A DNA stretch of 64,000 nucleotides, taken from Daejeonella sp. Its GTDB lineage: Bacteria; Bacteroidota; Bacteroidia; Sphingobacteriales; Sphingobacteriaceae. The notes beneath the pieces are model-generated. The model saw nothing but the letters and a program-made list of their open reading frames with translations. It had not been told where the DNA came from and searched no databases. Made by a program: the position numbers and the translations under genes. This document shows positions 1 to 64,000 of this stretch, piece after piece. The DNA is taken from assembly GCF_030695525.1 (NCBI RefSeq), contig NZ_JAUYSS010000008.1, forward strand, positions 1 to 64,000, given 5' to 3'. Each line of letters starts with the position of its first letter. Within the stretch, counting starts at the first letter, position 1.

Positions 1-120
1 AAGCAGTCCCGAAACTTCGGGACAGCGGCGGCATTTATTCGTTTTTGTCTATTGTTTTTAAGGTACTCATGGTCTCGTCGTTCCTCCTCGGCATGTTTCT
101 TTTCTGCTGCAGGAAAAGAG
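1..120. repeat. Remnant of intergenic repeat (second copy near 23.7 kb)
   Basis: The window opens with a perfect hairpin at 6-23 (GTCCCGA / TCGGGAC). Then comes the word AGCGGCGGCATTT (24-36) and a second hairpin at 98-119 with arms TCTTTTC / GAAAAGA around the loop TGCTGCAG. The same word and loop occur together at 23709-23749, so this is a diverged or interrupted copy of the right part of that element. The two parts lie about 60 bp apart here and almost adjacent there. No gene is seen in 1-211. Confidence 0.6.
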
Positions 121-211
121 AATAATTATGAGTTAAGAATATGATCTTCAGTACTACAATTCAAATTTTTCTGGAAACTAATGATCAAGTGCATTCAATT
201 TTATTCCAAAA

Positions 212-964
212 TTAAAATCTGATCTTAAAATCCTCTTTACTCTGCGCTCTTCTAACAAAAACCAATCCTATCCAAAACAAATCAATTGTAACACTCACTT
301 CAGGATTGGATTTAATTTCTTGCCAGGCAGATCTCATTTCCCGGTTCCGGTAAATATCCTCAAAGACCATCATTGAATGGTTGCTCATCTTGGGCAGACA
401 GCTTTTAAAATAGTTCAGGATAGATTCACTGGAATGTTTTCCATCAATGAGAATGAAATCAAGTTCAGAAATTCCTTCAAAGAGTATTGGCAATAATTCA
501 TCCACATTCCCAGAGAGTAGTTCAGTATTGTAGATGTTTAGCTTTTGGAGATTCTCCTTTGCGATTGTTAAGGCTCCAGAATTTTCCATTATGCTGACAT
601 GTCTTGCTCCGGGTGCTGCTTTTGCAAGATATGCAGTAGTAATTCCGGGAGATGTACCCAATTCGATAATAGTTCTGGGATTTAGATCTGCTACAAGCCG
701 GTAAAGAAGTTGAGCAAGTTTGGCAGGTGTTGAGACATTCTTTGCCACATGGTATAATGCAACAGTCTCAGCATTGATTATCCAACATTCATCCTGCCTT
801 AAATTATTTCTTAATTGTTCTATTTCCTGATAAACTTTTTTGGCATGAAAATCGTAAATAACTTCATCAAGAAGCCGATAAACAAAGGGGGAATGAATTC
901 CATGACGGTTTTTGGCCTTAGACCAATGCTTCAGGAAATTCATTGCCATTGACAGATTAAACAT
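212..964 (-). CDS. Class I SAM-dependent O-methyltransferase-like protein
   Basis: A putative S-adenosylmethionine-dependent methyltransferase; the substrate cannot be told. The central Rossmann core has a motif-I-like IIELGTSPGITTAYLA and a later FILIDGKHSSESI strand followed by an acidic residue, as in the O-methyltransferase/MTase_24 type. The N-terminal helical part (KNRHGIHSPFVY) is seen in many Bacteroidota homologues. The frame stays open upstream to 1063, but the extra 33 residues are translated from short imperfect repeats (gagatttgag, gatatgag). I therefore start at the ATG at 964; 949 or 943 are alternatives. It is transcribed divergently from the SirB1-like gene. Confidence 0.7.
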   Translation of the reverse strand: MFNLSMAMNFLKHWSKAKNRHGIHSPFVYRLLDEVIYDFHAKKVYQEIEQLRNNLRQDECWIINAETVALYHVAKNVSTPAKLAQLLYRLVADLNPRTIIELGTSPGITTAYLAKAAPGARHVSIMENSGALTIAKENLQKLNIYNTELLSGNVDELLPILFEGISELDFILIDGKHSSESILNYFKSCLPKMSNHSMMVFEDIYRNREMRSAWQEIKSNPEVSVTIDLFWIGLVFVRRAQSKEDFKIRF

Positions 965-1070
965 GGGCTTAAAGATAGTTTGCAGATTTGAGATTTGAGA
1001 TATGAGTTGTGAGACATTAGATATGAGATGCTGGCAGGCAATAGCTAATAAGAACAAATACATTTTTGCG

Positions 1071-1078
1071 TAAATTTG
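1071..1078 (+). promoter_or_regulatory. Bacteroidota -7 promoter element TAAATTTG
   Basis: An exact match to the phylum consensus TAnnTTTG ends 9 nt before the ATG at 1088. The transcript would have a very short leader. No convincing TTTG -33 box is seen. Confidence 0.5.
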
Positions 1079-1087
1079 TAATTAGCA

Positions 1088-1972
1088 ATGAATGAGAAGG
1101 AAGTAGAATCACTAATTAAATTACTCGACGACCCGGACACAGAGATATCCCGTCATGTGGAAGATAAATTATTATCCTACGGCAATGAGGTTATTGAATA
1201 TCTGGAAAATGCCTGGTCACAGTCGCTGGATACCATTCTGCAGGAAAGGATAGAAAACCTTGTCCACAAAATTCAGTTCCAGAATGTTAAGCGTGAGCTT
1301 GAATTATGGCATATGGGTGGATCTTTTGACCTCCTGCAGGGTATGCTGATCATCAATAAATACCAGTATCCTGATCTTGATGAACAAAAAGTCATCAATC
1401 AGATTGAGGATATTAAGCGGGATATCTGGATGCAGATGATCTATGAAATGAGTGCGGTTGAAAAGGTGAAATTAATCAATCACATATTCTATGGTGCTTA
1501 TGGGTTTTCGGGCAATACTACTAACCATCAGGATCCACAAAATTCTTACCTGAGCCAGGTTCTTGAAAGTAAAAAAGGAAACCAGATTCTGCTTGCAGTG
1601 ATTTATTCAATCATAGCCCAAAAGCTGGACATCCCTGTCTATGGAGTAAACCTGCCACAACATTTCATTCTGGCCTATGTGGATGAACATCCTACAGAAG
1701 ACTTCCATGTATCCCAAAATGTATTTGAGAACAGTATCCTGTTTTATATCAATGCCTTTAACAAGGGCTTTATTTTTGGCCGAAAAGATGTGGATGCATT
1801 CTTAAAACAATTGAATCTGAAACCGCTTAACCATTTCTATGAGCCCTGCAGCAATACTGAAATCATCCAGAGGGTACTCAGAAACCTGATCAGTGCTTAT
1901 GAAAAACTTTCGGCTGTTGAAAAGGTAGCGGAGTTGGAAGAATTGCTTGCGATTTTCCCGGAACCGAGGTAG
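1088..1972 (+). CDS. SirB1/transglutaminase-like family protein
   Basis: A cytoplasmic protein of 294 residues. Residues 1-60 look like a short HEAT-type helical repeat. From about residue 90 the sequence follows the SirB1 N-terminal/Transglut_core2 family, with NSYLSQVLESKKGN followed by IPVYGVNLPQHFILAY, the block that in the family reads roughly NSYLNxVLxRRxGxP...GVGLPGHFL. These proteins share a papain-like fold, but their reaction is not established. The catalytic cysteine usual in transglutaminases is not evident here, so a non-enzymatic role is possible. A TAnnTTTG element lies just upstream and the stop runs into word repeats shared with the convergent prfB. Confidence 0.7.
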   Translation: MNEKEVESLIKLLDDPDTEISRHVEDKLLSYGNEVIEYLENAWSQSLDTILQERIENLVHKIQFQNVKRELELWHMGGSFDLLQGMLIINKYQYPDLDEQKVINQIEDIKRDIWMQMIYEMSAVEKVKLINHIFYGAYGFSGNTTNHQDPQNSYLSQVLESKKGNQILLAVIYSIIAQKLDIPVYGVNLPQHFILAYVDEHPTEDFHVSQNVFENSILFYINAFNKGFIFGRKDVDAFLKQLNLKPLNHFYEPCSNTEIIQRVLRNLISAYEKLSAVEKVAELEELLAIFPEPR

Positions 1973-2127
1973 GAACCAAAAGTCAAAAAGACCCAAGAAC
2001 CAAGAGCCAGGATTCAAGACAGTTTACAGGTAAATTAAAATGATGAGTATCAGAACTAAAATCCTGGATACGTTTTAAACTACTTATTCAATATCCGTCT
2101 TGGTTCTTGGCTCTTGATACTTGGTTC
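1972..2127. repeat. Convergent-gene spacer made of word repeats
   Basis: The spacer holds imperfect repeats of CCAAGAACCAAGAGCC after the SirB1-like stop. Their inverse, TTGGTTCTTGGCTCTTG, precedes the prfB stop (2100-2126). The two halves could fold into a long imperfect stem and act as a bidirectional terminator, though there is no U-tract. Confidence 0.5.
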
Positions 2128-2130
2128 TCC

Positions 2131-3208
2131 TTAAAATTCCATCAAATAAGCCTTCAAAAATTCATCCAAATCTCCGTCGAGCACAGCCTGAGCATTTGAA
2201 GTTTCGTAATTTGTCCGAAGATCCTTCACGAGTTTATATGGGTGAAGAACGTAATTTCTGATCTGTGATCCCCATTCTATCTTTTTCTTATTCCCTTCAA
2301 TCGTAGCAGAAGCTTCCTGACGTTTACGCATTTCAGCCTCATAAAGCTGAGACTTTAGTAAGCGAATTGCATTCTCTTTGTTTTGTAACTGTGATCTGGA
2401 TTCCTGATTTTTGATGATAATGCCCGATGGTTTGTGATATAAACGAACGGCAGTTTCAACCTTGTTCACATTCTGTCCGCCAGCACCGCCTGAACGGAAA
2501 GTTTCAAATTCAATATCGGCTGGATTGACATAGATCTCGATCGTATCATCTACAAGGGGATAAACATAAACTGAAGCAAAAGATGTATGACGTTTTGCAT
2601 TTGAATCAAATGGAGAGATCCTTACCAACCGGTGAACACCGTTCTCCCCTTTCAGGTAACCGTATGCAAAATTACCTTCAAACTGAATAGTAACTGTTTT
2701 GATTCCTGCTACATCACCCTCCTGAATATCCTGTTCTGAAACCTTAAAACCATGCTTCTCTCCCCACATCACATACATTCTCAACAGCATGGATGCCCAG
2801 TCGCAGCTTTCAGTACCACCTGCTCCGGCAGTAATCTGCATTACCGCATTTAACTGATCTTCTTCTGAGCTGAGCATATTTTTGAACTCAAGCTCTTCAA
2901 CCTTCTTTAAGGTGATTTCATACTGCTCTTTGACTTCAGCTTCTGTTGCATCACCCGATTGAAAGAAATCAAGCATTACGGCAGCATCTTCCACAGAAGC
3001 TTCTGCAGCCTGAAATTCATCCGTCCATTTTTTCTTGGAATTGATAGAATGCAATGATTTTTCGGCCTCCTTGGGATCATCCCAGAAATCGGGCCTTAGG
3101 GCTATATCCTGTTCGTTCTTGAGATCATCTAATTTCTTGTCGATGTCAAAGATGCCTCCTCAGAGACGTTATTCTGTCTCTTAAATCCGTAATATTTTCT
3201 TTGGTCAT
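2131..3208 (-). CDS. prfB: Peptide chain release factor 2, programmed +1 frameshift
   Basis: RF2 recognises UGA/UAA and triggers peptide release. The long frame contains the anticodon-like SPF (RISPFDSN) and the catalytic GGQ ([12 protein letters not shown]). It lacks a normal start, beginning with a TTG inside the family's coiled-coil domain. The missing N-terminus lies in another frame: ATG at 3208, 20 codons, then CTT TGA C at 3145-3151, preceded 3 nt upstream by AGGAGG (3155-3160). This is the canonical RF2 autoregulatory site, where low RF2 lets ribosomes skip one base at UGA. A +1 shift restores [20 protein letters not shown] and a protein of about 358 residues, the normal RF2 length. 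A TATTTTTG -7 element (minus strand, 3213-3220) precedes the ATG. Confidence 0.96.
3145..3160 (-). promoter_or_regulatory. prfB +1 recoding site (SD-like AGGAGG and CTT-TGA-C)
   Basis: AGGAGG (minus strand, 3155-3160), a 3-nt spacer, then CTT (3149-3151), the in-frame UGA (3146-3148) and C (3145). Spacing and slippery codon match the classical RF2 feedback frameshift signal. Confidence 0.95.
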
Positions 3209-3212
3209 AATG

Positions 3213-3220
3213 CAAAAATA
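3213..3220 (-). promoter_or_regulatory. -7 promoter element TATTTTTG for prfB
   Basis: Minus-strand TATTTTTG matches TAnnTTTG and ends 4 nt before the prfB ATG. On the plus strand CATCTTTG at 3231-3238 is a one-mismatch element that could serve the divergent lipoprotein gene. Confidence 0.45.
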
Positions 3221-3260
3221 GAAAAATTTGCATCTTTGGTATCGCCCTAAATAATTAATC

Positions 3261-3995
3261 TTGAGAAATTACATCCTGATGTTTATGCTTGCCCTGTTAT
3301 TACAGGCCTGTAACTCCAATGAAAAAAAAGTACCGGCCGCCGATACGGTAACAAGTAAGGCCAGTGCTCCACTGCTAAATAAAACTCCGATCGATTTCAA
3401 AGGTTTATATGTCTTTGGTAATGAAGTAAATACCTTTCAGGAATGTGCTAATCAAAAGATTTTCTGGGTAAATGATAGCCTGGTGGATATGCGTAAACCC
3501 TATGAAGAGTCAGACAAATTCTTATCCTATCCCTATGAAAGTGTGTATGCTGAAGTTAAAGGTTATTTATCCGGAAAATCATCTTTAGGCTATGCCTCAG
3601 AATATGAGAATGTATTGGTCATTACAGAAATAATTAAGATTGAACCAAAAAACTTCCGAACCGACTGTTATAATTATGAGTTCATTGCTTTAGGCAATGA
3701 ACCGTTCTGGTCGCTGGACATCATTCCCTTCGAAAAGCGCATAGTTTTAAAGGATGTTGCTGAGGAAAAAGTGATGGAATTTTTCTATTCTCCAGCCAAT
3801 ATCAGCGGAGGACTTTATCACTACACTGCTACAAATCCGAAAAATGAAAAACTTGAAGTTCTGATCAGAAAAGAAAAATGCAGTGATGGAATGTCTGATC
3901 GTAAGTATAATTACTCGGCAGAAATCAGACTGAACGGGAAAATTTTGAAAGGATGTGCGATCAGGAAGGGTGAGATTTTTGATGACCGTCCTTGA
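3261..3995 (+). CDS. NlpE-like/COG3650-type lipoprotein of unknown function
   Basis: A predicted lipoprotein. With the TTG start at 3261 the leader reads MRNYILMFMLALLLQAC, with a positive residue, a hydrophobic stretch and lipobox cysteine 17. The ATG at 3279 would remove the positive N-region, and a stop lies just upstream of the TTG. The middle (GLYVFGNEVNTFQEC, then FWVND) resembles NlpE-type domains. The second half (FIALGNEPFWSLDI) carries the GNEPFW motif of COG3650-type envelope proteins. Its function is not known; a sensor or envelope stress role is only a guess from NlpE. It ends near a strong palindrome at 4025-4057. Confidence 0.65.
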   Translation: MRNYILMFMLALLLQACNSNEKKVPAADTVTSKASAPLLNKTPIDFKGLYVFGNEVNTFQECANQKIFWVNDSLVDMRKPYEESDKFLSYPYESVYAEVKGYLSGKSSLGYASEYENVLVITEIIKIEPKNFRTDCYNYEFIALGNEPFWSLDIIPFEKRIVLKDVAEEKVMEFFYSPANISGGLYHYTATNPKNEKLEVLIRKEKCSDGMSDRKYNYSAEIRLNGKILKGCAIRKGEIFDDRP

Positions 3996-4004
3996 TCCGG
4001 GGGT

Positions 4005-4057
4005 AAGGCTGACAGGGTTTTGATAAGGCTGACAGGGTTTTGAACCCTGTCAGCCTT
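4005..4057. terminator. Palindromic repeat between convergent genes
   Basis: An 18-nt unit (AAGGCTGACAGGGTTTTG) occurs twice in tandem (4005-4022 and 4025-4042). The second copy is followed at once by its inverse, giving a perfect 15-bp stem (4025-4039 / 4043-4057) with loop TTG. It lies between the convergent lipoprotein and M16 genes and probably acts as a terminator in both directions. The unit resembles repeats scattered in Bacteroidota intergenic DNA. Confidence 0.6.
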
Positions 4058-4062
4058 TGCCC

Positions 4063-5466
4063 TTAAAAACCGTCTGCCTTTATTTGCTTTTCAGTTACAG
4101 GTCCGTATTTCGCGGCAATGCTTTTGATATCTTCCGATTTTCCAATCAGTACAAATTGTAAATTCTCTCTTGGAAAATACTTATTGATAATCTCCTTCGA
4201 TTTTGCGACTGTTAGTCCGTCGACATTAGTCTGGAAATTATTTATGAAAGATTCGTTAAATCCATACCAGAACATTTGAGTTAACAAACCGGCCAGCTGG
4301 CTTGCGGTTTCATATTTCGGCGGAAACTGCCCTTTGACATAATTCTTGGCTGAAGTCAGGGTATTCTCATCAAATCCATTTTTATGCAGACTATCAAGTA
4401 CTTCTAATGCCTTATCCAGCGTAGCCTGAGTCGTTTTTGTTGCCGTAAAAGTTGATATCGAGAATGTTCCTGAAGTCTTCAAAGGAATAAAACCACTTCT
4501 CGCTCCATAAGTGAGTCCCGAATTTACACGAAGCTCATCATTTAACCAGGAAGTGAAGCGGCCCCCAAAAACAGTATTCACCACATCAATCGCCACAAAA
4601 TCAGGATTGTCACGACGAATACCCAGTCCACCAATATAAAGGGTGGTCTCACGTGCATCTTCCTTATTGACCAGCAGTACCCTGGATGTTTGGATTGATT
4701 TAACCGGCTGAGCAGCAAGATTCTTCTGTACAAGAACAGACTTTTTCCAGTTTCCAAACAAATTTCTTAGACGGGTTTTCATTTCCTTCGAATTGAAATC
4801 ACCCACAATGGCAATTGCAGATCCCTGCGGACCATAATTTGATTTATAAAAATCCCTCAAATCTTCGATGATAAATTTTCCAACACTAGCCGGACTTCCG
4901 CTTACCGGATTGGCATAGACGTGATCCCCGAAAATAAATTTATCCCAGTAGGCATTAATCACATTTCTCGGACTAAGTTTTGCCTGATCCAGACTTGAAA
5001 GGACACGTTTCCGTTCCTTTTCGAATTCTTCCTGATCAAAGACAGGGTCGACCAAAACTTCTTTTAAAATTGGAAGTACTTTCTCTAAATCTTTTGCAGC
5101 AAACTTTGAAGAAATTCCTGCAGATTCTTTGTTTGCATAAGTATTCAGACTTGCGCCTATAAAGTCAAGTTCCTCTTCTATTTTAGTCTTGCTGTAACTC
5201 TTTGTTCCATATTGTAAACCTGCAGCCGTTAAACTGGCCAATCCTGATTTGGATCCATCGTATATCGATCCTGCGGGAATTATAGCCGATAAGCTGATTA
5301 CAGGAACTTCATGCTGCTCCATTAAATAAATGGTCAAACCATTGGGCAGAATAAATTTCTCATAAGCCGGTACTTTAAAAGCTGCCGGTGTATTCTGGGC
5401 GATTGCTGTACTGCATATCATCAAAGCAGTAAGAACAATGCTGGTATAATTTTTTAAGTTCTTCAT
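4063..5466 (-). CDS. M16 family peptidase, non-catalytic-type subunit
   Basis: A periplasmic M16 (insulinase/processing-peptidase) homologue with an N-terminal signal peptide (MKNLKNYTSIVLTALMICST..AQ). Where active members carry HxxEH, this protein has GLASLTAAGLQYGT, so the zinc-binding motif is gone. The C-terminal half keeps the Arg-Tyr pair used for substrate binding (RVNSGLTYGARS). It is probably the partner of the upstream intact M16 gene, as alpha pairs with beta in two-subunit M16B enzymes. Start chosen at the ATG at 5466: the signal peptide begins there and a GGAGG lies about 9 nt upstream. The frame extends to 5484, overlapping the upstream gene. Confidence 0.85.
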   Translation of the reverse strand: MKNLKNYTSIVLTALMICSTAIAQNTPAAFKVPAYEKFILPNGLTIYLMEQHEVPVISLSAIIPAGSIYDGSKSGLASLTAAGLQYGTKSYSKTKIEEELDFIGASLNTYANKESAGISSKFAAKDLEKVLPILKEVLVDPVFDQEEFEKERKRVLSSLDQAKLSPRNVINAYWDKFIFGDHVYANPVSGSPASVGKFIIEDLRDFYKSNYGPQGSAIAIVGDFNSKEMKTRLRNLFGNWKKSVLVQKNLAAQPVKSIQTSRVLLVNKEDARETTLYIGGLGIRRDNPDFVAIDVVNTVFGGRFTSWLNDELRVNSGLTYGARSGFIPLKTSGTFSISTFTATKTTQATLDKALEVLDSLHKNGFDENTLTSAKNYVKGQFPPKYETASQLAGLLTQMFWYGFNESFINNFQTNVDGLTVAKSKEIINKYFPRENLQFVLIGKSEDIKSIAAKYGPVTEKQIKADGF

Positions 5467-5470
5467 CTCT

Positions 5471-6784
5471 TTATTCCTCCACATTTGCTTTTAATATCCC
5501 TACCGTTCGGTTTGACTTTTTGAAATACTCATTCGCCACACGCTTTACATCCTCAAGGCTAACCTTCGAAAACTCTGCCGGTGCATCAAACATCTTACGG
5601 TAGTCGCCAAAGAAAAGCTCATAAGTGCCGATATTATTTGATTTGCCATTAATGGTCTCAAGCTGTCCGTAGAATTCCATCAGCTTCTGGTTCTTAATCT
5701 TTTGTAGTTCCAGGTCAGTGATTCCATCCTTTTTGATTTTCTCGATCTCAGTGTAAATTGCGTTTTCAATATCCGATTCCTCAACATCCTTTGCAGCCAA
5801 AGCATAGATCATAAAGAGGTTAGGATCAAAGCTTTCGCTGAAATCAGTACCGACCATAGTAGCCAGTTGCTTTTTATCGACCAGCTCTGTATGTAATCGT
5901 GATGAATTACCGCTTGATAGCACTGAACTCAGGATACTCAGTGGATAAAAATCCTTACTTGTTGCTTCCGGTGTGTGGTATCCAATCATTAAATGAGGGC
6001 TTGGAACCTCCTTTTGAGTATAGATCCTTCGCTCACCTGTTTGAGGAGGTTCAACCAGATGTACAGGTTTTGGAAGATCACTGGCAGGAATTTGAGCCAT
6101 ATACTTTTCAGCCAGAAGCTTAACCTCAGCCACTTTTACATTCCCGGAAACTACCACCACACAATTGTTAGGTGCATAATAGGTTTTGAAATATTTCTCC
6201 AGATCATCTTTAGTCCAGTTTTTGATGTCAGTTTCATACCCTATAACTGTCCAATGGTAGGAATGTTCCTGAAAAGCTGTCGCATAAACTGCATCATTCA
6301 ACATATTCCATGGTGAGTTTTCAAGAGCTGTACTCCGCTCTGACAACACCACTCCACGCTCACTTTCAATCATTTTCGGATCGATGCTAAGGCTGGAAAT
6401 ACGGTCGGATTCGAGGTCAAAAATGGTTTCCATTGCACCTACAGGAAACCAATTAGTATAAACAGTGACATTTTGTGTGGTATAGGCATTATTTGCGCCT
6501 CCATTAAACTCCATGGTCTGATCGAACATCTTGGGTCCGAATTTTTTTGAACCATTAAACATCATATGCTCAAAGAAATGGGATAATCCGGTAATACCGG
6601 GATATTCATTCCTTGAACCTACCTTATAAAAAAGGTACATATTGGCATTGGGAATAGAACTATCCTCAAGAACCAGAAATTTCATGCCGTTATTTAAGGT
6701 AAATGTCTTTACATCATCGGCCTTAGTTTGTGCAGACAGGGGAATCCAGCAGCCCAGAAGCAGAATACTTAGTAATCTTTTCAT
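5471..6784 (-). CDS. M16 family zinc metallopeptidase, catalytic subunit
   Basis: A secreted or periplasmic zinc peptidase of 437 residues. The signal peptide is MKRLLSILLLGCWIPLSAQ. The inverted zinc motif HFFEH (GLSHFFEHMMFNGSKKFG, about residues 64-80) supplies the two histidines and the catalytic glutamate. A downstream glutamate in the ALENSPWN/ESERG region is the likely third ligand. It is the first gene of a two-gene unit, ending 4 nt before the start of the non-catalytic homologue. Its natural substrate is unknown; the family cuts oligopeptides and small proteins in a closed chamber. Confidence 0.9.
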   Translation of the reverse strand: MKRLLSILLLGCWIPLSAQTKADDVKTFTLNNGMKFLVLEDSSIPNANMYLFYKVGSRNEYPGITGLSHFFEHMMFNGSKKFGPKMFDQTMEFNGGANNAYTTQNVTVYTNWFPVGAMETIFDLESDRISSLSIDPKMIESERGVVLSERSTALENSPWNMLNDAVYATAFQEHSYHWTVIGYETDIKNWTKDDLEKYFKTYYAPNNCVVVVSGNVKVAEVKLLAEKYMAQIPASDLPKPVHLVEPPQTGERRIYTQKEVPSPHLMIGYHTPEATSKDFYPLSILSSVLSSGNSSRLHTELVDKKQLATMVGTDFSESFDPNLFMIYALAAKDVEESDIENAIYTEIEKIKKDGITDLELQKIKNQKLMEFYGQLETINGKSNNIGTYELFFGDYRKMFDAPAEFSKVSLEDVKRVANEYFKKSNRTVGILKANVEE

Positions 6785-6885
6785 TAATTTATATTGGTCA
6801 GGTTGGAAATTAGTTCAAATTAATAGATATAAAATCTAATTTTACTATAATAGACCATTTTTTCTTTATCCACTTATCTGATCAT

Positions 6886-8532
6886 ATGCTTCCAAGAATA
6901 AATTTCTGCTCTACAAATGCGTATAATGCACTTTTAAACCATTTTGAACAGATGAAAAAAGAGCCGCTCCGGGATCTTTTTAAAAACCCAAAACGCTTTG
7001 AACAGTTTTCAATCAGCTTTGGTGATATTTTGCTCGACTATTCTAAAAACCGCATTAATTCCCAAACTCATGATTTATTACTGCAATTGGCTGAAGAATG
7101 TGGGCTAAAAGAGGCGATAAACCAGCAGTTTAAGGGAGATCGAATTAATGAAACTGAAGGTAGGGCTGTTCTTCATACGGCATTGCGCAATCCCGGCAGG
7201 ACAGGCTTCATGCTTGACGGAAAAGATATTTTACCTGATATCCACAACGTATTGGATAAAATGGAACAGTTTTCTAATCAGGTTATTTCAGGAGAATGGA
7301 TGGGATATACAGCTAAATCTATTACGGATATTGTTAATATAGGTATAGGGGGGTCTGATTTGGGTCCGGTGATGGTTACTGAAGCTTTAAAAGCCTACAG
7401 CAATCATCTTAAGCTCCATTTTGTTTCCAATGTAGATGGTTCGCACATCGCCGAAGCGCTCAAAAATCTTGATCCCGAAACCACACTTTTCATGATCGCT
7501 TCAAAAACCTTCACTACCCAGGAAACGATGGCCAATGCTTATTCGGCACGCGACTGGTTTTTAAGGAACGGAGGAAATGAGACAGCCGTTGCGAAACATT
7601 TTGTAGCAATTTCTACAAATGAAGCAGGGGTAGCGAAATTCGGGATTGATACGGCCAATATGTTTGAATTCTGGGATTGGGTTGGAGGGCGATATTCGCT
7701 TTGGAGTGCTATCGGACTCAGTATTGCCTGCGGAATAGGATTTAAAAATTTTAAAGAATTACTTGCCGGAGCACATGAAGCCGATAATCATTTTCGTAAT
7801 AGTGATTTCAGGGAAAACATACCGGTTACTCTTGCATTGCTGGGGATCTGGTACACCAATTTTTTTGGTGCCGAAAGTCAGGCGATTCTTCCTTACGACC
7901 AGTATATGCACCGTTTTGCTGCCTATTTCCAACAAGGGGATATGGAGAGCAATGGCAAATCCAACGACCGAAATGGTAATCCTGTAAATTATCAAACCGG
8001 ACCAGTAATCTGGGGGGAGCCTGGCACCAATGGTCAGCATGCATTCTATCAACTCATCCATCAGGGTACAAAACTGATACCCTGTGACTTTATAGCCCCG
8101 GCGCAAAGCCATAATCCAATTGCTAATCATCATCAGTTATTACTTTCCAATTTCTTTGCTCAAACAGAGGCATTGATGAATGGTAAGAGCAGAGTAGAAG
8201 TTGAAGAAGAGTTAAAATCCGCCGGCAAGAGTGCACAGGAAATTGAAAAATTGGCTCCATTCAAAGTTTTTGAAGGAAATAGGCCAACCAATTCAATCCT
8301 GATTAAAAAAATTACTCCCTTCACCTTAGGTTCGCTAATCGCGATATACGAACATAAAATATTTGTTCAGGGCATAATCTGGAATATTTTTAGTTATGAT
8401 CAGTGGGGTGTTGAGCTTGGGAAGCAACTGGCAGGACGTATTCTTCCGGAACTGGAAGATGATCAGCCTGTAGACGGTCATGATGCTTCAACCAATGGCT
8501 TGATTAATCAGTATAAGGTTTGGAGGAATTAA
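6886..8532 (+). CDS. pgi: Glucose-6-phosphate isomerase
   Basis: Interconverts glucose-6-phosphate and fructose-6-phosphate in the cytoplasm. Its length (548) is that of the long enterobacterial/eukaryotic-type PGI. Both family signatures are visible, [14 protein letters not shown] and [14 protein letters not shown], as is the phosphate-binding GIGGSDLGP and SNVDGSH. The ATG at 6886 gives the usual MLPRIN-type N-terminus. It is divergent from the M16 pair and stands alone. Its 3' spacer (8533-8760) starts with purine-rich word repeats and then holds an inverted-repeat element. Confidence 0.97.
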
Positions 8533-8760
8533 GCTGAAAGGGGAAAGCTCAAAGGGGAAACTAAAAGGGAAAAGCTTCTCACCCACCGTCATTGCGAACA
8601 CGTGAACCGTCATTTCGAACACGTGAGTACTATTCTTCAATTTTCAAGAATTTTGACGCGTGGAGAAATCTGTTGAGATGGAAAATGGTTTGAACTTGAT
8701 AAATCATGCTCTAATAAACAGATTCCTCAGTCGTGCCTCCTTCGGAATGACGGTAAAAAA
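8533..8760. repeat. Word repeats plus inverted-repeat element (copy 1 of 3)
   Basis: Directly after the pgi stop come imperfect AAAGGGGAAAGCT repeats (8534-8577). Then follows an element whose ends are ACCGTCATTTCGAA (8606-8619) and TTCGGAATGACGGT (8741-8754), inverse to each other with one mismatch. Its left end is partly duplicated (ACCGTCATT also at 8585). Internal words GAGAAATCT and CAGATTCCTC are again inverse. Related elements lie at 39159-39292 and 40638-40777. Confidence 0.7.
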
Positions 8761-8761
8761 T

Positions 8762-9826
8762 CTACTGCAACTCCCCCAGTTTTATCTGAAACAACTTATC
8801 CCATTTCTTGCCGGTAACAAACAAACGTTTCCCTTTACTATCCCAGGCAATGCCATTCAGAACAAAACCATCGAAATCTTTCATCGGCCTTACTGCATCA
8901 GGATACAAATCGCTAAGGTCGACCTCAGCAGTTACCTGGCCATTAGCAGGATCGATAATCACAATACGGTTAGAGTTGTAAATATTTGCGAATATACGGC
9001 CATCAATAAACTCCAGTTCGTTCAGTGAATGTACAGGACCATTCTGGTCATAAACCTCAATAGAATTTTCCTGCATATAGGTATCCTTATTCAGGATGTA
9101 AATGGTATTGCTGCCATCGCTGCTATAGATAACTTTTCCGTCATTGCATAAACCCCAACCCTCCCGCTGATATTGATTTGAAAATTCACGAAGCAGTTTC
9201 AGGGAATTGAGATCGTATTCCAGACTGACATTATTCTGATAAGTAAGCATCAGAATTTTATCCCCCACAATAGTAATTCCTTCGGCAAAAAGCTCGTCCC
9301 GAACCTTTGTCATTTGCAATACTTTGCCTGTAGAAGGATCTGTTTTTCGTATACTGGATTCACCAGCAAGTCCATCACTCTCATATAAATATCCATTATG
9401 AAATTCTAGTCCCTGGGTGTATGAACTGGTGTCATGCTTAAACACATGTTGCACTACATAGCCAAATTTCTGTGGAACCAAAGTCGACTTAACAACGATA
9501 TTTGTACTGATCTCTTCAGGCTCTGATTGCCCACGGTAAATCTTTGCGGTTATGGCTTTTATTCCCAATTGCAGATCAGCTGTAGGTACAGCAATAGATT
9601 TTTCATCTGCGGCCATTTTTAACTTAACTCCATCAGCAAAGTAGACAACTGAATCGGCCTTCTCATTTAATTTAAGCTCCAGGTTTACCGAATCCCCAAG
9701 ATTGACAGAAGTCCCGGCCTCAGGCATTACCCAGGCAGAAGAATCAGCACTTTTTTTCTCCTCATTCGAGCAATGTGTGAAAAAGAAAAGACTGAAGATT
9801 GAGAGACAAATTAATTTAAATCGCAT
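8762..9826 (-). CDS. Glutaminyl-peptide cyclotransferase (glutamine cyclase type 2) lipoprotein
   Basis: Predicted to convert N-terminal glutamine of peptides to pyroglutamate. The leader MRFKLICLSIFSLFFFTHC ends in a lipobox-type cysteine 19, so it is probably anchored in the envelope. Residues about 25-115 form an extra N-terminal beta domain. The rest is the five-bladed propeller of the plant/bacterial glutamine cyclotransferase family (Glu_cyclase_2), seen in SYTQGLEFHNGYLYES, ELFAEGITIVGDKI, LNELEFIDGRIFANIY and DFDGFVLNGIAWD. It is followed at about 30 nt by yraN-dnaG upstream on the same strand but has no functional link to them. Confidence 0.88.
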   Translation of the reverse strand: MRFKLICLSIFSLFFFTHCSNEEKKSADSSAWVMPEAGTSVNLGDSVNLELKLNEKADSVVYFADGVKLKMAADEKSIAVPTADLQLGIKAITAKIYRGQSEPEEISTNIVVKSTLVPQKFGYVVQHVFKHDTSSYTQGLEFHNGYLYESDGLAGESSIRKTDPSTGKVLQMTKVRDELFAEGITIVGDKILMLTYQNNVSLEYDLNSLKLLREFSNQYQREGWGLCNDGKVIYSSDGSNTIYILNKDTYMQENSIEVYDQNGPVHSLNELEFIDGRIFANIYNSNRIVIIDPANGQVTAEVDLSDLYPDAVRPMKDFDGFVLNGIAWDSKGKRLFVTGKKWDKLFQIKLGELQ

Positions 9827-9856
9827 GGTTCTATTTTATTAAAGAGCATCCTAATC

Positions 9857-10216
9857 TCAGGGCCAGAATGCATCTTCCGTATGCCTGATTACCGGATCCC
9901 CAAATTTATTAAACAGGATCGAAATTATATCAAAACGAACTTCATTCTGATGATTCATCAGATGAATATATTCTCCGGCAGCCATAGCCAGAAGTTTCTG
10001 TTTGGCCTTACTCACAAAATCTTCGGGCTCAGCAAATCTATTGTTCTCCCTTGCTTTGACTTCAACAAAAACAATAATTGGGTTTCTGTATGCAATCAGA
10101 TCAATCTCTGCTTTCCTGAATCTCCAATTTTCATCCAGTATTTCATAACCTTGTTCCTCAAGATACTTCCTTGCAAGCAATTCACCCTGATTCCCAAAGA
10201 CATTATGCCGGGCCAT
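9857..10216 (-). CDS. yraN: YraN family (UPF0102) nuclease-like protein
   Basis: A small cytoplasmic protein with the predicted Holliday-junction-resolvase-like/restriction-endonuclease fold of UPF0102. It shows GNQGELLARKYLEEQGY, then ENWRFRKAEIDLIAY and IVFVEVKARENNRF, i.e. the E..D..ExK arrangement of PD-(D/E)XK nucleases. Its cellular role is not firmly known. I place the start at the ATG at 10216, where it overlaps the dnaG stop as TGATG; a GTG at 10219 is the alternative. Translational coupling with dnaG is likely. Confidence 0.88.
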   Translation of the reverse strand: MARHNVFGNQGELLARKYLEEQGYEILDENWRFRKAEIDLIAYRNPIIVFVEVKARENNRFAEPEDFVSKAKQKLLAMAAGEYIHLMNHQNEVRFDIISILFNKFGDPVIRHTEDAFWP

Positions 10217-12138
10217 CACTTCAGGATAACAGAACCCAAAAACATTGAAATGCCTTTCTCCACTTCTTTTACCTGCATGTATCTGCGCATCAGAATCGCC
10301 TGGTTATCAGCATCCTGTTCAGCCTGAATTTCATCACGGATTCTTCTGAGGATTCTATCGACCTTGCGCTTCTTTAAATGAAATATACCCCCCAGAATAG
10401 TTAACCTCAGATTTTCACTTTCATTCCTGACGTAAATTTTTCTTTTTGCATACCAGTTTTCACTCAAGATATAGGGTGATGAAACCATTGCTATTGCAAG
10501 ATCAGCTATCTGGTGGTCGGAGTTCTTAATAAAATCCTGCTCTGAGGGGAGTTCTCCATTCTCAAGCTGTTTCTTATATTCCTCAATGATTTGAATGCAA
10601 AGCGGATGCTCAAATGTAACATCGGCCAGATTGGATATGATGTAGGGAGCAATATAGGTGTCTGTAATATCATCCCAATGCACTAACTCATGCCCATAAT
10701 TCAGTAGCAGGCGAATAATCTCTTTTTCCTGCGCTTCATCTGTATCAGAAATTCCTGTTTGCTCCAGCATTTCTGGTTCCGGAATATTTTCTGCCTGTGC
10801 TTGCTGAGGATTGAAATTAGTATCCTTTTTTATTTTTCCAAGACGAATCTTATTCAGCTCTGATATAAGTACCCGTTCCTCTATTTGAAGCAGCGAACTG
10901 CATTCACGCACGAAAATAGAGGCCTTAATCCCATCTGGAATTTTGGCAATGCTCTCCACAACTTCTCTTATTATTCCTGCTCTCTTGATCGGATCATTAC
11001 CGGCATCCTTTAAAAGAATACTTGTTTTAAAAAGTATAAAATCCTTCTTGTTTCCTTCAATATGAGATTTAAAGGCAGAACTTCCAAACTTCTGCACATA
11101 AGAATCTGGGTCATCCCCATCGGGAAAAAGAACGATCTTAACATTCAGTCCCTCTTCCAGGATCATATCCAAACCCCTTAATGATGCCTTGATTCCCGCC
11201 TCATCACCATCGTAAAGTATGGTGATGTTCTTGGTAAACCGGCCAATCATTCTAATCTGCTCAATTGTTAGTGAAGTACCCGAAGAGGCCACTACATTCT
11301 CAATCCCGGCCTGATGTACCGAAAGAACATCTGCATACCCCTCAACCAGGTAACAATTATCTTCATCACGCATGGATTTCTTCGCAAAAAATAATCCGTA
11401 GAGTACATTCGATTTATGATAGATATCGCTTTCGGGAGAGTTAACATATTTAGGGACGGCCTTATCTGTCTTTAAAGTTCTTCCACCAAAACCAATGACC
11501 CTGCCGGTAAAACTATGTATCGGAAACATCACTCTCCCACGGAAGCGGTCATAGAATTTTTCATTCTCCTTGCGGATAGTGAGGCCGGTTTCTTCGAGAA
11601 ATTGAAGATTATAACCTTCAGTAAGGGCATTTTGAGTCAATGCATCCCAGACATCGGGAGAATATCCCAATTCAAATTTTTTAATAATATCATCCCTGAA
11701 ACCACGCTCCTTAAAATAACTGAGTCCGATACTTTTGCCTTCCTCAGTCTCAAGCATCTGCTGCTGAAAAAATTTCGCTGCCCAGGCAGAAACGATGTAC
11801 AAACTTTCACGACGGTCATTTACCGCTTGTTCTTCAGGAGTATTTTCAACCTCTGCAATTTCAATGCTGTATTTATTCGCCAGATAACGGAGAGCTTCAG
11901 GGTAAGTTGCTTTCTCATGTTCCATAATGAACCTGACAGAGTCTCCTCCCTTACCACAACCAAAGCATTTGAAAATTCCCTTTCCGACAGAGACATGAAA
12001 TGAAGGGGTTTTTTCATTGTGAAAAGGACAAAGGCCGATCATACTGGTACCCCGTCGTTTTAATGATACAAAATCTCCTACAACTTCCTCAATACGGGAT
12101 GTTTCAATAATCTTGTCGACGGTATCCTTTGGAATCAA
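10216..12138 (-). CDS. dnaG: DNA primase
   Basis: Makes RNA primers for the replication fork. The N-terminal CHC2 zinc finger is complete (CPFHNEKTPSF with CFGCGKGG, about residues 37-64). The TOPRIM core follows (YLVEGYADVLS and ILYDGDEAGIKA, about residues 260-320). The C-terminal part is the more variable helicase-binding region. Length 640 is normal. The best start is a TTG at 12138, giving MIPKDTVDKIIETSRIEEVV, which agrees with the conserved N-terminus of the family; no upstream ATG fits. It is coupled to yraN. Confidence 0.96.
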   Translation of the reverse strand: MIPKDTVDKIIETSRIEEVVGDFVSLKRRGTSMIGLCPFHNEKTPSFHVSVGKGIFKCFGCGKGGDSVRFIMEHEKATYPEALRYLANKYSIEIAEVENTPEEQAVNDRRESLYIVSAWAAKFFQQQMLETEEGKSIGLSYFKERGFRDDIIKKFELGYSPDVWDALTQNALTEGYNLQFLEETGLTIRKENEKFYDRFRGRVMFPIHSFTGRVIGFGGRTLKTDKAVPKYVNSPESDIYHKSNVLYGLFFAKKSMRDEDNCYLVEGYADVLSVHQAGIENVVASSGTSLTIEQIRMIGRFTKNITILYDGDEAGIKASLRGLDMILEEGLNVKIVLFPDGDDPDSYVQKFGSSAFKSHIEGNKKDFILFKTSILLKDAGNDPIKRAGIIREVVESIAKIPDGIKASIFVRECSSLLQIEERVLISELNKIRLGKIKKDTNFNPQQAQAENIPEPEMLEQTGISDTDEAQEKEIIRLLLNYGHELVHWDDITDTYIAPYIISNLADVTFEHPLCIQIIEEYKKQLENGELPSEQDFIKNSDHQIADLAIAMVSSPYILSENWYAKRKIYVRNESENLRLTILGGIFHLKKRKVDRILRRIRDEIQAEQDADNQAILMRRYMQVKEVEKGISMFLGSVILK

Positions 12139-12304
12139 TTTTTTATTACTGGAATTTAAAAATAGTGAAAGTATTTATTACCCGAACAGAAAGATAAATT
12201 TAAAGATTAATTATATCTTCCCTACCCATACTCTTGGAAATCGTGATAGGAAATTAGAAAAAGATAGTAGTCCGGCGATGAATCGGAAAACGTATTTGAC
12301 ACTT

Positions 12305-12868
12305 TTAACCTTTTCTTACCTTAGCTTCAAGCTCAGCATACCATTCTGCACCATACTTACGGATAAGCGGCTCTTTTAAAAATTCATGAACAGAAACTTT
12401 CAGTTCTTTTCCAAAGGCACAGGCAGCACTGCAGATGCTCCAGCGATCGTAATGAAGTACATCAAACTCAGGGTAGTTTGTGATTCGAATAGGATATAAA
12501 TGGCATGAAATCGGCTTTTTCCAGGCAATTTTCCCATCTTCCCATGCCTTTTCAATAGCACATTTGCTGATCCCGTTCTCCATGATTACGTAGGCACATT
12601 CCTTATTGGTATCTACGCAAGGGGTAGTATAATCCCCCTCAAAATCTTTAACATAGGTGCCGAATTCTTCAATAACAGCAACCCCTTTTTCTGTCATATA
12701 CGGTTTAACCAGAGGGTAAATCTCATCCAGAACGGCCAACTCATCCCGCTCCAGGGGGGCTCCTGAATCTCCCTCGATACAACAGATGCCCTTGCATTTA
12801 TTAAGATTACAAACAAAATTTTCATTGACTACATCCTCATGAACCAATGTGTTCTGTACTTCGATCAT
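12305..12868 (-). CDS. DUF3109 family cysteine-rich protein
   Basis: A conserved Bacteroidota protein of 187 residues with about ten cysteines. These include CNLNKCKGICC near the N-terminus, CVDTNKEC in the middle and CHLYPIRI, SICSAAC later. The pattern is that of DUF3109, related in spacing to the YkgJ zinc/iron-binding cysteine cluster proteins, so metal or iron-sulfur binding is plausible but unproven. It lies 5 nt downstream of the DUF3108 gene and is probably co-transcribed with it. Confidence 0.85.
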   Translation of the reverse strand: MIEVQNTLVHEDVVNENFVCNLNKCKGICCIEGDSGAPLERDELAVLDEIYPLVKPYMTEKGVAVIEEFGTYVKDFEGDYTTPCVDTNKECAYVIMENGISKCAIEKAWEDGKIAWKKPISCHLYPIRITNYPEFDVLHYDRWSICSAACAFGKELKVSVHEFLKEPLIRKYGAEWYAELEAKVRKG

Positions 12869-12873
12869 ATATA

Positions 12874-13647
12874 TTATTTAACAAAACCCAGGGGATACTT
12901 TAATCCCTCTGCGGTCATCAGTTCAAGGGTCACTGAACCTACCAGGATCTCAACATGCGCTTTTACAGGAATACGATTCGCATCATCTGTTATCCAAAGG
13001 TATAATTTACTATCCTTTCTGAAAATTCTGCCGGGTTGAATTGATGGACTAAATTTGATACAATTAAATGTACCCAATGCTGTTTTTATACGTTCTCTGC
13101 CAACAAACTGCACCTCCAGCTTACTTATTCCATCCCCCAGGAAATAATCCATACTGAACTTATCGCCCTGCTTTAATTTTGAAATATCTAAACTTCTTGC
13201 AAAGAAATAAGCAGAAACAACATCAAATGTCTGTCCATTGCCTTTGAAAGTACCTTTATTTGATACAACTTTCTTCTCATCCTGATAAAACCGCGCCTTA
13301 TCACTTCGACGGTAATTTGCCTCCCGAATATTCTCTGTATACAAATACGGACTTAAACTTTCCCTGTCAACATAGGAATCGTAACGATTCCTCACTTTAT
13401 AAAAAACATTAAAAGATCCGGCGGTACGGCCTTCTGCAAGCAAATGAAAAACAGGACGATTATCAAATTTAACATCAGTATCCAATACTTTAATTGAAGC
13501 TTCTGCAGCAGTAATAAACCCATAACGAAGTCTGTAACTTAAATACTCTCCAGCTTTAAATACAGGCTCCTTAACGTTTTGCAATCCCTGTGAAAATGCT
13601 GTAGAACAGGATATCAGCAGAAGAAATAATATACTTTTTTTAACCAT
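12874..13647 (-). CDS. DUF3108 domain secreted protein
   Basis: A secreted or periplasmic protein with signal peptide MVKKSILFLLLISCSTAFSQ. The mature part begins with AGEYLSYRLRYGFITAAEAS and continues through GNGQTFDVVSAYFFAR and LGTFNCIKFSP, the typical course of DUF3108. It is all-beta and probably LolA/LppX-like in shape. The function is not known; an envelope lipid or polysaccharide-binding role is often suggested for such folds. It heads a two-gene unit with DUF3109. Confidence 0.83.
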   Translation of the reverse strand: MVKKSILFLLLISCSTAFSQGLQNVKEPVFKAGEYLSYRLRYGFITAAEASIKVLDTDVKFDNRPVFHLLAEGRTAGSFNVFYKVRNRYDSYVDRESLSPYLYTENIREANYRRSDKARFYQDEKKVVSNKGTFKGNGQTFDVVSAYFFARSLDISKLKQGDKFSMDYFLGDGISKLEVQFVGRERIKTALGTFNCIKFSPSIQPGRIFRKDSKLYLWITDDANRIPVKAHVEILVGSVTLELMTAEGLKYPLGFVK

Positions 13648-13673
13648 TTGGTCTTTACTGCAAAAAGTGAACC

Positions 13674-13765
13674 ATCCCGTCCCGGATCAAGTCCGGGATG
13701 ACAAGCGGATCAAGTTTGATGACAACCGGGTCAAGTTTGATAACAACCCAGGACCTGACCCGGGA
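13674..13765. repeat. CCCGGATCAAGTCCGGG-type hairpin repeats
   Basis: A perfect hairpin CCCGGA-TCAAG-TCCGGG lies at 13681-13697. Degenerate copies of the unit (GGATCAAGTTTGATGACAA, GGGTCAAGTTTGATAACAA, GACCTGACCCGGGATCAGG) follow up to the DUF2480 stop codon. Related hairpins occur at 32154-32172 and 47400-47474. Confidence 0.65.
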
Positions 13766-14281
13766 TCAGGATTTCCGCTTAAAAATAGGCACAGTGGAAC
13801 ATGGTTCACCATACATAATACTTTTAGCTACTTTGGTCAGTTTCACCGTAAGCTCAATATAGGCCGAGTTGGGGATGTGAATCTCCCCACAGCCTTTAAT
13901 CACTACCCGCTGATCGCGATACTTTTCCAAATCTATCTGATTCAATTTACGATCAAAAAGTATTGCCTCAAGTACCTCAAGATTTCCAAATATCACTGTT
14001 TCTGCATAAGGTGCCATCTTATTTGCCAGCAGCATATAGGCCCAGGTTGGAACTATAGCATCTGCTGAACAACCGATGGCAATATGCTTACCGGCATAGG
14101 ATTCCCAGTTGTGCTCCTTTATGAATTCCCGGAAATCCTTTTCCCTGAGCATCAAGCCATGAAAAAGGTTATCCTTAATATCATAAAATATACGTTCGCC
14201 AGCCGGGTAGAGTTCGGCAAGATCAAAGCTTATGAGCCCGCTCTCTGCCACTTTATTTATAATTTTTTCCTGAATTTCCAT
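13766..14281 (-). CDS. DUF2480 family protein
   Basis: A 171-residue cytoplasmic protein found mainly in Bacteroidota. It matches DUF2480 through ISFDLAELYPAGERIFYDIK, the LFHGLMLREKDFREFI block, and HIAIGCSADAIVPTWAYMLL. The function is unknown. Its stop sits inside a field of CCCGG hairpin repeats, but the C-terminus (STVPIFKRKS) looks unaltered. It is separated from the upstream ppiD-like gene by a clear terminator, so it probably has its own promoter. Confidence 0.83.
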   Translation of the reverse strand: MEIQEKIINKVAESGLISFDLAELYPAGERIFYDIKDNLFHGLMLREKDFREFIKEHNWESYAGKHIAIGCSADAIVPTWAYMLLANKMAPYAETVIFGNLEVLEAILFDRKLNQIDLEKYRDQRVVIKGCGEIHIPNSAYIELTVKLTKVAKSIMYGEPCSTVPIFKRKS

Positions 14282-14331
14282 CTTCTAACCTGATTATTGA
14301 ACAGCAAAATCCGGAATAAACCGATTGGCTG

Positions 14332-14368
14332 CAAAAAAAAATCCGGAAGTGACAGAACACTTCCGGAT
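14332..14368 (-). terminator. Rho-independent terminator of the ppiD-like gene
   Basis: On the minus strand the stem ATCCGGAAGT / ACTTCCGGAT (14341-14368, 10 bp, 8-nt loop) is followed by nine U residues (14332-14340). It lies 23 nt after the stop codon of the PpiD-like gene. Confidence 0.93.
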
Positions 14369-14390
14369 ACAAAGTTAATGAAATTAGCTA

Positions 14391-16502
14391 CTAAAAGAAC
14401 TTGACGCGGTTATCCTTGATCTTAGAATTATCACGTAAAACTTTGAACGCCTCACCTGAAGCACGCTGCGCCAGTCCCTGAGATACCTGAACCTTTTGTT
14501 TAAAGGCATTGGTAAGGGGTGCCGGCTTACTAAATCCGTTCACAACGAAAACAAATACTCCTTGCTCCCCTTCAATCGGGCGTGATAATTTACCGGGCTG
14601 TGACCCAAAAAGAGTTCCTACCAATACATTTTCCTGTGAAAGTCCTGGAATTACCGGGTTTGCGAACACGATATTCTGAACCGGTGTTACCGCTCTGCCT
14701 GCTTTTTGCGCAACCTGATCGATCGATGTGGATCCAGCAAGAGCCTTATCCATTTTTTCTATAAGCATTCGCGCTTTTACCCGCCTCATTACCATTGGCT
14801 CAATATCCTTCTTTACCTGCTCGAGAGGAAGTGTTCCTTCTTTAAATATATCGACTACTCTGGCTACTGCAAACTTATTTCCCATTTCAAATACCTGATT
14901 TGAAACATCTCCTTTATCAGCACCAAATACCCATCTTACCATTTCACGCGGGCTATCCAATCCTGGAATAGAAGATTGAGTAGCTATCACATTAGCTGCA
15001 AGTAGTTTAACATAACCAGCTTTTTTAGCTTCTGTATCAAATGTTTCAGCATTTTTTGCAACAGTCAGAAAACTTGTTGCTTTAGAATAGGCTTCCTGTT
15101 GGGTTTTATTACTCGCTGAAAAAGATTTATCTACAATAGCAACTTTTGCTACTCTGGAAGAACCAATTTGAGCATTAATCTTAATTACGTGTACACCGAA
15201 CTGGGTAGTAATCACCTTAAGATCACCGGTTTTCCCATTAAAAACAGCGTCCTCAAATGCAGGTACCATAGCACCTCTGGCAAAAGTACCCAGTTCACCA
15301 CCCGAATCTTTTGAAGCATCCGTTCCGAATTTAGCAGCAAGCTCTGCGAAACTGCCTCCTCTTGCAATTACACCCCTGATTGAATCTGCTTTTGCTTTTG
15401 CTTTGTCAATTCCGCCTTCAGTAGCAGGATTTAGTAAAATATGACTTGCTTTTACAGAATCAGGTCCAACCTTAAGGTCCAGAACTTTTACCATCTTGTA
15501 AACACCTCCTGAAAACAAAGGACCTATAAACGCTCCATTTGAAGCGCTGAATACTGCTGAATCAAGTGCAGGCTCCAGTTGACCTCTGCGTACATAAGTG
15601 ATAGGCATTTTAGTTTCAGCGTTGATACTTACAAATAATGAGTCGTTCGCAGCCGCTCTGAATTCAGCTGCGGTTTTATCAACCATAGCCTTTATATCTG
15701 CAGAATCAGCTTTAGAAGGGTTCGCATCAAAAACAATGTACTCAAATGAACGCTTCTCTAAAGGATTCTTAAACCTGTATTTGTTTTCCTTATAATAATC
15801 CGAATAATCCTGATCGGTCAGTTTTACCTGATTATCCGGAATTGAACTGTATTCCAGATTCACAAAACTAAAATTGGCAAGCTTATTACGTTGATCGTAA
15901 TCTTCCCTCGCCTCAAGGGAGGTAACATATAGACTGTTTCTGATCAGATTGGTATATTTTTGCGATAATTTATTTTCACGGATATTGAGCAAAAAGGCAG
16001 TCCATTGCTGACTAACCGGACTTGAAGCCGGCTGAGACTTCACATTTTCAAGAAATGCATTTAGCTGCATTCTGTTTAGCTGCCCTGTTTGAGGATCTCC
16101 AAAGTTCTGAAGGATCTGTGGATCAGGATTTTTTCCTGACACAAGATCGTTGAGCTCATTTTTACTGACCTGAAGACCCAGACGGCTCATTTCCTTGCTC
16201 ATTAAAATCTGTGAAACCGATTGATTCCAGGTATTTTCAATGATATAAGAGGTCATTTGGGGATCTAGACTATTCTGACCCATCTGCTGTTTGAAATTGT
16301 TCGTATTCTGCTCTACCTTCTCATTAAATTCCAGAATAGAAATGGCATTACCATCAACTTCCCCAACTTCAGTCTGATTTCCCTGCATAAACGATCCGCC
16401 CATCTGCACTGCGTCGCTTACTAAAAATGCAACAATTGCAAAACCAATAGCCCCAACGATGATTATCCCTGCACGGTTCCGCAAAAAACTCATTATTCCC
16501 AT
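14391..16502 (-). CDS. PpiD/SurA-like membrane-anchored peptidylprolyl isomerase
   Basis: An envelope foldase of 703 residues. It has one N-terminal membrane segment (about residues 12-33, IIIVGAIGFAIVAFLVSDAV). A SurA-N-type chaperone region follows (GEVDGNAISILEFNEKVEQ). A parvulin domain lies at about residues 350-450 (VKASHILLNPATEGG, SFAELAAKFGTDASKDSGGE, VITTQFGVHVIKI). The C-terminal part is a second, poorly conserved rotamase-like region. This order is that of PpiD, which helps newly exported proteins fold near SecYEG. The ATG at 16502 gives MGIMSFLRNRAG; the second ATG at 16493 is possible. Confidence 0.88.
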   Translation of the reverse strand: MGIMSFLRNRAGIIIVGAIGFAIVAFLVSDAVQMGGSFMQGNQTEVGEVDGNAISILEFNEKVEQNTNNFKQQMGQNSLDPQMTSYIIENTWNQSVSQILMSKEMSRLGLQVSKNELNDLVSGKNPDPQILQNFGDPQTGQLNRMQLNAFLENVKSQPASSPVSQQWTAFLLNIRENKLSQKYTNLIRNSLYVTSLEAREDYDQRNKLANFSFVNLEYSSIPDNQVKLTDQDYSDYYKENKYRFKNPLEKRSFEYIVFDANPSKADSADIKAMVDKTAAEFRAAANDSLFVSINAETKMPITYVRRGQLEPALDSAVFSASNGAFIGPLFSGGVYKMVKVLDLKVGPDSVKASHILLNPATEGGIDKAKAKADSIRGVIARGGSFAELAAKFGTDASKDSGGELGTFARGAMVPAFEDAVFNGKTGDLKVITTQFGVHVIKINAQIGSSRVAKVAIVDKSFSASNKTQQEAYSKATSFLTVAKNAETFDTEAKKAGYVKLLAANVIATQSSIPGLDSPREMVRWVFGADKGDVSNQVFEMGNKFAVARVVDIFKEGTLPLEQVKKDIEPMVMRRVKARMLIEKMDKALAGSTSIDQVAQKAGRAVTPVQNIVFANPVIPGLSQENVLVGTLFGSQPGKLSRPIEGEQGVFVFVVNGFSKPAPLTNAFKQKVQVSQGLAQRASGEAFKVLRDNSKIKDNRVKFF

Positions 16503-16688
16503 ATCCGTATTTTTTTTCTAATATAATTTTAAAAGAGGGCGCAAGATACAAATTTTGGAAAATAAACAATAGCTTAATTTGAGGAAGAAATAATGGGGTA
16601 ATATGCTTGTGAGCCAATGGCTTTGAGTGCCCTAAATATTATTGAAACATTCTACTAAAAGAACAATAGAGATTTGGGTATCAACACA

Positions 16689-17624
16689 CTATTTATACCC
16701 TTTATGCAGAATCAGGAAACTAGCCCGTTCTTCTCGTTTAAAAGGTATATCCCAGTTCCCCTGATAGCTGATCTTGGTTGGTAACAAGGTTTTGTCTTCA
16801 CCAAAATATCCCAGTTCGATATTCATCTGAACATCAAAATCAAAAGCCATATTTCCATATTTCATGTCCACATAACGTCCCAGAATCTGAAAATTACGCA
16901 TATCAAAAATCGTAACCAGTTCCTTAATCATCATGCCTCCTTCAGTCCAGCCCGACAAATCCGGCTTAAGTGCTACCTTAAAACGGTAGACCGGGATAGA
17001 ATCAAGATAGGTTCCTCTGTAAAACGTATAATCATAATACTGCCTCATGTTTGGAGTAAAAATCTGAGTTTTATTTCCAATGAAGGGTACACCCTTAATA
17101 GGCCTCCCCGGACTGAAAATCAGGGTTTTCAGCTTATCTTTGTACGATTCATTACTTTCACCTTTTGCTCCTGATATCGGTGCAGAAGGAACAAAATCAG
17201 AATTGTAGGCGTTCATGAAGATATAATCGAACATCTCGACAGTGTAAAGGGAATATTTTCCATTTCGTTTGTAGACATTACCGTCATCCCTCTTTTCAAG
17301 GATCTCCATTTTGTAAGGCCCGGTATTATTATGATAGATTCTGCGATAGATTTTACCTTCAACCGCATTCGCTTTGTTGTAAGTAAAAATGCGATTCTCA
17401 GCATTAAAGCTGTAGTTCTTCATATTACGAAAAGCCGCATAAAAGCTGGTATCATTAATGATCTCATTAATAAAGGTCTCAGCGGTGAGGCGTGTTGAAG
17501 TAATGGTGATAGCCGAATCAATAGTGACTGTAAGTACTGTATCAGGATTAAAACGCGGTATTTTCTGAGCCAAACCTACACTGCAAACGCCCAACAGGCT
17601 CAGTAATAAATATATTTTCTTCAT
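16689..17624 (-). CDS. Secreted protein of unknown function
   Basis: I do not recognise a named domain. The 311-residue product has a clear signal peptide (MKKIYLLLSLLGVCSVGLAQ). A mostly beta-rich body follows with many aromatic residues (YNKANAVEGKIYRRIYHNN, MRQYYDYTFYRGTYLDSIPV, MKYGNMAFDFDVQMNIELGY). The phrase YDYTFYRGTYLDSIPVY, then RFKV, is reminiscent of Bacteroidota surface proteins with outer-membrane beta elements, but no barrel is evident. It is probably periplasmic or outer-membrane associated. It lies between the PpiD-like gene and an M20 hydrolase on the same strand with no overlap. Confidence 0.6.
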   Translation of the reverse strand: MKKIYLLLSLLGVCSVGLAQKIPRFNPDTVLTVTIDSAITITSTRLTAETFINEIINDTSFYAAFRNMKNYSFNAENRIFTYNKANAVEGKIYRRIYHNNTGPYKMEILEKRDDGNVYKRNGKYSLYTVEMFDYIFMNAYNSDFVPSAPISGAKGESNESYKDKLKTLIFSPGRPIKGVPFIGNKTQIFTPNMRQYYDYTFYRGTYLDSIPVYRFKVALKPDLSGWTEGGMMIKELVTIFDMRNFQILGRYVDMKYGNMAFDFDVQMNIELGYFGEDKTLLPTKISYQGNWDIPFKREERASFLILHKGYK

Positions 17625-17667
17625 AATAATTTCAAAAACATGTACTTCCCTAAAGAAGTAAATGATA

Positions 17668-18852
17668 CTAGTTACCCAACTGTTTCAGGGCAATATAGGC
17701 CATCAAACCGGTACTTAATTTGAGAGATTCTTCATCCACATCAAATGTCGGTGTATGAACCGAAGACGTTATTCCACGCTCCTTATTGCCTGTACCCAGT
17801 CTATAGAAACAGGCATCAGAAACCTGCGAATAATACGCAAAATCCTCTGCGGCCATCCAGATATCCAGATCCAGAACGTTTTCTTTCCCTAAATAGTCTT
17901 CGGCGTAAGCACGAACCTCTGCTGTTAGCTTTTCTTCATTGATGAGAAATGGATATCCGCGAACAATATTAAAGTCACAGCTGCCACCCATTGCTTCAGC
18001 AATGCCTTCAGCCATTTTCTTCATTTTCTCATGAGCTCTTCCTCTCCAGTCTTCATCCATCGTCCGGAATGTGCCTTCGAGGTAGACCTCATTTGGAATC
18101 ACATTCGTAGCACCATTGGCAATAACCTTACCAAAGGAAAGTACAGATGGTGTCTTGGGATCAGCCACCCGGCTGATGATTTGCTGTAATGCAACAATAA
18201 TATGGGAAGTAATCAGAACTGGGTCAATGTTTTGCTGTGGTTGAGCTCCATGACCACCTTTTCCATGCACAGTCACATATATCTCGTCGGTTGAAGCCAT
18301 GTATTTCCCTGAACGGAAGCCCACTTGTCCTGCCTCGATCAAAGGCATCACATGCTGGCCTATTACAGCATCGGGTTTCGGATTTTCGAGAACGCCTTCT
18401 TTTATCATCATACTTGCACCGCCGGGCAATTTTTCTTCTGCAGGTTGAAAAATCAGTTTCACAGTTCCTCCAAATTCATTTTTTAGTTCAGTTAGGATCT
18501 TTGCTGTTCCAAGAAGGGAGGAGGTATGTGCATCATGCCCGCAAGCGTGCATCACACCCGGATTTTTTGATTTATAAGGCACCTCATTCGCTTCAACAAT
18601 AGGTAGAGCATCCATGTCAGCACGGAGGGCAACAACCGCATCAGAAGGTTTTTCTCCTTTTATGATCGCAACCAAGCCTGTATTCGCCATCTTCTTATAC
18701 TTAATTCCGAGTTCATCCAGCTTCTGTGCTACATAAGCTGAAGTCTGGTATTCATAGAAGGATAACTCAGGATTGGCATGTAAATGCCGGCGGTTCTCAA
18801 CTACATTGCCGTGTATCTCTTTTGCGAGAAGGCTAATCTTATCTTTTAACAT
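17668..18852 (-). CDS. M20 family amidohydrolase (N-acyl amino acid/hippurate hydrolase type)
   Basis: A cytoplasmic metal-dependent amidohydrolase of 394 residues, of the HipO/amino-acylase group. The dinuclear metal site is visible: ALRADMDALPI, then HACGHDAHT, QPAEEKLPGG with the catalytic glutamates, and H in the C-terminal SVHTPTFDVDEES. The lid/dimerisation domain lies between residues about 180 and 300. It removes acyl groups from amino acids or peptides, with the exact substrate unknown. The start overlaps the stop of the upstream SPOR gene (TAATG), so the two are translationally coupled. Confidence 0.9.
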   Translation of the reverse strand: MLKDKISLLAKEIHGNVVENRRHLHANPELSFYEYQTSAYVAQKLDELGIKYKKMANTGLVAIIKGEKPSDAVVALRADMDALPIVEANEVPYKSKNPGVMHACGHDAHTSSLLGTAKILTELKNEFGGTVKLIFQPAEEKLPGGASMMIKEGVLENPKPDAVIGQHVMPLIEAGQVGFRSGKYMASTDEIYVTVHGKGGHGAQPQQNIDPVLITSHIIVALQQIISRVADPKTPSVLSFGKVIANGATNVIPNEVYLEGTFRTMDEDWRGRAHEKMKKMAEGIAEAMGGSCDFNIVRGYPFLINEEKLTAEVRAYAEDYLGKENVLDLDIWMAAEDFAYYSQVSDACFYRLGTGNKERGITSSVHTPTFDVDEESLKLSTGLMAYIALKQLGN

Positions 18853-19256
18853 TACTTAAGAATTATCATTTCGGAAAAAATGAACAAAGAATTATAATAG
18901 TTCCTAAGTTCATTCATAAACTTTTCAGCTTCAAGGCGGGTACGAAAATCCCCCACCCTCAACTTGTAATTTGGCTGAGTATAACTTATATACGTTTTGA
19001 TACCCGGATATCTGTCTTTAAACTTTGCCTGTTCAGAGTAGGCCATCTGGCGATCTAAACCCGAAAAGATCTGCACCCTGAACCCTGATAAAGTCACATT
19101 ATTACCGGAAACACCTGCCCTGTTCAATTCAAGTCGACGTGCAATCAGACTATCAATTTGCGGGTCTTTAATAACCAAAACAGTACCCTTCTCCTGAGCT
19201 GAAAGCTCCTGAAAACACATAATTAGAATAAATCCGAAGAGAAATTTCCAACGCAT
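18852..19256 (-). CDS. SPOR domain periplasmic protein
   Basis: A small secreted protein (134 residues) with a signal peptide (MRWKFLFGFILIMCFQELSAQ) and one C-terminal SPOR domain. The domain runs from about residue 57 (GFRVQIFSGLDRQMAYSEQA) to the end (YKLRVGDFRTRLEAEKFMNE). SPOR domains bind denuded peptidoglycan glycans at division sites. It sits 4 nt after the secA stop and overlaps the M20 gene by one base, so the three genes may form one unit. Confidence 0.85.
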   Translation of the reverse strand: MRWKFLFGFILIMCFQELSAQEKGTVLVIKDPQIDSLIARRLELNRAGVSGNNVTLSGFRVQIFSGLDRQMAYSEQAKFKDRYPGIKTYISYTQPNYKLRVGDFRTRLEAEKFMNELRNYYNSLFIFSEMIILK

Positions 19257-19260
19257 TCTT

Positions 19261-22200
19261 TTAATCGGCTCCTATTCCATGGCAGTTCTTGTATTTCTTC
19301 CCACTTCCGCAAGGGCATGGATCATTTCTGCCTATTTTCTGTTCCACCCTGATCGGCTGAGTCTTTTGTAGTTCTCTGGTATCATCAACCGGCATTCCTC
19401 CTGAAGCCTGATTAAGTTCAGGCTTTGAAACCTTTAGCTTGCTCAGATCCTGACGTGGTTGAGGACGAGCCTCACGTACCTGACCCGGATCCTGAGAAGG
19501 AATATTTCCCTTGAAAAGGAAACTGACGATATCTTTATTAACGGTTGCAAGCATTTGTTTGAACATACTAAATGCTTCCATTTTGTACACAATCAAAGGA
19601 TCTTTCTGCTCATAAACTGCATTCTGAACTGACTGCTTCAATTCATCCATTTCACGCAGATGCTCTTTCCAGGCATCGTCAATAAGTGCCAACACCACAC
19701 TCTTTTCGAAGGCCTTAAATACCTCATAACCATTGCTATCAACAGCTTTTTTAAGGTTAGTTGCAACCTGTACTGACCGAATTCCATCCGAGAATGGAAC
19801 TACAATATTCTCAATCTGATCACCACGTTCTTTAAAAACATCTCTTAAAACCGGAAGCGTTTGATTTGCAATTGCCTCAAGTTTACGGTGATAGAAATCG
19901 TTGATTTTTTCAAAAACTTCGTCAGTAAGGCTATGGGCATTACTTGATGCAAATTGTTTTTCAGTAAGTTCAGGATCTACAGAGAAAATACGGATGATCT
20001 CCATTTGAAAGCCTTCAAAATTGCCCTGATCCTTGTACTCTGATACAACATCTTCAACCACGTCAAAAATAGTATTGTTCAGATCAACATCCAGGCGCTC
20101 GCCAAATAATGCATTCTTACGTTTTGCATAAACTACAGTACGCTGTGAGTTCATTACATCATCATATTCCAATAATCTCTTACGAACGCCGAAGTTGTTT
20201 TCCTCAACTTTACGCTGCGCGCGCTCAATGGATTTGGTGATCATTGAATGCTGAATTACTTCGCCTTCTTCAATCCCCATTCTGAGCATAATATTGGATA
20301 TCCGCTCAGAACCGAATAAACGCATCAGGTTATCTTCAAGAGATACAAAAAACTGACTGGAACCCGGATCACCCTGACGGCCTGCACGACCACGTAACTG
20401 CCTGTCGACACGACGTGATTCGTGCCGTTCGGTACCTACAATCGCTAAACCCCCGGCATCCTTTACACCCGGGCCGAGTTTGATATCCGTACCACGTCCA
20501 GCCATATTCGTAGCAATTGTAACGGTTCCTGCCTGTCCGGCTTCCGCAACGATGTCTGCTTCCTTCTGGTGAAGTTTTGCGTTCAAAACGTTATGCTTGA
20601 TACCTCTTAACTTAAGCATCCTGCTCAGCAATTCAGAAATCTCCACGGAAGTTGTACCAACCAATACAGGCCTGCCGGCTTCTGTTAATCTTGTAATTTC
20701 ATCTGCAACAGCATTGTATTTCTCACGAACGGTACGGTAAACCATATCTTCATGATCCTTACGCTGAGCAGTCACATTGGTTGGAATCTCAACAACATCC
20801 AGTTTGTAGATCTGCCAAAGCTCTCCGGCCTCGGTTACAGCCGTTCCGGTCATACCACATAATTTATGGTACATCCTGAAGAAGTTCTGCAGGGTAATGG
20901 TTGCATAGGTTTGAGTTGCATCCTCAACCTTCACGTTTTCTTTAGCCTCAATCGCCTGATGTAATCCGTCAGAATAACGACGGCCATCCATGATCCGGCC
21001 TGTCTGCTCATCAACCAATTTGATTTTTCCCTCATCAACAATATATTCCACATCAATCTCAAAGAGGGTATAAGCTTTAAGCAATTGATTTACAGAGTGT
21101 ATACGTTCAGACTTTATCGAGAAATCACGCATTAAAGCATCTTTCTTCTCAATTTTTTCTTCGGTAGATAGTGCAGATTTTTCAAGATCTGCGATCTCTG
21201 TACCCACATCCGGCATCACAAAGAAGCTTTGATCTTCACCTGAGGCAGTGATCAGTTCAATCCCCTTTTCAGCCAATTCAACCTGATTATTTTTTTCATC
21301 AATCACAAAGAAAAGCTCAGCATCTGCCTTCGGCATTTCCTTGTTCTGATTCTCCATGTGATAATTTTCTGCCTTTGTAAGAACCTGCTTCATACCGGGT
21401 TCACTCAGAAATTTGATCAGGGCCTTATTTTTTGGCAAACCCCGGTATGCTCTCAAAAGGGCTAATCCACCCTCTGTCGGACCGGCATGCCCTTCATTAA
21501 TAAGTTTTTTGGCTTCATTGAGAACACCATTCACGTAATTTTTCTGCGCAGTTACCAGACGTTCAATACGGGGTTTCAATTCATAGAATTCATGTTCATC
21601 ACCTCTTGGAATCGGACCTGAGATTATCAAAGGAGTTCTGGCATCATCAATCAATACCGAGTCAACCTCATCCACCATTGCAAAATGCAGTTTACGCTGA
21701 ACCAGGCTTTCCGGATTCAGTGTCATATTGTCACGCAGGTAATCGAAACCAAATTCGTTATTGGTACCAAAAGTAATATCAGCCAGGTAGGCTTTACGGC
21801 GTTCTTCAGAATTTGGCTGATGTTTATCGATACAATCAACTGTTAATCCGTGAAATTCAAATAGTGGCCCATTCCATTCCGAGTCACGTCTTGCCAGGTA
21901 ATCATTCACTGTAACGATATGAACACCCTGTCCGGATAATGCATTCAGGTAGGCAGGTAAAGTTCCAACAAGGGTTTTACCCTCACCTGTTGCCATCTCT
22001 GCAATTTTGCCCTGGTGAAGTACAACACCCCCAATCAGCTGAACATCATAATGGATCATATTCCAGGTCACTTCAGTACCGGCAGCAAGCCAGGTATTGT
22101 GGTGAATAGCCTTATCACCCTGAATTATGACATTCTTCTTGCGGGCAGCCAGCTCTCTGTCGGCCTGTGTTGCGGTAACTTCTATTGTTGTGTTTTCTGT

Positions 22201-22563
22201 GAATCGTCTTGCAGTATCTTTCATAACTGCAAAGGCCTCAGGTAAAATTTCAATCAGGACTTTCTCCAGTTCCTTATCACGATCTTTCTGAAGCTTATCC
22301 AACTCATCATAAAGTGCCGTCTTTTCATTAATGGGCAGATCCTCAGATTCGGCTTTGGTCTTCACGACCGCAATCTCTTTGTCTATTTCTTCAAGAAATT
22401 CCTGTATACGGGCTTTGAAATCAAGGGTTCTTTGCCTTAGTTCATCATTGCTCAAGGAATGTAGTTTGGCATATTCTTCTTTAGTTTTATCGACTAAAGG
22501 TTGAATCAGTTTTATATCACGATTGGATTTGCTACCGAAAAGTTTACTTAAAATTGCTAACAT
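19261..22563 (-). CDS. secA: Preprotein translocase ATPase SecA
   Basis: The motor that pushes unfolded preproteins through SecYEG. It shows all hallmarks: [17 protein letters not shown] (Walker A, near residue 190), [36 protein letters not shown], and later [13 protein letters not shown] and [19 protein letters not shown]. It ends in the SEC-C zinc motif ([17 protein letters not shown]). At 1100 residues it is longer than E. coli SecA; the extra length lies mainly in the insertions around residues 320-480 that are usual in Bacteroidota. The promoter-like TAATTTTG lies about 83 nt upstream. Confidence 0.98.
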
Positions 22564-22645
22564 GTGTATGTGAAATATTGAAATTCAATTTATACAAGAA
22601 TTACGCCACTACCTTTTTATGGTCAGTTTGGCATAATTCAGGGGG

Positions 22646-22653
22646 CAAAATTA
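22646..22653 (-). promoter_or_regulatory. -7 promoter element TAATTTTG for secA
   Basis: Minus-strand TAATTTTG matches TAnnTTTG exactly, 83 nt before the secA ATG. No clear -33 TTTG was confirmed. Confidence 0.4.
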
Positions 22654-22878
22654 CGATTATTAATGAGAAAAGTGGATTGTTGATTCTGCCAGATTAAGAA
22701 GCCTGAGGATACACAAAACAGAAGAAAATCCAAAAGACAGATTTGGTTTTACTAAAAATAGACAGGGCTTATCCTAATATTCAAAATAAGGAAGGGTAAA
22801 AAAATACGGTTAAAATTGCTGGATTAGGCTTTGGAGCCACAATAATTGATTTTGAAACCAATACCTGTGTGTTATAGG

Positions 22879-23160
22879 CTAGTTCAGCCCTTTCCTGCGG
22901 AGTATTTCCGGCAAGAAATCACGTTCTATTTCTCCTCTGGTCGGTGTTCTCACCGTACCAGGCACGATTATATCATTGTTCGGTGATAACACAGTGATAA
23001 CACCAACCACAGGGAAATTACCATTAGCCGGAAGATACTTCCTCCGGCAAGGTTTATTTTACCCGGGGCTGTTTTTCATCGGGTCAGACAGCCCGGCACT
23101 GCTGCTACACTTCCAGAAATTAAATAAAGAAATGCCCTGCTGGCGCACGCGCAATGTCAT
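22879..23160 (-). pseudogene. Interrupted reading frame or structured repeat module
   Basis: On the minus strand an ATG at 23160 opens a 33-codon frame (MTLRVRQQGISLF...) that ends in TAA at 23059-23061. The same frame then stays open for 59 more codons (through GVITVLSPNNDIIVPGTVR and GEIERDFLPEILRRKGLN) to TAG at 22879-22881. This may be a decayed gene, or chance coding in a repeat. The DNA also folds well: CGGTG/CACCG (22942-22955), tandem GTGATAACAC (22983 and 22994), GCCGGA/TCCGGC (23027-23048) and GGGCTGT/ACAGCCC (23066-23094). I recognise no protein family. Confidence 0.35.
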
Positions 23161-23892
23161 TAAGTTAGTGTCTTAATTATTTGATATACAGTTTTTAATA
23201 TATATTCAGGATTTTTATAATTCCGTTTGATTTCAAATTTTATACCGCTCATAGCCGCGGAGGCTAATCACTTTTTCCTTGATGAAAAAGTAACCAAAAA
23301 ATCAAGACAAAACGAAGCTCCCACTACTAGAGGCCATACACCCGGCCCGCCGTTTTGTCCTCCCCACGCACGGGAAATCCTGGTTCATTTTAGATTAATT
23401 ACTCATTATCGAGATTCGAAGATTACTAAGATTAACGTTAAAGGTTTATGAATGTTCATCTATCAACGGCTGCGTACAGGGCTATGGATGTCAGTGCTAC
23501 GGCAATTTTGAATTTACCGCCCTGTCCAATGCCGCAAAAAAGTATATGAATGTTATTGCAAGGCGATACGCCTAGGATCCTGATAATTAATCTCAATATT
23601 TTTTTTAAACGCCACGCTAGCAGCCCCCATTAATAAGCTTTCTTCCGCATTGGCTGGTGCGGCAACGATTGTCCAGGCCTAAGCAGAACCCTTCAAAGCA
23701 TCAGGCGCAGCGGCGGCATTTTGGTCCTTTTCTGCTGCAGGAAAAGGACTAGGCCCCGCGGCCATGAGCGGGTAATATATCCCAGAGATTGAAATTGATA
23801 GTTGAAAACATTAAAAGAAGAAATTAACATGCTAATCAGATTTTATATGTAAATAGTTTAACTTAATGAAATTGCGCGCGCACCAGCACGGG
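23135..23892. repeat. Outer inverted-repeat pair spanning about 0.75 kb
   Basis: TGCTGGCGCACGCGCAATGT plus CATTAAGTTA (23138-23167) recurs in inverse orientation at 23859-23888 with three mismatches over about 29 bp and a 1-nt indel just outside. The core AATGTCATTAAGTTA occurs again at 47252-47266. The differences change amino acids in both flanking micro-frames (MTLRVRQQG versus MKLRAHQHG), so the similarity is at the DNA level. Confidence 0.7.
23245..23771. mobile_element. Non-autonomous element with 16-bp terminal inverted repeats
   Basis: The ends are CCGCTCATAGCCGCGG (23245-23260) and CCGCGGCCATGAGCGG (23756-23771), inverse with one mismatch. The left half encodes an apparent FLDEKVTKKSRQNEAP peptide that I recall as a common false ORF in Bacteroidota spacers. 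The right end holds the hairpin GTCCTTTTC-TGCTGCAG-GAAAAGGAC (23724-23749). No transposase is present, so the element would have to be moved in trans or copied by another route. It lies inside the outer inverted-repeat pair. Confidence 0.6.
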
Positions 23893-23940
23893 ACACTTGG
23901 CGAATTAGTTAAAGCATTCTTTTTGAACTCAAAGAAAAAA

Positions 23941-23966
23941 CCACTGTAACAAGTGGCTTTTTTATT
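23941..23966 (+). terminator. Hairpin with U-tract upstream of the orphan gene
   Basis: CCACT-GTAACA-AGTGG (23941-23956) is followed by CTTTTTTATTT and preceded by AAAAAA, so it can work in both directions. There is no real plus-strand gene before it. It may end a transcript of the repeat island or be left from a lost element. Confidence 0.6.
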
Positions 23967-23991
23967 TGGCTGATAGTTGGTATGTTTAAGT

Positions 23992-24432
23992 ATGGATGGC
24001 GTAGACAATATCATTAAGGAATTTGTAAAGTATGGTGGAATATACCCTTTCAATAAAAGCGATGTATTTGATGTAGCTGATGTAAATAGATTGAAGTCTG
24101 AGGGTATAATTGAACATCAAAAAAGAACTACTTGGCGGCTAACTAAAAAGGGTTGGCAAATAGTTGAATCAGGGAAAAGCTGGCGTGAATGGCAGGATCA
24201 TTCAAGTATTACAAGTATTCACATTGGGCATAATATCTCAAATTCAACCATGAATCATTCTGATTTGTCCACAAATGCTTTAAACTCGCCTATCACTATG
24301 CCTGCTAGTATACAAAGTAAACAAAGTATAATGGTAGGTATATTAAAATTAATTTCTGAAAATATTGTTAAGGTCATAATCGGCGTTGTTGTAGGATTAT
24401 TAGCTATTTATTTCGGTATAACCAGTGTTTAG
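23992..24432 (+). CDS. Orphan small membrane protein with helix-turn-helix-like N-terminus
   Basis: Not recognised by name. The 146-residue product starts at the ATG at 23992; a TTG 15 nt upstream is possible. Residues about 1-65 (MDGVDNIIKEFVKYGG, VNRLKSEGIIEHQKRTTWRL) look like a winged-helix fold. A linker rich in Asn, Ser, Thr and His follows (SIHIGHNISNSTMNHSDLS). One C-terminal membrane helix comes last (VKVIIGVVVGLLAIYFGI). A soluble sensing domain, an N/S-rich stretch and a terminal membrane helix resembles the layout of small membrane-tethered effectors, but that is only an architectural comparison. It stands alone next to the repeat island and has markedly A+T-rich codons. Confidence 0.6.
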   Translation: MDGVDNIIKEFVKYGGIYPFNKSDVFDVADVNRLKSEGIIEHQKRTTWRLTKKGWQIVESGKSWREWQDHSSITSIHIGHNISNSTMNHSDLSTNALNSPITMPASIQSKQSIMVGILKLISENIVKVIIGVVVGLLAIYFGITSV

Positions 24433-24439
24433 TGGCCAT

Positions 24440-24610
24440 TGCTTTTATCCCAACTCGTATGTAGTTACCCTCCAAAGGGGGAAAGCATGGTGCCTAAGGA
24501 ATTTGAATAAAGAGGAAAATTTTTTCTGATAGCAGTGTATCTAGGCGTCCCGTATCCCCCGCCTGTCCAAAGGACTCCTTCGGAGAGGGGGAATTAAAGG
24601 GGGAGGTAAT
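24440..24610. repeat. CCCTCC-AAAGG-GGGAGG type spacer repeat
   Basis: The spacer contains CCCTCCAAAGGGGGAAAGC (24469-24487) and CCTGTCCAAAGGACTCCTTC followed by GGAGAGGGGGAATTAAAGGGGGAGG. It belongs to the same C/G-rich palindrome type as the insertion found inside miaB at 50169-50251. Confidence 0.5.
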
Positions 24611-24618
24611 TTATATTA

Positions 24619-26064
24619 TTACCTGATCACTTTGGTATTTCCGCCATTCGCTATCGCAATATCCATTGGCTTGTTCGTTTTCCAGGAACCGGCTGTGAAA
24701 TCAGGGATTTTAACAGTCATTTGGTTTGCAACCGACCATTCGGTCAAAGGCCCGATGGCACTCCATAATGCCGCATCATATACGTCCTGATCAAGCGGAA
24801 GACCATTCCGAAGACAATCCATTGTACGCCAATCCATTAAAAAATCACCGCCACCATGAGCACCGACCTGCTTCGCAATTTCACCCAGCTTCTTTACAAT
24901 ATTAGGCTCATACTTCTTTTGCAAGGCCTTAAATTCATCATCTGTTATCCAGGTTTGGGCATCAGATCCTCTCCAGGTTTCAGGTGTTGCTTCCCTCGCG
25001 ACAGAAATTTTTTCTACAGGAAACTGGATAGCTGTAGCTTTAGTTCCGCTGATTACCAATCCGTCAGATTTAGGACGGGGTGATGTAACATCATGCTGCA
25101 GCATAATGGTGCGTCCCATATTTGTGCGAATAGTGGTGGTATTCATACTGCCTCTGAAAGGCTTATCGACAAATTGCTTATAAAAATCATCTTTAGCTGC
25201 CATCTTTTTCGCCAGGTCATTCATCATAAAATCATTACCTGAAACTGACACCAGGTACTCGAATTTATCTCCCCGATTAATATTCATTACCTGAGCAATC
25301 GGTCCCAGACCATGGGTTGGATACAGATTACCGGTTCGGCCGATATTCTCCTTTAAACGCCATAGATCATAATACTTATCTTTTGAAAAATGACCATAGA
25401 GCAAATGATGAATATAGGCACCCTCTCCATGAATAATCTCCCCAAAAAATCCTTCCCGAGCGAGGTTTAACATCAAAAGTTCATAAAAACCGTAACAGGC
25501 ATTTTCCATCATCATGCAATGCTTTTTGGTTCTTTCGGAGGTTTCAACCAATTGCCAGCACTCTTCCACTGTTTTTGCGGCCGGCACTTCTATACAAACA
25601 TGTTTTCCCTGATTCATCGCATAAACCGCCATAGGAGTATGCAAATGCCATGGGGTAGCAATAAAAATCAGGTCGATATCTTTACGTTCACAGACCTTTT
25701 TCCAATCCTCTTTGCCGGTATACATGTCGGGTTTGAAATTGGTCTTTTCAATCCTTTTCATTGATGAATCCAACCTGTCCTGACGCAAATCACACAGTGC
25801 CTTTATATCAACCCCTTCAAGAATACTCACCTGGCCAAGATGCGCCGGACCTCTGTTGCCTAAACCAATAAAACCAATTCTGACCACATCGAGCTTAGGT
25901 GCGGCATAGCCCGACATATTAAAATGCTGGATACGAGCTGAATGTTCCTGTTCAGCCCGATTATTTTCAGGTTCTGAAGCAATACCATTCAATACACCTG
26001 TTCCGGCTACGGTAAGCCCTGCCATGCCGGTCAGCTTTAAAAAATCCCTGCGATTGTTTTTCAT
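24619..26064 (-). CDS. GH109-like Gfo/Idh/MocA oxidoreductase
   Basis: Predicted NAD-dependent glycosidase-type enzyme of the GH109 group, whose characterised members remove alpha-N-acetylgalactosamine through an oxidation-elimination route. The leader has a Tat-like twin arginine (MKNNRRDFLKLTGMAGLTVA), so export to the periplasm is likely. It is followed by the dinucleotide motif GFIGLGNRG, the block IDLIFIATPWHLHTPMA, EVPAAKTVEECWQL and FGEIIHGEGAYIHHLL, close to GH109 enzymes. Start chosen at 26064, where the signal begins; the frame extends to 26151 inside the upstream gene. It is last in a three-gene cluster. The exact sugar cannot be assigned. Confidence 0.82.
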   Translation of the reverse strand: MKNNRRDFLKLTGMAGLTVAGTGVLNGIASEPENNRAEQEHSARIQHFNMSGYAAPKLDVVRIGFIGLGNRGPAHLGQVSILEGVDIKALCDLRQDRLDSSMKRIEKTNFKPDMYTGKEDWKKVCERKDIDLIFIATPWHLHTPMAVYAMNQGKHVCIEVPAAKTVEECWQLVETSERTKKHCMMMENACYGFYELLMLNLAREGFFGEIIHGEGAYIHHLLYGHFSKDKYYDLWRLKENIGRTGNLYPTHGLGPIAQVMNINRGDKFEYLVSVSGNDFMMNDLAKKMAAKDDFYKQFVDKPFRGSMNTTTIRTNMGRTIMLQHDVTSPRPKSDGLVISGTKATAIQFPVEKISVAREATPETWRGSDAQTWITDDEFKALQKKYEPNIVKKLGEIAKQVGAHGGGDFLMDWRTMDCLRNGLPLDQDVYDAALWSAIGPLTEWSVANQMTVKIPDFTAGSWKTNKPMDIAIANGGNTKVIR

Positions 26065-26080
26065 AATAGAATACTGTTTT

Positions 26081-28159
26081 TTAGTTAAATACTGTTTCTC
26101 CCTGCTTTTTGAGACCCGTGCGCATTTTTGCGAACTCCGCCCTGTATTCATTCAGACTGTTGCCATTAATCTTCTGCCCCGACATGGTAACGGGATTCAA
26201 AATTGTGATCCGTTTACCACTAAGTGCTGCAGCCAGTGACACATCCCCCCAGTTCAGAAATCCCGGAAGGTGGATTGCCATACTGAAAAAATCAAGAGAA
26301 CCGCTATTATCAAACTGATAGCTTAGTGGTGCATCCCTTAAAATTAGATCATCAACATTTCCACCTGTAGCAGCAAGGAATAAAGCTGCCAGTCCGGCTT
26401 CCTTATTACCATCAATACTCAACTTCTGAGACTTATAGTTTGACTTAAGGAAGTCAGATACCACATTCAGTTCCTTTACCCATTCGCCCAAAATAGTTTT
26501 GCCAAGCCATAATTCAGATCGCGATAAGGTGTGTAAAACCATGCTTTTATTGTTAGCAATCTCCTTGGTGGAAGTGGTCTCACCGGTACCGGATAATTCG
26601 ACAATTACTATTCCCTGCCCCCTACTCTTTAATTCACTGATTAATTCGCTTGAAATTCCCTTTTTTCCTGAGGTATTGCTGATGATCATATATCCAAGTT
26701 TTGGGTCTGCAGGTGCCAGGTGCAGGATTGGAATCAGTTTACTATCAGAGCTTTCTAAGGCAAACCGGTCCCAACCCCCAAGCCTTTCAAACTGGTGTAC
26801 TTTTTTTAGTTCTGATTGGTCATTAATCCTCAATACATTACGAAGTTCTTTTTGCTTTTCAAGAACATTCAAATTGCTTTTATTCAGAAAGGCAGTTCTT
26901 AATTCCTTTCCACGTTTCTCACAAAAATCTGCAGTTGTTTGTACTCCCGGATCACGTTTACCAATTGGGTAAACGAGTAATTTATCCTCCGGTAACAGCT
27001 CAAAACCTGATTCTTTTTTAGGCATACCCGTTCCAATTCCCTTCAGGTGAAGATCAAACCATCCCAGCATTGCTTCCCGGTTCTCAGGCCAATAACCATG
27101 GGTTTTATCGAATATCTGATAAGAAATATTCTTCTCCACTCCTAACATTTTAAAAACCGGACTGGCATTACGAACCGTACGCTGCATTTCAAATGGTAAA
27201 AAAGCAGGTGCAGAATCTTGTTTGTGATTACACATCATAATAGCCCGTGGGGCCACCAGGGCTATAATTCCAGCTTCTTCAGTAAAAGTTAATCCATCAG
27301 GCAGTAATTCACAGATACAATTTGACCGCATCACATACGATTCAAAAGTTCCAACACTCACTACCGGCACAGCCGCTTTAATGCGTTCATCCATTGCAGC
27401 GAGCCACATCGTTTGATTCCCGCCACCACTTGCACCCGTTGCGCCGATATTCTCTGGGTCGACAAAAGGCAATGAGCTCAGTAAATCGACTCCCCTGATA
27501 TTATCGGAAATCTGTAATCCTGCAAGAGATTCCCCAACATTTAAAAGTGAAGCTCCAAGACTGGCTCCATGATAGTCAAATGCACCATGTACCGATGTCC
27601 TTTCCCCCGAACCCCATGGATCAATACTCAGGCATACATAGCCATCAAGCGCCAGACTATGACCCAATTGCTGCGGCCCCTCCGGATCAAATTTAGCTTT
27701 CCTCCAATGTCCGGGCATACTGATCACCGCCGGGAATGGGCCTTTGCCATCAGGAATATACAGATTAGCTGTCGCATAAACTCCGGGGCGGGTTTGAAAT
27801 GCTATATTCTTAATCTTATAACCCTTCATCTGAATTGAACCGGTTTCCTTTATATCTAAAGGGAGCTTATGATTCACAATAAGACCGGTTTTTTGAATGA
27901 TTGTTTTCCTTAGATTGGCCCGGTATTTTTCCCAATCCTGAGGACTATCGGGTAACTGATGCGTTCCAAACTTAATAATAGCTTCATTCCTCAACTTGCT
28001 TTCGAGAAAATCAGCATGGTTTTTTGTTAACACATCAGGCAGACTGTCGGCAACTAAATCAATAGTTCTATAAATATTTTTGGAATTAAACAGGCTGGCA
28101 GAAAAAGCATAGGTCCACCCGATTGCAAATAGTAAACAAAAAAATATCAGTCTTTTCAT
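26081..28159 (-). CDS. Secreted alpha/beta-hydrolase, acetyl xylan esterase type
   Basis: A secreted esterase-like protein of about 692 residues. The signal peptide is MKRLIFFCLLFAIGWTYAFSA, starting at the ATG at 28159. An upstream ATG at 28204 overlaps the previous stop as ATGA but would hide the signal. The first half has the nucleophile elbow GASGGGNQTMW (Ser near residue 243), VALVAPRAIMM-like strand, and the histidine in KTHGYWPENREAMLGWF. The second half (after about residue 400) looks like a second alpha/beta domain with a degenerate elbow (IDGNKEAGLAAL). Family: Axe1/dienelactone-hydrolase-like esterases. It ends 16 nt before the GH109-like gene. Confidence 0.78.
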   Translation of the reverse strand: MKRLIFFCLLFAIGWTYAFSASLFNSKNIYRTIDLVADSLPDVLTKNHADFLESKLRNEAIIKFGTHQLPDSPQDWEKYRANLRKTIIQKTGLIVNHKLPLDIKETGSIQMKGYKIKNIAFQTRPGVYATANLYIPDGKGPFPAVISMPGHWRKAKFDPEGPQQLGHSLALDGYVCLSIDPWGSGERTSVHGAFDYHGASLGASLLNVGESLAGLQISDNIRGVDLLSSLPFVDPENIGATGASGGGNQTMWLAAMDERIKAAVPVVSVGTFESYVMRSNCICELLPDGLTFTEEAGIIALVAPRAIMMCNHKQDSAPAFLPFEMQRTVRNASPVFKMLGVEKNISYQIFDKTHGYWPENREAMLGWFDLHLKGIGTGMPKKESGFELLPEDKLLVYPIGKRDPGVQTTADFCEKRGKELRTAFLNKSNLNVLEKQKELRNVLRINDQSELKKVHQFERLGGWDRFALESSDSKLIPILHLAPADPKLGYMIISNTSGKKGISSELISELKSRGQGIVIVELSGTGETTSTKEIANNKSMVLHTLSRSELWLGKTILGEWVKELNVVSDFLKSNYKSQKLSIDGNKEAGLAALFLAATGGNVDDLILRDAPLSYQFDNSGSLDFFSMAIHLPGFLNWGDVSLAAALSGKRITILNPVTMSGQKINGNSLNEYRAEFAKMRTGLKKQGETVFN

Positions 28160-28200
28160 ATCATTTTGGATTCTTAGATCTTGTAAATATTTTAGATGAG

Positions 28201-29364
28201 TCAATCAGAGCTAATGCTATTCAAAAACACCGGAAACAACTTTTCAGCATTTGTCCGGTATATTTTGTCTACGACTTGCCGCGGCAATTTTAGCCCCTTG
28301 AATTCACCTTCTACCTTTGGGACACGCATTATTTGATCGCTCGTAAAAAACTTCCAATGGCGCATCCATACCTCTTGAGCATGTTTTTTTATTCCTGCAG
28401 GATCTTTTATACCATTGTTAACTATATCCATTGCCGAACTTCTTAAATCAGTACCATAAACAAGTCTGTCCTGATACTTAATAAAAAAATCATGCACCTT
28501 TTGCCATTCGGTTAAAGTCTGATACTGCAAATGTGAAACCCGTTCTGCCATATCAACACTCATGTTAGGATATTTATCCAGACGCTTTGCCAGTTCATCT
28601 ACACTCCACTCCAAACTCCCCAAATGCGCTCCTATAAATACCAGGTCGGGATGTTTTTCGAGCATCCTATCCCTTGCATTAATATAATCATCGTACGAAG
28701 GTCGCTCAGGATGTAAATACATATGCTCTTCGGGATGTGCGCGGGCGTAATCCCGGTTTCCATTAACTGTCATCTTTTCCAATGGCAACCAGGAGTTTCT
28801 ATGTTCTCCGAGATGTCCGATCAAAGGGATTTGGTTCTTTGCCAGGTAGTCTAGTACAGGATCAAAGCGGGGATGGTCTATCATGACCAGCTGACCATTT
28901 TTATCCTTGAGAAAGAAACCTATATTCTTCCATACTTTTACCCCAACGGCACCATTTTCAACTGATTTTTTAATATAACTTATCGCCTCATCCTGCCATC
29001 CATCCTTATTAAAGTTGTCGAGTGAAAAAGTAGTTGCCCAGGCATTCCGACCAGGAAATGCCTGTACCATCTTTGCTGAAAATTTCTGCTGTTCTTCAAT
29101 AGGTTTACCGCCTGATTTGAATACATTCAAATTGAGGAAGCGAAAATTATCTTCTTTAGCCTGATTTATGAAAACTGTATCCGCATAATTTTGGATATGC
29201 ATATGTGCATCAATCTTGCGAACAGACTGAAAATCTTCCGGAGTATAGTATTCGGTAATTGAATCCTGATTTCCTGCATCCGGACTTTTTACATTCGAAC
29301 AGGAATATAATAATAGAAGAAAAACTATCAGGCCTGAGTATTCAAATCTTAGGATTCTATTCAT
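28201..29364 (-). CDS. Amidohydrolase-superfamily lipoprotein
   Basis: A TIM-barrel metal-dependent hydrolase (Amidohydro_2 type). The leader MNRILRFEYSGLIVFLLLLYSC gives a lipobox-type cysteine near residue 22. The metal site is suggested by KIDAHMHIQNY (HxH), PLIGHLGEHRNSW, LVFIGAHLGSLEW and VYGTDLRSS (the final Asp). These enzymes split C-N, C-O or C-C bonds of small molecules; the substrate is unknown. It is the first gene of the cluster with the esterase and the GH109-like oxidoreductase, and its stop overlaps an alternative esterase start. Confidence 0.8.
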   Translation of the reverse strand: MNRILRFEYSGLIVFLLLLYSCSNVKSPDAGNQDSITEYYTPEDFQSVRKIDAHMHIQNYADTVFINQAKEDNFRFLNLNVFKSGGKPIEEQQKFSAKMVQAFPGRNAWATTFSLDNFNKDGWQDEAISYIKKSVENGAVGVKVWKNIGFFLKDKNGQLVMIDHPRFDPVLDYLAKNQIPLIGHLGEHRNSWLPLEKMTVNGNRDYARAHPEEHMYLHPERPSYDDYINARDRMLEKHPDLVFIGAHLGSLEWSVDELAKRLDKYPNMSVDMAERVSHLQYQTLTEWQKVHDFFIKYQDRLVYGTDLRSSAMDIVNNGIKDPAGIKKHAQEVWMRHWKFFTSDQIMRVPKVEGEFKGLKLPRQVVDKIYRTNAEKLFPVFLNSISSD

Positions 29365-29530
29365 TTATCAATAATTTTAGTTTTCAGAAAAATCTAATTT
29401 CCGAATCATTTCTAATTAATCCTTTTTTTTCTAAGGGCAATCAATCTTTCCCGGAAATTTTACCTGAGTTAAATTAGTATTTATATTACTGAATCCCACA
29501 TGATTTTTTGATTTGTGCAGTTCAATTACA

Positions 29531-29561
29531 TTTGTTCATTTGCTAATTCGCCCTATCTTTA
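29531..29561 (+). promoter_or_regulatory. Promoter of purD (TTTG - 19 nt - TATCTTTA)
   Basis: TTTG (29531-29534) and TATCTTTA (29554-29561) are 19 nt apart. This matches the Bacteroidota arrangement TTTG-N19-TAnnTTTG with one mismatch in the -7 box. The ATG of purD follows 4 nt later, so the leader would be almost absent. Confidence 0.55.
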
Positions 29562-29565
29562 CAGC

Positions 29566-30852
29566 ATGAATATTCTCTTACTTGGTTCGGGTGGTCGTGA
29601 ATGTGCTTTTGCGTCCAAAATGGCAGAAAGCCCGCATTTATCACAGCTATATATCGCGCCTGGCAATGCGGGCACATCGGCCTATGGTAAGAATATAAAT
29701 TTGAAATTAACGGATTTCGAAGGTATAGCTGCTTTTGTTCTGAAAAACAATGTTGAGATGCTTGTAGTGGGTCCTGAAGAGCCATTAGTAAAAGGAATTC
29801 ATGATTTTTTTCTCGAGCGTAGCGATTTATCGCATATTCCGGTTATCGGTCCGCAGAAAGAGGGTGCTCAGCTAGAAGGGAGCAAGGATTTTTCAAAGCA
29901 GTTTATGATTAAACATGGCATTCCAACTGCTAAATTCAAATCATTCACAAAAGCTAGTCTTGAAGATGGTTTAAAATATCTTGAAACCCAGAAACTTCCG
30001 ATCGTTTTAAAAGCTGATGGCTTAGCTGCCGGCAAAGGGGTTCTGATCTGTGAAACTCTGGAAGATGCAAAAACTGAATTAAAGGCTATGCTTGCTGATG
30101 CAAAATTCGGGGAAGCCAGCAGCACAGTGGTCATTGAAGAATTTTTAACAGGCATAGAGCTGTCTGTTTTTGTTTTAACGGATGGTATATCTTATAAAAT
30201 TCTGCCTGAAGCCAAGGATTATAAACGGATTGGTGAAGGCGATACCGGATTAAATACGGGCGGCATGGGTTCGGTTTCTCCCGTTCCTTTTGCTGATGCT
30301 GCATTTATGCGCAAGGTAGAAGAGCGGGTCATCATCCCAACGATTGAAGGATTAAAAAAAGATAATATCCCTTACAAAGGATTCATATTTATTGGCTTGA
30401 TGGCTGCAAGTTCTTCTGATGGCAAAGAGCCTTTTGTGATCGAGTACAATGTTCGTATGGGTGATCCCGAAACTGAGAGCGTAATTCCGAGAATTGAAAG
30501 CGATCTTATTGAGTTGTTCCTGGGTGTGGCTGAAGAAAATCTTTCTGAAAAAGAATTAATAATTTCCCAAAAATTTGCCGCAACGATAATGATTGTTTCG
30601 GGGGGATATCCGGGAGAGTACCTAAAAGGAAAAACTCTTTCAGGCATAGAAAACCTGAGAAACTCCGTTGCATACCATGCCGGAACAGAACTCGAAAACG
30701 GTGTTGTAAAGACCAATGGTGGCAGGGTAATCGCCATCACTTCATTACAGGATAATCTTTTTGATGCAGTTCAAAACGCTACTGCTGATGCAGGAAGGAT
30801 CTATTTTGATGGCAGGTATTATCGTCCTGATATCGGCGCTGACCTGTTGTAG
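29566..30852 (+). CDS. purD: Phosphoribosylamine-glycine ligase
   Basis: Catalyses the second step of purine synthesis, joining phosphoribosylamine and glycine with ATP. It is an ATP-grasp enzyme of 428 residues. Visible are MNILLLGSGGREC, VGPEEPLVKGI, VLKADGLAAGKGV, VVIEEFLTGIELSVF, LNTGGMGSVSPVP and the metal-binding EYNVRMGDPETESV. The common GGREHA motif reads GGRECA here, a His-to-Cys change worth noting. The start is the ATG at 29566, since the frame to 29515 runs through the promoter. It stands alone, divergent from the amidohydrolase cluster. Confidence 0.96.
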   Translation: MNILLLGSGGRECAFASKMAESPHLSQLYIAPGNAGTSAYGKNINLKLTDFEGIAAFVLKNNVEMLVVGPEEPLVKGIHDFFLERSDLSHIPVIGPQKEGAQLEGSKDFSKQFMIKHGIPTAKFKSFTKASLEDGLKYLETQKLPIVLKADGLAAGKGVLICETLEDAKTELKAMLADAKFGEASSTVVIEEFLTGIELSVFVLTDGISYKILPEAKDYKRIGEGDTGLNTGGMGSVSPVPFADAAFMRKVEERVIIPTIEGLKKDNIPYKGFIFIGLMAASSSDGKEPFVIEYNVRMGDPETESVIPRIESDLIELFLGVAEENLSEKELIISQKFAATIMIVSGGYPGEYLKGKTLSGIENLRNSVAYHAGTELENGVVKTNGGRVIAITSLQDNLFDAVQNATADAGRIYFDGRYYRPDIGADLL

Positions 30853-30901
30853 TTTTTTAATTTTTAACTCTTTATTGGTAAAAATTAACTAATTAGAAAA
30901 T

Positions 30902-32041
30902 TTATTTCTTATTAGGAAATAGTTCATTTAATTTATCTAAAAGATCAGGTCCGCGAAGATCCCGCCCAATGATTTTTCCATTGGGGTCAAGAAGGAAATT
31001 TCTGGGAATACTGCTAATTCGGTACAATGTTGCCGCTTCACTTCCCCAATATTTCAGGTCAGAAACATGTTGCCAGTTCAGATTATCTTCACGGATCGCA
31101 GCAAGCCAGCTCTTTTTATCCCTGTCGAGGGAAACCCCGAAAACGGTAAATCCTTGATTCTTAAATTGCCTGTGTGCATTCACAACATTCGGGTTTTCCT
31201 GACGGCAAGGCGCGCACCATGCCGCCCAGAAATCAAGCAAAACATATTTGCCTTTTAATGAAGATAGCGGAATCGCTTTGCCGGAAGTATCGGATAATGC
31301 GAATTCTGGAGCAAATGCGCCCACTGAGGTTTTCTTTTCAGAATCGATATAATCCTTTACCAGTTTGGCAGTTGAACTGCTTTGTATTCCTGAACTAAGA
31401 CTACTCAGCAGGCTATCGGCTTCAAAGAAATTAAATTTGCTGCCGGCGATACTCGGAATCAGTAAGATCGATGCGAAAGCTGAGGGATTCTCTTTTACAA
31501 AAGAACGCTGAAACTCTATTAATTCCCTGTTAGCATTCCTGAATGGAATCCGATACAGGGCGGCTATAGAATCAGGAGAAATTCCCGCCTGCGATTTCAG
31601 TTCAGCCTCATTTCCAATTTGGTTTAACTTTTCAAAATAAGGCACCTGTCCAGAACTTAATCGTTCCATATCATCCTGTGCTTTTGAACCGCTTACAAGC
31701 GCATCATTAAGTCCTCCTTTGATCAGAACAGAGATACTACCATTGTCAAGAATGAACTGCTTTGATTTAGCCGGGTCCTTTTTATAATCCTGATCTATTG
31801 AAAGAAAAACGGGAACAGGCTCGTTGAAAGCTCCTTTTATGCTGAATTTACCGTCAATAACATCTACTTTTTGAACCTTCGGCTTCACATTGCTGAAAAA
31901 GGAACTTTCAGTGAAATAGAGGCTTTTGATCTCCGGGTTAGAGACCGTGCCATTTATGAAGTAGGAAGCCTGCTGGGCAAAACTGATCAGCGGACAAACA
32001 AGAAGTATTGTAAAATATATAATGTATTTGAAAATTCTCAT
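30902..32041 (-). CDS. TlpA-like thiol-disulfide oxidoreductase with DUF4369 domain
   Basis: A secreted or periplasmic redox protein of 379 residues with signal peptide MRIFKYIIYFTILLVCPLISFAQ. The N-terminal beta domain (GTVSNPEIKSLYFTE, KVQKVDVIDGKFSIKG) is of the DUF4369 type. The C-terminal third is a thioredoxin fold with LLDFWAAWCAPCRQENPNVV (active CxxC near residue 275). A cis-proline comes next (SSIPRNFLLDPNG). This architecture is very common in Bacteroidota, often in several copies, and serves disulfide reduction or cytochrome maturation in the envelope. It has no co-transcribed neighbour. Confidence 0.9.
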   Translation of the reverse strand: MRIFKYIIYFTILLVCPLISFAQQASYFINGTVSNPEIKSLYFTESSFFSNVKPKVQKVDVIDGKFSIKGAFNEPVPVFLSIDQDYKKDPAKSKQFILDNGSISVLIKGGLNDALVSGSKAQDDMERLSSGQVPYFEKLNQIGNEAELKSQAGISPDSIAALYRIPFRNANRELIEFQRSFVKENPSAFASILLIPSIAGSKFNFFEADSLLSSLSSGIQSSSTAKLVKDYIDSEKKTSVGAFAPEFALSDTSGKAIPLSSLKGKYVLLDFWAAWCAPCRQENPNVVNAHRQFKNQGFTVFGVSLDRDKKSWLAAIREDNLNWQHVSDLKYWGSEAATLYRISSIPRNFLLDPNGKIIGRDLRGPDLLDKLNELFPNKK

Positions 32042-32153
32042 GTGCTAAAAAACGTTAATCCTGCAAAATTAGTACTTATTAAAGGATAATTTCCTTTATT
32101 ATTGGATGTGACATGAATTTCAGTATTTTCAATAGGCTCAAAAAATAATCCCA

Positions 32154-32172
32154 TCCCGGATTAAATCCGGGA
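32154..32172. repeat. TCCCGGAT-TAA-ATCCGGGA hairpin before galK
   Basis: A perfect 8-bp stem with a 3-nt loop ends 14 nt before the galK start codon. It is of the same type as the hairpin at 13681-13697. It would fold in the galK leader close to the ribosome entry region. Confidence 0.6.
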
Positions 32173-32186
32173 CAGGGAAATTAAGA

Positions 32187-33362
32187 ATGATAAAAATGAA
32201 TGACCCAATCAGAGATTATCCAAAAAGCATCCGAAATAAATTCAAAGAACTATTTGAGCAGGAGGCCCTGATCATCCGTTCGCCGGGCAGGATTAACCTG
32301 ATTGGAGAGCATCTCGATTATAATATGGGTTTCGTATTGCCTGCAGCAATCAATAAAGCAATCTGGTTGGGTATACAGAAACGGGATGACAATATGATAA
32401 ACATGTACTCGCTTGATTATGATGACAATTACCGCAGTAATATACATGATATCACTCCATCAGGTAAATTATGGCCGGATTATATTCTGGGAGTCGTTGA
32501 TCAAATTAAAAAATCACATTCTTTAAAGCATGGCTTTAATCTGGTGTTTGGCGGAGATATACCAGCCGGTGCAGGATTATCATCCTCTGCAGCCCTGGAA
32601 TGTGCTATGGCCTATGCATTGAATGAACTCTTCGGACTTGATTATGAAAAAATCGATCTGGTAAAAATCGGACAAGCAGCAGAAAATGAATTTGTGGGGG
32701 TAAAATGTGGCATCATGGATCAGTTTGCGAGTATTTTTGGCAAAAAAGAGCATCTGATCCGGCTGGATTGCCGGAGTTTGGAATATGTTTATGTGCCATT
32801 CCATGCTAAAGACATTAAAATTTTGCTGTTTGATACGAGAGTAAAACATTCTCTGGCAGATTCGGCGTATAATCAACGCCGGGAGCAATGCGAAAAAGGA
32901 GTGAGCCTTGTACAAGAATACCACCCCGAAGTTAAAAGTCTGAGGGATGCTAATCAGGTGATGCTTGATTCTTATGTAAAAACTGTTGATGAAACTGTTT
33001 ATCGCAGATGTACCTATGTAGTTTCAGAGATCAAACGACTTTTGAACGGATGCGAAGATCTCGAAAAGGATGATCTGATCAGCTTTGGCAAACGGATGTT
33101 TCAAACCCATGCCGGCTTAAAGGATCTTTATGAAGTTAGCTGCAGTGAACTCGATCTGCTGGTTGATCTGGTCAAGGACAATCCCGATGTGATTGGAGCC
33201 CGGATGATGGGTGGAGGTTTCGGAGGTTGTACGATCAATCTGGTAAAGTCAGAAGCAATTAGGGGTCTGATCAAAAAAGTTTCTGATGCTTACTTATCCA
33301 AAACAGGAACTGAAATGCTGGTTTATGAGGTAGAGATTGAGGAGGGAACGAGAATTAGTTGA
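32187..33362 (+). CDS. galK: Galactokinase
   Basis: Phosphorylates galactose to galactose-1-phosphate (Leloir pathway). It is a GHMP kinase of 391 residues with the galactokinase signature PGRINLIGEHLDYNMGFVLP, the ATP loop GDIPAGAGLSSSAALE and the third motif GGGFGGCTINLV. The catalytic Asp is expected in KCGIMDQFASIFGK. Start at 32187; an ATG three codons later is an alternative. No galT, galE or galM is next to it. A hairpin repeat sits just before the gene and a two-hairpin repeat follows it. Confidence 0.95.
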   Translation: MIKMNDPIRDYPKSIRNKFKELFEQEALIIRSPGRINLIGEHLDYNMGFVLPAAINKAIWLGIQKRDDNMINMYSLDYDDNYRSNIHDITPSGKLWPDYILGVVDQIKKSHSLKHGFNLVFGGDIPAGAGLSSSAALECAMAYALNELFGLDYEKIDLVKIGQAAENEFVGVKCGIMDQFASIFGKKEHLIRLDCRSLEYVYVPFHAKDIKILLFDTRVKHSLADSAYNQRREQCEKGVSLVQEYHPEVKSLRDANQVMLDSYVKTVDETVYRRCTYVVSEIKRLLNGCEDLEKDDLISFGKRMFQTHAGLKDLYEVSCSELDLLVDLVKDNPDVIGARMMGGGFGGCTINLVKSEAIRGLIKKVSDAYLSKTGTEMLVYEVEIEEGTRIS

Positions 33363-33430
33363 GAATGGAGAGTGGAGAATTGATAATTAAATTCAGTGCT
33401 TACAGATAATATGAATGTGCAGTTTAGCTG

Positions 33431-33487
33431 TTCGACATGTTCCGAAGGGCATGTCGAATACCCAGATAATCTGGATTTGCAATCCAG
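33431..33487. repeat. Two consecutive hairpins between convergent genes
   Basis: TTCGACATG / CATGTCGAA (33431-33458, 9-bp stem) is followed by CTGGATT-TGC-AATCCAG (33471-33487, 7-bp stem). They lie between galK and the convergent GyrI-like gene and may stop transcription from both sides, although no long U-tract is seen. Confidence 0.5.
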
Positions 33488-33543
33488 AATTATAGAAAAA
33501 TCTATTTAATCAAAATACTTCAAAAACAGATCTGATCTAAGGG

Positions 33544-34038
33544 CTATATTATTTTCACGGGAATCCAGATCTCTTCTTCAGATTCAGGATCTTCATTTTT
33601 GTACTTATCGCCCAATAATTCGAAATGAGGTCTGGTATCCAACTGATATTCAGATTGCGGTATCCATTCTGAGAAGATGTATTGAAAAATACCCGGGTCA
33701 GTACCTGGACCATTATAATTAAAAACGGCATACAAACCGGCATTCAAATTGAATGTTTCCATCCCAACAGGAACATTTTCAAAATCCCGGACTTCTACAG
33801 CAGCCCATTTTTCAAATGTTGTTGCTGGATTAAAGTTCAGGAAATAATCTGTGGGGTAGACCTGCATAGAGTATAAATCAGGAGTCTTAATACTGAAAAT
33901 CTCTTTTCTGCGAGGCATGAAAGTAGCCCACAACATTCCGGTAAGGTTATTTGTTAAAGACATCATCCTATGGACACCAATTAGTTTTCTTTCAGACATA
34001 TCTCTGATCTGTGGTTCAGGGTATTTTTTAGGTTTCAT
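33544..34038 (-). CDS. GyrI-like small-molecule-binding protein
   Basis: A 164-residue cytoplasmic protein with the GyrI-like/effector-binding (SOUL-type) fold: PQIRDMSERKLIGVHRMMSL, later GLYAVFNYNGPGTDPGIFQY and FSEWIPQSEYQLDTRPHFEL. Such stand-alone domains bind small hydrophobic or cationic compounds; some lower gyrase inhibition. The frame reaches a TTG at 34056, but the ATG at 34038 (MKPKKYPEP) is preferred. It heads towards a group of small proteins (VOC, SRPBCC, Crp-like) on the same strand. Confidence 0.75.
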   Translation of the reverse strand: MKPKKYPEPQIRDMSERKLIGVHRMMSLTNNLTGMLWATFMPRRKEIFSIKTPDLYSMQVYPTDYFLNFNPATTFEKWAAVEVRDFENVPVGMETFNLNAGLYAVFNYNGPGTDPGIFQYIFSEWIPQSEYQLDTRPHFELLGDKYKNEDPESEEEIWIPVKII

Positions 34039-34074
34039 TCCTATCCGGGTAATCAAAGTTGATTTTAAGAATAT

Positions 34075-34470
34075 TTAATCAGAAATGTAAATACCGTCAA
34101 ATAAAACTATCCGCCAGTTATCCGGATCTTCAAATGTTTGACTCTTACCAATCCAATACGGATTTTCTGGCGGTACAGGCAGAACATTAAGATTGACAAA
34201 TCTTTCTACCGCCCTTATATACTTATTATGATCATCATAATAAAAAACCAGAAGGTTTTCATTTGATGGATTGGGCAAAGAAGCCTTATTGATATGCTGC
34301 GTGAATTCCAAATGATAACTACTGCCCGGCATACCCAGCATTGCACCATCATAGCCCTCGTGTCCCGTAAAACTTCCTATTACTTCAAACCCCAATCCCT
34401 CAGTATAAAACCTGATTACTGCTTCCAGGTTATTTGTTGGTCTGGCAACCCTTAATTGTACTGCTTCCAT
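34075..34470 (-). CDS. VOC (glyoxalase-fold) family protein
   Basis: A 131-residue protein of the vicinal-oxygen-chelate superfamily. It opens with VQLRVARPTNNLEAVIRFYT and shows GLGFEVIGSF, HLEFTQHIN and NPYWIGKSQTFEDPDNWRIV, the last being the usual PxGxxxxxxDPDGN element with variation. The reaction is unknown; family members include glyoxalases, dioxygenases and resistance proteins. It lies 6 nt after the SRPBCC gene and is probably co-transcribed with it. Confidence 0.78.
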   Translation of the reverse strand: MEAVQLRVARPTNNLEAVIRFYTEGLGFEVIGSFTGHEGYDGAMLGMPGSSYHLEFTQHINKASLPNPSNENLLVFYYDDHNKYIRAVERFVNLNVLPVPPENPYWIGKSQTFEDPDNWRIVLFDGIYISD

Positions 34471-34476
34471 ATCATA

Positions 34477-34917
34477 TTATTTTGTTATTTCTTCCGCTTT
34501 CTGCTTAAGCGCCTGGTTCATTGCAATAAAATTAGCCCTTGTATCCTCCCCGATCTTCTTTAGAATTGCTGAACTTAATATTCCTGAAAAATCCTCAGCA
34601 TGAATGAGTTTTACCTGCCCTTGCGCTAACTCTTCAATCTGGAAATAGTGCCGGCCATCAAATAACCCTTTGAAAAACAGACTTCCCAACCAGGCAAAGG
34701 ACTTCCCGGAATCCAGTTCAACAATTACCGGCTTGAAAACGAATATCTTATCCCCATTCTTTAAGGTATTTTTTAGTCTGCTGCCTTTTTCCAATTTTCC
34801 ACTTATACCTACGATAAATGGATTCCAATCCTGATAAGATCCAAAATCAGTTAATATGCTCCATACCGTTTCAGAGGTCGCATTAATGATAATTTCTGTT
34901 CTGATGCTTTTGTTCAT
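34477..34917 (-). CDS. SRPBCC (START/polyketide cyclase-like) domain protein
   Basis: A 146-residue single-domain SRPBCC protein. The N-terminal strand and helix (RTEIIINATSETVWSILTDF, SYQDWNPFI) are typical of the polyketide_cyc2/START-like group. The rest gives the beta sheet and the long C-terminal helix (RANFIAMNQALKQKAEEI). The ligand is unknown. It is the first gene of a tight pair with the VOC protein; a Crp/Fnr-type regulator lies 72 nt upstream. Confidence 0.78.
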   Translation of the reverse strand: MNKSIRTEIIINATSETVWSILTDFGSYQDWNPFIVGISGKLEKGSRLKNTLKNGDKIFVFKPVIVELDSGKSFAWLGSLFFKGLFDGRHYFQIEELAQGQVKLIHAEDFSGILSSAILKKIGEDTRANFIAMNQALKQKAEEITK

Positions 34918-34989
34918 TTTAGATTTAATTTAATGAAACAAAGGTAATTGGGGCTCCGGGACAATCTCATTAACATTTGTAAAGAAAAA

Positions 34990-35565
34990 CTACTCTCTCA
35001 ACAACCTTTTCCGAATCCGACTCAGGGAAACTGGTGTAATACCTAAAAATGAGGCAATAATATAATGAGGCACTCTAAGGAGGAGATCGCCATGTTGTTT
35101 TTCAAATTTCCTGTACCTCTCTTCAGGACTATCCAAGATATAAGAAGAGAGGATTTGTTGTGCATTTATGAATCGCTGTTCCGCAACCTTTCTTGCCAGG
35201 ATATTCATCTTTAGAATTCGCTCGTATAATTTATTCAAATCCTGATAATTAATTACCAAAAGGTCAGAATCTTCGAGTGTTTCAAGTGTCTGTATACCTG
35301 GACTTTGCTTTAAAAAGCTGTCATAACAACTTGCAAACAGTTTTTCTTTAAAAATGTAGGCAGTTATATCTGATCCGTCTTTTGTATAAAACAAGCGGAG
35401 TAGGCCTTTATTAATAAAATAAAGCTCCCTGGCAATTTTCCCCTCTTCACTAAGTTTAAACTTTCTGGGAACCTGGCGATAAGTAAAATGACTTTCTATT
35501 ATTTGCTTCTCATCTGGAGTAAAGCTGCAGAATTGGGACGTAGCTTCGTAAAAATACTGAAACAT
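34990..35565 (-). CDS. Crp/Fnr family transcriptional regulator
   Basis: A 191-residue regulator with an N-terminal cyclic-nucleotide-binding-type jelly roll (about residues 10-115: LSEEGKIARELYFINKGLLR). A C-terminal helix-turn-helix follows (VPHYIIASFLGITPVSLSRI). The cNMP-binding signature is not conserved, so the effector is unknown; such short Crp-like proteins are abundant in Bacteroidota. The neighbouring SRPBCC-VOC pair and GyrI-like gene on the same strand are candidate targets, by proximity only. Confidence 0.82.
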   Translation of the reverse strand: MFQYFYEATSQFCSFTPDEKQIIESHFTYRQVPRKFKLSEEGKIARELYFINKGLLRLFYTKDGSDITAYIFKEKLFASCYDSFLKQSPGIQTLETLEDSDLLVINYQDLNKLYERILKMNILARKVAEQRFINAQQILSSYILDSPEERYRKFEKQHGDLLLRVPHYIIASFLGITPVSLSRIRKRLLRE

Positions 35566-35626
35566 TGTTTATTGAGATTAAGGCAAGGATATTAATCTTA
35601 TTAAATATAGAGTTAATTAAACCAAT

Positions 35627-36544
35627 CTAATCACTGTATTTATAACCCGAATCACAAAGCACGGTGACAACATTCAGCGCTAGTTCCTTTGCCAACAAAT
35701 ACTTCTGAGCCGCAATTGCATTCGCTGCTGCTGAATAACCCACATATAAACCCTGATCTGAGGATAATCTCTTTTTCATATCCCTTACCTCCTCATCACT
35801 TACTGTAATAAAATCATCTGCCAATGCCTCATCCCAATGCGGCGGTATCAGTCCGTAGGCAGTACCCTGAATAATATGCTTTGGATCATCAACTTTTCCT
35901 GTCTTCAGGATCGCTGCCTTCTCTGGTTCAACAGCAATGCATTTGATGTCTGGATTGACTGATTTCAGGTATTTCGAAGTCCCGACGAATGTCCCACCAC
36001 TACCAACAGATGCGATAAAAACATCAGCATCAGGTAAATCCCGCAGAATTTCAGGTCCGGTATGATTAAAATGTGCTCTAATACAGGATGGATTATTGAA
36101 CTGATCTGCATAGAATGCATTCCTGTTATGAGCAATATCTTTTGCAACATCGACAGCCAGGGCAATATCAGCACCGGTTACCATTCCGGGACTACCATCA
36201 ACCTGTTTGGTCAGAACGATCTCTGCTCCAAAAGCACTCAGGATCTTTCTGCGTTCGGGACTGTTCCCTTCCGACATCACAGCAATAAATGGATTTCCAA
36301 ACTGCCTGCAAACCAAAGCCAGACCGGCACCCATATTCCCGCTGGTCATTTCCACAACAGTTTGCCCTCTTTTCAAACTCCCATTCTCATAGGCATCCAG
36401 AATAATCTGATAAGCTGCCCGGTCTTTTACACTTCCTCCCGGCTGTAAATGCTCTGCCTTGGCATAGATCTTTCCGGGCAAAGCAGCGCTGATCTTGTCG
36501 AGGAAGATTAATGGGGTGTTGTGGATGAGGTTTAGGGTGCTCAA
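35627..36544 (-). CDS. PLP-dependent cysteine synthase-like enzyme
   Basis: A fold-type II pyridoxal-phosphate enzyme of 305 residues, related to cysteine synthase and cystathionine beta-synthase. The PLP lysine is in PGGSVKDRAAYQII, the substrate loop reads TSGNMGAGLALV instead of TSGNTG, and the phosphate loop is GSGGTFVGTSKYL. The end CDSGYKYSD replaces the usual SGxRYL serine region. The changed substrate loop means the real acceptor may differ from O-acetylserine. It follows the higBA pair on the same strand by about 16 nt. Confidence 0.85.
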   Translation of the reverse strand: MSTLNLIHNTPLIFLDKISAALPGKIYAKAEHLQPGGSVKDRAAYQIILDAYENGSLKRGQTVVEMTSGNMGAGLALVCRQFGNPFIAVMSEGNSPERRKILSAFGAEIVLTKQVDGSPGMVTGADIALAVDVAKDIAHNRNAFYADQFNNPSCIRAHFNHTGPEILRDLPDADVFIASVGSGGTFVGTSKYLKSVNPDIKCIAVEPEKAAILKTGKVDDPKHIIQGTAYGLIPPHWDEALADDFITVSDEEVRDMKKRLSSDQGLYVGYSAAANAIAAQKYLLAKELALNVVTVLCDSGYKYSD

Positions 36545-36559
36545 GGGTTTCCAGACTCA

Positions 36560-36868
36560 CTAATTTTTCATTTCCACACTAAAGCAAATCTTCGCATTTA
36601 GTGCTTTGAAAACTTTCAAGATTGTCTCTACCCGGGCATCAGTCAGACTGTTTTCAAGTTTGGAGATTTGAGCTTTTTGTACCCCGACCAGCTTGCCCAA
36701 CTCTTCTTGTGTTAATTTACGATCTAATCGTGCCTGTTTTATCGCTTCTCCTAAAAGGTCGAGACGCAATTCATTTTCAAAAGCTTCGCGCCTGGGTGTT
36801 CCCGCTTGACCGATATGTTTATCAGTGATTTCCTCGAGAGAAAAAGTTTTCAAGCCTTGATTACTCAT
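36560..36868 (-). CDS. higA: XRE-type antitoxin (HigA-like)
   Basis: A 102-residue DNA-binding antitoxin. Residues about 40-95 are a lambda-repressor-type helix-turn-helix (IKQARLDRKLTQEELGKLVG, VQKAQISKLENSLTDARVET). The N-terminal tail may wrap the toxin. It overlaps the toxin gene by 8 nt, with the toxin first, the HigBA order. It should neutralise the toxin and repress the pair from the palindrome at 37240-37270. Confidence 0.88.
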   Translation of the reverse strand: MSNQGLKTFSLEEITDKHIGQAGTPRREAFENELRLDLLGEAIKQARLDRKLTQEELGKLVGVQKAQISKLENSLTDARVETILKVFKALNAKICFSVEMKN

Positions 36869-37226
36869 TTTTGGGTGTATTGAGTGAAAAATATAGTTTT
36901 CTCAAACTTTCTGCTTTAATCAGATCAGCCTGAGGCGTTTTTTGTGATTTTTTAATAATTCCATGGGTACAAATAATGAGAGTTTCTGCACTCATACGCT
37001 TGTCCCAAAATGCAAAAAGCCGGTATTGTATATTCTTGTAAAGAGTTCTAAACTCCCAGACCTCATCGTTTAGCTTTTTAAAGAGCTCCCTATCATATGA
37101 ATATCGAGCTTTTGTGATATTGTAAATGATTTTGACCCTGATTTTCTCATCCAGAAGTTCGAGAAATTCAGCCGCCTCTTCCAAAAATTCAACACGAAAC
37201 TTTGGCTTCTGTAAATTATTATTCAA
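36861..37226 (-). CDS. higB: RelE/HigB-like mRNA interferase toxin
   Basis: A 121-residue toxin of the RelE/ParE superfamily, Gp49/HigB group. Visible are FRVEFLEEAAEFLELLDEKI, LKKLNDEVWEFRTLYKN, YRLFAFWDKR and HGIIKKSQKTPQADL with the C-terminal basic residues expected for ribosome-dependent RNA cleavage. No ATG fits: the frame opens at a TTG at 37226, which also lies inside a TATCTTTG promoter-like box. The start codon is therefore uncertain, but it must be upstream of KFRVEF. Confidence 0.85.
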   Translation of the reverse strand: MNNNLQKPKFRVEFLEEAAEFLELLDEKIRVKIIYNITKARYSYDRELFKKLNDEVWEFRTLYKNIQYRLFAFWDKRMSAETLIICTHGIIKKSQKTPQADLIKAESLRKLYFSLNTPKNE

Positions 37227-37270
37227 AGATAAAAGTTTCTTATTAAGGAAACAAACTATTTCCTTAATAA
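37224..37270 (-). promoter_or_regulatory. Promoter-operator of higBA: 12-bp palindrome plus TATCTTTG
   Basis: TTATTAAGGAAA (37240-37251) and TTTCCTTAATAA (37259-37270) form a perfect 12-bp inverted repeat with a 7-nt spacer. On the minus strand a TAnnTTTG match (TATCTTTG, 37224-37231) follows it. The layout fits an operator for the antitoxin covering the promoter spacer. Confidence 0.6.
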
Positions 37271-37376
37271 AGCTTCTATTAAAAAAGAAAAAGACGAAAA
37301 ATAAGTGTTTAAAGGATGGTACTAATTAGTTATCGGTAAGAATTATAATCATGAGAGTGCATGCCATCTGCCGAAA

Positions 37377-37721
37377 TTAATCAGTTTTCAAAAAATCACC
37401 ATCCACGATAAGCAGTTTAACACCATTCTCAGTAACAGAACGATGCGAACTCAATTCATCCGAAACTACATAAGTGCCCCCTTTTTCGAGTTTAACGAGT
37501 TCACCGGTATTTAGCTCAGAGACAAACACTCCTTCCAGGCAATGAACTATATGCCCTTTCTGACACCAATGGTCTGCCAGATAACCTTTTGAATACTCAA
37601 CTAAGCGAATCCGAAGTCCGGGAAACTGAATGGTCTGCCAATAAGCGGTCCCGCTTTCACCCTGGTGCTCGGTTTTTTCAATAGCTGACCAGTTGATTGT
37701 TTGGAAAGGGATCTGGCTCAT
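37377..37721 (-). CDS. DHCW-motif cupin-fold protein
   Basis: A 114-residue cupin known by its name-giving motif, here as ADHWCQKGHIVHCLEG. The N-terminal part (FQTINWSAIEKTEHQGESGT) and the C-terminal TYVVSDELSSHRSVTENGVK agree with the family. The histidines could hold a metal, but the function is not known. It lies 19 nt downstream of xylA on the same strand and may be read with it. Confidence 0.82.
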   Translation of the reverse strand: MSQIPFQTINWSAIEKTEHQGESGTAYWQTIQFPGLRIRLVEYSKGYLADHWCQKGHIVHCLEGVFVSELNTGELVKLEKGGTYVVSDELSSHRSVTENGVKLLIVDGDFLKTD

Positions 37722-37740
37722 TTTGGTAATCTGCCCCTTC

Positions 37741-39072
37741 TTAAATATACCTGTTCACCAGGTTCTCCAGATACTCCTGCTTTCCACTCCTAACTTCCGG
37801 TTCACCCATCTCAAGAGCAAGGTTTCTCAGATCTTCAAGTGTCAGCTTTCCTGCTTCAAAATCTTTGCCTTTCCCCGAATCAAAAGAGGCATAACGATCC
37901 TGGCGGATCTTTTTATAATCCGAGTGCTTTAAAATATTATCAGCAGCAATCAGGGCACGGGCAAAAGTGTCCATACCGCCGATGTGAGCATAAAATAAAT
38001 CGGCAGGATCAGTTGAATTTCTGCGGATCTTGGCATCAAAATTAATACCTCCGCCACCAAAACCTCCGGCTTCAATGATTACCAGCATCGCTTCTGTCAG
38101 TTCATTAATATTATTTGGGAACTGGTCGGTATCCCATCCATTTTGATAATCACCCCGGTTCGCATCGATCGATCCAAGCAAGCCCGCATCGGCACTCACC
38201 TGCAGTTCATGCTGAAAAGTATGTCCTGCCAATGTTGCATGGTTAACCTCAATATTCAGTTTAAAATCATCCATCAGATCATACTGACGGAGGAAACTGA
38301 TTACAGTAGCGGCATCGTAATCATACTGATGTTTACTTGGCTCACAGGGTTTTGGTTCAATGAAGAAAGTACCTTTAAATCCATTTTTACGCGCATAATC
38401 CCTTGCCATGTGCAGAAATTTAGCGAGATGCTCCTGCTCACGTTTCATATCGGTATTCAGCAGACTCATATATCCCTCACGCCCACCCCAGAACACGTAA
38501 TTCTCACCATTGAGGGCAATAGTGGCATCCAGCGCTGCCTTTACCTGTGCCCCGGCATGGGTGAGGACATGAAAATCAGGATTAGTCGAGGCTCCGTTCA
38601 TATAACGGCGATGAGAGAAAAGGTTGGCAGTGCCCCAGAGCAATTTCACTCCGCTGGCCTTTTGTTTTTCTTTTGCATAAGCAGTAATTGCCTGCAGTCG
38701 GCGCTCATTTTCTAAAACATCCTTGCCATAATCTACCACATCCACATCATGAAAACAGTAATATGGCAGATTCATCTTGGTAATAAACTCAAAGGCCGCA
38801 TCCATTTTATCTTTTGCACGTTCAAGCGCATCACTTTTGGTATCCCATTGAAAAATATGGGTTGGCTCTCCGAAAGGATCTGATCCATTTCCAACAAATG
38901 AATGCCAGTAGGCACAGGCAAAACGCAGGGTTTCCTTCATTGTTTTCCCGGCAATAATCCTGTTTTCATCATACCAGCGAAATGCCAATGGATTATTGGA
39001 TTCTGGCCCTTCATATTTTATCTGGCCTATGCCATTGAAAAATTCTTTATCTCCTGTTATGATATTTGCCAT
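37741..39072 (-). CDS. xylA: Xylose isomerase
   Basis: Converts D-xylose to D-xylulose. Its 443 residues match the long class II type. Catalytic residues are in [12 protein letters not shown] (His near residue 103) and the metal-binding blocks [36 protein letters not shown] and [17 protein letters not shown]. The ATG at 39072 gives [13 protein letters not shown] one-mismatch promoter box (TAAATTCG, minus strand 39092-39099) lies about 20 nt upstream. xylB lies beyond an oppositely oriented esterase gene. Confidence 0.97.
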
Positions 39073-39158
39073 TCTGAAATTTTTACGTTTTCGAATTTAT
39101 AGAATTAAATAAGAATTGGAGAAAAACAAAAGAACAAATCTTCGGCATGACAATGTAT

Positions 39159-39292
39159 CCGTCATTCCGAACGCAGAGAGGAATCTCGAACCTATGAGCA
39201 TAGTTAGTATTTACAGTTCTTTTTAACAGATCCCTCCTCGCGGCAAAATTTTTGAATAGAAAACTATTGTAATCGCTTGTCTGGATTGACGG
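39159..39292. repeat. Inverted-repeat element (copy 2 of 3)
   Basis: The ends are CCGTCATTCC (39159-39168) and GGATTGACGG (39283-39292). Inside, GAGGAATCT (39179-39187) and AGATCCCTC (39228-39236) are again nearly inverse. Words such as GAACGCAGAGAGGAATCT and CAGATCCCTCCTCGCGG are shared with the copy at 40638-40777. It sits in the divergent spacer of xylA and the CE15 gene. Confidence 0.7.
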
Positions 39293-39377
39293 TAATACAT
39301 TAAGTTCCCGTTCGATGATAAAAACCTATATTTAGAATCATATTTATCATTCCGGACAGCCTCAATAAACACATCTC

Positions 39378-40577
39378 ATGAAAGCATATCTATTAACCTG
39401 CCTTAGCCTGATCATTTGCCTTCAGCTTCATGCTCAAAATCATGAAGAATCAAACTATGACGAGTCCAAAGTACCAGCATATACCCTACCGGATGTTCTT
39501 AAAGCAAGTGATAATAATACTATAAAAAATAAGAGGACTTGGGAAAAGATAAGAAGACCTGAAGTGCTGACTTTATTCGAAGATAATATTTACGGACAGG
39601 TCCCTAAGTCTTTTGAAGATATCCGGTTTTCTGTCCTTAGCGAGGATAAAAGCAGTATGAATGGCAAAGCGCACCGCAAAGAAGTTCTGATTGAGGTGTT
39701 TAACAAAAATAAAAGTGTAAAAATCAATCTTGTGCTTTTTACTCCCAATAATGCTTCAAAGCCGGCTCCTGCATTTTTACTGATCAACAATCGGGGCAAG
39801 GAGAATACCGACCCCAGCCGAAAGATAATAAGCGAATTCTGGCCTGCAGAAGTAGTGATTGATGCAGGTTATGCCATTGCAGCTTTTCATGTGAGTGATC
39901 TTGCACCGGATAATAAGGATGAATTTATAAATGGGGTAATGCAATTATACCCCGAACAATTAAAGGCTGATAATGGCATGCGTGCCATCGGCGCCTGGGG
40001 ATGGGGAGCCAGCCGGGTGATGGATTATTTTGAAACGGATTCACAAATCGATAAAAAGAGGGTTGCACTTACCGGACATTCACGAGGCGGGAAGGCCTCT
40101 TTATGGGCAGCAGCACAGGATCAGCGTTTTGCAATGTGTATTACAAACTGCTCTGGAAGTACAGGAGCGGCACTTGCCCGCAGACAATTTGGAGAAAGGG
40201 TAAGAAGGATCAATACTTCATTCCCTCATTGGTTCAACACCAATTATAAAAAATACAATGATCATGAAGAGCTTTTGCCTGTTGATCAGCATATGCTCAT
40301 CTCTCTAATCGCTCCCCGCCCTGTTTATGCAACGAATGCTTCCGAAGATCTCTGGGCTGATCCTACAGGCACTTTTCTGTCCCTGAAAAACGCGGAAGGT
40401 GTTTATAGTTTGTATGGTTTAAAATCAAAATTACCGGAGGTTCCTCCGGGCTTGAATACCCCTGTTATTGAATCTCCTCTGGCCTATCATAACCGGGAAG
40501 GAAAACATGATATGACTGTGTACGACTGGACGCAGTTTATAAGGTTTGCTGATTATCATTTTGGGAAGGGGAGGTAG
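39378..40577 (+). CDS. Glucuronoyl esterase, carbohydrate esterase family 15
   Basis: Predicted to cut the ester between 4-O-methyl-glucuronic acid of xylan and lignin alcohols. The 399-residue protein has a signal peptide (MKAYLLTCLSLIICLQLHAQ), so it acts in the periplasm or outside. Its alpha/beta-hydrolase core shows GAWGWGASRVMDYFE, the nucleophile elbow LTGHSRGGKASLWAAA (Ser near 235), NCSGSTGAALARRQFGE, SLIAPRPVY and the catalytic His in GKHDMTVYDW (near 377), as in bacterial CE15 enzymes. A TATATTTA promoter-like box lies at 39327-39334. Its place between xylA and xylB supports a role in glucuronoxylan use. Confidence 0.85.
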   Translation: MKAYLLTCLSLIICLQLHAQNHEESNYDESKVPAYTLPDVLKASDNNTIKNKRTWEKIRRPEVLTLFEDNIYGQVPKSFEDIRFSVLSEDKSSMNGKAHRKEVLIEVFNKNKSVKINLVLFTPNNASKPAPAFLLINNRGKENTDPSRKIISEFWPAEVVIDAGYAIAAFHVSDLAPDNKDEFINGVMQLYPEQLKADNGMRAIGAWGWGASRVMDYFETDSQIDKKRVALTGHSRGGKASLWAAAQDQRFAMCITNCSGSTGAALARRQFGERVRRINTSFPHWFNTNYKKYNDHEELLPVDQHMLISLIAPRPVYATNASEDLWADPTGTFLSLKNAEGVYSLYGLKSKLPEVPPGLNTPVIESPLAYHNREGKHDMTVYDWTQFIRFADYHFGKGR

Positions 40578-40637
40578 GCTTGTCATCAGCCTTGGGCTGA
40601 GCTCTTATGTTTCGGCACAAACTTTCATCCCGGCCTG

Positions 40638-40777
40638 CCGTCATCCTAAACGCAGTGAAGGATCTCTAACCTAAAGCACTGAATTAATTTTAAGTACATG
40701 CTCATTGGCAACAGATCCCTCCACGCGGCATGATATCTATACATAATTACGATTTTCAACGCGTGTCGGGATGACGG
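40638..40777. repeat. Inverted-repeat element (copy 3 of 3)
   Basis: The ends are CCGTCATCC (40638-40646) and GGATGACGG (40769-40777), a perfect 9-bp inverted pair. Inner words AAGGATCT and CAGATCCCTCCACGCGG match copy 2. It fills the spacer between the convergent CE15 and xylB genes. Confidence 0.72.
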
Positions 40778-40794
40778 AATACTACGAAGCAAGC

Positions 40795-42267
40795 CTACAA
40801 ATGTCCCCGCAGCAATTCTTTCCACTCCTGGTATACCACTTCATAATCTTCTGATTTTTGAGGTTCAATTTTGCGAAGCGGTTTCAAATTTGAAAATGCA
40901 TTTTCAGTACTGAATTCTCCAACACCAATCCCTGCTCCGATCGCTGCTCCGATACTTCCTTCATTGGAATACAATTCTACCGGAACCCCGCAGGAATTAA
41001 CAAATGCTTCAATAAAAAGTTCACTTGAAAACATATTGGCTTTACCGGCACGAATGAGTCCGGGTTTCATGCCGTTCTCACGCATAATGTCTAGTCCGTA
41101 ACGAAAAGCAAAGGCTATACCTTCCTGGACAGCCCTAAAAATATGTGCCCGGCTATGCAGGTTCAGGTCGATATGATGGAAATGAGCACCGATATTCTTA
41201 TTTTTAAGCATGCGCTCTGCTCCATTTCCAAAAGGCAATATCCTCAGTCCATTACTACCCAGGCTGATGGCTGTGGCTTCAGCATTCATCGTATCATAAG
41301 CAATCTCCGGAGCAATTACATCTCTCGTCCAGCGATTCAGAATGCCGGTTCCATTGATGCAAAGCAATACCCCGATTCGCTTTTGTTCATTCGAAAAATT
41401 AACATGAGCAAAGCTGTTAATCCGTGATTGCTGATCACACGTTAATTGATCTGAAACCCCATAAATCACCCCGGAGGTCCCACCATTGGCCGCAACTTCA
41501 CCCGGTTTTAAAACGTTCAGGGAAAGAGCATTATTGGGCTGATCTCCTGCCTTATAGCTTACAGGAATACCCTGTTTTAATGAAAGCCTGGCAGCAATTT
41601 CAGCACTCAGGCTACCATGATCAGAAAATACAGGCTGAATCTCAGGGAAAATATCTTCAGGGAAGCCATAATGATTTAAAACATCCTTTGAAAGTTCATT
41701 CCTGGTAAAATCCCAGAATACACCTTCCGAAAGAGATGAAACGCTGATATTGATCTCCCCGCTAAGCTTCATCCCGATAAAATCTCCGGGAAGCATCACT
41801 TTATAGACCTTTTCGAAAATTTCAGGCTCATTTTGCTTCACCCAGGCCAGCTTTGAAGCTGTAAAATTTCCAGGAGAATTAAGCAGATCGTTCAGGCATT
41901 TTTCTTCACCAATCGTCTGAAATGCATTACTACCGATCTCCACTGCCCGGCTGTCGCACCAGATGATCGAATTCCGGAGTACCTTTTTCTCTTTATCAAC
42001 CAATACCAGTCCATGCATTTGATAGGCAATTCCAATTGCCCCTACAGCTTTCGGATCGTACAATCCGGTGGAATTTGCCTTAATAATTGCCTGCTGAACA
42101 TTTTCCCACCATATTTCAGGCGATTGTTCCGCCCATCCGGGATGTTCAGCTATGATCGCAGTTTCAAATTCAGGATATTGAACCGTACACAGGCATCCCT
42201 GAGTTTGAGAATCAATAACAGATACTTTAATTGATGAAGTGCCGAGGTCGATACCGAGTAGTAGCAT
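40795..42267 (-). CDS. xylB: Xylulokinase
   Basis: Phosphorylates D-xylulose to xylulose-5-phosphate, feeding the pentose phosphate pathway. It is an FGGY kinase of 490 residues with the N-terminal phosphate loop LLGIDLGTSSIKVSVID, the substrate region GIAYQMHGLVLVDKE and IIWCDSRA. The C-terminal FGGY signature region contains AFRYGLDIMRENGMKPGLIR and GSIGAAIGAGIGVGEF. It is on the same strand as xylA, so both may respond to the same signal. The ATG at 42267 begins the motif directly and no upstream start is needed. Confidence 0.94.
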   Translation of the reverse strand: MLLLGIDLGTSSIKVSVIDSQTQGCLCTVQYPEFETAIIAEHPGWAEQSPEIWWENVQQAIIKANSTGLYDPKAVGAIGIAYQMHGLVLVDKEKKVLRNSIIWCDSRAVEIGSNAFQTIGEEKCLNDLLNSPGNFTASKLAWVKQNEPEIFEKVYKVMLPGDFIGMKLSGEINISVSSLSEGVFWDFTRNELSKDVLNHYGFPEDIFPEIQPVFSDHGSLSAEIAARLSLKQGIPVSYKAGDQPNNALSLNVLKPGEVAANGGTSGVIYGVSDQLTCDQQSRINSFAHVNFSNEQKRIGVLLCINGTGILNRWTRDVIAPEIAYDTMNAEATAISLGSNGLRILPFGNGAERMLKNKNIGAHFHHIDLNLHSRAHIFRAVQEGIAFAFRYGLDIMRENGMKPGLIRAGKANMFSSELFIEAFVNSCGVPVELYSNEGSIGAAIGAGIGVGEFSTENAFSNLKPLRKIEPQKSEDYEVVYQEWKELLRGHL

Positions 42268-42451
42268 GCTGGTTGTTAGTGGTTAGTAACTGGTTGGTAA
42301 GATCGAATCATTTCAAATTTATCGTTAATTTCTTTACTCTTTGATCCTTGTTCATTAATCCAATTAATATTCAGGAAGGTTCCATTATGAGCAATTGATT
42401 TGACTGGAACAATAAAATAAAACTTAAAACCTACAACTTAAAACTTAAAAC

Positions 42452-43633
42452 TCAAATAAGCTTTTGATACGTCCTCCACCATAAATCAGGCATCTCACCT
42501 GAATTGGCCGTCTGATAATCTTCATAACGGCAGGGTACCAGGTGATGCCTTTCATTCTTTGACTTGCCGGCAGGATAGGGAACCTGCATCCACCAGCGAT
42601 TTGATTTTTTGCTTTTTACAAAGACCAGCTCATGAGAACCATCCTTAAGTCCGGCTCTATAGGTGATATACTGAGATTTAGGTAATAAAGGAAATTCCTT
42701 TTTCCTGTTATAAAATCCCTCCACAAAATACCAAACCATCTGAGCCAGTAACATTGCTGTCTGTCCGTTCAAATCATAAGCCGGATTATACTCATAAAAT
42801 CCTATCGAAGAAAGCTTGTCATTCATACCGGCATACCTGGCGATCTGGCATGCATTCTCTCCATAAAATCCATTTGGAGTAGCGTTAGCATTTCCGGCAG
42901 CATCCGAAGAACGAATTGCAGAAATATCAATACTGATCATATTCGCATTGCGGATCACAGGCTCAGCAAGATTGATATTACCTGCAAAATCACCCAGGCG
43001 ATGTACATCAAAATAGAGCTTATCCATCAGCTTCAGGCTTTCCTGATTAACATAGAAGGTCTGGTATCCGATATTGCTGAAATTAAAAAGAAAATTAGGT
43101 TCGTGTAAAAAAATCTTGTTGAGATAGGAAATTGAGGTAGTTTCAACAGTTCCATCTATGTTATCATCAAGATCAAAGTGCGAATCAACGACCAGGAGAT
43201 CAACTTTCTGTTCCAGTTCCTCATAAGCCATGAACTGAGGATATGTCAGATCCTGACCACCGCCAATTATTACAGGTAAGATGTTCCTTTTGATCAGTTC
43301 AGCAACTAAAAGTTTTAGAGCAACATAAGTATCTGAAACCTTATGCCCGGCACGGATATTACCAAGGTCAACGATACGGGTGTTATAATTACCCTCATTA
43401 AGCTCATAAAATTTTTTTCTGAACGCATCAGGAGCGAGGGCTGTACCAATATTATTGATCGAATTCCTGTCCTCCAGCACACCAATCAGTGCAATATCAA
43501 AAAGCCCACTGTCGAGATCTGGAAAATCATCATGGAAGGCAACGATCTTAGATCCTAAATGACTTGTATAAAAACCATTTTCTGGGCTAATGGAATCTAA
43601 ATCAAGCGGACTAAGAAAATCGGATAATGACAT
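42452..43633 (-). CDS. Arginase-family protein with altered metal site (formimidoylglutamase-like)
   Basis: A ureohydrolase-fold protein of 393 residues, usually annotated formimidoylglutamase in Bacteroidota. Known members hold two manganese ions with GGxH, DAHxD and SxDxDxxD. Here the first is GGGQD (His to Gln, near residue 125), the second VDSHFD is intact (near 150), and the third reads SIDISAIRSSDA, losing the second aspartate. The last hundred residues (FVKSKKSNRWWMQVPYPAG, VPCRYEDYQTA) are an added C-terminal domain not found in agmatinases. Catalysis on formimidoylglutamate is thus doubtful. No other hut gene lies nearby. Confidence 0.75.
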   Translation of the reverse strand: MSLSDFLSPLDLDSISPENGFYTSHLGSKIVAFHDDFPDLDSGLFDIALIGVLEDRNSINNIGTALAPDAFRKKFYELNEGNYNTRIVDLGNIRAGHKVSDTYVALKLLVAELIKRNILPVIIGGGQDLTYPQFMAYEELEQKVDLLVVDSHFDLDDNIDGTVETTSISYLNKIFLHEPNFLFNFSNIGYQTFYVNQESLKLMDKLYFDVHRLGDFAGNINLAEPVIRNANMISIDISAIRSSDAAGNANATPNGFYGENACQIARYAGMNDKLSSIGFYEYNPAYDLNGQTAMLLAQMVWYFVEGFYNRKKEFPLLPKSQYITYRAGLKDGSHELVFVKSKKSNRWWMQVPYPAGKSKNERHHLVPCRYEDYQTANSGEMPDLWWRTYQKLI

Positions 43634-43763
43634 AATAATTGTTCCTGTAATTTAATTGACAATTTTATAATTGAATAGCCCCCGATTAATTTTGCTTTAT
43701 ACAAAATTGAAGAAGAATCAGATAATTGAGAACAGACTCAAAGCAAATATCAGTTTATTCAGT

Positions 43764-43771
43764 TACTTTTG
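43764..43771 (+). promoter_or_regulatory. -7 promoter element TACTTTTG
   Basis: An exact TAnnTTTG match 25 nt before the ATG of the epimerase gene, the first of three plus-strand genes (epimerase, SerB fusion, ilvE). Confidence 0.45.
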
Positions 43772-43796
43772 AAAGCATTAAAAAAAATTCATCCGG

Positions 43797-44768
43797 ATGA
43801 TTTTAGTTACCGGCGCTACCGGTTTTTTAGGTTCAGAATTAATCAGCCAATTGCTGCTCAGAGGGGAAAAGATCAGGGCAATCAAGCGGGATACTTCGCA
43901 GATACCCCAAATTTTAGCAGATAAAACAGATATCGAGTGGTTCAACGCTAATATTCTTGATTATTTTGCACTAAGCGAGGCTTTGGAAGGAATCAGTAGC
44001 GTATATCATTGTGCTGCGCTTATCTCTTTCCATCCTAAAGACAAAAAAGAGATGTTAAAAGTGAATGTTGAAGGCACTGCCAACCTCCTCAACATCTGCA
44101 TGGAAAAGCATATCAGACGCTTATTACATGTGAGTTCAATTTCGGCTATCGGTGAGAGCAAAAAAGGCAATCTGATCACAGAAAAAGATCATTGGGAGTT
44201 TGGACCGGGTCAAAGTGCTTATTCAATTTCAAAATATAAGAGTGAAATGGAGGTTTTCAGAGCGGTAGCAGAAGGCTTAAATGCCGTCATCGTAAACCCC
44301 TCAATCATTATCGGCAAAAATGCAGGTAAAGAAGGCAGTGGTCAGCTCTTTGAATCAATCAGAACCGGTCTGAATTATTTTCCGGGTGGAAGTTGCGGCT
44401 ATGTTGACGTAGCAGATGTTGCCGAAGCTATGATCCTTTTAATGGAAAGCAATATTTCTGACCAACGTTTCATAATCAATTCAGAAAACCTGACTTATAA
44501 AGAATTTTTTTCAAGCATTGCTATGAAACTTGGAAAAGAACCGCCTGCCATAGCATTAAAACCATGGATGATGTATATGGCCTGGCTGGTAAGTCGGGTA
44601 ATTACATTATTAACGGGTAGAAGATTTGGTCTAAATGCAGAAACCGTTCGCAGTGCATTCAAAAAGCAGACCTATTCTAATGAAAAAATAAAAAAGGCTA
44701 TAAATTTTAATTTTAAACCCGTTGATGAATCTATCAGCGAAATTTGCCTGCACCTTAAAAATAGTTAA
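43797..44768 (+). CDS. NAD-dependent epimerase/dehydratase (extended SDR)
   Basis: A cytoplasmic extended short-chain dehydrogenase of 323 residues. The Rossmann motif is MILVTGATGFLGSELISQLL, followed by VYHCAALISFHPKDKKEM, and the active-site YxxxK lies in AYSISKYKSEMEV. After that come VIVNPSIIIGKN and a C-terminal substrate domain. Sequences of this type act on nucleotide sugars, dihydroflavonol-like compounds or sterol-like substrates, and the substrate is not clear here. It is followed after 19 nt by the SerB fusion gene. Confidence 0.85.
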   Translation: MILVTGATGFLGSELISQLLLRGEKIRAIKRDTSQIPQILADKTDIEWFNANILDYFALSEALEGISSVYHCAALISFHPKDKKEMLKVNVEGTANLLNICMEKHIRRLLHVSSISAIGESKKGNLITEKDHWEFGPGQSAYSISKYKSEMEVFRAVAEGLNAVIVNPSIIIGKNAGKEGSGQLFESIRTGLNYFPGGSCGYVDVADVAEAMILLMESNISDQRFIINSENLTYKEFFSSIAMKLGKEPPAIALKPWMMYMAWLVSRVITLLTGRRFGLNAETVRSAFKKQTYSNEKIKKAINFNFKPVDESISEICLHLKNS

Positions 44769-44787
44769 TACCCTAATTCATACAGCA

Positions 44788-46080
44788 TTGAAGCAGTTTT
44801 ATATCATCGATTTCGACAGTACATTTACCCAGGTAGAGGCATTGGATGAACTGGCACGTATCTCATTAATGAACCATCCCGACAGGGAGAATATTTATAA
44901 AAAAATTGAAGATCTGACCAATGCCGCGATGGAAGGTAAAATGTCGTTTCGTGAAAGCCTGACCGGACGAGTACAGTTGCTGGAAGCAGATCGCAGCCAT
45001 TTAAAGCAATTGGTTAGCCTGCTGAAAAAGAAAGTTTCTTCCTCTTTCTCCCGCAATAAAACATTCTTCAAAAAACATACAGATTCAGTTCTTATTGTTT
45101 CGGGTGGATTTAAAGAATTTATAACACCTGTTGTGCTTCCCTATCATATCCGAAAGGAAAATATTTATGCCAATACCTTTGTTTTTGATGAGGCTGGAAA
45201 GATTATTGGTTATGATGAAAATAACCCGCTTTCAAATGAAGGAGGAAAGGTTAAACTATTGAAAGAACTTGATCTAAAGGGTGATATCTACGGAATCGGC
45301 GACGGACATTCCGATTTTCAGCTGAAGGAATTTGGGATGATCAAAAAATTCTATGCTTTTACCGAGAATATCGAACGTAAGACTGTTGCTGAAAAAGCCG
45401 ATCATGTTACTCCTAGTTTTGATGAATTCCTGTATGTCAATAATTTACCCAGAGCCATTTCTTATCCTAAAAACAGGATTCTTTGTCTGGTGATAGGAGA
45501 TGTACCTGATCTGGCTATTCAAACTTTAAAAAAGGATGGGTTTTCTATTCGCCATAAAAAAACTTTTGAAGAAAAATATGTACCTGATGTTGGGATGATG
45601 CTTCTGGCTAATGGTGAATTGCTTGAAAGACAAAAACTGGAACGTGCAGCAAAACTGAAGACCATCGGATATCTTGGAAACAGTGAACCGAAGCTCTCTC
45701 ATGGCTTATGTACTGATATGGGCATTGTTATTTTTGACGATCCGAAGAACAACCCCAGGAATCCCGAATTTATTGCCAAAAGGATGATTAATTTTATCAA
45801 CCATGGCCATACTTATGTAAGTGCTAACTTTCCTAATCTTCAGCTTCCGCGGATTTCGGGAGCTCATCGTTTGATTCATATCCACAAAAATATGCCAGGT
45901 ATTATGGCTCAGATCAATAAGGTTTTTGCGGATCATCAGATCAATATTGTAGGGCAATACCTGATGACCAACCCAAGCATAGGATATGTCATTACTGATG
46001 TGAGTGATGAGTATGATAAAAAAGTTTTGAAGGCTCTGAAGCAGATTGATCATACAATTAAGTTCAGAATACTTTATTAA
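44788..46080 (+). CDS. serB: Phosphoserine phosphatase fused to NAD-domain-less SerA remnant with ACT domain
   Basis: A 430-residue fusion. Residues 1 to about 215 are a HAD-family phosphoserine phosphatase: FYIIDFDSTFTQVEALDELA (nucleophile Asp 8, Asp 10), SGGFKEFI (near 105) and GIGDGHSDFQL (near 172). From about 228 the sequence follows D-3-phosphoglycerate dehydrogenase. RILCLVIGDVPDLAIQTL and LERAAKLKTIGYLGN resemble the first half of its substrate domain. RMINFINHGHTYVSANFPNL resembles the second half. The NAD-binding domain between them is absent. Residues about 358-430 (LIHIHKNMPGIMAQINKVF, INIVGQYL, ending FRILY) are the SerA-type ACT domain, with the His and Asn residues that bind serine in E. 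coli SerA. I start at the TTG at 44788 (MKQFYIIDFDS); an ATG at 44722 overlaps the previous gene. Confidence 0.85.
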   Translation: MKQFYIIDFDSTFTQVEALDELARISLMNHPDRENIYKKIEDLTNAAMEGKMSFRESLTGRVQLLEADRSHLKQLVSLLKKKVSSSFSRNKTFFKKHTDSVLIVSGGFKEFITPVVLPYHIRKENIYANTFVFDEAGKIIGYDENNPLSNEGGKVKLLKELDLKGDIYGIGDGHSDFQLKEFGMIKKFYAFTENIERKTVAEKADHVTPSFDEFLYVNNLPRAISYPKNRILCLVIGDVPDLAIQTLKKDGFSIRHKKTFEEKYVPDVGMMLLANGELLERQKLERAAKLKTIGYLGNSEPKLSHGLCTDMGIVIFDDPKNNPRNPEFIAKRMINFINHGHTYVSANFPNLQLPRISGAHRLIHIHKNMPGIMAQINKVFADHQINIVGQYLMTNPSIGYVITDVSDEYDKKVLKALKQIDHTIKFRILY

Positions 46081-46172
46081 GCTGAAAGCAAAAAGCTCAA
46101 AGCCGAAAGCAGCTTAAATACGGTTTTTCGACAAAAATCATTAAATTGCCAACCTGATTAAATTTTAATACT

Positions 46173-47267
46173 GTGTCTGATAAATTAAATATTTCCATTA
46201 CAAAAACAGCCCAATCACGTTTGGCTGATGTTGATTTCGATAATTTACCCTTTGGAAAGACTTTTTCCGACCATATGTTCATTGCGGATTACAGCGATGG
46301 GGAATGGAAGGACTTCAGGATTGTGCCTTATGGAGAGATCTGTTTCAGTCCGGCAATATCTTCCCTTCATTACGGACAAGCATTTTTTGAAGGTATAAAA
46401 GCCTATAAACATGCTGACGGAAAAGTCAGCATTTTCCGTCCTGATAAAAATGCAGAACGTTTTAACCTTTCTGCACAACGTTTATGTATGCCTGAACTTC
46501 CGGTTGATATCTTTTTAAAGAGTCTTGAAACATTGGTTGATCTGGACAGGGACTGGGTTCCCTCTAAAGCAAATCATAGTCTCTATATCAGGCCATTTAT
46601 GTTTGCCACTGATCCTTATTTAGGTGTAACACCTTCATCTACTTACAAATACATCGTTTTAACCGGTCCGGTTGGTCCGTATTTTTCAAAGAACCTGAAG
46701 GTAAAAGTAGAAACCTATTATTCAAGAGCAAGTGATGGCGGATTCGGCTTTGCTAAAGCTGCAGGAAATTATGGTGGGTCTATGCTTCCGGCAATGAAAG
46801 CTACTCAGGAAGGTTTTGACCAGTTAATATGGACAGATTCGAAAGAACACGCATATGTTGAAGAATTGGGAGCTGCTAATATTATGTTCATGATGGATGG
46901 AAAATTAATAACTCCCTCTACCAGGGATACCATTTTGAAAGGCGTAACCCGTGATACCGTTTTAACTTTGGCAAAAAGTTGGAACATCGGAATTGAAGAA
47001 CGCAGAATCTCGGTTGAGGAGATTATTAAAGGAATTAAAGAAGGTCGGATTACTGATGCATTTGGTGTTGGAACAGCCGCGACAATTGCGCATATAGCTG
47101 AAATCGGCCATGAAGGCGAACTCTATACCCTTCCTGACCCGGCAAAACGGGTATTCTCTAACCGTGTACTCGACACTTTGAATGACTTAAGATATGGTCG
47201 TTCAGTTGATGAACATGGGTGGAATTTTGCGGTCCGGTCCGGGTCAAGCCAAATGTCATTAAGTTAA
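46173..47267 (+). CDS. ilvE: Branched-chain amino acid aminotransferase
   Basis: Transfers the amino group between glutamate and the branched-chain 2-oxoacids. It is a PLP fold-type IV protein of 364 residues with GTG start (MSDKLNISITK). Visible are LHYGQAFFEGIKAYKHADGK, FRPDKNAERFNLSAQRLCMP, IRPFMFATDPYLGV and the signature region EELGAANIMFMMDGK...TPSTRDTILKGVTRD. Family proteins of this type usually end soon after the HGW motif. Here HGWNFAV is followed by RSGSSQMSLS, translated from repeat DNA (CCGGGTCAAGCC, AATGTCATTAAGTTAAGG). The C-terminus has therefore been replaced or extended by a repeat. Confidence 0.93.
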   Translation: MSDKLNISITKTAQSRLADVDFDNLPFGKTFSDHMFIADYSDGEWKDFRIVPYGEICFSPAISSLHYGQAFFEGIKAYKHADGKVSIFRPDKNAERFNLSAQRLCMPELPVDIFLKSLETLVDLDRDWVPSKANHSLYIRPFMFATDPYLGVTPSSTYKYIVLTGPVGPYFSKNLKVKVETYYSRASDGGFGFAKAAGNYGGSMLPAMKATQEGFDQLIWTDSKEHAYVEELGAANIMFMMDGKLITPSTRDTILKGVTRDTVLTLAKSWNIGIEERRISVEEIIKGIKEGRITDAFGVGTAATIAHIAEIGHEGELYTLPDPAKRVFSNRVLDTLNDLRYGRSVDEHGWNFAVRSGSSQMSLS

Positions 47268-47400
47268 GGTTGAGTTCAACCCTATTAATTGCTCTTTCGA
47301 TTCTTCGGGGTCGGCTAATCTATTATGACATGTGGCCTCTACAGGCCAAATGGGCAAAACGGTACCAAACAGAAATCTTGAACGCTTAAATAATGACATT
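47252..47400. mobile_element. MITE-like element at the 3' end of ilvE
   Basis: AATGTCATTAAGTTAAGG (47252-47269) and CGCTTAAATAATGACATT (47383-47400) are imperfect inverted ends of a 149-bp segment that has no gene. An inner hairpin GGCCT / AGGCC lies at 47334-47347. The left end supplies the last codons and the stop of ilvE. The same AATGTCATTAAGTTA word forms the outer repeat at 23152-23166. Confidence 0.55.
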
Positions 47401-47474
47401 GGGGTCAAGCCCGGACTTACAAATGTGTTAGGCCAGGCTTGACCCGCTGTCAGCCCGTGCTTGACCCGGGCCTA
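47400..47474. repeat. GGGTCAAGCCCGG-type repeats
   Basis: Three units in both orientations: GGGGTCAAGCCCGG (47401-47414), CAGGCTTGACCCG (about 47435-47446) and GTGCTTGACCCGGGCC (47458-47472). They can pair with each other. A related half unit (CCGGGTCAAGCC) lies inside the end of ilvE. Confidence 0.55.
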
Positions 47475-49274
47475 ATTCCTGTTCATCCTTCGTTCATCGC
47501 GTTTCTTCAACCGGTCATCACGTCTCTCTTCCCTGTTGTTCCGTTCAATTTCCATCTTTCTAAGCCTTGCGGCGATCTCAGCCTGAGTGGCAGCATCAAA
47601 GCCTATTGTATTTAAAAGCGCTTCTGCAAATCCCTTCCAGATCATATTGAAGAAAGAAGAATGTTCAGGCCGGGCATAATAAAATGCTGCCCTCCTCACT
47701 GGCTGACCTTTCATCGGATTATCGTCCTTTATGATCAGAATATTGGCAAAAATAGAAGCGATACCCTTTCGCTTTAAGCGACTGGAATTTTCCCTTGTTT
47801 CCAAAAGAGTAATTTTCAAATCATTGTAATAACAGGTCAGACTTCCTCTTACACCTTTAATACTTCCCCGACCGTTAAAATTCATCTCATTTATAAAACC
47901 CGATTTAACTTCAATCAGCGACAAAGGTCTGATTGCAGAATTGAACATCTCTGCATCAAGTTTACCTAGTTTTCCGGAAAACTGAAATGCTCCTGCAGGA
48001 TCTGGCAGATTGAATTTCATTGCTATATCCAGTCGGCCACGATCCATTAAGAGTGAGGTCAGCTTTACATCACTGAATTTATTCTTAATCAGATTGAGGG
48101 AATCATTTGTCAGATTCACAATACTTCCATTGATTCCTCCAAATGAAAGAGTTCCCTTACGTCTTGAATCCGGATTGTACTCCGAATAATTGACATGTGA
48201 ATCCTTCAACAATACAGTATCTATGGTAGTATCGAGCTGAAATCTTCTTAATGCCAGTTGAGGAAAATTAACACCTCTATCCCTAAGTGAGTCGGGTCTT
48301 CCCCTGTTCAAAAAAACTGACATCTTACCTTTATTTAATGTTAAAGAACTAGCAATTAACCTTCTGTCGCGATTCAATAACTTGTAGTCAACATTATTTA
48401 ATGAAATATCCTCAAAGTGTGCAGAATACCGATTCTTCTGAAATTTAAATCTTCTTGAAAATTCCATCTCTGAGAATTTTGGCAGAAGGCGAAATCCTTT
48501 AATATAGGCATATCTACCTGCTGTAGAGGCTTTGAACTCGCTGAACTGAAGATTATAATTACCATCAGCAGTAATCGTTTTGTAACCAAGCAGTTCAGCA
48601 TAAATATCTTTGGTATAATACAAACGGGAACGGTCGAATTGTGATGCCGAATCAATCAGAAGATCGCTGATTCTGAGGTACAGATCTTTTAGTTCGGTAA
48701 TTCTACTTCCGCCCTCTGCACTATGATCGACATACTTGAAATCTGCATTTCTGAAAATGATATTTCCGATTTTTACCGAATTGAGATATGGGGAAAGGTG
48801 CTGGTAAGCTGTTCTCAAATCTTCCTCAGTAGATGATTTTGTATTTCTTGTTTTAGAAAATACAACTTTCAAAGTGGGCCTGTCAATCTCTATTGCACTT
48901 ATTTCCAGTTTGCCTGATGAATATATTTTCCAGGGCTGTATTCTCTTTAAGATCAGTTCGCCTATTTCCACTTCATATAAATGCCTAGGCGCAATGCTGT
49001 CAACTTTCATCTTTTCGTACACCAGGGTATCGGGGATGAAGCGGATATTCGATACATCCAACCTTCCTGTTACAAAATTCACCCGGATATTTTGAAATTC
49101 AATTCTGTATAAACCATCTGTTGATCTGTCAATTGCTTCTTTGATCCTTTGTGTTAAAATAGGTTTCCAATAGTAGTTCAAATATACCGCCGCAACGCTT
49201 ATCAGAAATATTGGTACCATTAAAACCAACATGATCCATCTTCGAAATAAAACTTTACTGCTTTTTAGAACCAT
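47472..49274 (-). CDS. AsmA-like inner-membrane-anchored protein
   Basis: A 600-residue envelope protein with a single N-terminal membrane segment (about residues 12-32, RRWIMLVLMVPIFLISVAAV). A long beta-rich periplasmic body follows with repeating strands that begin (YRIEFQNIRVNFVTGRLDVS, KIGNIIFRNADFKYVDHS). The C-terminal SLIEVKSGFINEMNFNGRGS, then KGVRGSLTCYYNDLKI is similar to the ends of AsmA/DUF748-type proteins, thought to carry lipids across the periplasm. The last 30 residues are rich in Arg and Glu and hydrophilic. Family membership is moderately sure, function only inferred. Confidence 0.65.
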   Translation of the reverse strand: MVLKSSKVLFRRWIMLVLMVPIFLISVAAVYLNYYWKPILTQRIKEAIDRSTDGLYRIEFQNIRVNFVTGRLDVSNIRFIPDTLVYEKMKVDSIAPRHLYEVEIGELILKRIQPWKIYSSGKLEISAIEIDRPTLKVVFSKTRNTKSSTEEDLRTAYQHLSPYLNSVKIGNIIFRNADFKYVDHSAEGGSRITELKDLYLRISDLLIDSASQFDRSRLYYTKDIYAELLGYKTITADGNYNLQFSEFKASTAGRYAYIKGFRLLPKFSEMEFSRRFKFQKNRYSAHFEDISLNNVDYKLLNRDRRLIASSLTLNKGKMSVFLNRGRPDSLRDRGVNFPQLALRRFQLDTTIDTVLLKDSHVNYSEYNPDSRRKGTLSFGGINGSIVNLTNDSLNLIKNKFSDVKLTSLLMDRGRLDIAMKFNLPDPAGAFQFSGKLGKLDAEMFNSAIRPLSLIEVKSGFINEMNFNGRGSIKGVRGSLTCYYNDLKITLLETRENSSRLKRKGIASIFANILIIKDDNPMKGQPVRRAAFYYARPEHSSFFNMIWKGFAEALLNTIGFDAATQAEIAARLRKMEIERNNREERRDDRLKKRDERRMNRN

Positions 49275-49390
49275 AAACTATTCTCTGTTAGAAGCTAAGT
49301 TAACCTTAATCATTAACGTTTTTACAGATTAACTGATTGGTAAGTACAATTTAAAAAGATTGTTTGCTATTAAAAAGAATCTCTGCCAAA

Positions 49391-49421
49391 TTGTCATTTT
49401 GCAGAAAAAACCATACTTTTG
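49391..49421 (+). promoter_or_regulatory. Promoter of miaB (TTG - 20 nt - TACTTTTG)
   Basis: TACTTTTG (49414-49421) is an exact TAnnTTTG -7 box. TTG at 49391-49393 lies 20 nt upstream in the -33 position. The miaB ATG follows 18 nt after the -7 box. Confidence 0.55.
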
Positions 49422-49439
49422 CAGCTAATTTAATAAAGA

Positions 49440-50951
49440 ATGTTTGAGCGGCCAATAAACTTAAAAGATTCATCAGAAACAACATTGCATGATGAATCAC
49501 GTCAGGGTGAAGCCTTAATTCTGGAAAACACCGGACAATATACAGGACGAAAACTTTACATAGAAAGTTACGGGTGTGCCATGAATTTTTCTGACAGTGA
49601 GATAGTTGCATCAATCATGCAGGGTATGGGCTTCGAAACAACATCTCAATATAAAGAAGCTGATGTCATTTTTATAAATACCTGCTCTATTCGTGACAAT
49701 GCTGAACAGCGGGTAAGAAACAGGCTGCGTGAATTTGGAGCGGCGAAAAGTAAACGGCCGGGAATGACCATTGGTGTACTTGGCTGTATGGCTGAGCGTT
49801 TAAAATCGAAATTTCTGGAGGAAGAGAAACTTGTTGACCTTGTAATCGGACCTGACTCTTATCGTGATTTGCCAAATCTGATCGCCAAATCAGATGACGG
49901 AATACGGGGCGTAAATGTTATTTTAAGCAGGGAGGAAACTTATGCTGATATCAGTCCGGTAAGATTGAACAGCAATGGCATCTCAGCCTTTGTATCCATC
50001 ATGCGCGGTTGCGATAATATGTGCTCATTTTGTGTGGTTCCCTTTACCCGGGGTAGGGAACGCAGCAGGGATCCTCATTCAATAGTTCAGGAAGCCCGTG
50101 AATTATTTAAAATTGGATACCGTGAAGTGATCTTACTGGGTCAGAATGTTGATTCTTACAAATGGGAAGCCTCACCCCAGCCCTCTCCAAAGGAAAAGGA
50201 GCCGGATATTTCCCTCTCCCCTCTCCTCCGGAGAGGGGTTGGGGGTGAGGCCCTAAACTTTGCAGGACTATTAGAACGTGTTGCCCAAATCGACCCGCTC
50301 TTAAGAGTACGATTCTCCACTTCCCATCCAAAAGATATAACCGATGAGGTATTGCAAACGATGAATAAGTATGAAAATATCTGTAATCATATTCATCTTC
50401 CGGTACAATCAGGTAACTCCCGGGTGCTGGAACTGATGAATCGTACCTATACCAGAGAATGGTATATTGAGCGGATTAATACCATTAAAAATCTCATTCC
50501 TGATTGCGCAGTTTCATCAGATATCATTATTGGATTTTGTACAGAAACTGAAGAAGAGCATCAGGATACGCTAAGCCTTATGGACTATGCCCAATTTGAT
50601 TTTGCCTATATGTACACCTATTCAGAGCGCCCGGGCACACTTGCCGCCAAGCGTTTTGAAGATGACATTCCGGAAGCTGTGAAAACCCGAAGGTTCAATG
50701 AGATCCTGAAAAAGCAGCAGGAATGCTCTTTGAACCGACTGCAGCAGCATATTGGCAAAACTCATAAAGTATTGATTGACGGATTCTCCAAGAAATCAGA
50801 TCAGGATTTTTCGGGCAAAAGCGAACATAATATCACAGTAGTTTTTCCGGTAAATCAAGCTTATAAAGCTGGCGACTATGTAGATGTCAGAATAGAACGA
50901 TGTACCCCGGCCACTTTAATAGGGAGAATTAAGGCTGATGTGGAGATTTGA
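49440..50951 (+). CDS. miaB: tRNA-2-methylthio-N6-dimethylallyladenosine synthase
   Basis: A radical-SAM methylthiotransferase modifying A37 of tRNAs that read UNN codons. The N-terminal UPF0004 domain keeps its three cluster cysteines ([10 protein letters not shown] near 46, [14 protein letters not shown]). The radical-SAM cluster is [10 protein letters not shown] (Cys 191, 195, 198). The C-terminal TRAM domain follows [12 protein letters not shown]. At 503 residues it is longer than usual because residues about 244-271 ([12 protein letters not shown]...RRGVGGEA) are a palindromic spacer repeat inserted in frame between GQNVDSYKW and [10 protein letters not shown]. The frame stays open, so the enzyme may still be active with a surface loop. 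Confidence 0.95.
50169..50251. repeat. Palindromic repeat inserted in frame in miaB
   Basis: The left arm GCCTCACCCCAGCCCTCTCC (50169-50188) and right arm GGAGAGGGGTTGGGGGTGAGGC (50230-50251) are inverse with small gaps. The type is the common C/G-rich bacterial spacer repeat; related sequence lies at 24440-24610. The flanks read GAA-GCC and GAG-GCC, as if two codons had been duplicated. Confidence 0.85.
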
Positions 50952-51087
50952 AAATTTGGAGATTTGAAAATGTCAATACTATTGATTAAAAATCAGCCGG
51001 TTAAAACAAATTAAAAAAATAAAGATTGATTTGGAAATGAAATAGCATCATCAAATTTCCAAATCATCAAATCATCAAATTACAATA
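50952..51087. repeat. AAATTTGGAGATTTGAAAAT word repeats
   Basis: After the miaB stop come GAAAATTTGGAGATTTGAAAAT repeats. Their inverse, CATCAAATTTCCAAATCATC plus AAATCATCAAATT, precedes the next gene. Similar words (AGATTTGAGATTTGAGATAT) stand near 970-1010. Confidence 0.55.
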
Positions 51088-52323
51088 ATGGATGTTCAGG
51101 ACATAAAAAACAGATTTGGTATCATTGGTAATTCACCTCTACTTAACCGGGCAATTGATATAGCCAGGCAGGTAGCACCAACCGATATTTCTGTGTTGAT
51201 TACGGGTGAAAGCGGAAGCGGTAAAGAGGTTTTTTCACATATTATTCATGCATTGAGCGCCCGTAAACATGGGCCATTTATCGCAGTTAACTGTGGTGCG
51301 ATACCAGAAGGAACCATCGACTCAGAACTGTTTGGACATGAAAAAGGATCATTCACTGGGGCACATGATGCCCGTAAAGGATATTTTGAGGTAGTTGACG
51401 GCGGAACAATATTTCTGGATGAGGTTGCAGAACTACCAATCGGGACTCAGGCTCGCTTGTTACGGGTACTGGAAACAGGCGAATATATCCGTGTTGGTTC
51501 TTCTAAAGTTCAGAAAACAAATGTGCGTGTGATCGCTGCTACGAATAAGGATGTTTTTGATGCAGTAAGTGCCGGAAAGTTTAGGGAAGATCTTTATTAC
51601 CGTTTGAACACCGTACCATTGAAAATCCCTGCATTAAGAGAGCGGAAAGAAGACATAAATTTACTGTTCAGGAAGTTTATTGCCGACTTTACAGATAAAT
51701 ACAGAAGCCCTTCGGTACATCTTGAACAAAGTGCACAGCAGGTTTTAATGAATTATAGCTGGCCGGGTAATGTCCGTCAGCTTAAAAATATCGCCGAGCA
51801 AATTGCTGTTCTTGAAAAAGACAGAAATCTTTCGGCAGAAAACCTGCAGAATTACATTCCTACTGAGGCCGGAAGCACCCTACCTATGCGTATTCCAAAC
51901 CAGAACAAGGATGATTATTCTGAGCGGGATATTCTTTATAAAGTGCTTTTCGATATGAAGAAAGATATGGTGGAACTAAAAAAACTGGTGGCAGAGATTA
52001 TACAAAACGGGGGTAATACATCAAACATTCAGTCAAACCAGAAGGTAATCAATCAGCTTTACAGGGATATCGAAATACCCGGTAGTACTAAAACCAGCCC
52101 TGATCAGCATCCTCTTGTGATACATCAACACGATAATGATAAATCATATGATATGATGGATGATGCTGAAGAAGTAGAAGAATCCTTGTCATTGATTGAC
52201 AAAGAATCAGACCTGATCAAGAAAGCACTCAAGAAACATAAAGGAAAACGAAAATTAGCGGCCCATGAACTTGGGATCTCAGAACGTACCTTGTATCGTA
52301 AAATTAAGGAGTTAGAACTATAA
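51088..52323 (+). CDS. Sigma-54 activator without receiver domain (PspF-like layout)
   Basis: A sigma-54-dependent transcription activator of 411 residues. The AAA+ domain starts at once, with no sensory domain: Walker A TGESGSGKEVF (near 36), the sigma-54-contacting loop as GSFTGAHDARKGYFEVVDGG, Walker B GGTIFLDEVAEL and the arginine region FREDLYYRLNTVPL. A long linker (about 265-365) rich in charged residues and Gln/Asn follows. The C-terminus is a Fis-type helix-turn-helix (GKRKLAAHELGISERTLYRK). Without a receiver it must be controlled by a partner or by its level. lptE starts 4 nt downstream. Confidence 0.92.
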   Translation: MDVQDIKNRFGIIGNSPLLNRAIDIARQVAPTDISVLITGESGSGKEVFSHIIHALSARKHGPFIAVNCGAIPEGTIDSELFGHEKGSFTGAHDARKGYFEVVDGGTIFLDEVAELPIGTQARLLRVLETGEYIRVGSSKVQKTNVRVIAATNKDVFDAVSAGKFREDLYYRLNTVPLKIPALRERKEDINLLFRKFIADFTDKYRSPSVHLEQSAQQVLMNYSWPGNVRQLKNIAEQIAVLEKDRNLSAENLQNYIPTEAGSTLPMRIPNQNKDDYSERDILYKVLFDMKKDMVELKKLVAEIIQNGGNTSNIQSNQKVINQLYRDIEIPGSTKTSPDQHPLVIHQHDNDKSYDMMDDAEEVEESLSLIDKESDLIKKALKKHKGKRKLAAHELGISERTLYRKIKELEL

Positions 52324-52326
52324 AAT

Positions 52327-52845
52327 ATGCAGAAGATATTTTCAATATTCAGAAACACCTTAATTGTCGGCCTGCTCACGCTCTCCCAGTCCTGCGGCAC
52401 CTATTCCTTATCAGGGGCTTCAATTCCAGAGGAGATGAAAACACTTTCAGTTCAGTTCTTTGAGAATACCTCTCCATTGGTAGTACCTTATCTGAGTCAG
52501 CAGTTTACCGAGGGTTTAAAAGACAGGATAAGAAATCAATCCAGGTTAAGTATTGTCAGGTCGGAGGCGGATGCTAATTTTGAAGGGCGGATTACTGATT
52601 ATACTATCCGGCCGGTTGCTATCCAGGGAAATGACCGGGCAGGCCTTAACAGGGTAACAGTAACTGTCAGTGTAAAATATACTAATGCTCTGCAGCCTGA
52701 ATTAAATTTTGAACAATCATTTCAGGCATTTCAGGAATTTAGCCTGAACCAGGGTCCAATACAAACTCAGGAGCAAAAATTATTAGCCCTGATTATCCGA
52801 CAGCTCACCGAGGATATTTTTAACAAGGCTTTTGCCAATTGGTAA
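52327..52845 (+). CDS. lptE: LptE-like LPS-assembly lipoprotein
   Basis: The outer-membrane lipoprotein that plugs the LptD barrel and helps insert lipopolysaccharide. The 172-residue product has a leader with a cysteine near 23 (LIVGLLTLSQSCGTYSLSGA). It then shows the family course KTLSVQFFENTSPLVVPYLS, LKDRIRNQSRLSIVRSEADA, FEGRITDYTIRPV and the C-terminal helix. The lipobox is not canonical, as is often so in Bacteroidota. It lies in a tight unit with the sigma-54 activator and, downstream, an acidic protein and secG. Confidence 0.85.
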   Translation: MQKIFSIFRNTLIVGLLTLSQSCGTYSLSGASIPEEMKTLSVQFFENTSPLVVPYLSQQFTEGLKDRIRNQSRLSIVRSEADANFEGRITDYTIRPVAIQGNDRAGLNRVTVTVSVKYTNALQPELNFEQSFQAFQEFSLNQGPIQTQEQKLLALIIRQLTEDIFNKAFANW

Positions 52846-52878
52846 TAAATATTTAGCTTTCAAAAAACTGAGCATAAA

Positions 52879-54450
52879 GTGAAACAGACAAACCAGCAGG
52901 AATCCTACATTAAATTGTTTGCAAAGTGTATTACAGATCCTTCTGTGATTGATGCCGGAGATTCAATAATTTTAGAGAAAGCCCTGGAAAAGTTTCCCTA
53001 TTGTCAGGTATTAAATCTTTTTTATAGCCGCTCATTATCACTTTCAGGCTCCGAAAACCTGCAGAAACAATTGATTTATACGGCATTATCAATTCCTGAA
53101 AGAAAAATCCTCTATACAATCCTGAATGAACCTGAAAAACTAAAAGAGCCTGAAAAATTAAAATATATTGAATCTGTATTATTTGCAGAACAGGATTCGG
53201 AGGACGAAGGGATACATGGTATTGAAAATACAAGGGACTTTACTAAGGAAAAATTAAAGGCAGATGATGGGGAATTTGATTTAGAAAATATCTCAGAAGA
53301 GCCTGTTAATAAGATAATAGAAGAAGATTCTTTGTCTGCCACGGTAGAAAATGAGCTAGATAAAGATATAACAGCAGAACCTGAAAAAGAAAAATCATCG
53401 CTTGAGGAAGACTTTTGGACAGCGAAAATAGAAACAGGTCCCGAAACTGAAGTCCCAACAGAAACTGAGACAGAAAAACAAACTGCTGATGAAGATTCAT
53501 GGGGAGCTAAAATAGCCAGTGCTCCAGAAAATGATGAAGTAACTGTCTCAGAGACTACAAACCAAGAGATTGGTATTGAAATCCCTGCTGAAAAAGCAGA
53601 TGATTCAATAGATGAAGAGAAAACTCATATTGAAAGAGAACCGGATGATACAATAGCTGAAACTGAGCAGGCAAATGCTAATGAGAATAATAATCCGGTA
53701 GAAGAAACCTCTTTATTGGGTGATATCTTCAATACAATTAATGAAAGTGCTATACCATTAGAAGATCCTGTAAAGGAAGAAACTAAGGCTGAGCCGGTTT
53801 TTAGTTCTGAAAGGGAATCTGAAATAAAGCCTGCTGAAGATGTCAAAGCTGCTCCTGCAGAAGCTGTTACACCTGCTGCAGAACCCTCACTTGGGGGAAC
53901 AGGCAGCACTGAAAGAGCAGTAGCAGAACCTGATCAGGAAGTATCAAGGTACAATGACGATAAAATGCCCTATTCATTCTTATGGTGGTTGCAAAAAACC
54001 CGGATGGAGTATGCAGACACGTATCAACCATATTCCGATTTCAGGTTAGATCCAAATCAGAATATTAAAATAGGTTCTGTCGATCAGTTAAGCAGTCAGA
54101 TCATTGAGAATATTTTCCATTTGCAATCACCTTTAGAGCAGGTTAAAAATGCCCCGAGAACTGTTCCTTTTCAGGTAAAACGCAAGGAAGATTCTATCCT
54201 TGAGAAATTTATCAAGGAAGAACCTCAGATCAAACCTCCCGACTCTCAAAAACTGGATACCGAGAACAAGGCAAGGAAAAGCGCGGAAGACCCAAATGAC
54301 CTGGTTTCAGAAACACTGGCACATATCTATGCTGACCAGATGTTATATGAAAAAGCAATTACTACCTACAAAAAATTAAGTTTGAAAGTTCCGGAAAAAA
54401 GCACGTACTTTGCCGACCGAATTCGTGAATTAGAAAAGAAAGTAAATTAA
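52879..54450 (+). CDS. Acidic protein of unknown function with TPR-like C-terminus
   Basis: A 523-residue protein with GTG start (MKQTNQQESYIKLFAKC). Residues 1-100 are helical and ordered (LEKALEKFPYCQVLNLFYSR). Residues about 110-355 are a long low-complexity stretch rich in Glu, Asp, Ala and Thr with recurring EDxWxAKI words (EEDFWTAKIETGPE, DEDSWGAKIASAPE), probably disordered. The C-terminal 150 residues hold MPYSFLWWLQKTRMEYADTY and one TPR-like helix pair (LAHIYADQMLYEKAITTYKK). No catalytic motif is seen. Gene order lptE - this - secG is tight, so an envelope-related scaffold role is possible. Confidence 0.7.
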   Translation: MKQTNQQESYIKLFAKCITDPSVIDAGDSIILEKALEKFPYCQVLNLFYSRSLSLSGSENLQKQLIYTALSIPERKILYTILNEPEKLKEPEKLKYIESVLFAEQDSEDEGIHGIENTRDFTKEKLKADDGEFDLENISEEPVNKIIEEDSLSATVENELDKDITAEPEKEKSSLEEDFWTAKIETGPETEVPTETETEKQTADEDSWGAKIASAPENDEVTVSETTNQEIGIEIPAEKADDSIDEEKTHIEREPDDTIAETEQANANENNNPVEETSLLGDIFNTINESAIPLEDPVKEETKAEPVFSSERESEIKPAEDVKAAPAEAVTPAAEPSLGGTGSTERAVAEPDQEVSRYNDDKMPYSFLWWLQKTRMEYADTYQPYSDFRLDPNQNIKIGSVDQLSSQIIENIFHLQSPLEQVKNAPRTVPFQVKRKEDSILEKFIKEEPQIKPPDSQKLDTENKARKSAEDPNDLVSETLAHIYADQMLYEKAITTYKKLSLKVPEKSTYFADRIRELEKKVN

Positions 54451-54455
54451 TAGAT

Positions 54456-54791
54456 ATGTTATATACAATTATTATCCTGGCTATCATTGTTTGTGTTTTG
54501 TTAGTGCTGATCATTTTGATTCAAAACCCTAAAGGAGGTGGTCTATCCTCCGGATTCTCAGGGTCCAATAATATCATGGGCGTACAGCGAACTGGTGATT
54601 TTCTGGAGAAAGGCACATGGGTTCTTGCAGTGTCACTAATGGTTCTGGCCTTAATGGTTAATGTAGTTGTTCCCCGTGGCGGAGTAGTAGATCAGGAAAT
54701 GAATGATATTCAAAACCAGATCAATAAACCTGCTGCACCGGTTGCCGCACCATCAGGTCTTTCTTTACCTACCGACAGCACTAAAAAATAA
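54456..54791 (+). CDS. secG: Preprotein translocase subunit SecG
   Basis: A small inner-membrane subunit of SecYEG (111 residues). Two membrane helices frame the conserved cytoplasmic loop: LYTIIILAIIVCVLLVLIIL, then QNPKGGGLSSGFSG...NNIMGVQRTGDFLEKGTW and VLAVSLMVLALMVNVVV. A Pro/Ala-rich tail follows, as in other Bacteroidota. It ends the apparent four-gene unit that starts with the sigma-54 activator and is followed by a strong terminator. Confidence 0.94.
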   Translation: MLYTIIILAIIVCVLLVLIILIQNPKGGGLSSGFSGSNNIMGVQRTGDFLEKGTWVLAVSLMVLALMVNVVVPRGGVVDQEMNDIQNQINKPAAPVAAPSGLSLPTDSTKK

Positions 54792-54810
54792 AAGATCATA
54801 TTCGAAAATG

Positions 54811-54837
54811 AGCCACCTGAAGGGTGGCTTTTTTTTT
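54811..54837 (+). terminator. Rho-independent terminator after secG
   Basis: Stem AGCCACC / GGTGGCT (54811-54829) with a short loop, followed by eight U residues, 20 nt after the secG stop. Confidence 0.93.
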
Positions 54838-54845
54838 GAAATAAA

Positions 54846-54960
54846 CTGACATTTTACTGACAGCTTGACACCGATTCTTTGTCAATAAAGAGGGAAGGAT
54901 AATCAAATAATGAAAATTTGACAAGAAATGTACCCCTAAGCTATTTGGCATAATTCGTGT
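54846..54960 (+). promoter_or_regulatory. groES upstream region with TGACA half-sites and GG-N10-GT box
   Basis: Repeated half-sites CTGACA (54846), CTGACA (54857) and TTGACA (54865), the last forming an inverted pair TTGACA-N9-TGTCAA (54865-54885), with another TTGACA at 54918. Further down, TTTGGCATAATTCGTG (54944-54959) has the GG-N10-GT spacing of a sigma-54-like promoter with one mismatch. No CIRCE element is present. This may be the heat-shock control region of groESL. Confidence 0.4.
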
Positions 54961-55007
54961 CAATAGAACAGTACAAATATTCCATTAATTTAATTTATTA
55001 TATCAAT

Positions 55008-55301
55008 ATGGCATTAAATATCAAACCTAGCGCAGACCGGGTAGTTATAGAAGCTGCACCGGCTGAAGAAAAAACGGCCTCCGGACTTTACATTCCTGAT
55101 ACTGCAAAAGAAAAACCTCAAAAAGGTACTGTTGTAGCTGTTGGACCTGGAAAATATGCAGAACAAACCGGCAATTTAATCCCTATGGCTTATAAAGTAG
55201 GAGATGTGGTATTATACGGTAAGTATGCTGGCACAGAGATCACACATGAAGGAAAAGAATATCTGATCATGCGTGAATCTGATATTTTTGCAACATTATA
55301 A
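55008..55301 (+). CDS. groES: Co-chaperonin GroES
   Basis: The heptameric lid of the GroEL cage. From the ATG at 55008 it gives 97 residues: [20 protein letters not shown], then [20 protein letters not shown] with the mobile loop and [19 protein letters not shown]. It ends with [13 protein letters not shown]. The frame extends 17 codons upstream into the control region, which I reject. It is separated from groEL by 136 nt that carry word repeats, unusual for a pair that is usually close. Confidence 0.97.
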
Positions 55302-55437
55302 CGAAGTCGGAAGTCGGAAGTCAGACCTCAGACATCGGACCTCAGACCTCATACTTCGAATCCAAATTAAATTAAAAACCGGAGGCTTGATACAAACATC
55401 AATTTGAATTAACTCCAACATCTAAAATCTTTAAACA
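55302..55437. repeat. groES-groEL spacer with AAGTCGG / TCAGACC word repeats
   Basis: GAAGTCGGAAGTCGGAAGTC is followed by AGACCTCAGACATCGGACC, TCAGACCTC and ATACTTCG, which can partly pair. The rest is the plain groEL leader. The repeat could modulate read-through from groES to groEL. Confidence 0.55.
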
Positions 55438-57078
55438 ATGTCAAAACAAGTTAAATACAATGTTGAAGCACGCGATGCTCTGAAAAGAGGCGTGGATATC
55501 CTTGCCAATGCAGTAAAAGTAACTCTTGGACCAAAGGGCCGTAATGTAATTATCGATAAGAAATTTGGTTCACCTGCAATCACTAAAGATGGTGTTACCG
55601 TTGCCAAAGAAATTGAATTAAAAGACGCCCTTGAGAACATGGGTGCACAGATGGTAAAAGAAGTTGCCTCTAAAACAGCTGACCAGGCTGGAGATGGCAC
55701 TACTACTGCGACAGTTTTAGCTCAGGCAATAGTAACCGCCGGAATTAAAAACGTTGCTGCCGGTGCAAACCCAATGGATCTTAAACGTGGTATTGACAAA
55801 GCAGTAACTGCTGTTGTTGCTAATTTGAAAAAACAGTCACAGTCTGTTGGTGAAGACAATAAAAAAATAAAGCAGGTTGCCTCAATTTCAGCTAATAATG
55901 ATGAAGTAATTGGAACCCTGATCGCTGATGCAATGGCGAAAGTTGGAAAAGATGGTGTAATTACTGTTGAAGAAGCAAAAGGTACTGAAACTGAAATGAA
56001 AACAGTCGAAGGTATGCAGTTCGACCGTGGATACTTATCTCCATACTTCGTAACCAACGCTGATAAAATGGAAGTTGAACTGGATAATCCTTATATCCTG
56101 ATCTACGACAAGAAGATTTCTTCAATGAAAGAACTTCTTCCGGTTCTTGAAAAACAAGTTCAAACCGGAAAACCATTATTAATTATTGCTGAAGATCTTG
56201 ACGGTGAAGCATTAGCTACCCTGGTAGTTAACAAAATCCGAGGCTCACTGAAAGTGGCTGCTGTTAAAGCACCAGGATTCGGTGATCGTCGTAAAGCAAT
56301 GCTTGAAGATATCGCAATCCTTACAGGTGGTACAGTTATTTCTGAAGAGAGAGGTTATAAATTAGAGAATGCAGATCTAACTTACTTAGGTCAGGCAGAA
56401 AAAGTTGTTGTTGATAAAGATAATACGATCGTTATTAATGGAGCAGGTAAAACTGCTGACATCAAAGCACGTGTTAGCCAGATCAAAGCTCAGGTTGAAA
56501 CAACTACCTCTGATTATGATAAAGAAAAATTGCAGGAACGTTTAGCTAAACTTTCAGGTGGTGTTGCCGTACTTTATGTTGGTGCAGCTACGGAAGTTGA
56601 AATGAAAGAGAAAAAAGACAGAGTTGATGATGCTTTACATGCAACCCGTGCAGCTGTTGAAGAAGGAATTGTTGCCGGTGGTGGTGTTGCTTTCATCCGT
56701 GCTGTTGAGGCTTTAAAAGATCTTAAAGGAGCTAATGAAGATGAGAACACAGGTATTGCAATCATCAGACGTGCTATCGAAGAGCCATTACGTCAGATCT
56801 GCCAAAACGCAGGTATTGAAGGTTCTATCGTAGTTCAAAAGGTGAAAGAAGGTAAAGCTGATTTCGGATACAATGCCCGTACTGATGTTTACGAAAATCT
56901 GATCGGTGCCGGTGTTATTGATCCAACTAAGGTTGGTCGTATCGCATTGGAAAATGCAGCTTCAATTGCAGCGATGTTATTAACTACTGAAGTAGTACTT
57001 GCTGATGATCCTGAAGATGAAAAAGGTGGTGCTGGTATGCCTCCAATGGGTGGCGGCGGCATGGGTGGAATGATGTAA
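55438..57078 (+). CDS. groEL: Chaperonin GroEL
   Basis: The 60-kDa chaperonin that encloses and folds proteins with ATP and GroES. The 546-residue protein is complete: [32 protein letters not shown], the apical-domain region, [20 protein letters not shown] and the Gly/Met tail [13 protein letters not shown]. The codons are biased to a small set (GGT, GTT, CGT, AAA), as expected of a very highly expressed gene. It is followed by a strong terminator. Confidence 0.99.
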
Positions 57079-57101
57079 TATCATTCTCCCTTCACAAAAA
57101 A

Positions 57102-57131
57102 AGCTCCGGATAAAATTCGGAGCTTTTTTTG
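57102..57131 (+). terminator. Rho-independent terminator after groEL
   Basis: Stem AGCTCCG / CGGAGCT (57102-57124) with a 9-nt loop, then seven U residues. An A-tract before the stem lets it also serve the convergent lipB side. Confidence 0.95.
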
Positions 57132-57262
57132 TATTTATTGATTCGAACAGACAGGAATCATCTGTTGCCAGTTGTCTGTTATCAGTTGTCTGATTCAGGG
57201 ATTATTAATTAATTGAGAATGTAGTATCCTGATCTGAACTTTTCACTTTCAATTCTCAATTC
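57132..57262. repeat. Word repeats before the lipB stop
   Basis: GTTGTCTGTTATCAGTTGTCTG and CTTTCAATTCTCAATTCTCAATTCTCC are tandem imperfect repeats of 7-11 nt. The inverse of the second occurs after galK (GAGAATGGAGAGTGGAGAATT, 33362). No gene is seen. Confidence 0.5.
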
Positions 57263-57967
57263 TCAATTCTCCAAGATTTCCATCTCAAACAAGCTCCCAA
57301 TATTCAGCTTCAATTTCTGCTTTACTTCTTCAATATCCGGCTTAAAACCCAGCTCCCTTTCCAATGAAGTAACATCCTTATCATCGATTCCACAGGGAAC
57401 AATATTTCTAAAATAAGACAGATCTGTATTGACATTAAAAGCAAGTCCATGCATGGTTACCCAGCGACTGCACCTAACGCCCATTGCGCAGATCTTTCTT
57501 GCACGCTCATTATCAGCATCCAGCCAGACTCCGGTATACCCTTCATACCTGCCGCTTTGTATTCCATAATCCGCTAGTGTCATTATCACAGCTTCCTCAA
57601 GAGTCCGCAGATAAAGGTGGATATCAGTAAAAAAATTGTCCAGATCCAGTATAGGATAAGATACAATCTGGCCCGGACCATGATAAGTAATATCACCACC
57701 CCGGTTAATTTTATAATATGTGGCTTGTTTATTTGCTAATCCGGCTTCATCAAGAAGTAAATTTTCGGGCTTACCACTTTTTCCGAGGGTATAAACATGC
57801 GGATGTTCGACGAAAATGAGGTGGTTATGGACAGGATCATCCGTGTTGTTATTTCTATTCTGAGTTTTGGCCATAACAGTCTCTGCAAAAACCTGTTCTT
57901 GCCTGTCCCATGCCTGCTGATAATCAACTAACCCCCAATCCTGAAATATGACCTTCTTATTCTTCAT
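57263..57967 (-). CDS. lipB: Octanoyl-ACP:protein octanoyltransferase
   Basis: Moves octanoate from acyl carrier protein to lipoyl domains, the first step of lipoate synthesis. Visible are HVYTLGKSGKPENLL, NRGGDITYHGPGQIVSYPIL, the lysine in RARKICAMGVRCSRWVTMHG and the acyl-cysteine in NIVPCGIDDKDVTSLE. Length 234 is normal. I start at the ATG at 57967 (MKNKKVIFQDWG); an ATG at 57976 or TTG at 57985 are alternatives. All overlap the end of the phosphopantetheinyl transferase gene, so the two are probably coupled; both act on carrier-protein chemistry. Confidence 0.95.
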   Translation of the reverse strand: MKNKKVIFQDWGLVDYQQAWDRQEQVFAETVMAKTQNRNNNTDDPVHNHLIFVEHPHVYTLGKSGKPENLLLDEAGLANKQATYYKINRGGDITYHGPGQIVSYPILDLDNFFTDIHLYLRTLEEAVIMTLADYGIQSGRYEGYTGVWLDADNERARKICAMGVRCSRWVTMHGLAFNVNTDLSYFRNIVPCGIDDKDVTSLERELGFKPDIEEVKQKLKLNIGSLFEMEILEN

Positions 57968-58610
57968 TATAATCATCCGCAACAAATCCGATCATATACC
58001 CATCAAATTTTTCGTAGTGTACCCTGAATTTCCTTTGACGAGTGTCGGTATTCAGCATGGCCTCAAAAGAGCCGCTGACTTCATATGTAAACGGTTCAAG
58101 CTTAATATGCTCCAGAAAACTAATATTCTTTTTACCGTGAAGCTTATAAATAGCCTCTTTCGCGCACCAGGTAACGTAAAGATGATCTATGCGATCCTTA
58201 TCATGAATAAACTCAATCTCCTCTTTACTCAGGAACTTGTGGGCAATTCGTTCAATTTTATCCTTAACCAGTTCAATGTCTATTCCAACTGCCTTACTCT
58301 TACTCACCATTACTGCAGCATAATCATAAGAATGGCTTAGTGAAATATGATGAGGAAAATTACTTAAATATGGTTTGCCACTTGAATCAACCTTACAGTC
58401 AATATAACTTTCAGTATCCATCATCCTGCGAAGCAGTACACGGGTGCTCAGCCAATGCATGTTACGCTTGCCGTTATTCAAAGTATCCAGATACGACAAT
58501 TCATGTTCCTTCAACTGTAACTGAGCCAGTAATTCATCTGCACTTTCTTCGATCTTCCAGATTGCAAATGATGTAGTAAGGTCAATTTCCCGGTGATAAG
58601 CAAGAGCCAT
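57957..58610 (-). CDS. 4'-phosphopantetheinyl transferase (Sfp type)
   Basis: Attaches the phosphopantetheine arm of CoA to carrier proteins. The 217-residue protein has the family motifs: SSGKPYLSNFPHHISLSHSY (P1/substrate region), VGIDIELVKDKIERIAHKFL (the GxDxE magnesium site) and VTWCAKEAIYKLHG (WxxKEA). No acpS or fatty-acid-synthase genes are nearby, so the target carrier cannot be read from context. An exact -7 box (TAGTTTTG, minus strand 58631-58638) lies about 20 nt upstream. Confidence 0.92.
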   Translation of the reverse strand: MALAYHREIDLTTSFAIWKIEESADELLAQLQLKEHELSYLDTLNNGKRNMHWLSTRVLLRRMMDTESYIDCKVDSSGKPYLSNFPHHISLSHSYDYAAVMVSKSKAVGIDIELVKDKIERIAHKFLSKEEIEFIHDKDRIDHLYVTWCAKEAIYKLHGKKNISFLEHIKLEPFTYEVSGSFEAMLNTDTRQRKFRVHYEKFDGYMIGFVADDYNEE

Positions 58611-58630
58611 TTTTAAAAATAAAATACCTG

Positions 58631-58638
58631 CAAAACTA
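58631..58638 (-). promoter_or_regulatory. -7 promoter element TAGTTTTG
   Basis: Minus-strand TAGTTTTG matches TAnnTTTG exactly and lies 20 nt before the phosphopantetheinyl transferase ATG. Confidence 0.45.
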
Positions 58639-58680
58639 TCTCAAATTAATCATAATTTAGGCCAAATCTTACGCTTATTT

Positions 58681-59217
58681 ATGATACTTTCTGATAAACT
58701 CATTCTGGAAGAAATTGAAAGAGGAAATATAATAATTGAACCTTTCAATAAGGAGTGTCTTGGCACCAATTCTTACGACGTTCATCTGGGCAAATACCTG
58801 GCAACATACAGAAACAGGGTTTTAGATGCTAAACTTCATAATGAGATTGACCATTTCGAGATTCCTAAGGATGGTTTTGTCCTTCAACCCAATACCCTTT
58901 ATCTCGGAGTAACCCTCGAATATACAGAAACCCACAGGCATGTGCCATTTCTGGAAGGAAAATCAAGTACCGGCAGACTGGGGATCGACATCCATGCAAC
59001 AGCCGGAAAAGGAGATGTAGGATTTTGTAATACCTGGACTCTTGAAATATCATGTACGCAACCGGTAAAAATATATGCCGGTATGCCTATAGGCCAATTA
59101 ATCTATTTCGTAGTTGATGGTGATGTAGAAACCATGTACAATACAAAACTCAATGCCAAATACAACAATAAGACCACAAAACCCGTTGAAAGTATGATGT
59201 GGAAGAATTCCTTCTAA
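58681..59217 (+). CDS. dcd: dCTP deaminase
   Basis: Turns dCTP into dUTP, supplying thymidylate synthesis. The trimeric enzyme of 178 residues begins MILSDKLILEEIERGNIIIE and shows the typical CLGTNSYDVHLGKYL, GVTLEYTETHRHVPFLEGKS, TGRLGIDIHATAGKGDVGF and NTWTLEIS, whose glutamate is catalytic. Whether it also has dUTPase activity, as in some bacteria, cannot be told. It is divergent from the lipB unit. Confidence 0.95.
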   Translation: MILSDKLILEEIERGNIIIEPFNKECLGTNSYDVHLGKYLATYRNRVLDAKLHNEIDHFEIPKDGFVLQPNTLYLGVTLEYTETHRHVPFLEGKSSTGRLGIDIHATAGKGDVGFCNTWTLEISCTQPVKIYAGMPIGQLIYFVVDGDVETMYNTKLNAKYNNKTTKPVESMMWKNSF

Positions 59218-59364
59218 GCATCAGCTATAAAATAAATCGTATATTAATACATATTAAGCCTCAATTCAAAAACCGGGGTTTAAATTTTTAATGGAACCAA
59301 TTTTGCGGGGTAATCCCGGCATTCAATTATACCGGCATTAGATATTGATTCAGTAACATTCTTT

Positions 59365-62076
59365 ATGAAAAAGTATTTCATTATCATTTTTTCTATGCTA
59401 TTCTCAGCATTAATGTTGGGATTTATCATTGAGGATGAGCCACTGAAGAAAATTCTTACGCAGATAGAAAAATACAGATTACAATTCCCGCAGGAGAAAG
59501 TTCATTTACATCTTGACAAACCATATTATGCCATTGGGGATAATATCTGGTTTAAAGCATACGTCGTTAACGCTGAGAAAAATGAATTATCTAACTTGAG
59601 TAAGATATTGTATGTGGAGCTAATCAACGACAAAGATTCAATTAAGAAATCCCTGAAAATACCCTTGGAAATGGGATTAACCTGGGGGGATTTTACACTT
59701 TCTGACTCACTGAGAGAGGGTAACTACAGAATACGGGCATATACAACCTGGATGAGGAATTTTGGAGAAGAATACTTTTTTGATAAAACCATCACCATTG
59801 GTAACTCTATTTCCAATACAGTTTTAACTCAGGTAGATTACACTTACAGTAAAGACGCACGAGGACAAAAAGTATCAGCCCTGATCAATTATAGCGATAT
59901 GGCCGGCCAGCCGCTCGCTAATAAAGAGGTTAGCTATCATGTTGAACTGGACTTCAGAAGTATTCTGAAAGGGAAAGGCATTACTGATGCAATGGGAAAT
60001 CTTCAGGTCAGTTTTGTAAACAATCAGCCCTTCGTGTTAAAATCAGGAAGAATCAGTACCACTATCCGTTTGGATGAAAAGAACAGTGCAAATAAAAACT
60101 TTCCTGTTAAATCAACATCAAATGAATCTGTTGTTCAGTTCTTCCCTGAAAGTGGCGATCTGGTCAATGGGATCAGCTCAAGAATTGGATTCAAGGCTGT
60201 GAGTTCAGACGGACTTGGAATTAATGTCGGTGGGTATATCAGCAATCAAAATAATGTCCGGATGGTTGATTTTAAATCAGAACATGCAGGAATGGGACAT
60301 TTTAGATTAAGGCCTGATCTTACTGATACCTATACTGCACATATTATTTTTGAAGATGGCTCAGAAAAGTCATACCCCCTGCCGCAAGTAAAAGCAAACG
60401 GATATGTTTTATCTGTGAGTAATACCAATACAGATGATCTCAAAATTATCGTATCAACCAACGAAGTTGCCAAACCGGATGAAGAAATAACCCTTATTGC
60501 GCAAACTAACGGACAGGTTCATTTCGTTTCGAAAAACAAGCTTTCTTCAAAAACGTTCAATGCAAGCATTCCAAAAAATCGTTTCCCAAGCGGAATACTT
60601 CAGCTAACACTCTTTTCTGCTCAAAATGAACCGGTTGCCGAGCGACTGGTATTTATCAATCATTCTGACTTTTTGAAAATCGATCTGAGTACAGACAAGC
60701 CTGAGTATAAAAAAAGGGAAAAAGTCAAACTGACATTAGACACAAAAGATCCTCTGGGTAAAGCTACAATGGGAAGCTTTTCAATTGCGATCCTTGATGA
60801 ATCAAAAGTGCCTTTTCATGAGGCTGATGAAACCACAATAATGTCAAATCTTCTTCTCAGTTCAGATTTAAAAGGTTTTATTGAGCAACCCAATTATTAT
60901 TTTGATGAAATTAATGAAGATAAGATCAGGCAACTCGATATCTTATTGTTAACCCAGGGCTGGCGTAGGTTTGAATGGAGAAATATTTTATCAGATAATT
61001 ATCCTACATTGGTTTATCAACCTGAAACCAATTTACAGGTTAGTGGCAAGGTTACCACCGTGACAGGCAGGCCTGTAGTCGGAGGAAAAGTTACATTATT
61101 TTCCGCATCCGGGGATGTATTTATGCTGGATACGCTTACCAACGCGAACGGAGAATTCAAATTTGACAACCTGTATTTTAACGATAGTACGAAATTTGTA
61201 ATTCAGGCAAGAAATGAAAAAGACCGAAAAAATGTAGAAATTTTGCTCGACAGGATTCCACCTCAGTTGGTTACAAAAAATAAAAACGAAGCAATGCTGG
61301 AGGTAAATGTTAACCGCTCCATGCTTTCCTACTTAAAGAACAGTCGTACCCAGTACGATGAATTTAGAAGGTATGGCGTGATTGGAAGAAATATCCTCCT
61401 TGATGAAGTAAGAATAGTTGAACGTAAGCAGGAAGTAAAGCATTCTGCAAATCTGAATAGTCCGGGAAGAGCCGATGCAATAATTAAAGCCGATCAGCTT
61501 CAGAATTGTTTTGATCTTGCTATATGTTTACAGGGCAGAGTGGCCGGTTTAATAATCAGGAATGGAATGGCCTATCTGATGAGAAATATGAGTGCATCAT
61601 TCAGGGGGCCCATCCCTATGGAAGTGGTTGTAGATGGGATGTTTTTGGGAGCTGAATTTTTATCGTCCATAAACGTCCAGGATGTAGAAACTATTGAAGT
61701 ACTCAGAAGTGGAGCAAACACTGCCATATACGGTTCAATGGGTGGAGGTGGGTTGCTAATTATAACTACCAAACGTGGGGAAGTCAATAATAATTACAGA
61801 TCATACTCACCCGGAATTATGAGTTATAAACCTCAGGGATTCTTTAAAGGCCGCGAGTTTTATTCTCCTGATTATGACGATCCTGCAATTAATGTACAGA
61901 TACCAGATCTTCGGACAACCATTTATTGGAATCCAAATGTTGTCAGCGATTCTACTGGTAAAGCAAGTGTTGAATTCTTCAACTCTGATGGAACAGGCAA
62001 TTATAAAGCCATTGTTGAAGGAATTAATATCAATGGATCAATAGGAAGAAAAATTTTCAGATATAACGTCAAATAA
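59365..62076 (+). CDS. Surface protein with MG2-like and TonB-plug domains but no beta-barrel
   Basis: A 903-residue exported protein (leader MKKYFIIIFSMLFSALMLGF). Residues about 45-150 resemble the macroglobulin MG2 domain (EKVHLHLDKPYYAIGDNIWF, then REGNYRIRAYTTWMRNF). Further beta domains follow. A carboxypeptidase-like regulatory domain lies near 555-630 (LQVSGKVTTVTGRPVVGGKV). Near 700-810 comes a TonB-receptor plug (GRVAGLIIRNG, MEVVVDGMFLGAEFL, DVETIEVLRSGANTAIYGSM, GGGLLIITTKRGE). The protein ends about 95 residues later, so no 22-strand barrel can follow. Bacteroidota have many such receptor-like proteins of unknown role. The next gene is 4 nt away. Confidence 0.8.
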   Translation: MKKYFIIIFSMLFSALMLGFIIEDEPLKKILTQIEKYRLQFPQEKVHLHLDKPYYAIGDNIWFKAYVVNAEKNELSNLSKILYVELINDKDSIKKSLKIPLEMGLTWGDFTLSDSLREGNYRIRAYTTWMRNFGEEYFFDKTITIGNSISNTVLTQVDYTYSKDARGQKVSALINYSDMAGQPLANKEVSYHVELDFRSILKGKGITDAMGNLQVSFVNNQPFVLKSGRISTTIRLDEKNSANKNFPVKSTSNESVVQFFPESGDLVNGISSRIGFKAVSSDGLGINVGGYISNQNNVRMVDFKSEHAGMGHFRLRPDLTDTYTAHIIFEDGSEKSYPLPQVKANGYVLSVSNTNTDDLKIIVSTNEVAKPDEEITLIAQTNGQVHFVSKNKLSSKTFNASIPKNRFPSGILQLTLFSAQNEPVAERLVFINHSDFLKIDLSTDKPEYKKREKVKLTLDTKDPLGKATMGSFSIAILDESKVPFHEADETTIMSNLLLSSDLKGFIEQPNYYFDEINEDKIRQLDILLLTQGWRRFEWRNILSDNYPTLVYQPETNLQVSGKVTTVTGRPVVGGKVTLFSASGDVFMLDTLTNANGEFKFDNLYFNDSTKFVIQARNEKDRKNVEILLDRIPPQLVTKNKNEAMLEVNVNRSMLSYLKNSRTQYDEFRRYGVIGRNILLDEVRIVERKQEVKHSANLNSPGRADAIIKADQLQNCFDLAICLQGRVAGLIIRNGMAYLMRNMSASFRGPIPMEVVVDGMFLGAEFLSSINVQDVETIEVLRSGANTAIYGSMGGGGLLIITTKRGEVNNNYRSYSPGIMSYKPQGFFKGREFYSPDYDDPAINVQIPDLRTTIYWNPNVVSDSTGKASVEFFNSDGTGNYKAIVEGININGSIGRKIFRYNVK

Positions 62077-62080
62077 AAAG

Positions 62081-62848
62081 ATGAATACGATAAAAGTCCA
62101 GATAAAAGATAAAATTGCCGTGCTTTCATTGGATCGCGGTCGTTCAAATGCTATCAATTCAGAAATGGTAGCTGAACTGCATCAAATGATACGTAATATT
62201 GAAAATGATGATTCAATTGCCGGACTTATCCTTACCGGAAAAGATGGTTTTTTTTCGGCAGGACTGGATCTTATTGAACTATATGAATATGATGAAGTTC
62301 AGATCAGAGAGTTTTGGGTAGAATTTTTAAGTCTGGTTAGCTCTATGGTCTCTTTTAAAAAGCCGATGATCGCAGCTATCAGTGGACACAGTCCGGCAGG
62401 TGGATGTGTTTTGGCAATTTGTTGTGACTACAGGATAATGGCAGAAGGAAAATTTATTATAGGACTAAATGAAGTACCAGTAGGTATCATTGTCCCGGCA
62501 AGCATATTCCATCTGTACGCATTCTGGCTTGGCAATGCTCCGGCTTATCGTGCATTGCTTGAAGGCAAGCTAATGAATACCCAGGAAGCATTAAGTGCAG
62601 GCCTGGTTGACGAGGTAGTAAGCCCTGAAAGCATCTTGCATGCCGCCGAACGTAAAATGCTGACCTACATACAGCTTGAACGAAAAACCTGGCAACAAAG
62701 CAAAATGAATATACGCGAAGAACTGCTCAAAAAGGTGAATGCTGATCAGACTGAAATGCTTGGGCATATGCTTGAACAATGGTGGTCAACCTCAACACGT
62801 TCCATATTAAAAACAATTATCCAAAACCTTAAACAAAAATCTTCCTGA
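62081..62848 (+). CDS. Enoyl-CoA hydratase/isomerase family protein
   Basis: A crotonase-fold enzyme of 255 residues, probably hydrating or isomerising enoyl-CoA. The fold is visible in VAVLSLDRG-like start (KIAVLSLDRGRSNAINSEMV), GLILTGKDGFFSAGLDLIEL (oxyanion-hole region), KPMIAAISGHSPAGGCVLAI and FIIGLNEVPVGIIVP. The second catalytic region has NEVPVG instead of the more usual PExxLG. This may be an isomerase rather than a hydratase. It lies in a tight unit with the SDR 1 nt downstream and the RidA-like gene, suggesting acyl-CoA metabolism. Confidence 0.88.
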   Translation: MNTIKVQIKDKIAVLSLDRGRSNAINSEMVAELHQMIRNIENDDSIAGLILTGKDGFFSAGLDLIELYEYDEVQIREFWVEFLSLVSSMVSFKKPMIAAISGHSPAGGCVLAICCDYRIMAEGKFIIGLNEVPVGIIVPASIFHLYAFWLGNAPAYRALLEGKLMNTQEALSAGLVDEVVSPESILHAAERKMLTYIQLERKTWQQSKMNIREELLKKVNADQTEMLGHMLEQWWSTSTRSILKTIIQNLKQKSS

Positions 62849-62849
62849 T

Positions 62850-63746
62850 ATGTATAATGAACCCATGTTACGGGATGATGCCCTGAGTGGAAAAACAATC
62901 ATTGTTACCGGTGGCGGAACCGGTTTAGGCAGGGCAATGAGCACTTATTTTTTAAAACTCGGTGCCAATGTGGTTATCACAAGTCGCAAAATGGATGTTC
63001 TTGAGCAAACTGCGGCCGAGATGCAGGAGGAAGCATCTGCCGATGGCAGGGAACTGAAGGCAAAAGTACTTCCGGTTCAATGTGATGTACGTAAACCTGA
63101 GGAGGTTGATGAGGTATTAAAGAAAACACTCGAAACTTTTGGCCAGGTGAACGGCTTACTGAATAATGCAGCCGGAAACTTTATTTCTCCAACAGAAAGA
63201 CTATCTCCAAATGCATTTTCCACGATCATTGATATCGTTTTAAAAGGTACGGCCAATTGCACAATGGCTGTTGGAAAACACTGGATTAAAGAGAAACAAG
63301 CCGGAACCATATTGAATATAGTAACAACTTATGCATTTACAGGTTCAGGATATGTAGTTCCATCGGCCTGCGCAAAAGGCGGAGTTTTGGCCATGACCCG
63401 GTCTCTGGCGGCAGAGTGGGGCAAATATGGTATCCGAAACAATGCAATCGCACCCGGTCCTTTCCCAACGAAAGGCGCATGGGACCGACTGCTTCCAGGC
63501 GATATGGCCAAAAAATTCGACTTTAAAAACCGGGTGCCTCTCAAAAGGGTTGGAGATCATCAGGAACTGGCAAACCTTGCTGCCTTTATGATGTCTGATT
63601 TTTCGGGATATATCAATGGTGAAGTAATCACTATTGATGGTGGCGAATGGTTGCAGGGAGCAGGGCAATTCAACGGTCTTGAAGCCATTACACCAGAAAT
63701 GTGGGATATGCTTGAGATGATGACCCGGTCGGCCAAAGGAAGTTAA
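62850..63746 (+). CDS. SDR oxidoreductase, 2,4-dienoyl-CoA reductase-like
   Basis: A classical short-chain dehydrogenase of 298 residues. The NAD(P) motif is IIVTGGGTGLGRAMSTYFLK. The arginine in VVITSRKMD suggests NADPH. NNAAGNFISPTERLSPNAF is the NAAGNF motif typical of 2,4-dienoyl-CoA reductases. The catalytic lysine lies in SACAKGGVLAMTRSLAAEWG, with Tyr changed to Cys/Ala at the usual YxxxK place, as in dienoyl-CoA reductases that lack the tyrosine. PGPFPTKGAWDRLLP follows. With the neighbouring enoyl-CoA hydratase this fits unsaturated fatty acid breakdown. Confidence 0.87.
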   Translation: MYNEPMLRDDALSGKTIIVTGGGTGLGRAMSTYFLKLGANVVITSRKMDVLEQTAAEMQEEASADGRELKAKVLPVQCDVRKPEEVDEVLKKTLETFGQVNGLLNNAAGNFISPTERLSPNAFSTIIDIVLKGTANCTMAVGKHWIKEKQAGTILNIVTTYAFTGSGYVVPSACAKGGVLAMTRSLAAEWGKYGIRNNAIAPGPFPTKGAWDRLLPGDMAKKFDFKNRVPLKRVGDHQELANLAAFMMSDFSGYINGEVITIDGGEWLQGAGQFNGLEAITPEMWDMLEMMTRSAKGS

Positions 63747-63762
63747 TTTCAATCGGTTCGGG

Positions 63763-64000
63763 ATGCAAAAACGTATTAATATTTCTTCAGGAGCCGTTTG
63801 GGAAGATCAAGTTGGTTATTGCAGAGCTGTACGTATCGGAAACATCATTGAAGTATCAGGAACCACTTCTGTTGATGGAGATATTCTGATCGGGAAAAAT
63901 GACCTGTACGCCCAGACAAAATTCATCCTCCATAAAATAGAAAAAGCATTGCAGGAGGCCGGAGCTCAAATGACCGATGTGGTTCGAACACGAATGTACG
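63763..64000 (+). CDS. RidA family protein (partial, cut by window end)
   Basis: The ATG at 63763 opens a frame of 79 codons that runs off the edge. It begins MQKRINISSGAVWEDQVGYC and continues with GNIIEVSGTTSVDGDILIGK, YAQTKFILHKIEKALQEAGA and VVRTRMY. This is the YjgF/YER057c/UK114 (RidA) fold, members of which remove reactive enamines or imines. The conserved RTRMY is present; the second half with the remaining active-site residues is missing. It follows the SDR by 16 nt in the same unit. Confidence 0.9.
   Translation, partial: MQKRINISSGAVWEDQVGYCRAVRIGNIIEVSGTTSVDGDILIGKNDLYAQTKFILHKIEKALQEAGAQMTDVVRTRMY

Follow-up and report, generated by a model that had tools for sequence, protein, structure and literature searches.

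A HAD-IB phosphatase joined to a SerA part without the NAD-binding domain is conserved family-wide in Sphingobacteriaceae

Domain composition of the protein and its locus

We analysed a stretch of 64,000 nt from Daejeonella sp. (assembly GCF_030695525.1, contig NZ_JAUYSS010000008.1, positions 1–64,000, forward strand), which is called the window throughout. An open frame on the plus strand at 44788–46080 encodes a protein of 430 aa, with the stop codon at 46078–46080. Translation probably starts at 44788 with a TTG codon, since the relatives become similar from this position on and, in the alignment, the first codon is either TTG (19 of 20 equal-length sequences, the window's included) or GTG (one of 20). 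A weak start codon at this position is conserved among the 20 compared sequences. An epimerase/reductase-like gene at 43797–44768 (best NCBIfam match HpnA, 183 bits, under the cut-off) ends 19 bases upstream of 44788. Of the named loci, 23 of 24 that lie outside the Chitinophaga clade have a homologue of this gene upstream, against none of the 8 within. Elsewhere in the window, a miaB gene (49440–50951; NCBIfam miaB, 432 bits) carries an in-frame insert at 50172–50252, which we take to resemble mobile REP-like repeats; both ends of the insert occur once each in the window when up to 3 mismatches are allowed.

All parts of the 430-aa protein lie on the plus strand in one frame. Residues 1–215 (44788–45432) form a HAD-IB phosphoserine phosphatase (PSP) domain, which keeps eight catalytic residues and matches NCBIfam TIGR01488 with 64.6 bits (cut-off 45). 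With 64.4 bits the domain stays under the cut-off of 144 bits of the serB equivalog family TIGR00338 and is therefore not called as a serB equivalog; two full fusions of PSP and SerA, L044 and L045, are likewise under this cut-off (64.4 and 71.5 bits). The linker that follows (residues 216–231, 45433–45480) ends in SYPKNRI and is common to full fusions. Residues 232–325 (45481–45762) represent the first half of a SerA substrate-binding domain (SBD) with the 3-phosphoglycerate (3PG) motif replaced, as judged from a profile of the fusions and from PRK11790. At the junction (45762/45763) the NAD-binding domain, which comprises 192–193 residues in full fusions, is missing, and the second SBD half (residues 326–359, 45763–45864) follows directly. 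The C-terminus (residues 360–430, 45865–46077) is a SerA-type ACT domain, assigned by the SerA profile and by alignment with E. coli SerA (1yba), in which H366, N368 and N386 are the equivalents of the serine site.

From the start of the second SBD half to the end of the ACT domain the protein matches positions 308–410 of the PRK11790 (SerA) profile with E=1.1e-37 and residues 308–410 of 1yba with a sequence E-value of 7.9e-23. Taken alone the first SBD half is weak, with E=8.5e-05 for PRK11790 positions 3–111, 1.8–4.2 bits in the five PDB alignments listed and no Pfam match in the window's protein; the same half of the Pedobacter segetis protein (L029) passes the cut-off of Pfam PF00389 (26.5 vs 24.6 bits). 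Comparison with related proteins makes the assignment clear. A profile built from 30 full fusions, tested on residues 232–325 without the linker and with the database size set to 1e5, matched at E<1e-3 in 36 of 44 proteins of the same make-up (hereafter short proteins) and at E=3.4e-4 in the window's own, and none of 1000 shuffles of the window segment reached E<1e-3. With a profile of 23 stand-alone SerAs, E<1e-3 was reached in 11 of the 44 and the window's segment gave only E=1.2.

No match to PF02826 (NAD-binding domain) was found in the window protein. The SBD halves join at residue 325/326, and not a single residue falls into the NAD-domain columns in any of the 44 short proteins. For the whole protein PRK11790 is the best NCBIfam family (E=9.3e-42), yet the score amounts to 143 of 404 bits. 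The preliminary description had read the gene as a PSP joined to both SBD halves and a SerA-type ACT domain without the NAD domain; the profiles and the alignment of 44 proteins bear this out, and the SerA similarity which it expected for the C-terminal part is found in both of its segments. A sequencing or frame artefact was ruled out by 43 more short proteins with the same make-up.

Distribution in Bacteroidota

The nearest named relative is a protein from a Daejeonella MAG with 97% identity. A scan of genome contigs yielded 36 loci: 32 encode short proteins, mostly from Sphingobacteriaceae and Chitinophaga, and 4 encode proteins of about 627 aa with a complete SerA after the phosphatase. 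We then surveyed 392 genomes of the phylum, scoring up to 4 first-look candidates per genome, so that the counts are lower bounds. At least 96 genomes match at E≤1e-10; these comprise 13 short proteins, of which 12 belong to family f1 and one to f2, another 30 proteins that are full fusions, and 53 partial matches, the latter covering the ACT end only and/or having PSP in separate frames. Family f1 corresponds to Sphingobacteriaceae: Daejeonella oryzae, Hufsiella arboris, Pedobacter segetis and Pedobacter cryophilus (G392, G393, G394 and G400) recur there as G465, G407, G436 and G476.

Within this family, where up to 8 first-look candidates were scored per genome, a match was found in 194 of 201 sampled genomes, one per genome (E≤1e-10), and the 150 of these 194 matches that were listed all span from residue 1–4 to residue 430. 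Chitinophaga also has the short protein, with 8 loci known. The core-less architecture is real, conserved and family-wide in Sphingobacteriaceae.

We had expected SerA and SerC to be lost together with the short protein. This was refuted, as SerA is retained in all seven family genomes that lack a match, and so is SerC (two SerC matches being partial). A HAD-IB search of these seven genomes at E≤1e-4 gave a 224-aa frame in one and nothing in the other six; the same search was positive in two control genomes having the short protein. The six (G414, G423, G432, G444, G452 and G508) are small genomes of 1.8–2.3 Mb with serA and serC. They may possess an unrecognised phosphoserine phosphatase, or may take up serine and keep serC for another role. 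Alternatively, the gene may lie in an assembly gap.

Conservation of functional residues

We aligned 44 short proteins with 30 PSP-SerA fusions (26 from the 30 fusion genomes of the phylum survey plus L044–L047) and 23 stand-alone SerAs. In the phosphatase part D8, D10, E17, R61, S105, K154, D172 and D176 are kept in 44/44 short proteins and 30/30 fusions. Six of them are the residues of the HAD motifs (DxD Asp pair D8 and D10, S105, K154 and the terminal Asp pair D172 and D176), present in 44/44; E17 and R61 we take to be equivalent to the substrate-specificity residues E20 and R56 of M. jannaschii PSP. The linker residues S225, Y226, P227, K228, R230 and I231 are likewise invariant in short proteins (44/44) and fusions (30/30), and N229 is found in 44/44 and 23/30, respectively.

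Within the ACT domain H366, N368 and N386 are kept in all 44 short proteins, all 30 fusions and all 23 SerAs, which agrees with the earlier claim that this domain retains the His and two Asn of the serine site. They correspond to H344, N346 and N364 of E. coli SerA (numbering from the 1yba alignment), which we take to be its serine-site residues; their role was reportedly described by Schuller in 1995. The SBD is altered at its former substrate site. The equivalent of E. coli Arg60, presumably the 3PG-binding residue, is R in 30/30 fusions and 23/23 SerAs and in 0/44 short proteins, where A (24), G (15) or D (5) are found. The surrounding motif reads GIRSKT in 28 and CIRSKT in 2 of the 30 fusions. 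The NAD domain of the fusions has 192 (14 proteins) or 193 residues (16 proteins) and contains the Rossmann and active-site motifs in 30/30. Because both the 3PG arginine and the NAD domain are absent, the short protein cannot be a dehydrogenase.

Divergence was compared between pairs with 65–80% identity in the PSP part. At this matched PSP divergence the first SBD half shows 45% identity in short proteins (572 pairs) versus 77% in fusions (61 pairs), and the ACT domain 69% versus 78%. Median dN/dS, determined from the 9 of 190 pairs in a usable dS range, lies between 0.010 and 0.039 across the parts, the ACT domain being lowest with 0.010. Every part of the short protein is under strong purifying selection. 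The former substrate domain has thus lost its original task, yet is still selected as protein, since dN/dS does not exceed 0.039 in any part despite the low identity.

Genes of serine synthesis in the same genomes

The window genome encodes a separate SerA of 318 aa, which contains both 2-hydroxyacid dehydrogenase domains, has no ACT domain and adjoins serC. Its best NCBIfam match is TIGR01327 PGDH with 301.8 bits, and SerC matches TIGR01364 above the cut-off (477.5 bits). The preliminary description had suggested looking for a separate full SerA; a separate SerA is indeed present, but it is short and without ACT. Searching the window genome with the whole 430-aa protein (E≤1) recovered just this gene and no further SerA-type ACT domain. 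The sole other match to the serB profile in this genome lies in a calcium P-type ATPase, and in 16/16 Sphingobacteriaceae genomes the short protein gives the sole serB-profile match at E≤1e-5 spanning the N-terminal DxD part.

A short SerA with 68–100% identity was found in 16/16 distinct Sphingobacteriaceae genomes, in open frames of 316–345 aa. In all of the best 30 short-SerA loci serC adjoins it; 17 of these loci belong to this family (one genome being represented twice) and 13 to genomes with a fusion. The situation is different in the Chitinophaga clade, where 7/7 genomes have the short protein and a separate, ACT-bearing SerA (frames of 414–439 aa). Five of these seven genomes (G403, G395, G396, G398 and G399) contain a further, better serB-profile match in a frame of 506–530 aa. 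In one more genome, G269, the short protein occurs together with a divergent SerA-like gene that bears an ACT domain (39.3 bits). Altogether, another SerA is present in 24/24 examined genomes having the short protein. Among 33 genomes with a full fusion, 13 also have a short SerA (≥43% identity) beside serC and 20 are without; a 35% match was seen in one of the 20 (G391). Among the examined genomes, absence of the NAD core is thus confined to those that have another SerA; as the genomes are related, this is a pattern rather than a statistical test.

Origin of the core-less form

Full PSP-SerA fusions of Bacteroidota, such as L044 from a Cytophagales MAG and L045 from Pricia antarctica (about 627 aa), show the same order of PSP, linker, SBD and ACT. 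Over the aligned parts L044–L047 are 46–49% identical to the window protein, and the linker signature SYPK.RI is common to both; the fusions have the NAD domain of 192–193 aa and the 3PG arginine, whereas the window protein lacks both. The short protein therefore looks like a PSP-SerA fusion minus exactly the NAD domain. Loss of this domain from a complete fusion would be a simpler history than fresh joining of the parts, since full-length fusions exist in related lineages and have the same linker, and since the gap is exact; the direction of the change is our reading of these features. The preliminary description had the phosphatase acquiring the regulatory half of SerA. That half is present, but its acquisition need not be invoked, loss from a fusion being simpler, although the tree tests described below permit the alternative.

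In the PSP tree a single branch (100/99) separates the 44 short proteins from the rest, and four fusions of family f47 stand next to them (98/95). The tree of SBD and ACT gives the same picture with 100/100 for the short proteins and 96/72 for their position beside the four f47 fusions. An ACT-only tree was not relied on, with the row of L052 badly cut (36% filled) and that of L137 very long. AU tests with the fusions constrained to one clade gave p=0.247 and p=0.215 and did not reject this topology, so that the trees alone leave a separate origin possible. Two stand-alone PSPs of family f24 are placed among the fusions in the PSP tree, as is one stand-alone SerA of f24 in the SBD and ACT tree. 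Given these placements and the AU tests the wider history is more complex than a single line of steps: either fusion splitting, transfer or more than one joining event took place as well, or the trees are wrong at these points.

In G351 a PSP frame of 235 aa and an ACT-bearing SerA frame of 412 aa lie side by side on the same strand and contig, PSP first, an arrangement that may resemble the condition preceding fusion. Extant genomes show what may be stages of this process: PSP next to SerA (G351), the fusion, the fusion together with a short SerA, and the core-less fusion together with a separate SerA.

Possible role in the control of serine synthesis

We consider it fairly probable that the protein serves the cell as its phosphoserine phosphatase, that it descends from a PSP-SerA fusion by exact loss of the NAD domain, and that L-serine bound at the ACT domain regulates the phosphatase. 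According to this proposal the phosphatase part would be active, and the old substrate domain would have become a scaffold between phosphatase and ACT. The ACT domains would pair, and the SerA-type serine site would form at the dimer interface; L-serine, the product of the reaction, would bind there and change the phosphatase activity, most likely lowering it. The brake that serine exerts on the pathway would then act at the last step, not at the first, because the separate SerA has no ACT domain. SerAs without ACT are described as not regulated by serine (Grant 2018, PMC6300728). The same work gives type II SerA as a tetramer with NAD-NAD and ACT-ACT interfaces; the short proteins have no NAD domain. 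In favour of the proposal, the PSP and serine-site residues are invariant, the short protein is the sole SerB-like match over the DxD part in the 16 family genomes, and all its parts are under purifying selection. Serine feedback on the phosphatase, as suggested in the preliminary description, is plausible. Several observations point the other way. The seven family genomes without a match retain the two upstream enzymes, six of them having no HAD-IB hit at E≤1e-4, and the window protein scores under the serB equivalog cut-off. The Gly336-Gly337 hinge, through which serine inhibition is transmitted in E. coli SerA according to the same article (PMC6300728), is absent in 44/44 short proteins; it is also absent in 30/30 fusions and 23/23 SerAs, so that its absence is a trait of the lineage. 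The fast divergence of the former substrate domain makes tight allosteric coupling less likely, and retention of the ACT residues may be partly structural, as fusions and SerAs have them too.

The second SBD half and the ACT domain align end to end with E. coli type II SerA (1yba and 1psd), with H344, N346 and N364 matched; unlike that enzyme, the window protein lacks the NAD domain, an Arg60 equivalent and the Gly336-Gly337 hinge, and it is joined to a phosphatase. In SerB2 of Mycobacterium, two ACT domains presumably precede the phosphatase; the window protein has one C-terminal ACT domain of the SerA type, with the SerA substrate-domain remnant between. SerB2 is likewise a PSP with ACT domains and is reported in PMC10564941 to be inhibited by L-serine, which provides a precedent for serine inhibition of a PSP with ACT domains; the resemblance is in the way of working only. 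Fusions inside the serine pathway are also described for oomycetes and brown algae (PMC5715807, PMC2705460); these join SerA with SerC, that is, other enzymes, and the accessible parts of the two articles describe no domain loss. ACT-regulated PSPs and PSP-SerA fusions are known kinds, of which the core-less form is a new variant. By title or the start of the abstract, none of the literature matches listed describes the fusion or the core-less form in Bacteroidota, subscription journals and supplements being outside the scope of this search. Gene-fitness re-annotations in Pedobacter and Echinicola are said to exist that may name such genes. For Pedobacter, the accessible text on GapMind deals with arginine and a DapE gap and not with SerB, and that of Price 2018 mentions neither Pedobacter nor Echinicola.

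Instead of sensing serine, the SBD-ACT part could be a module for assembly or stability, which dimerises the phosphatase while serine has no effect. The fast evolution of the SBD remnant would fit, as would mammalian SerA, whose ACT domains are kept and no longer bind serine; however, the ACT residues of that enzyme have changed along with the loss of serine control (PMC6300728). Here all three residues are unchanged throughout and the ACT domain has the lowest dN/dS of all parts, and we regard a purely structural module as rather unlikely. We give a low probability to the possibility that serine or another amino acid at the ACT domain activates or retunes the phosphatase, or that another ligand is sensed. 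ACT domains bind various amino acids, and with the hinge absent the E. coli enzyme is no guide to the sign of the effect; on the other hand, the three kept residues match the serine site of that enzyme.

The protein might also act in trans and pass serine feedback to the separate SerA by mixed assembly, as the preliminary description had considered. Both proteins would work in one pathway. The serC-linked SerA is short in the window genome and 15 other Sphingobacteriaceae, and the window's SerA thus offers no ACT to pair with; together with the lack of a second match in the genome this makes ACT-mediated mixed assembly unlikely in this organism and action in trans very improbable overall, although such assembly is possible in Chitinophaga, whose ACT-bearing SerA (7/7 genomes tested) could pair ACT to ACT. 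That SBD-ACT is a decaying relic without function, as the lost 3PG arginine (44/44) and the faster divergence of the first SBD half than in fusions might indicate, is hardly credible and was rejected on dN/dS of about 0.04 or lower in all parts (9/190 pairs usable) and on family-wide retention, with full-length reach to residue 430 in the 150 matches listed.

Returning to regulation of the phosphatase by serine, we tentatively extend it to a shift of serine feedback, throughout the family, from the initial enzyme of the pathway to the final one, which may or may not hold with almost equal likelihood: the fusion would have lost its dehydrogenase core, the ACT-less SerA would perform step one, and the kept SerA part would control the phosphatase and possibly report serine to SerA via the substrate-domain remnant.

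Core-less proteins can be misread as SerA, PRK11790 being the best match, which calls for caution in annotation. If the proposed role is true, a regulatory domain has outlived its catalytic domain and taken control of another enzyme of the same pathway, and this yields a testable prediction for the control of serine synthesis in Sphingobacteriaceae and Chitinophaga.
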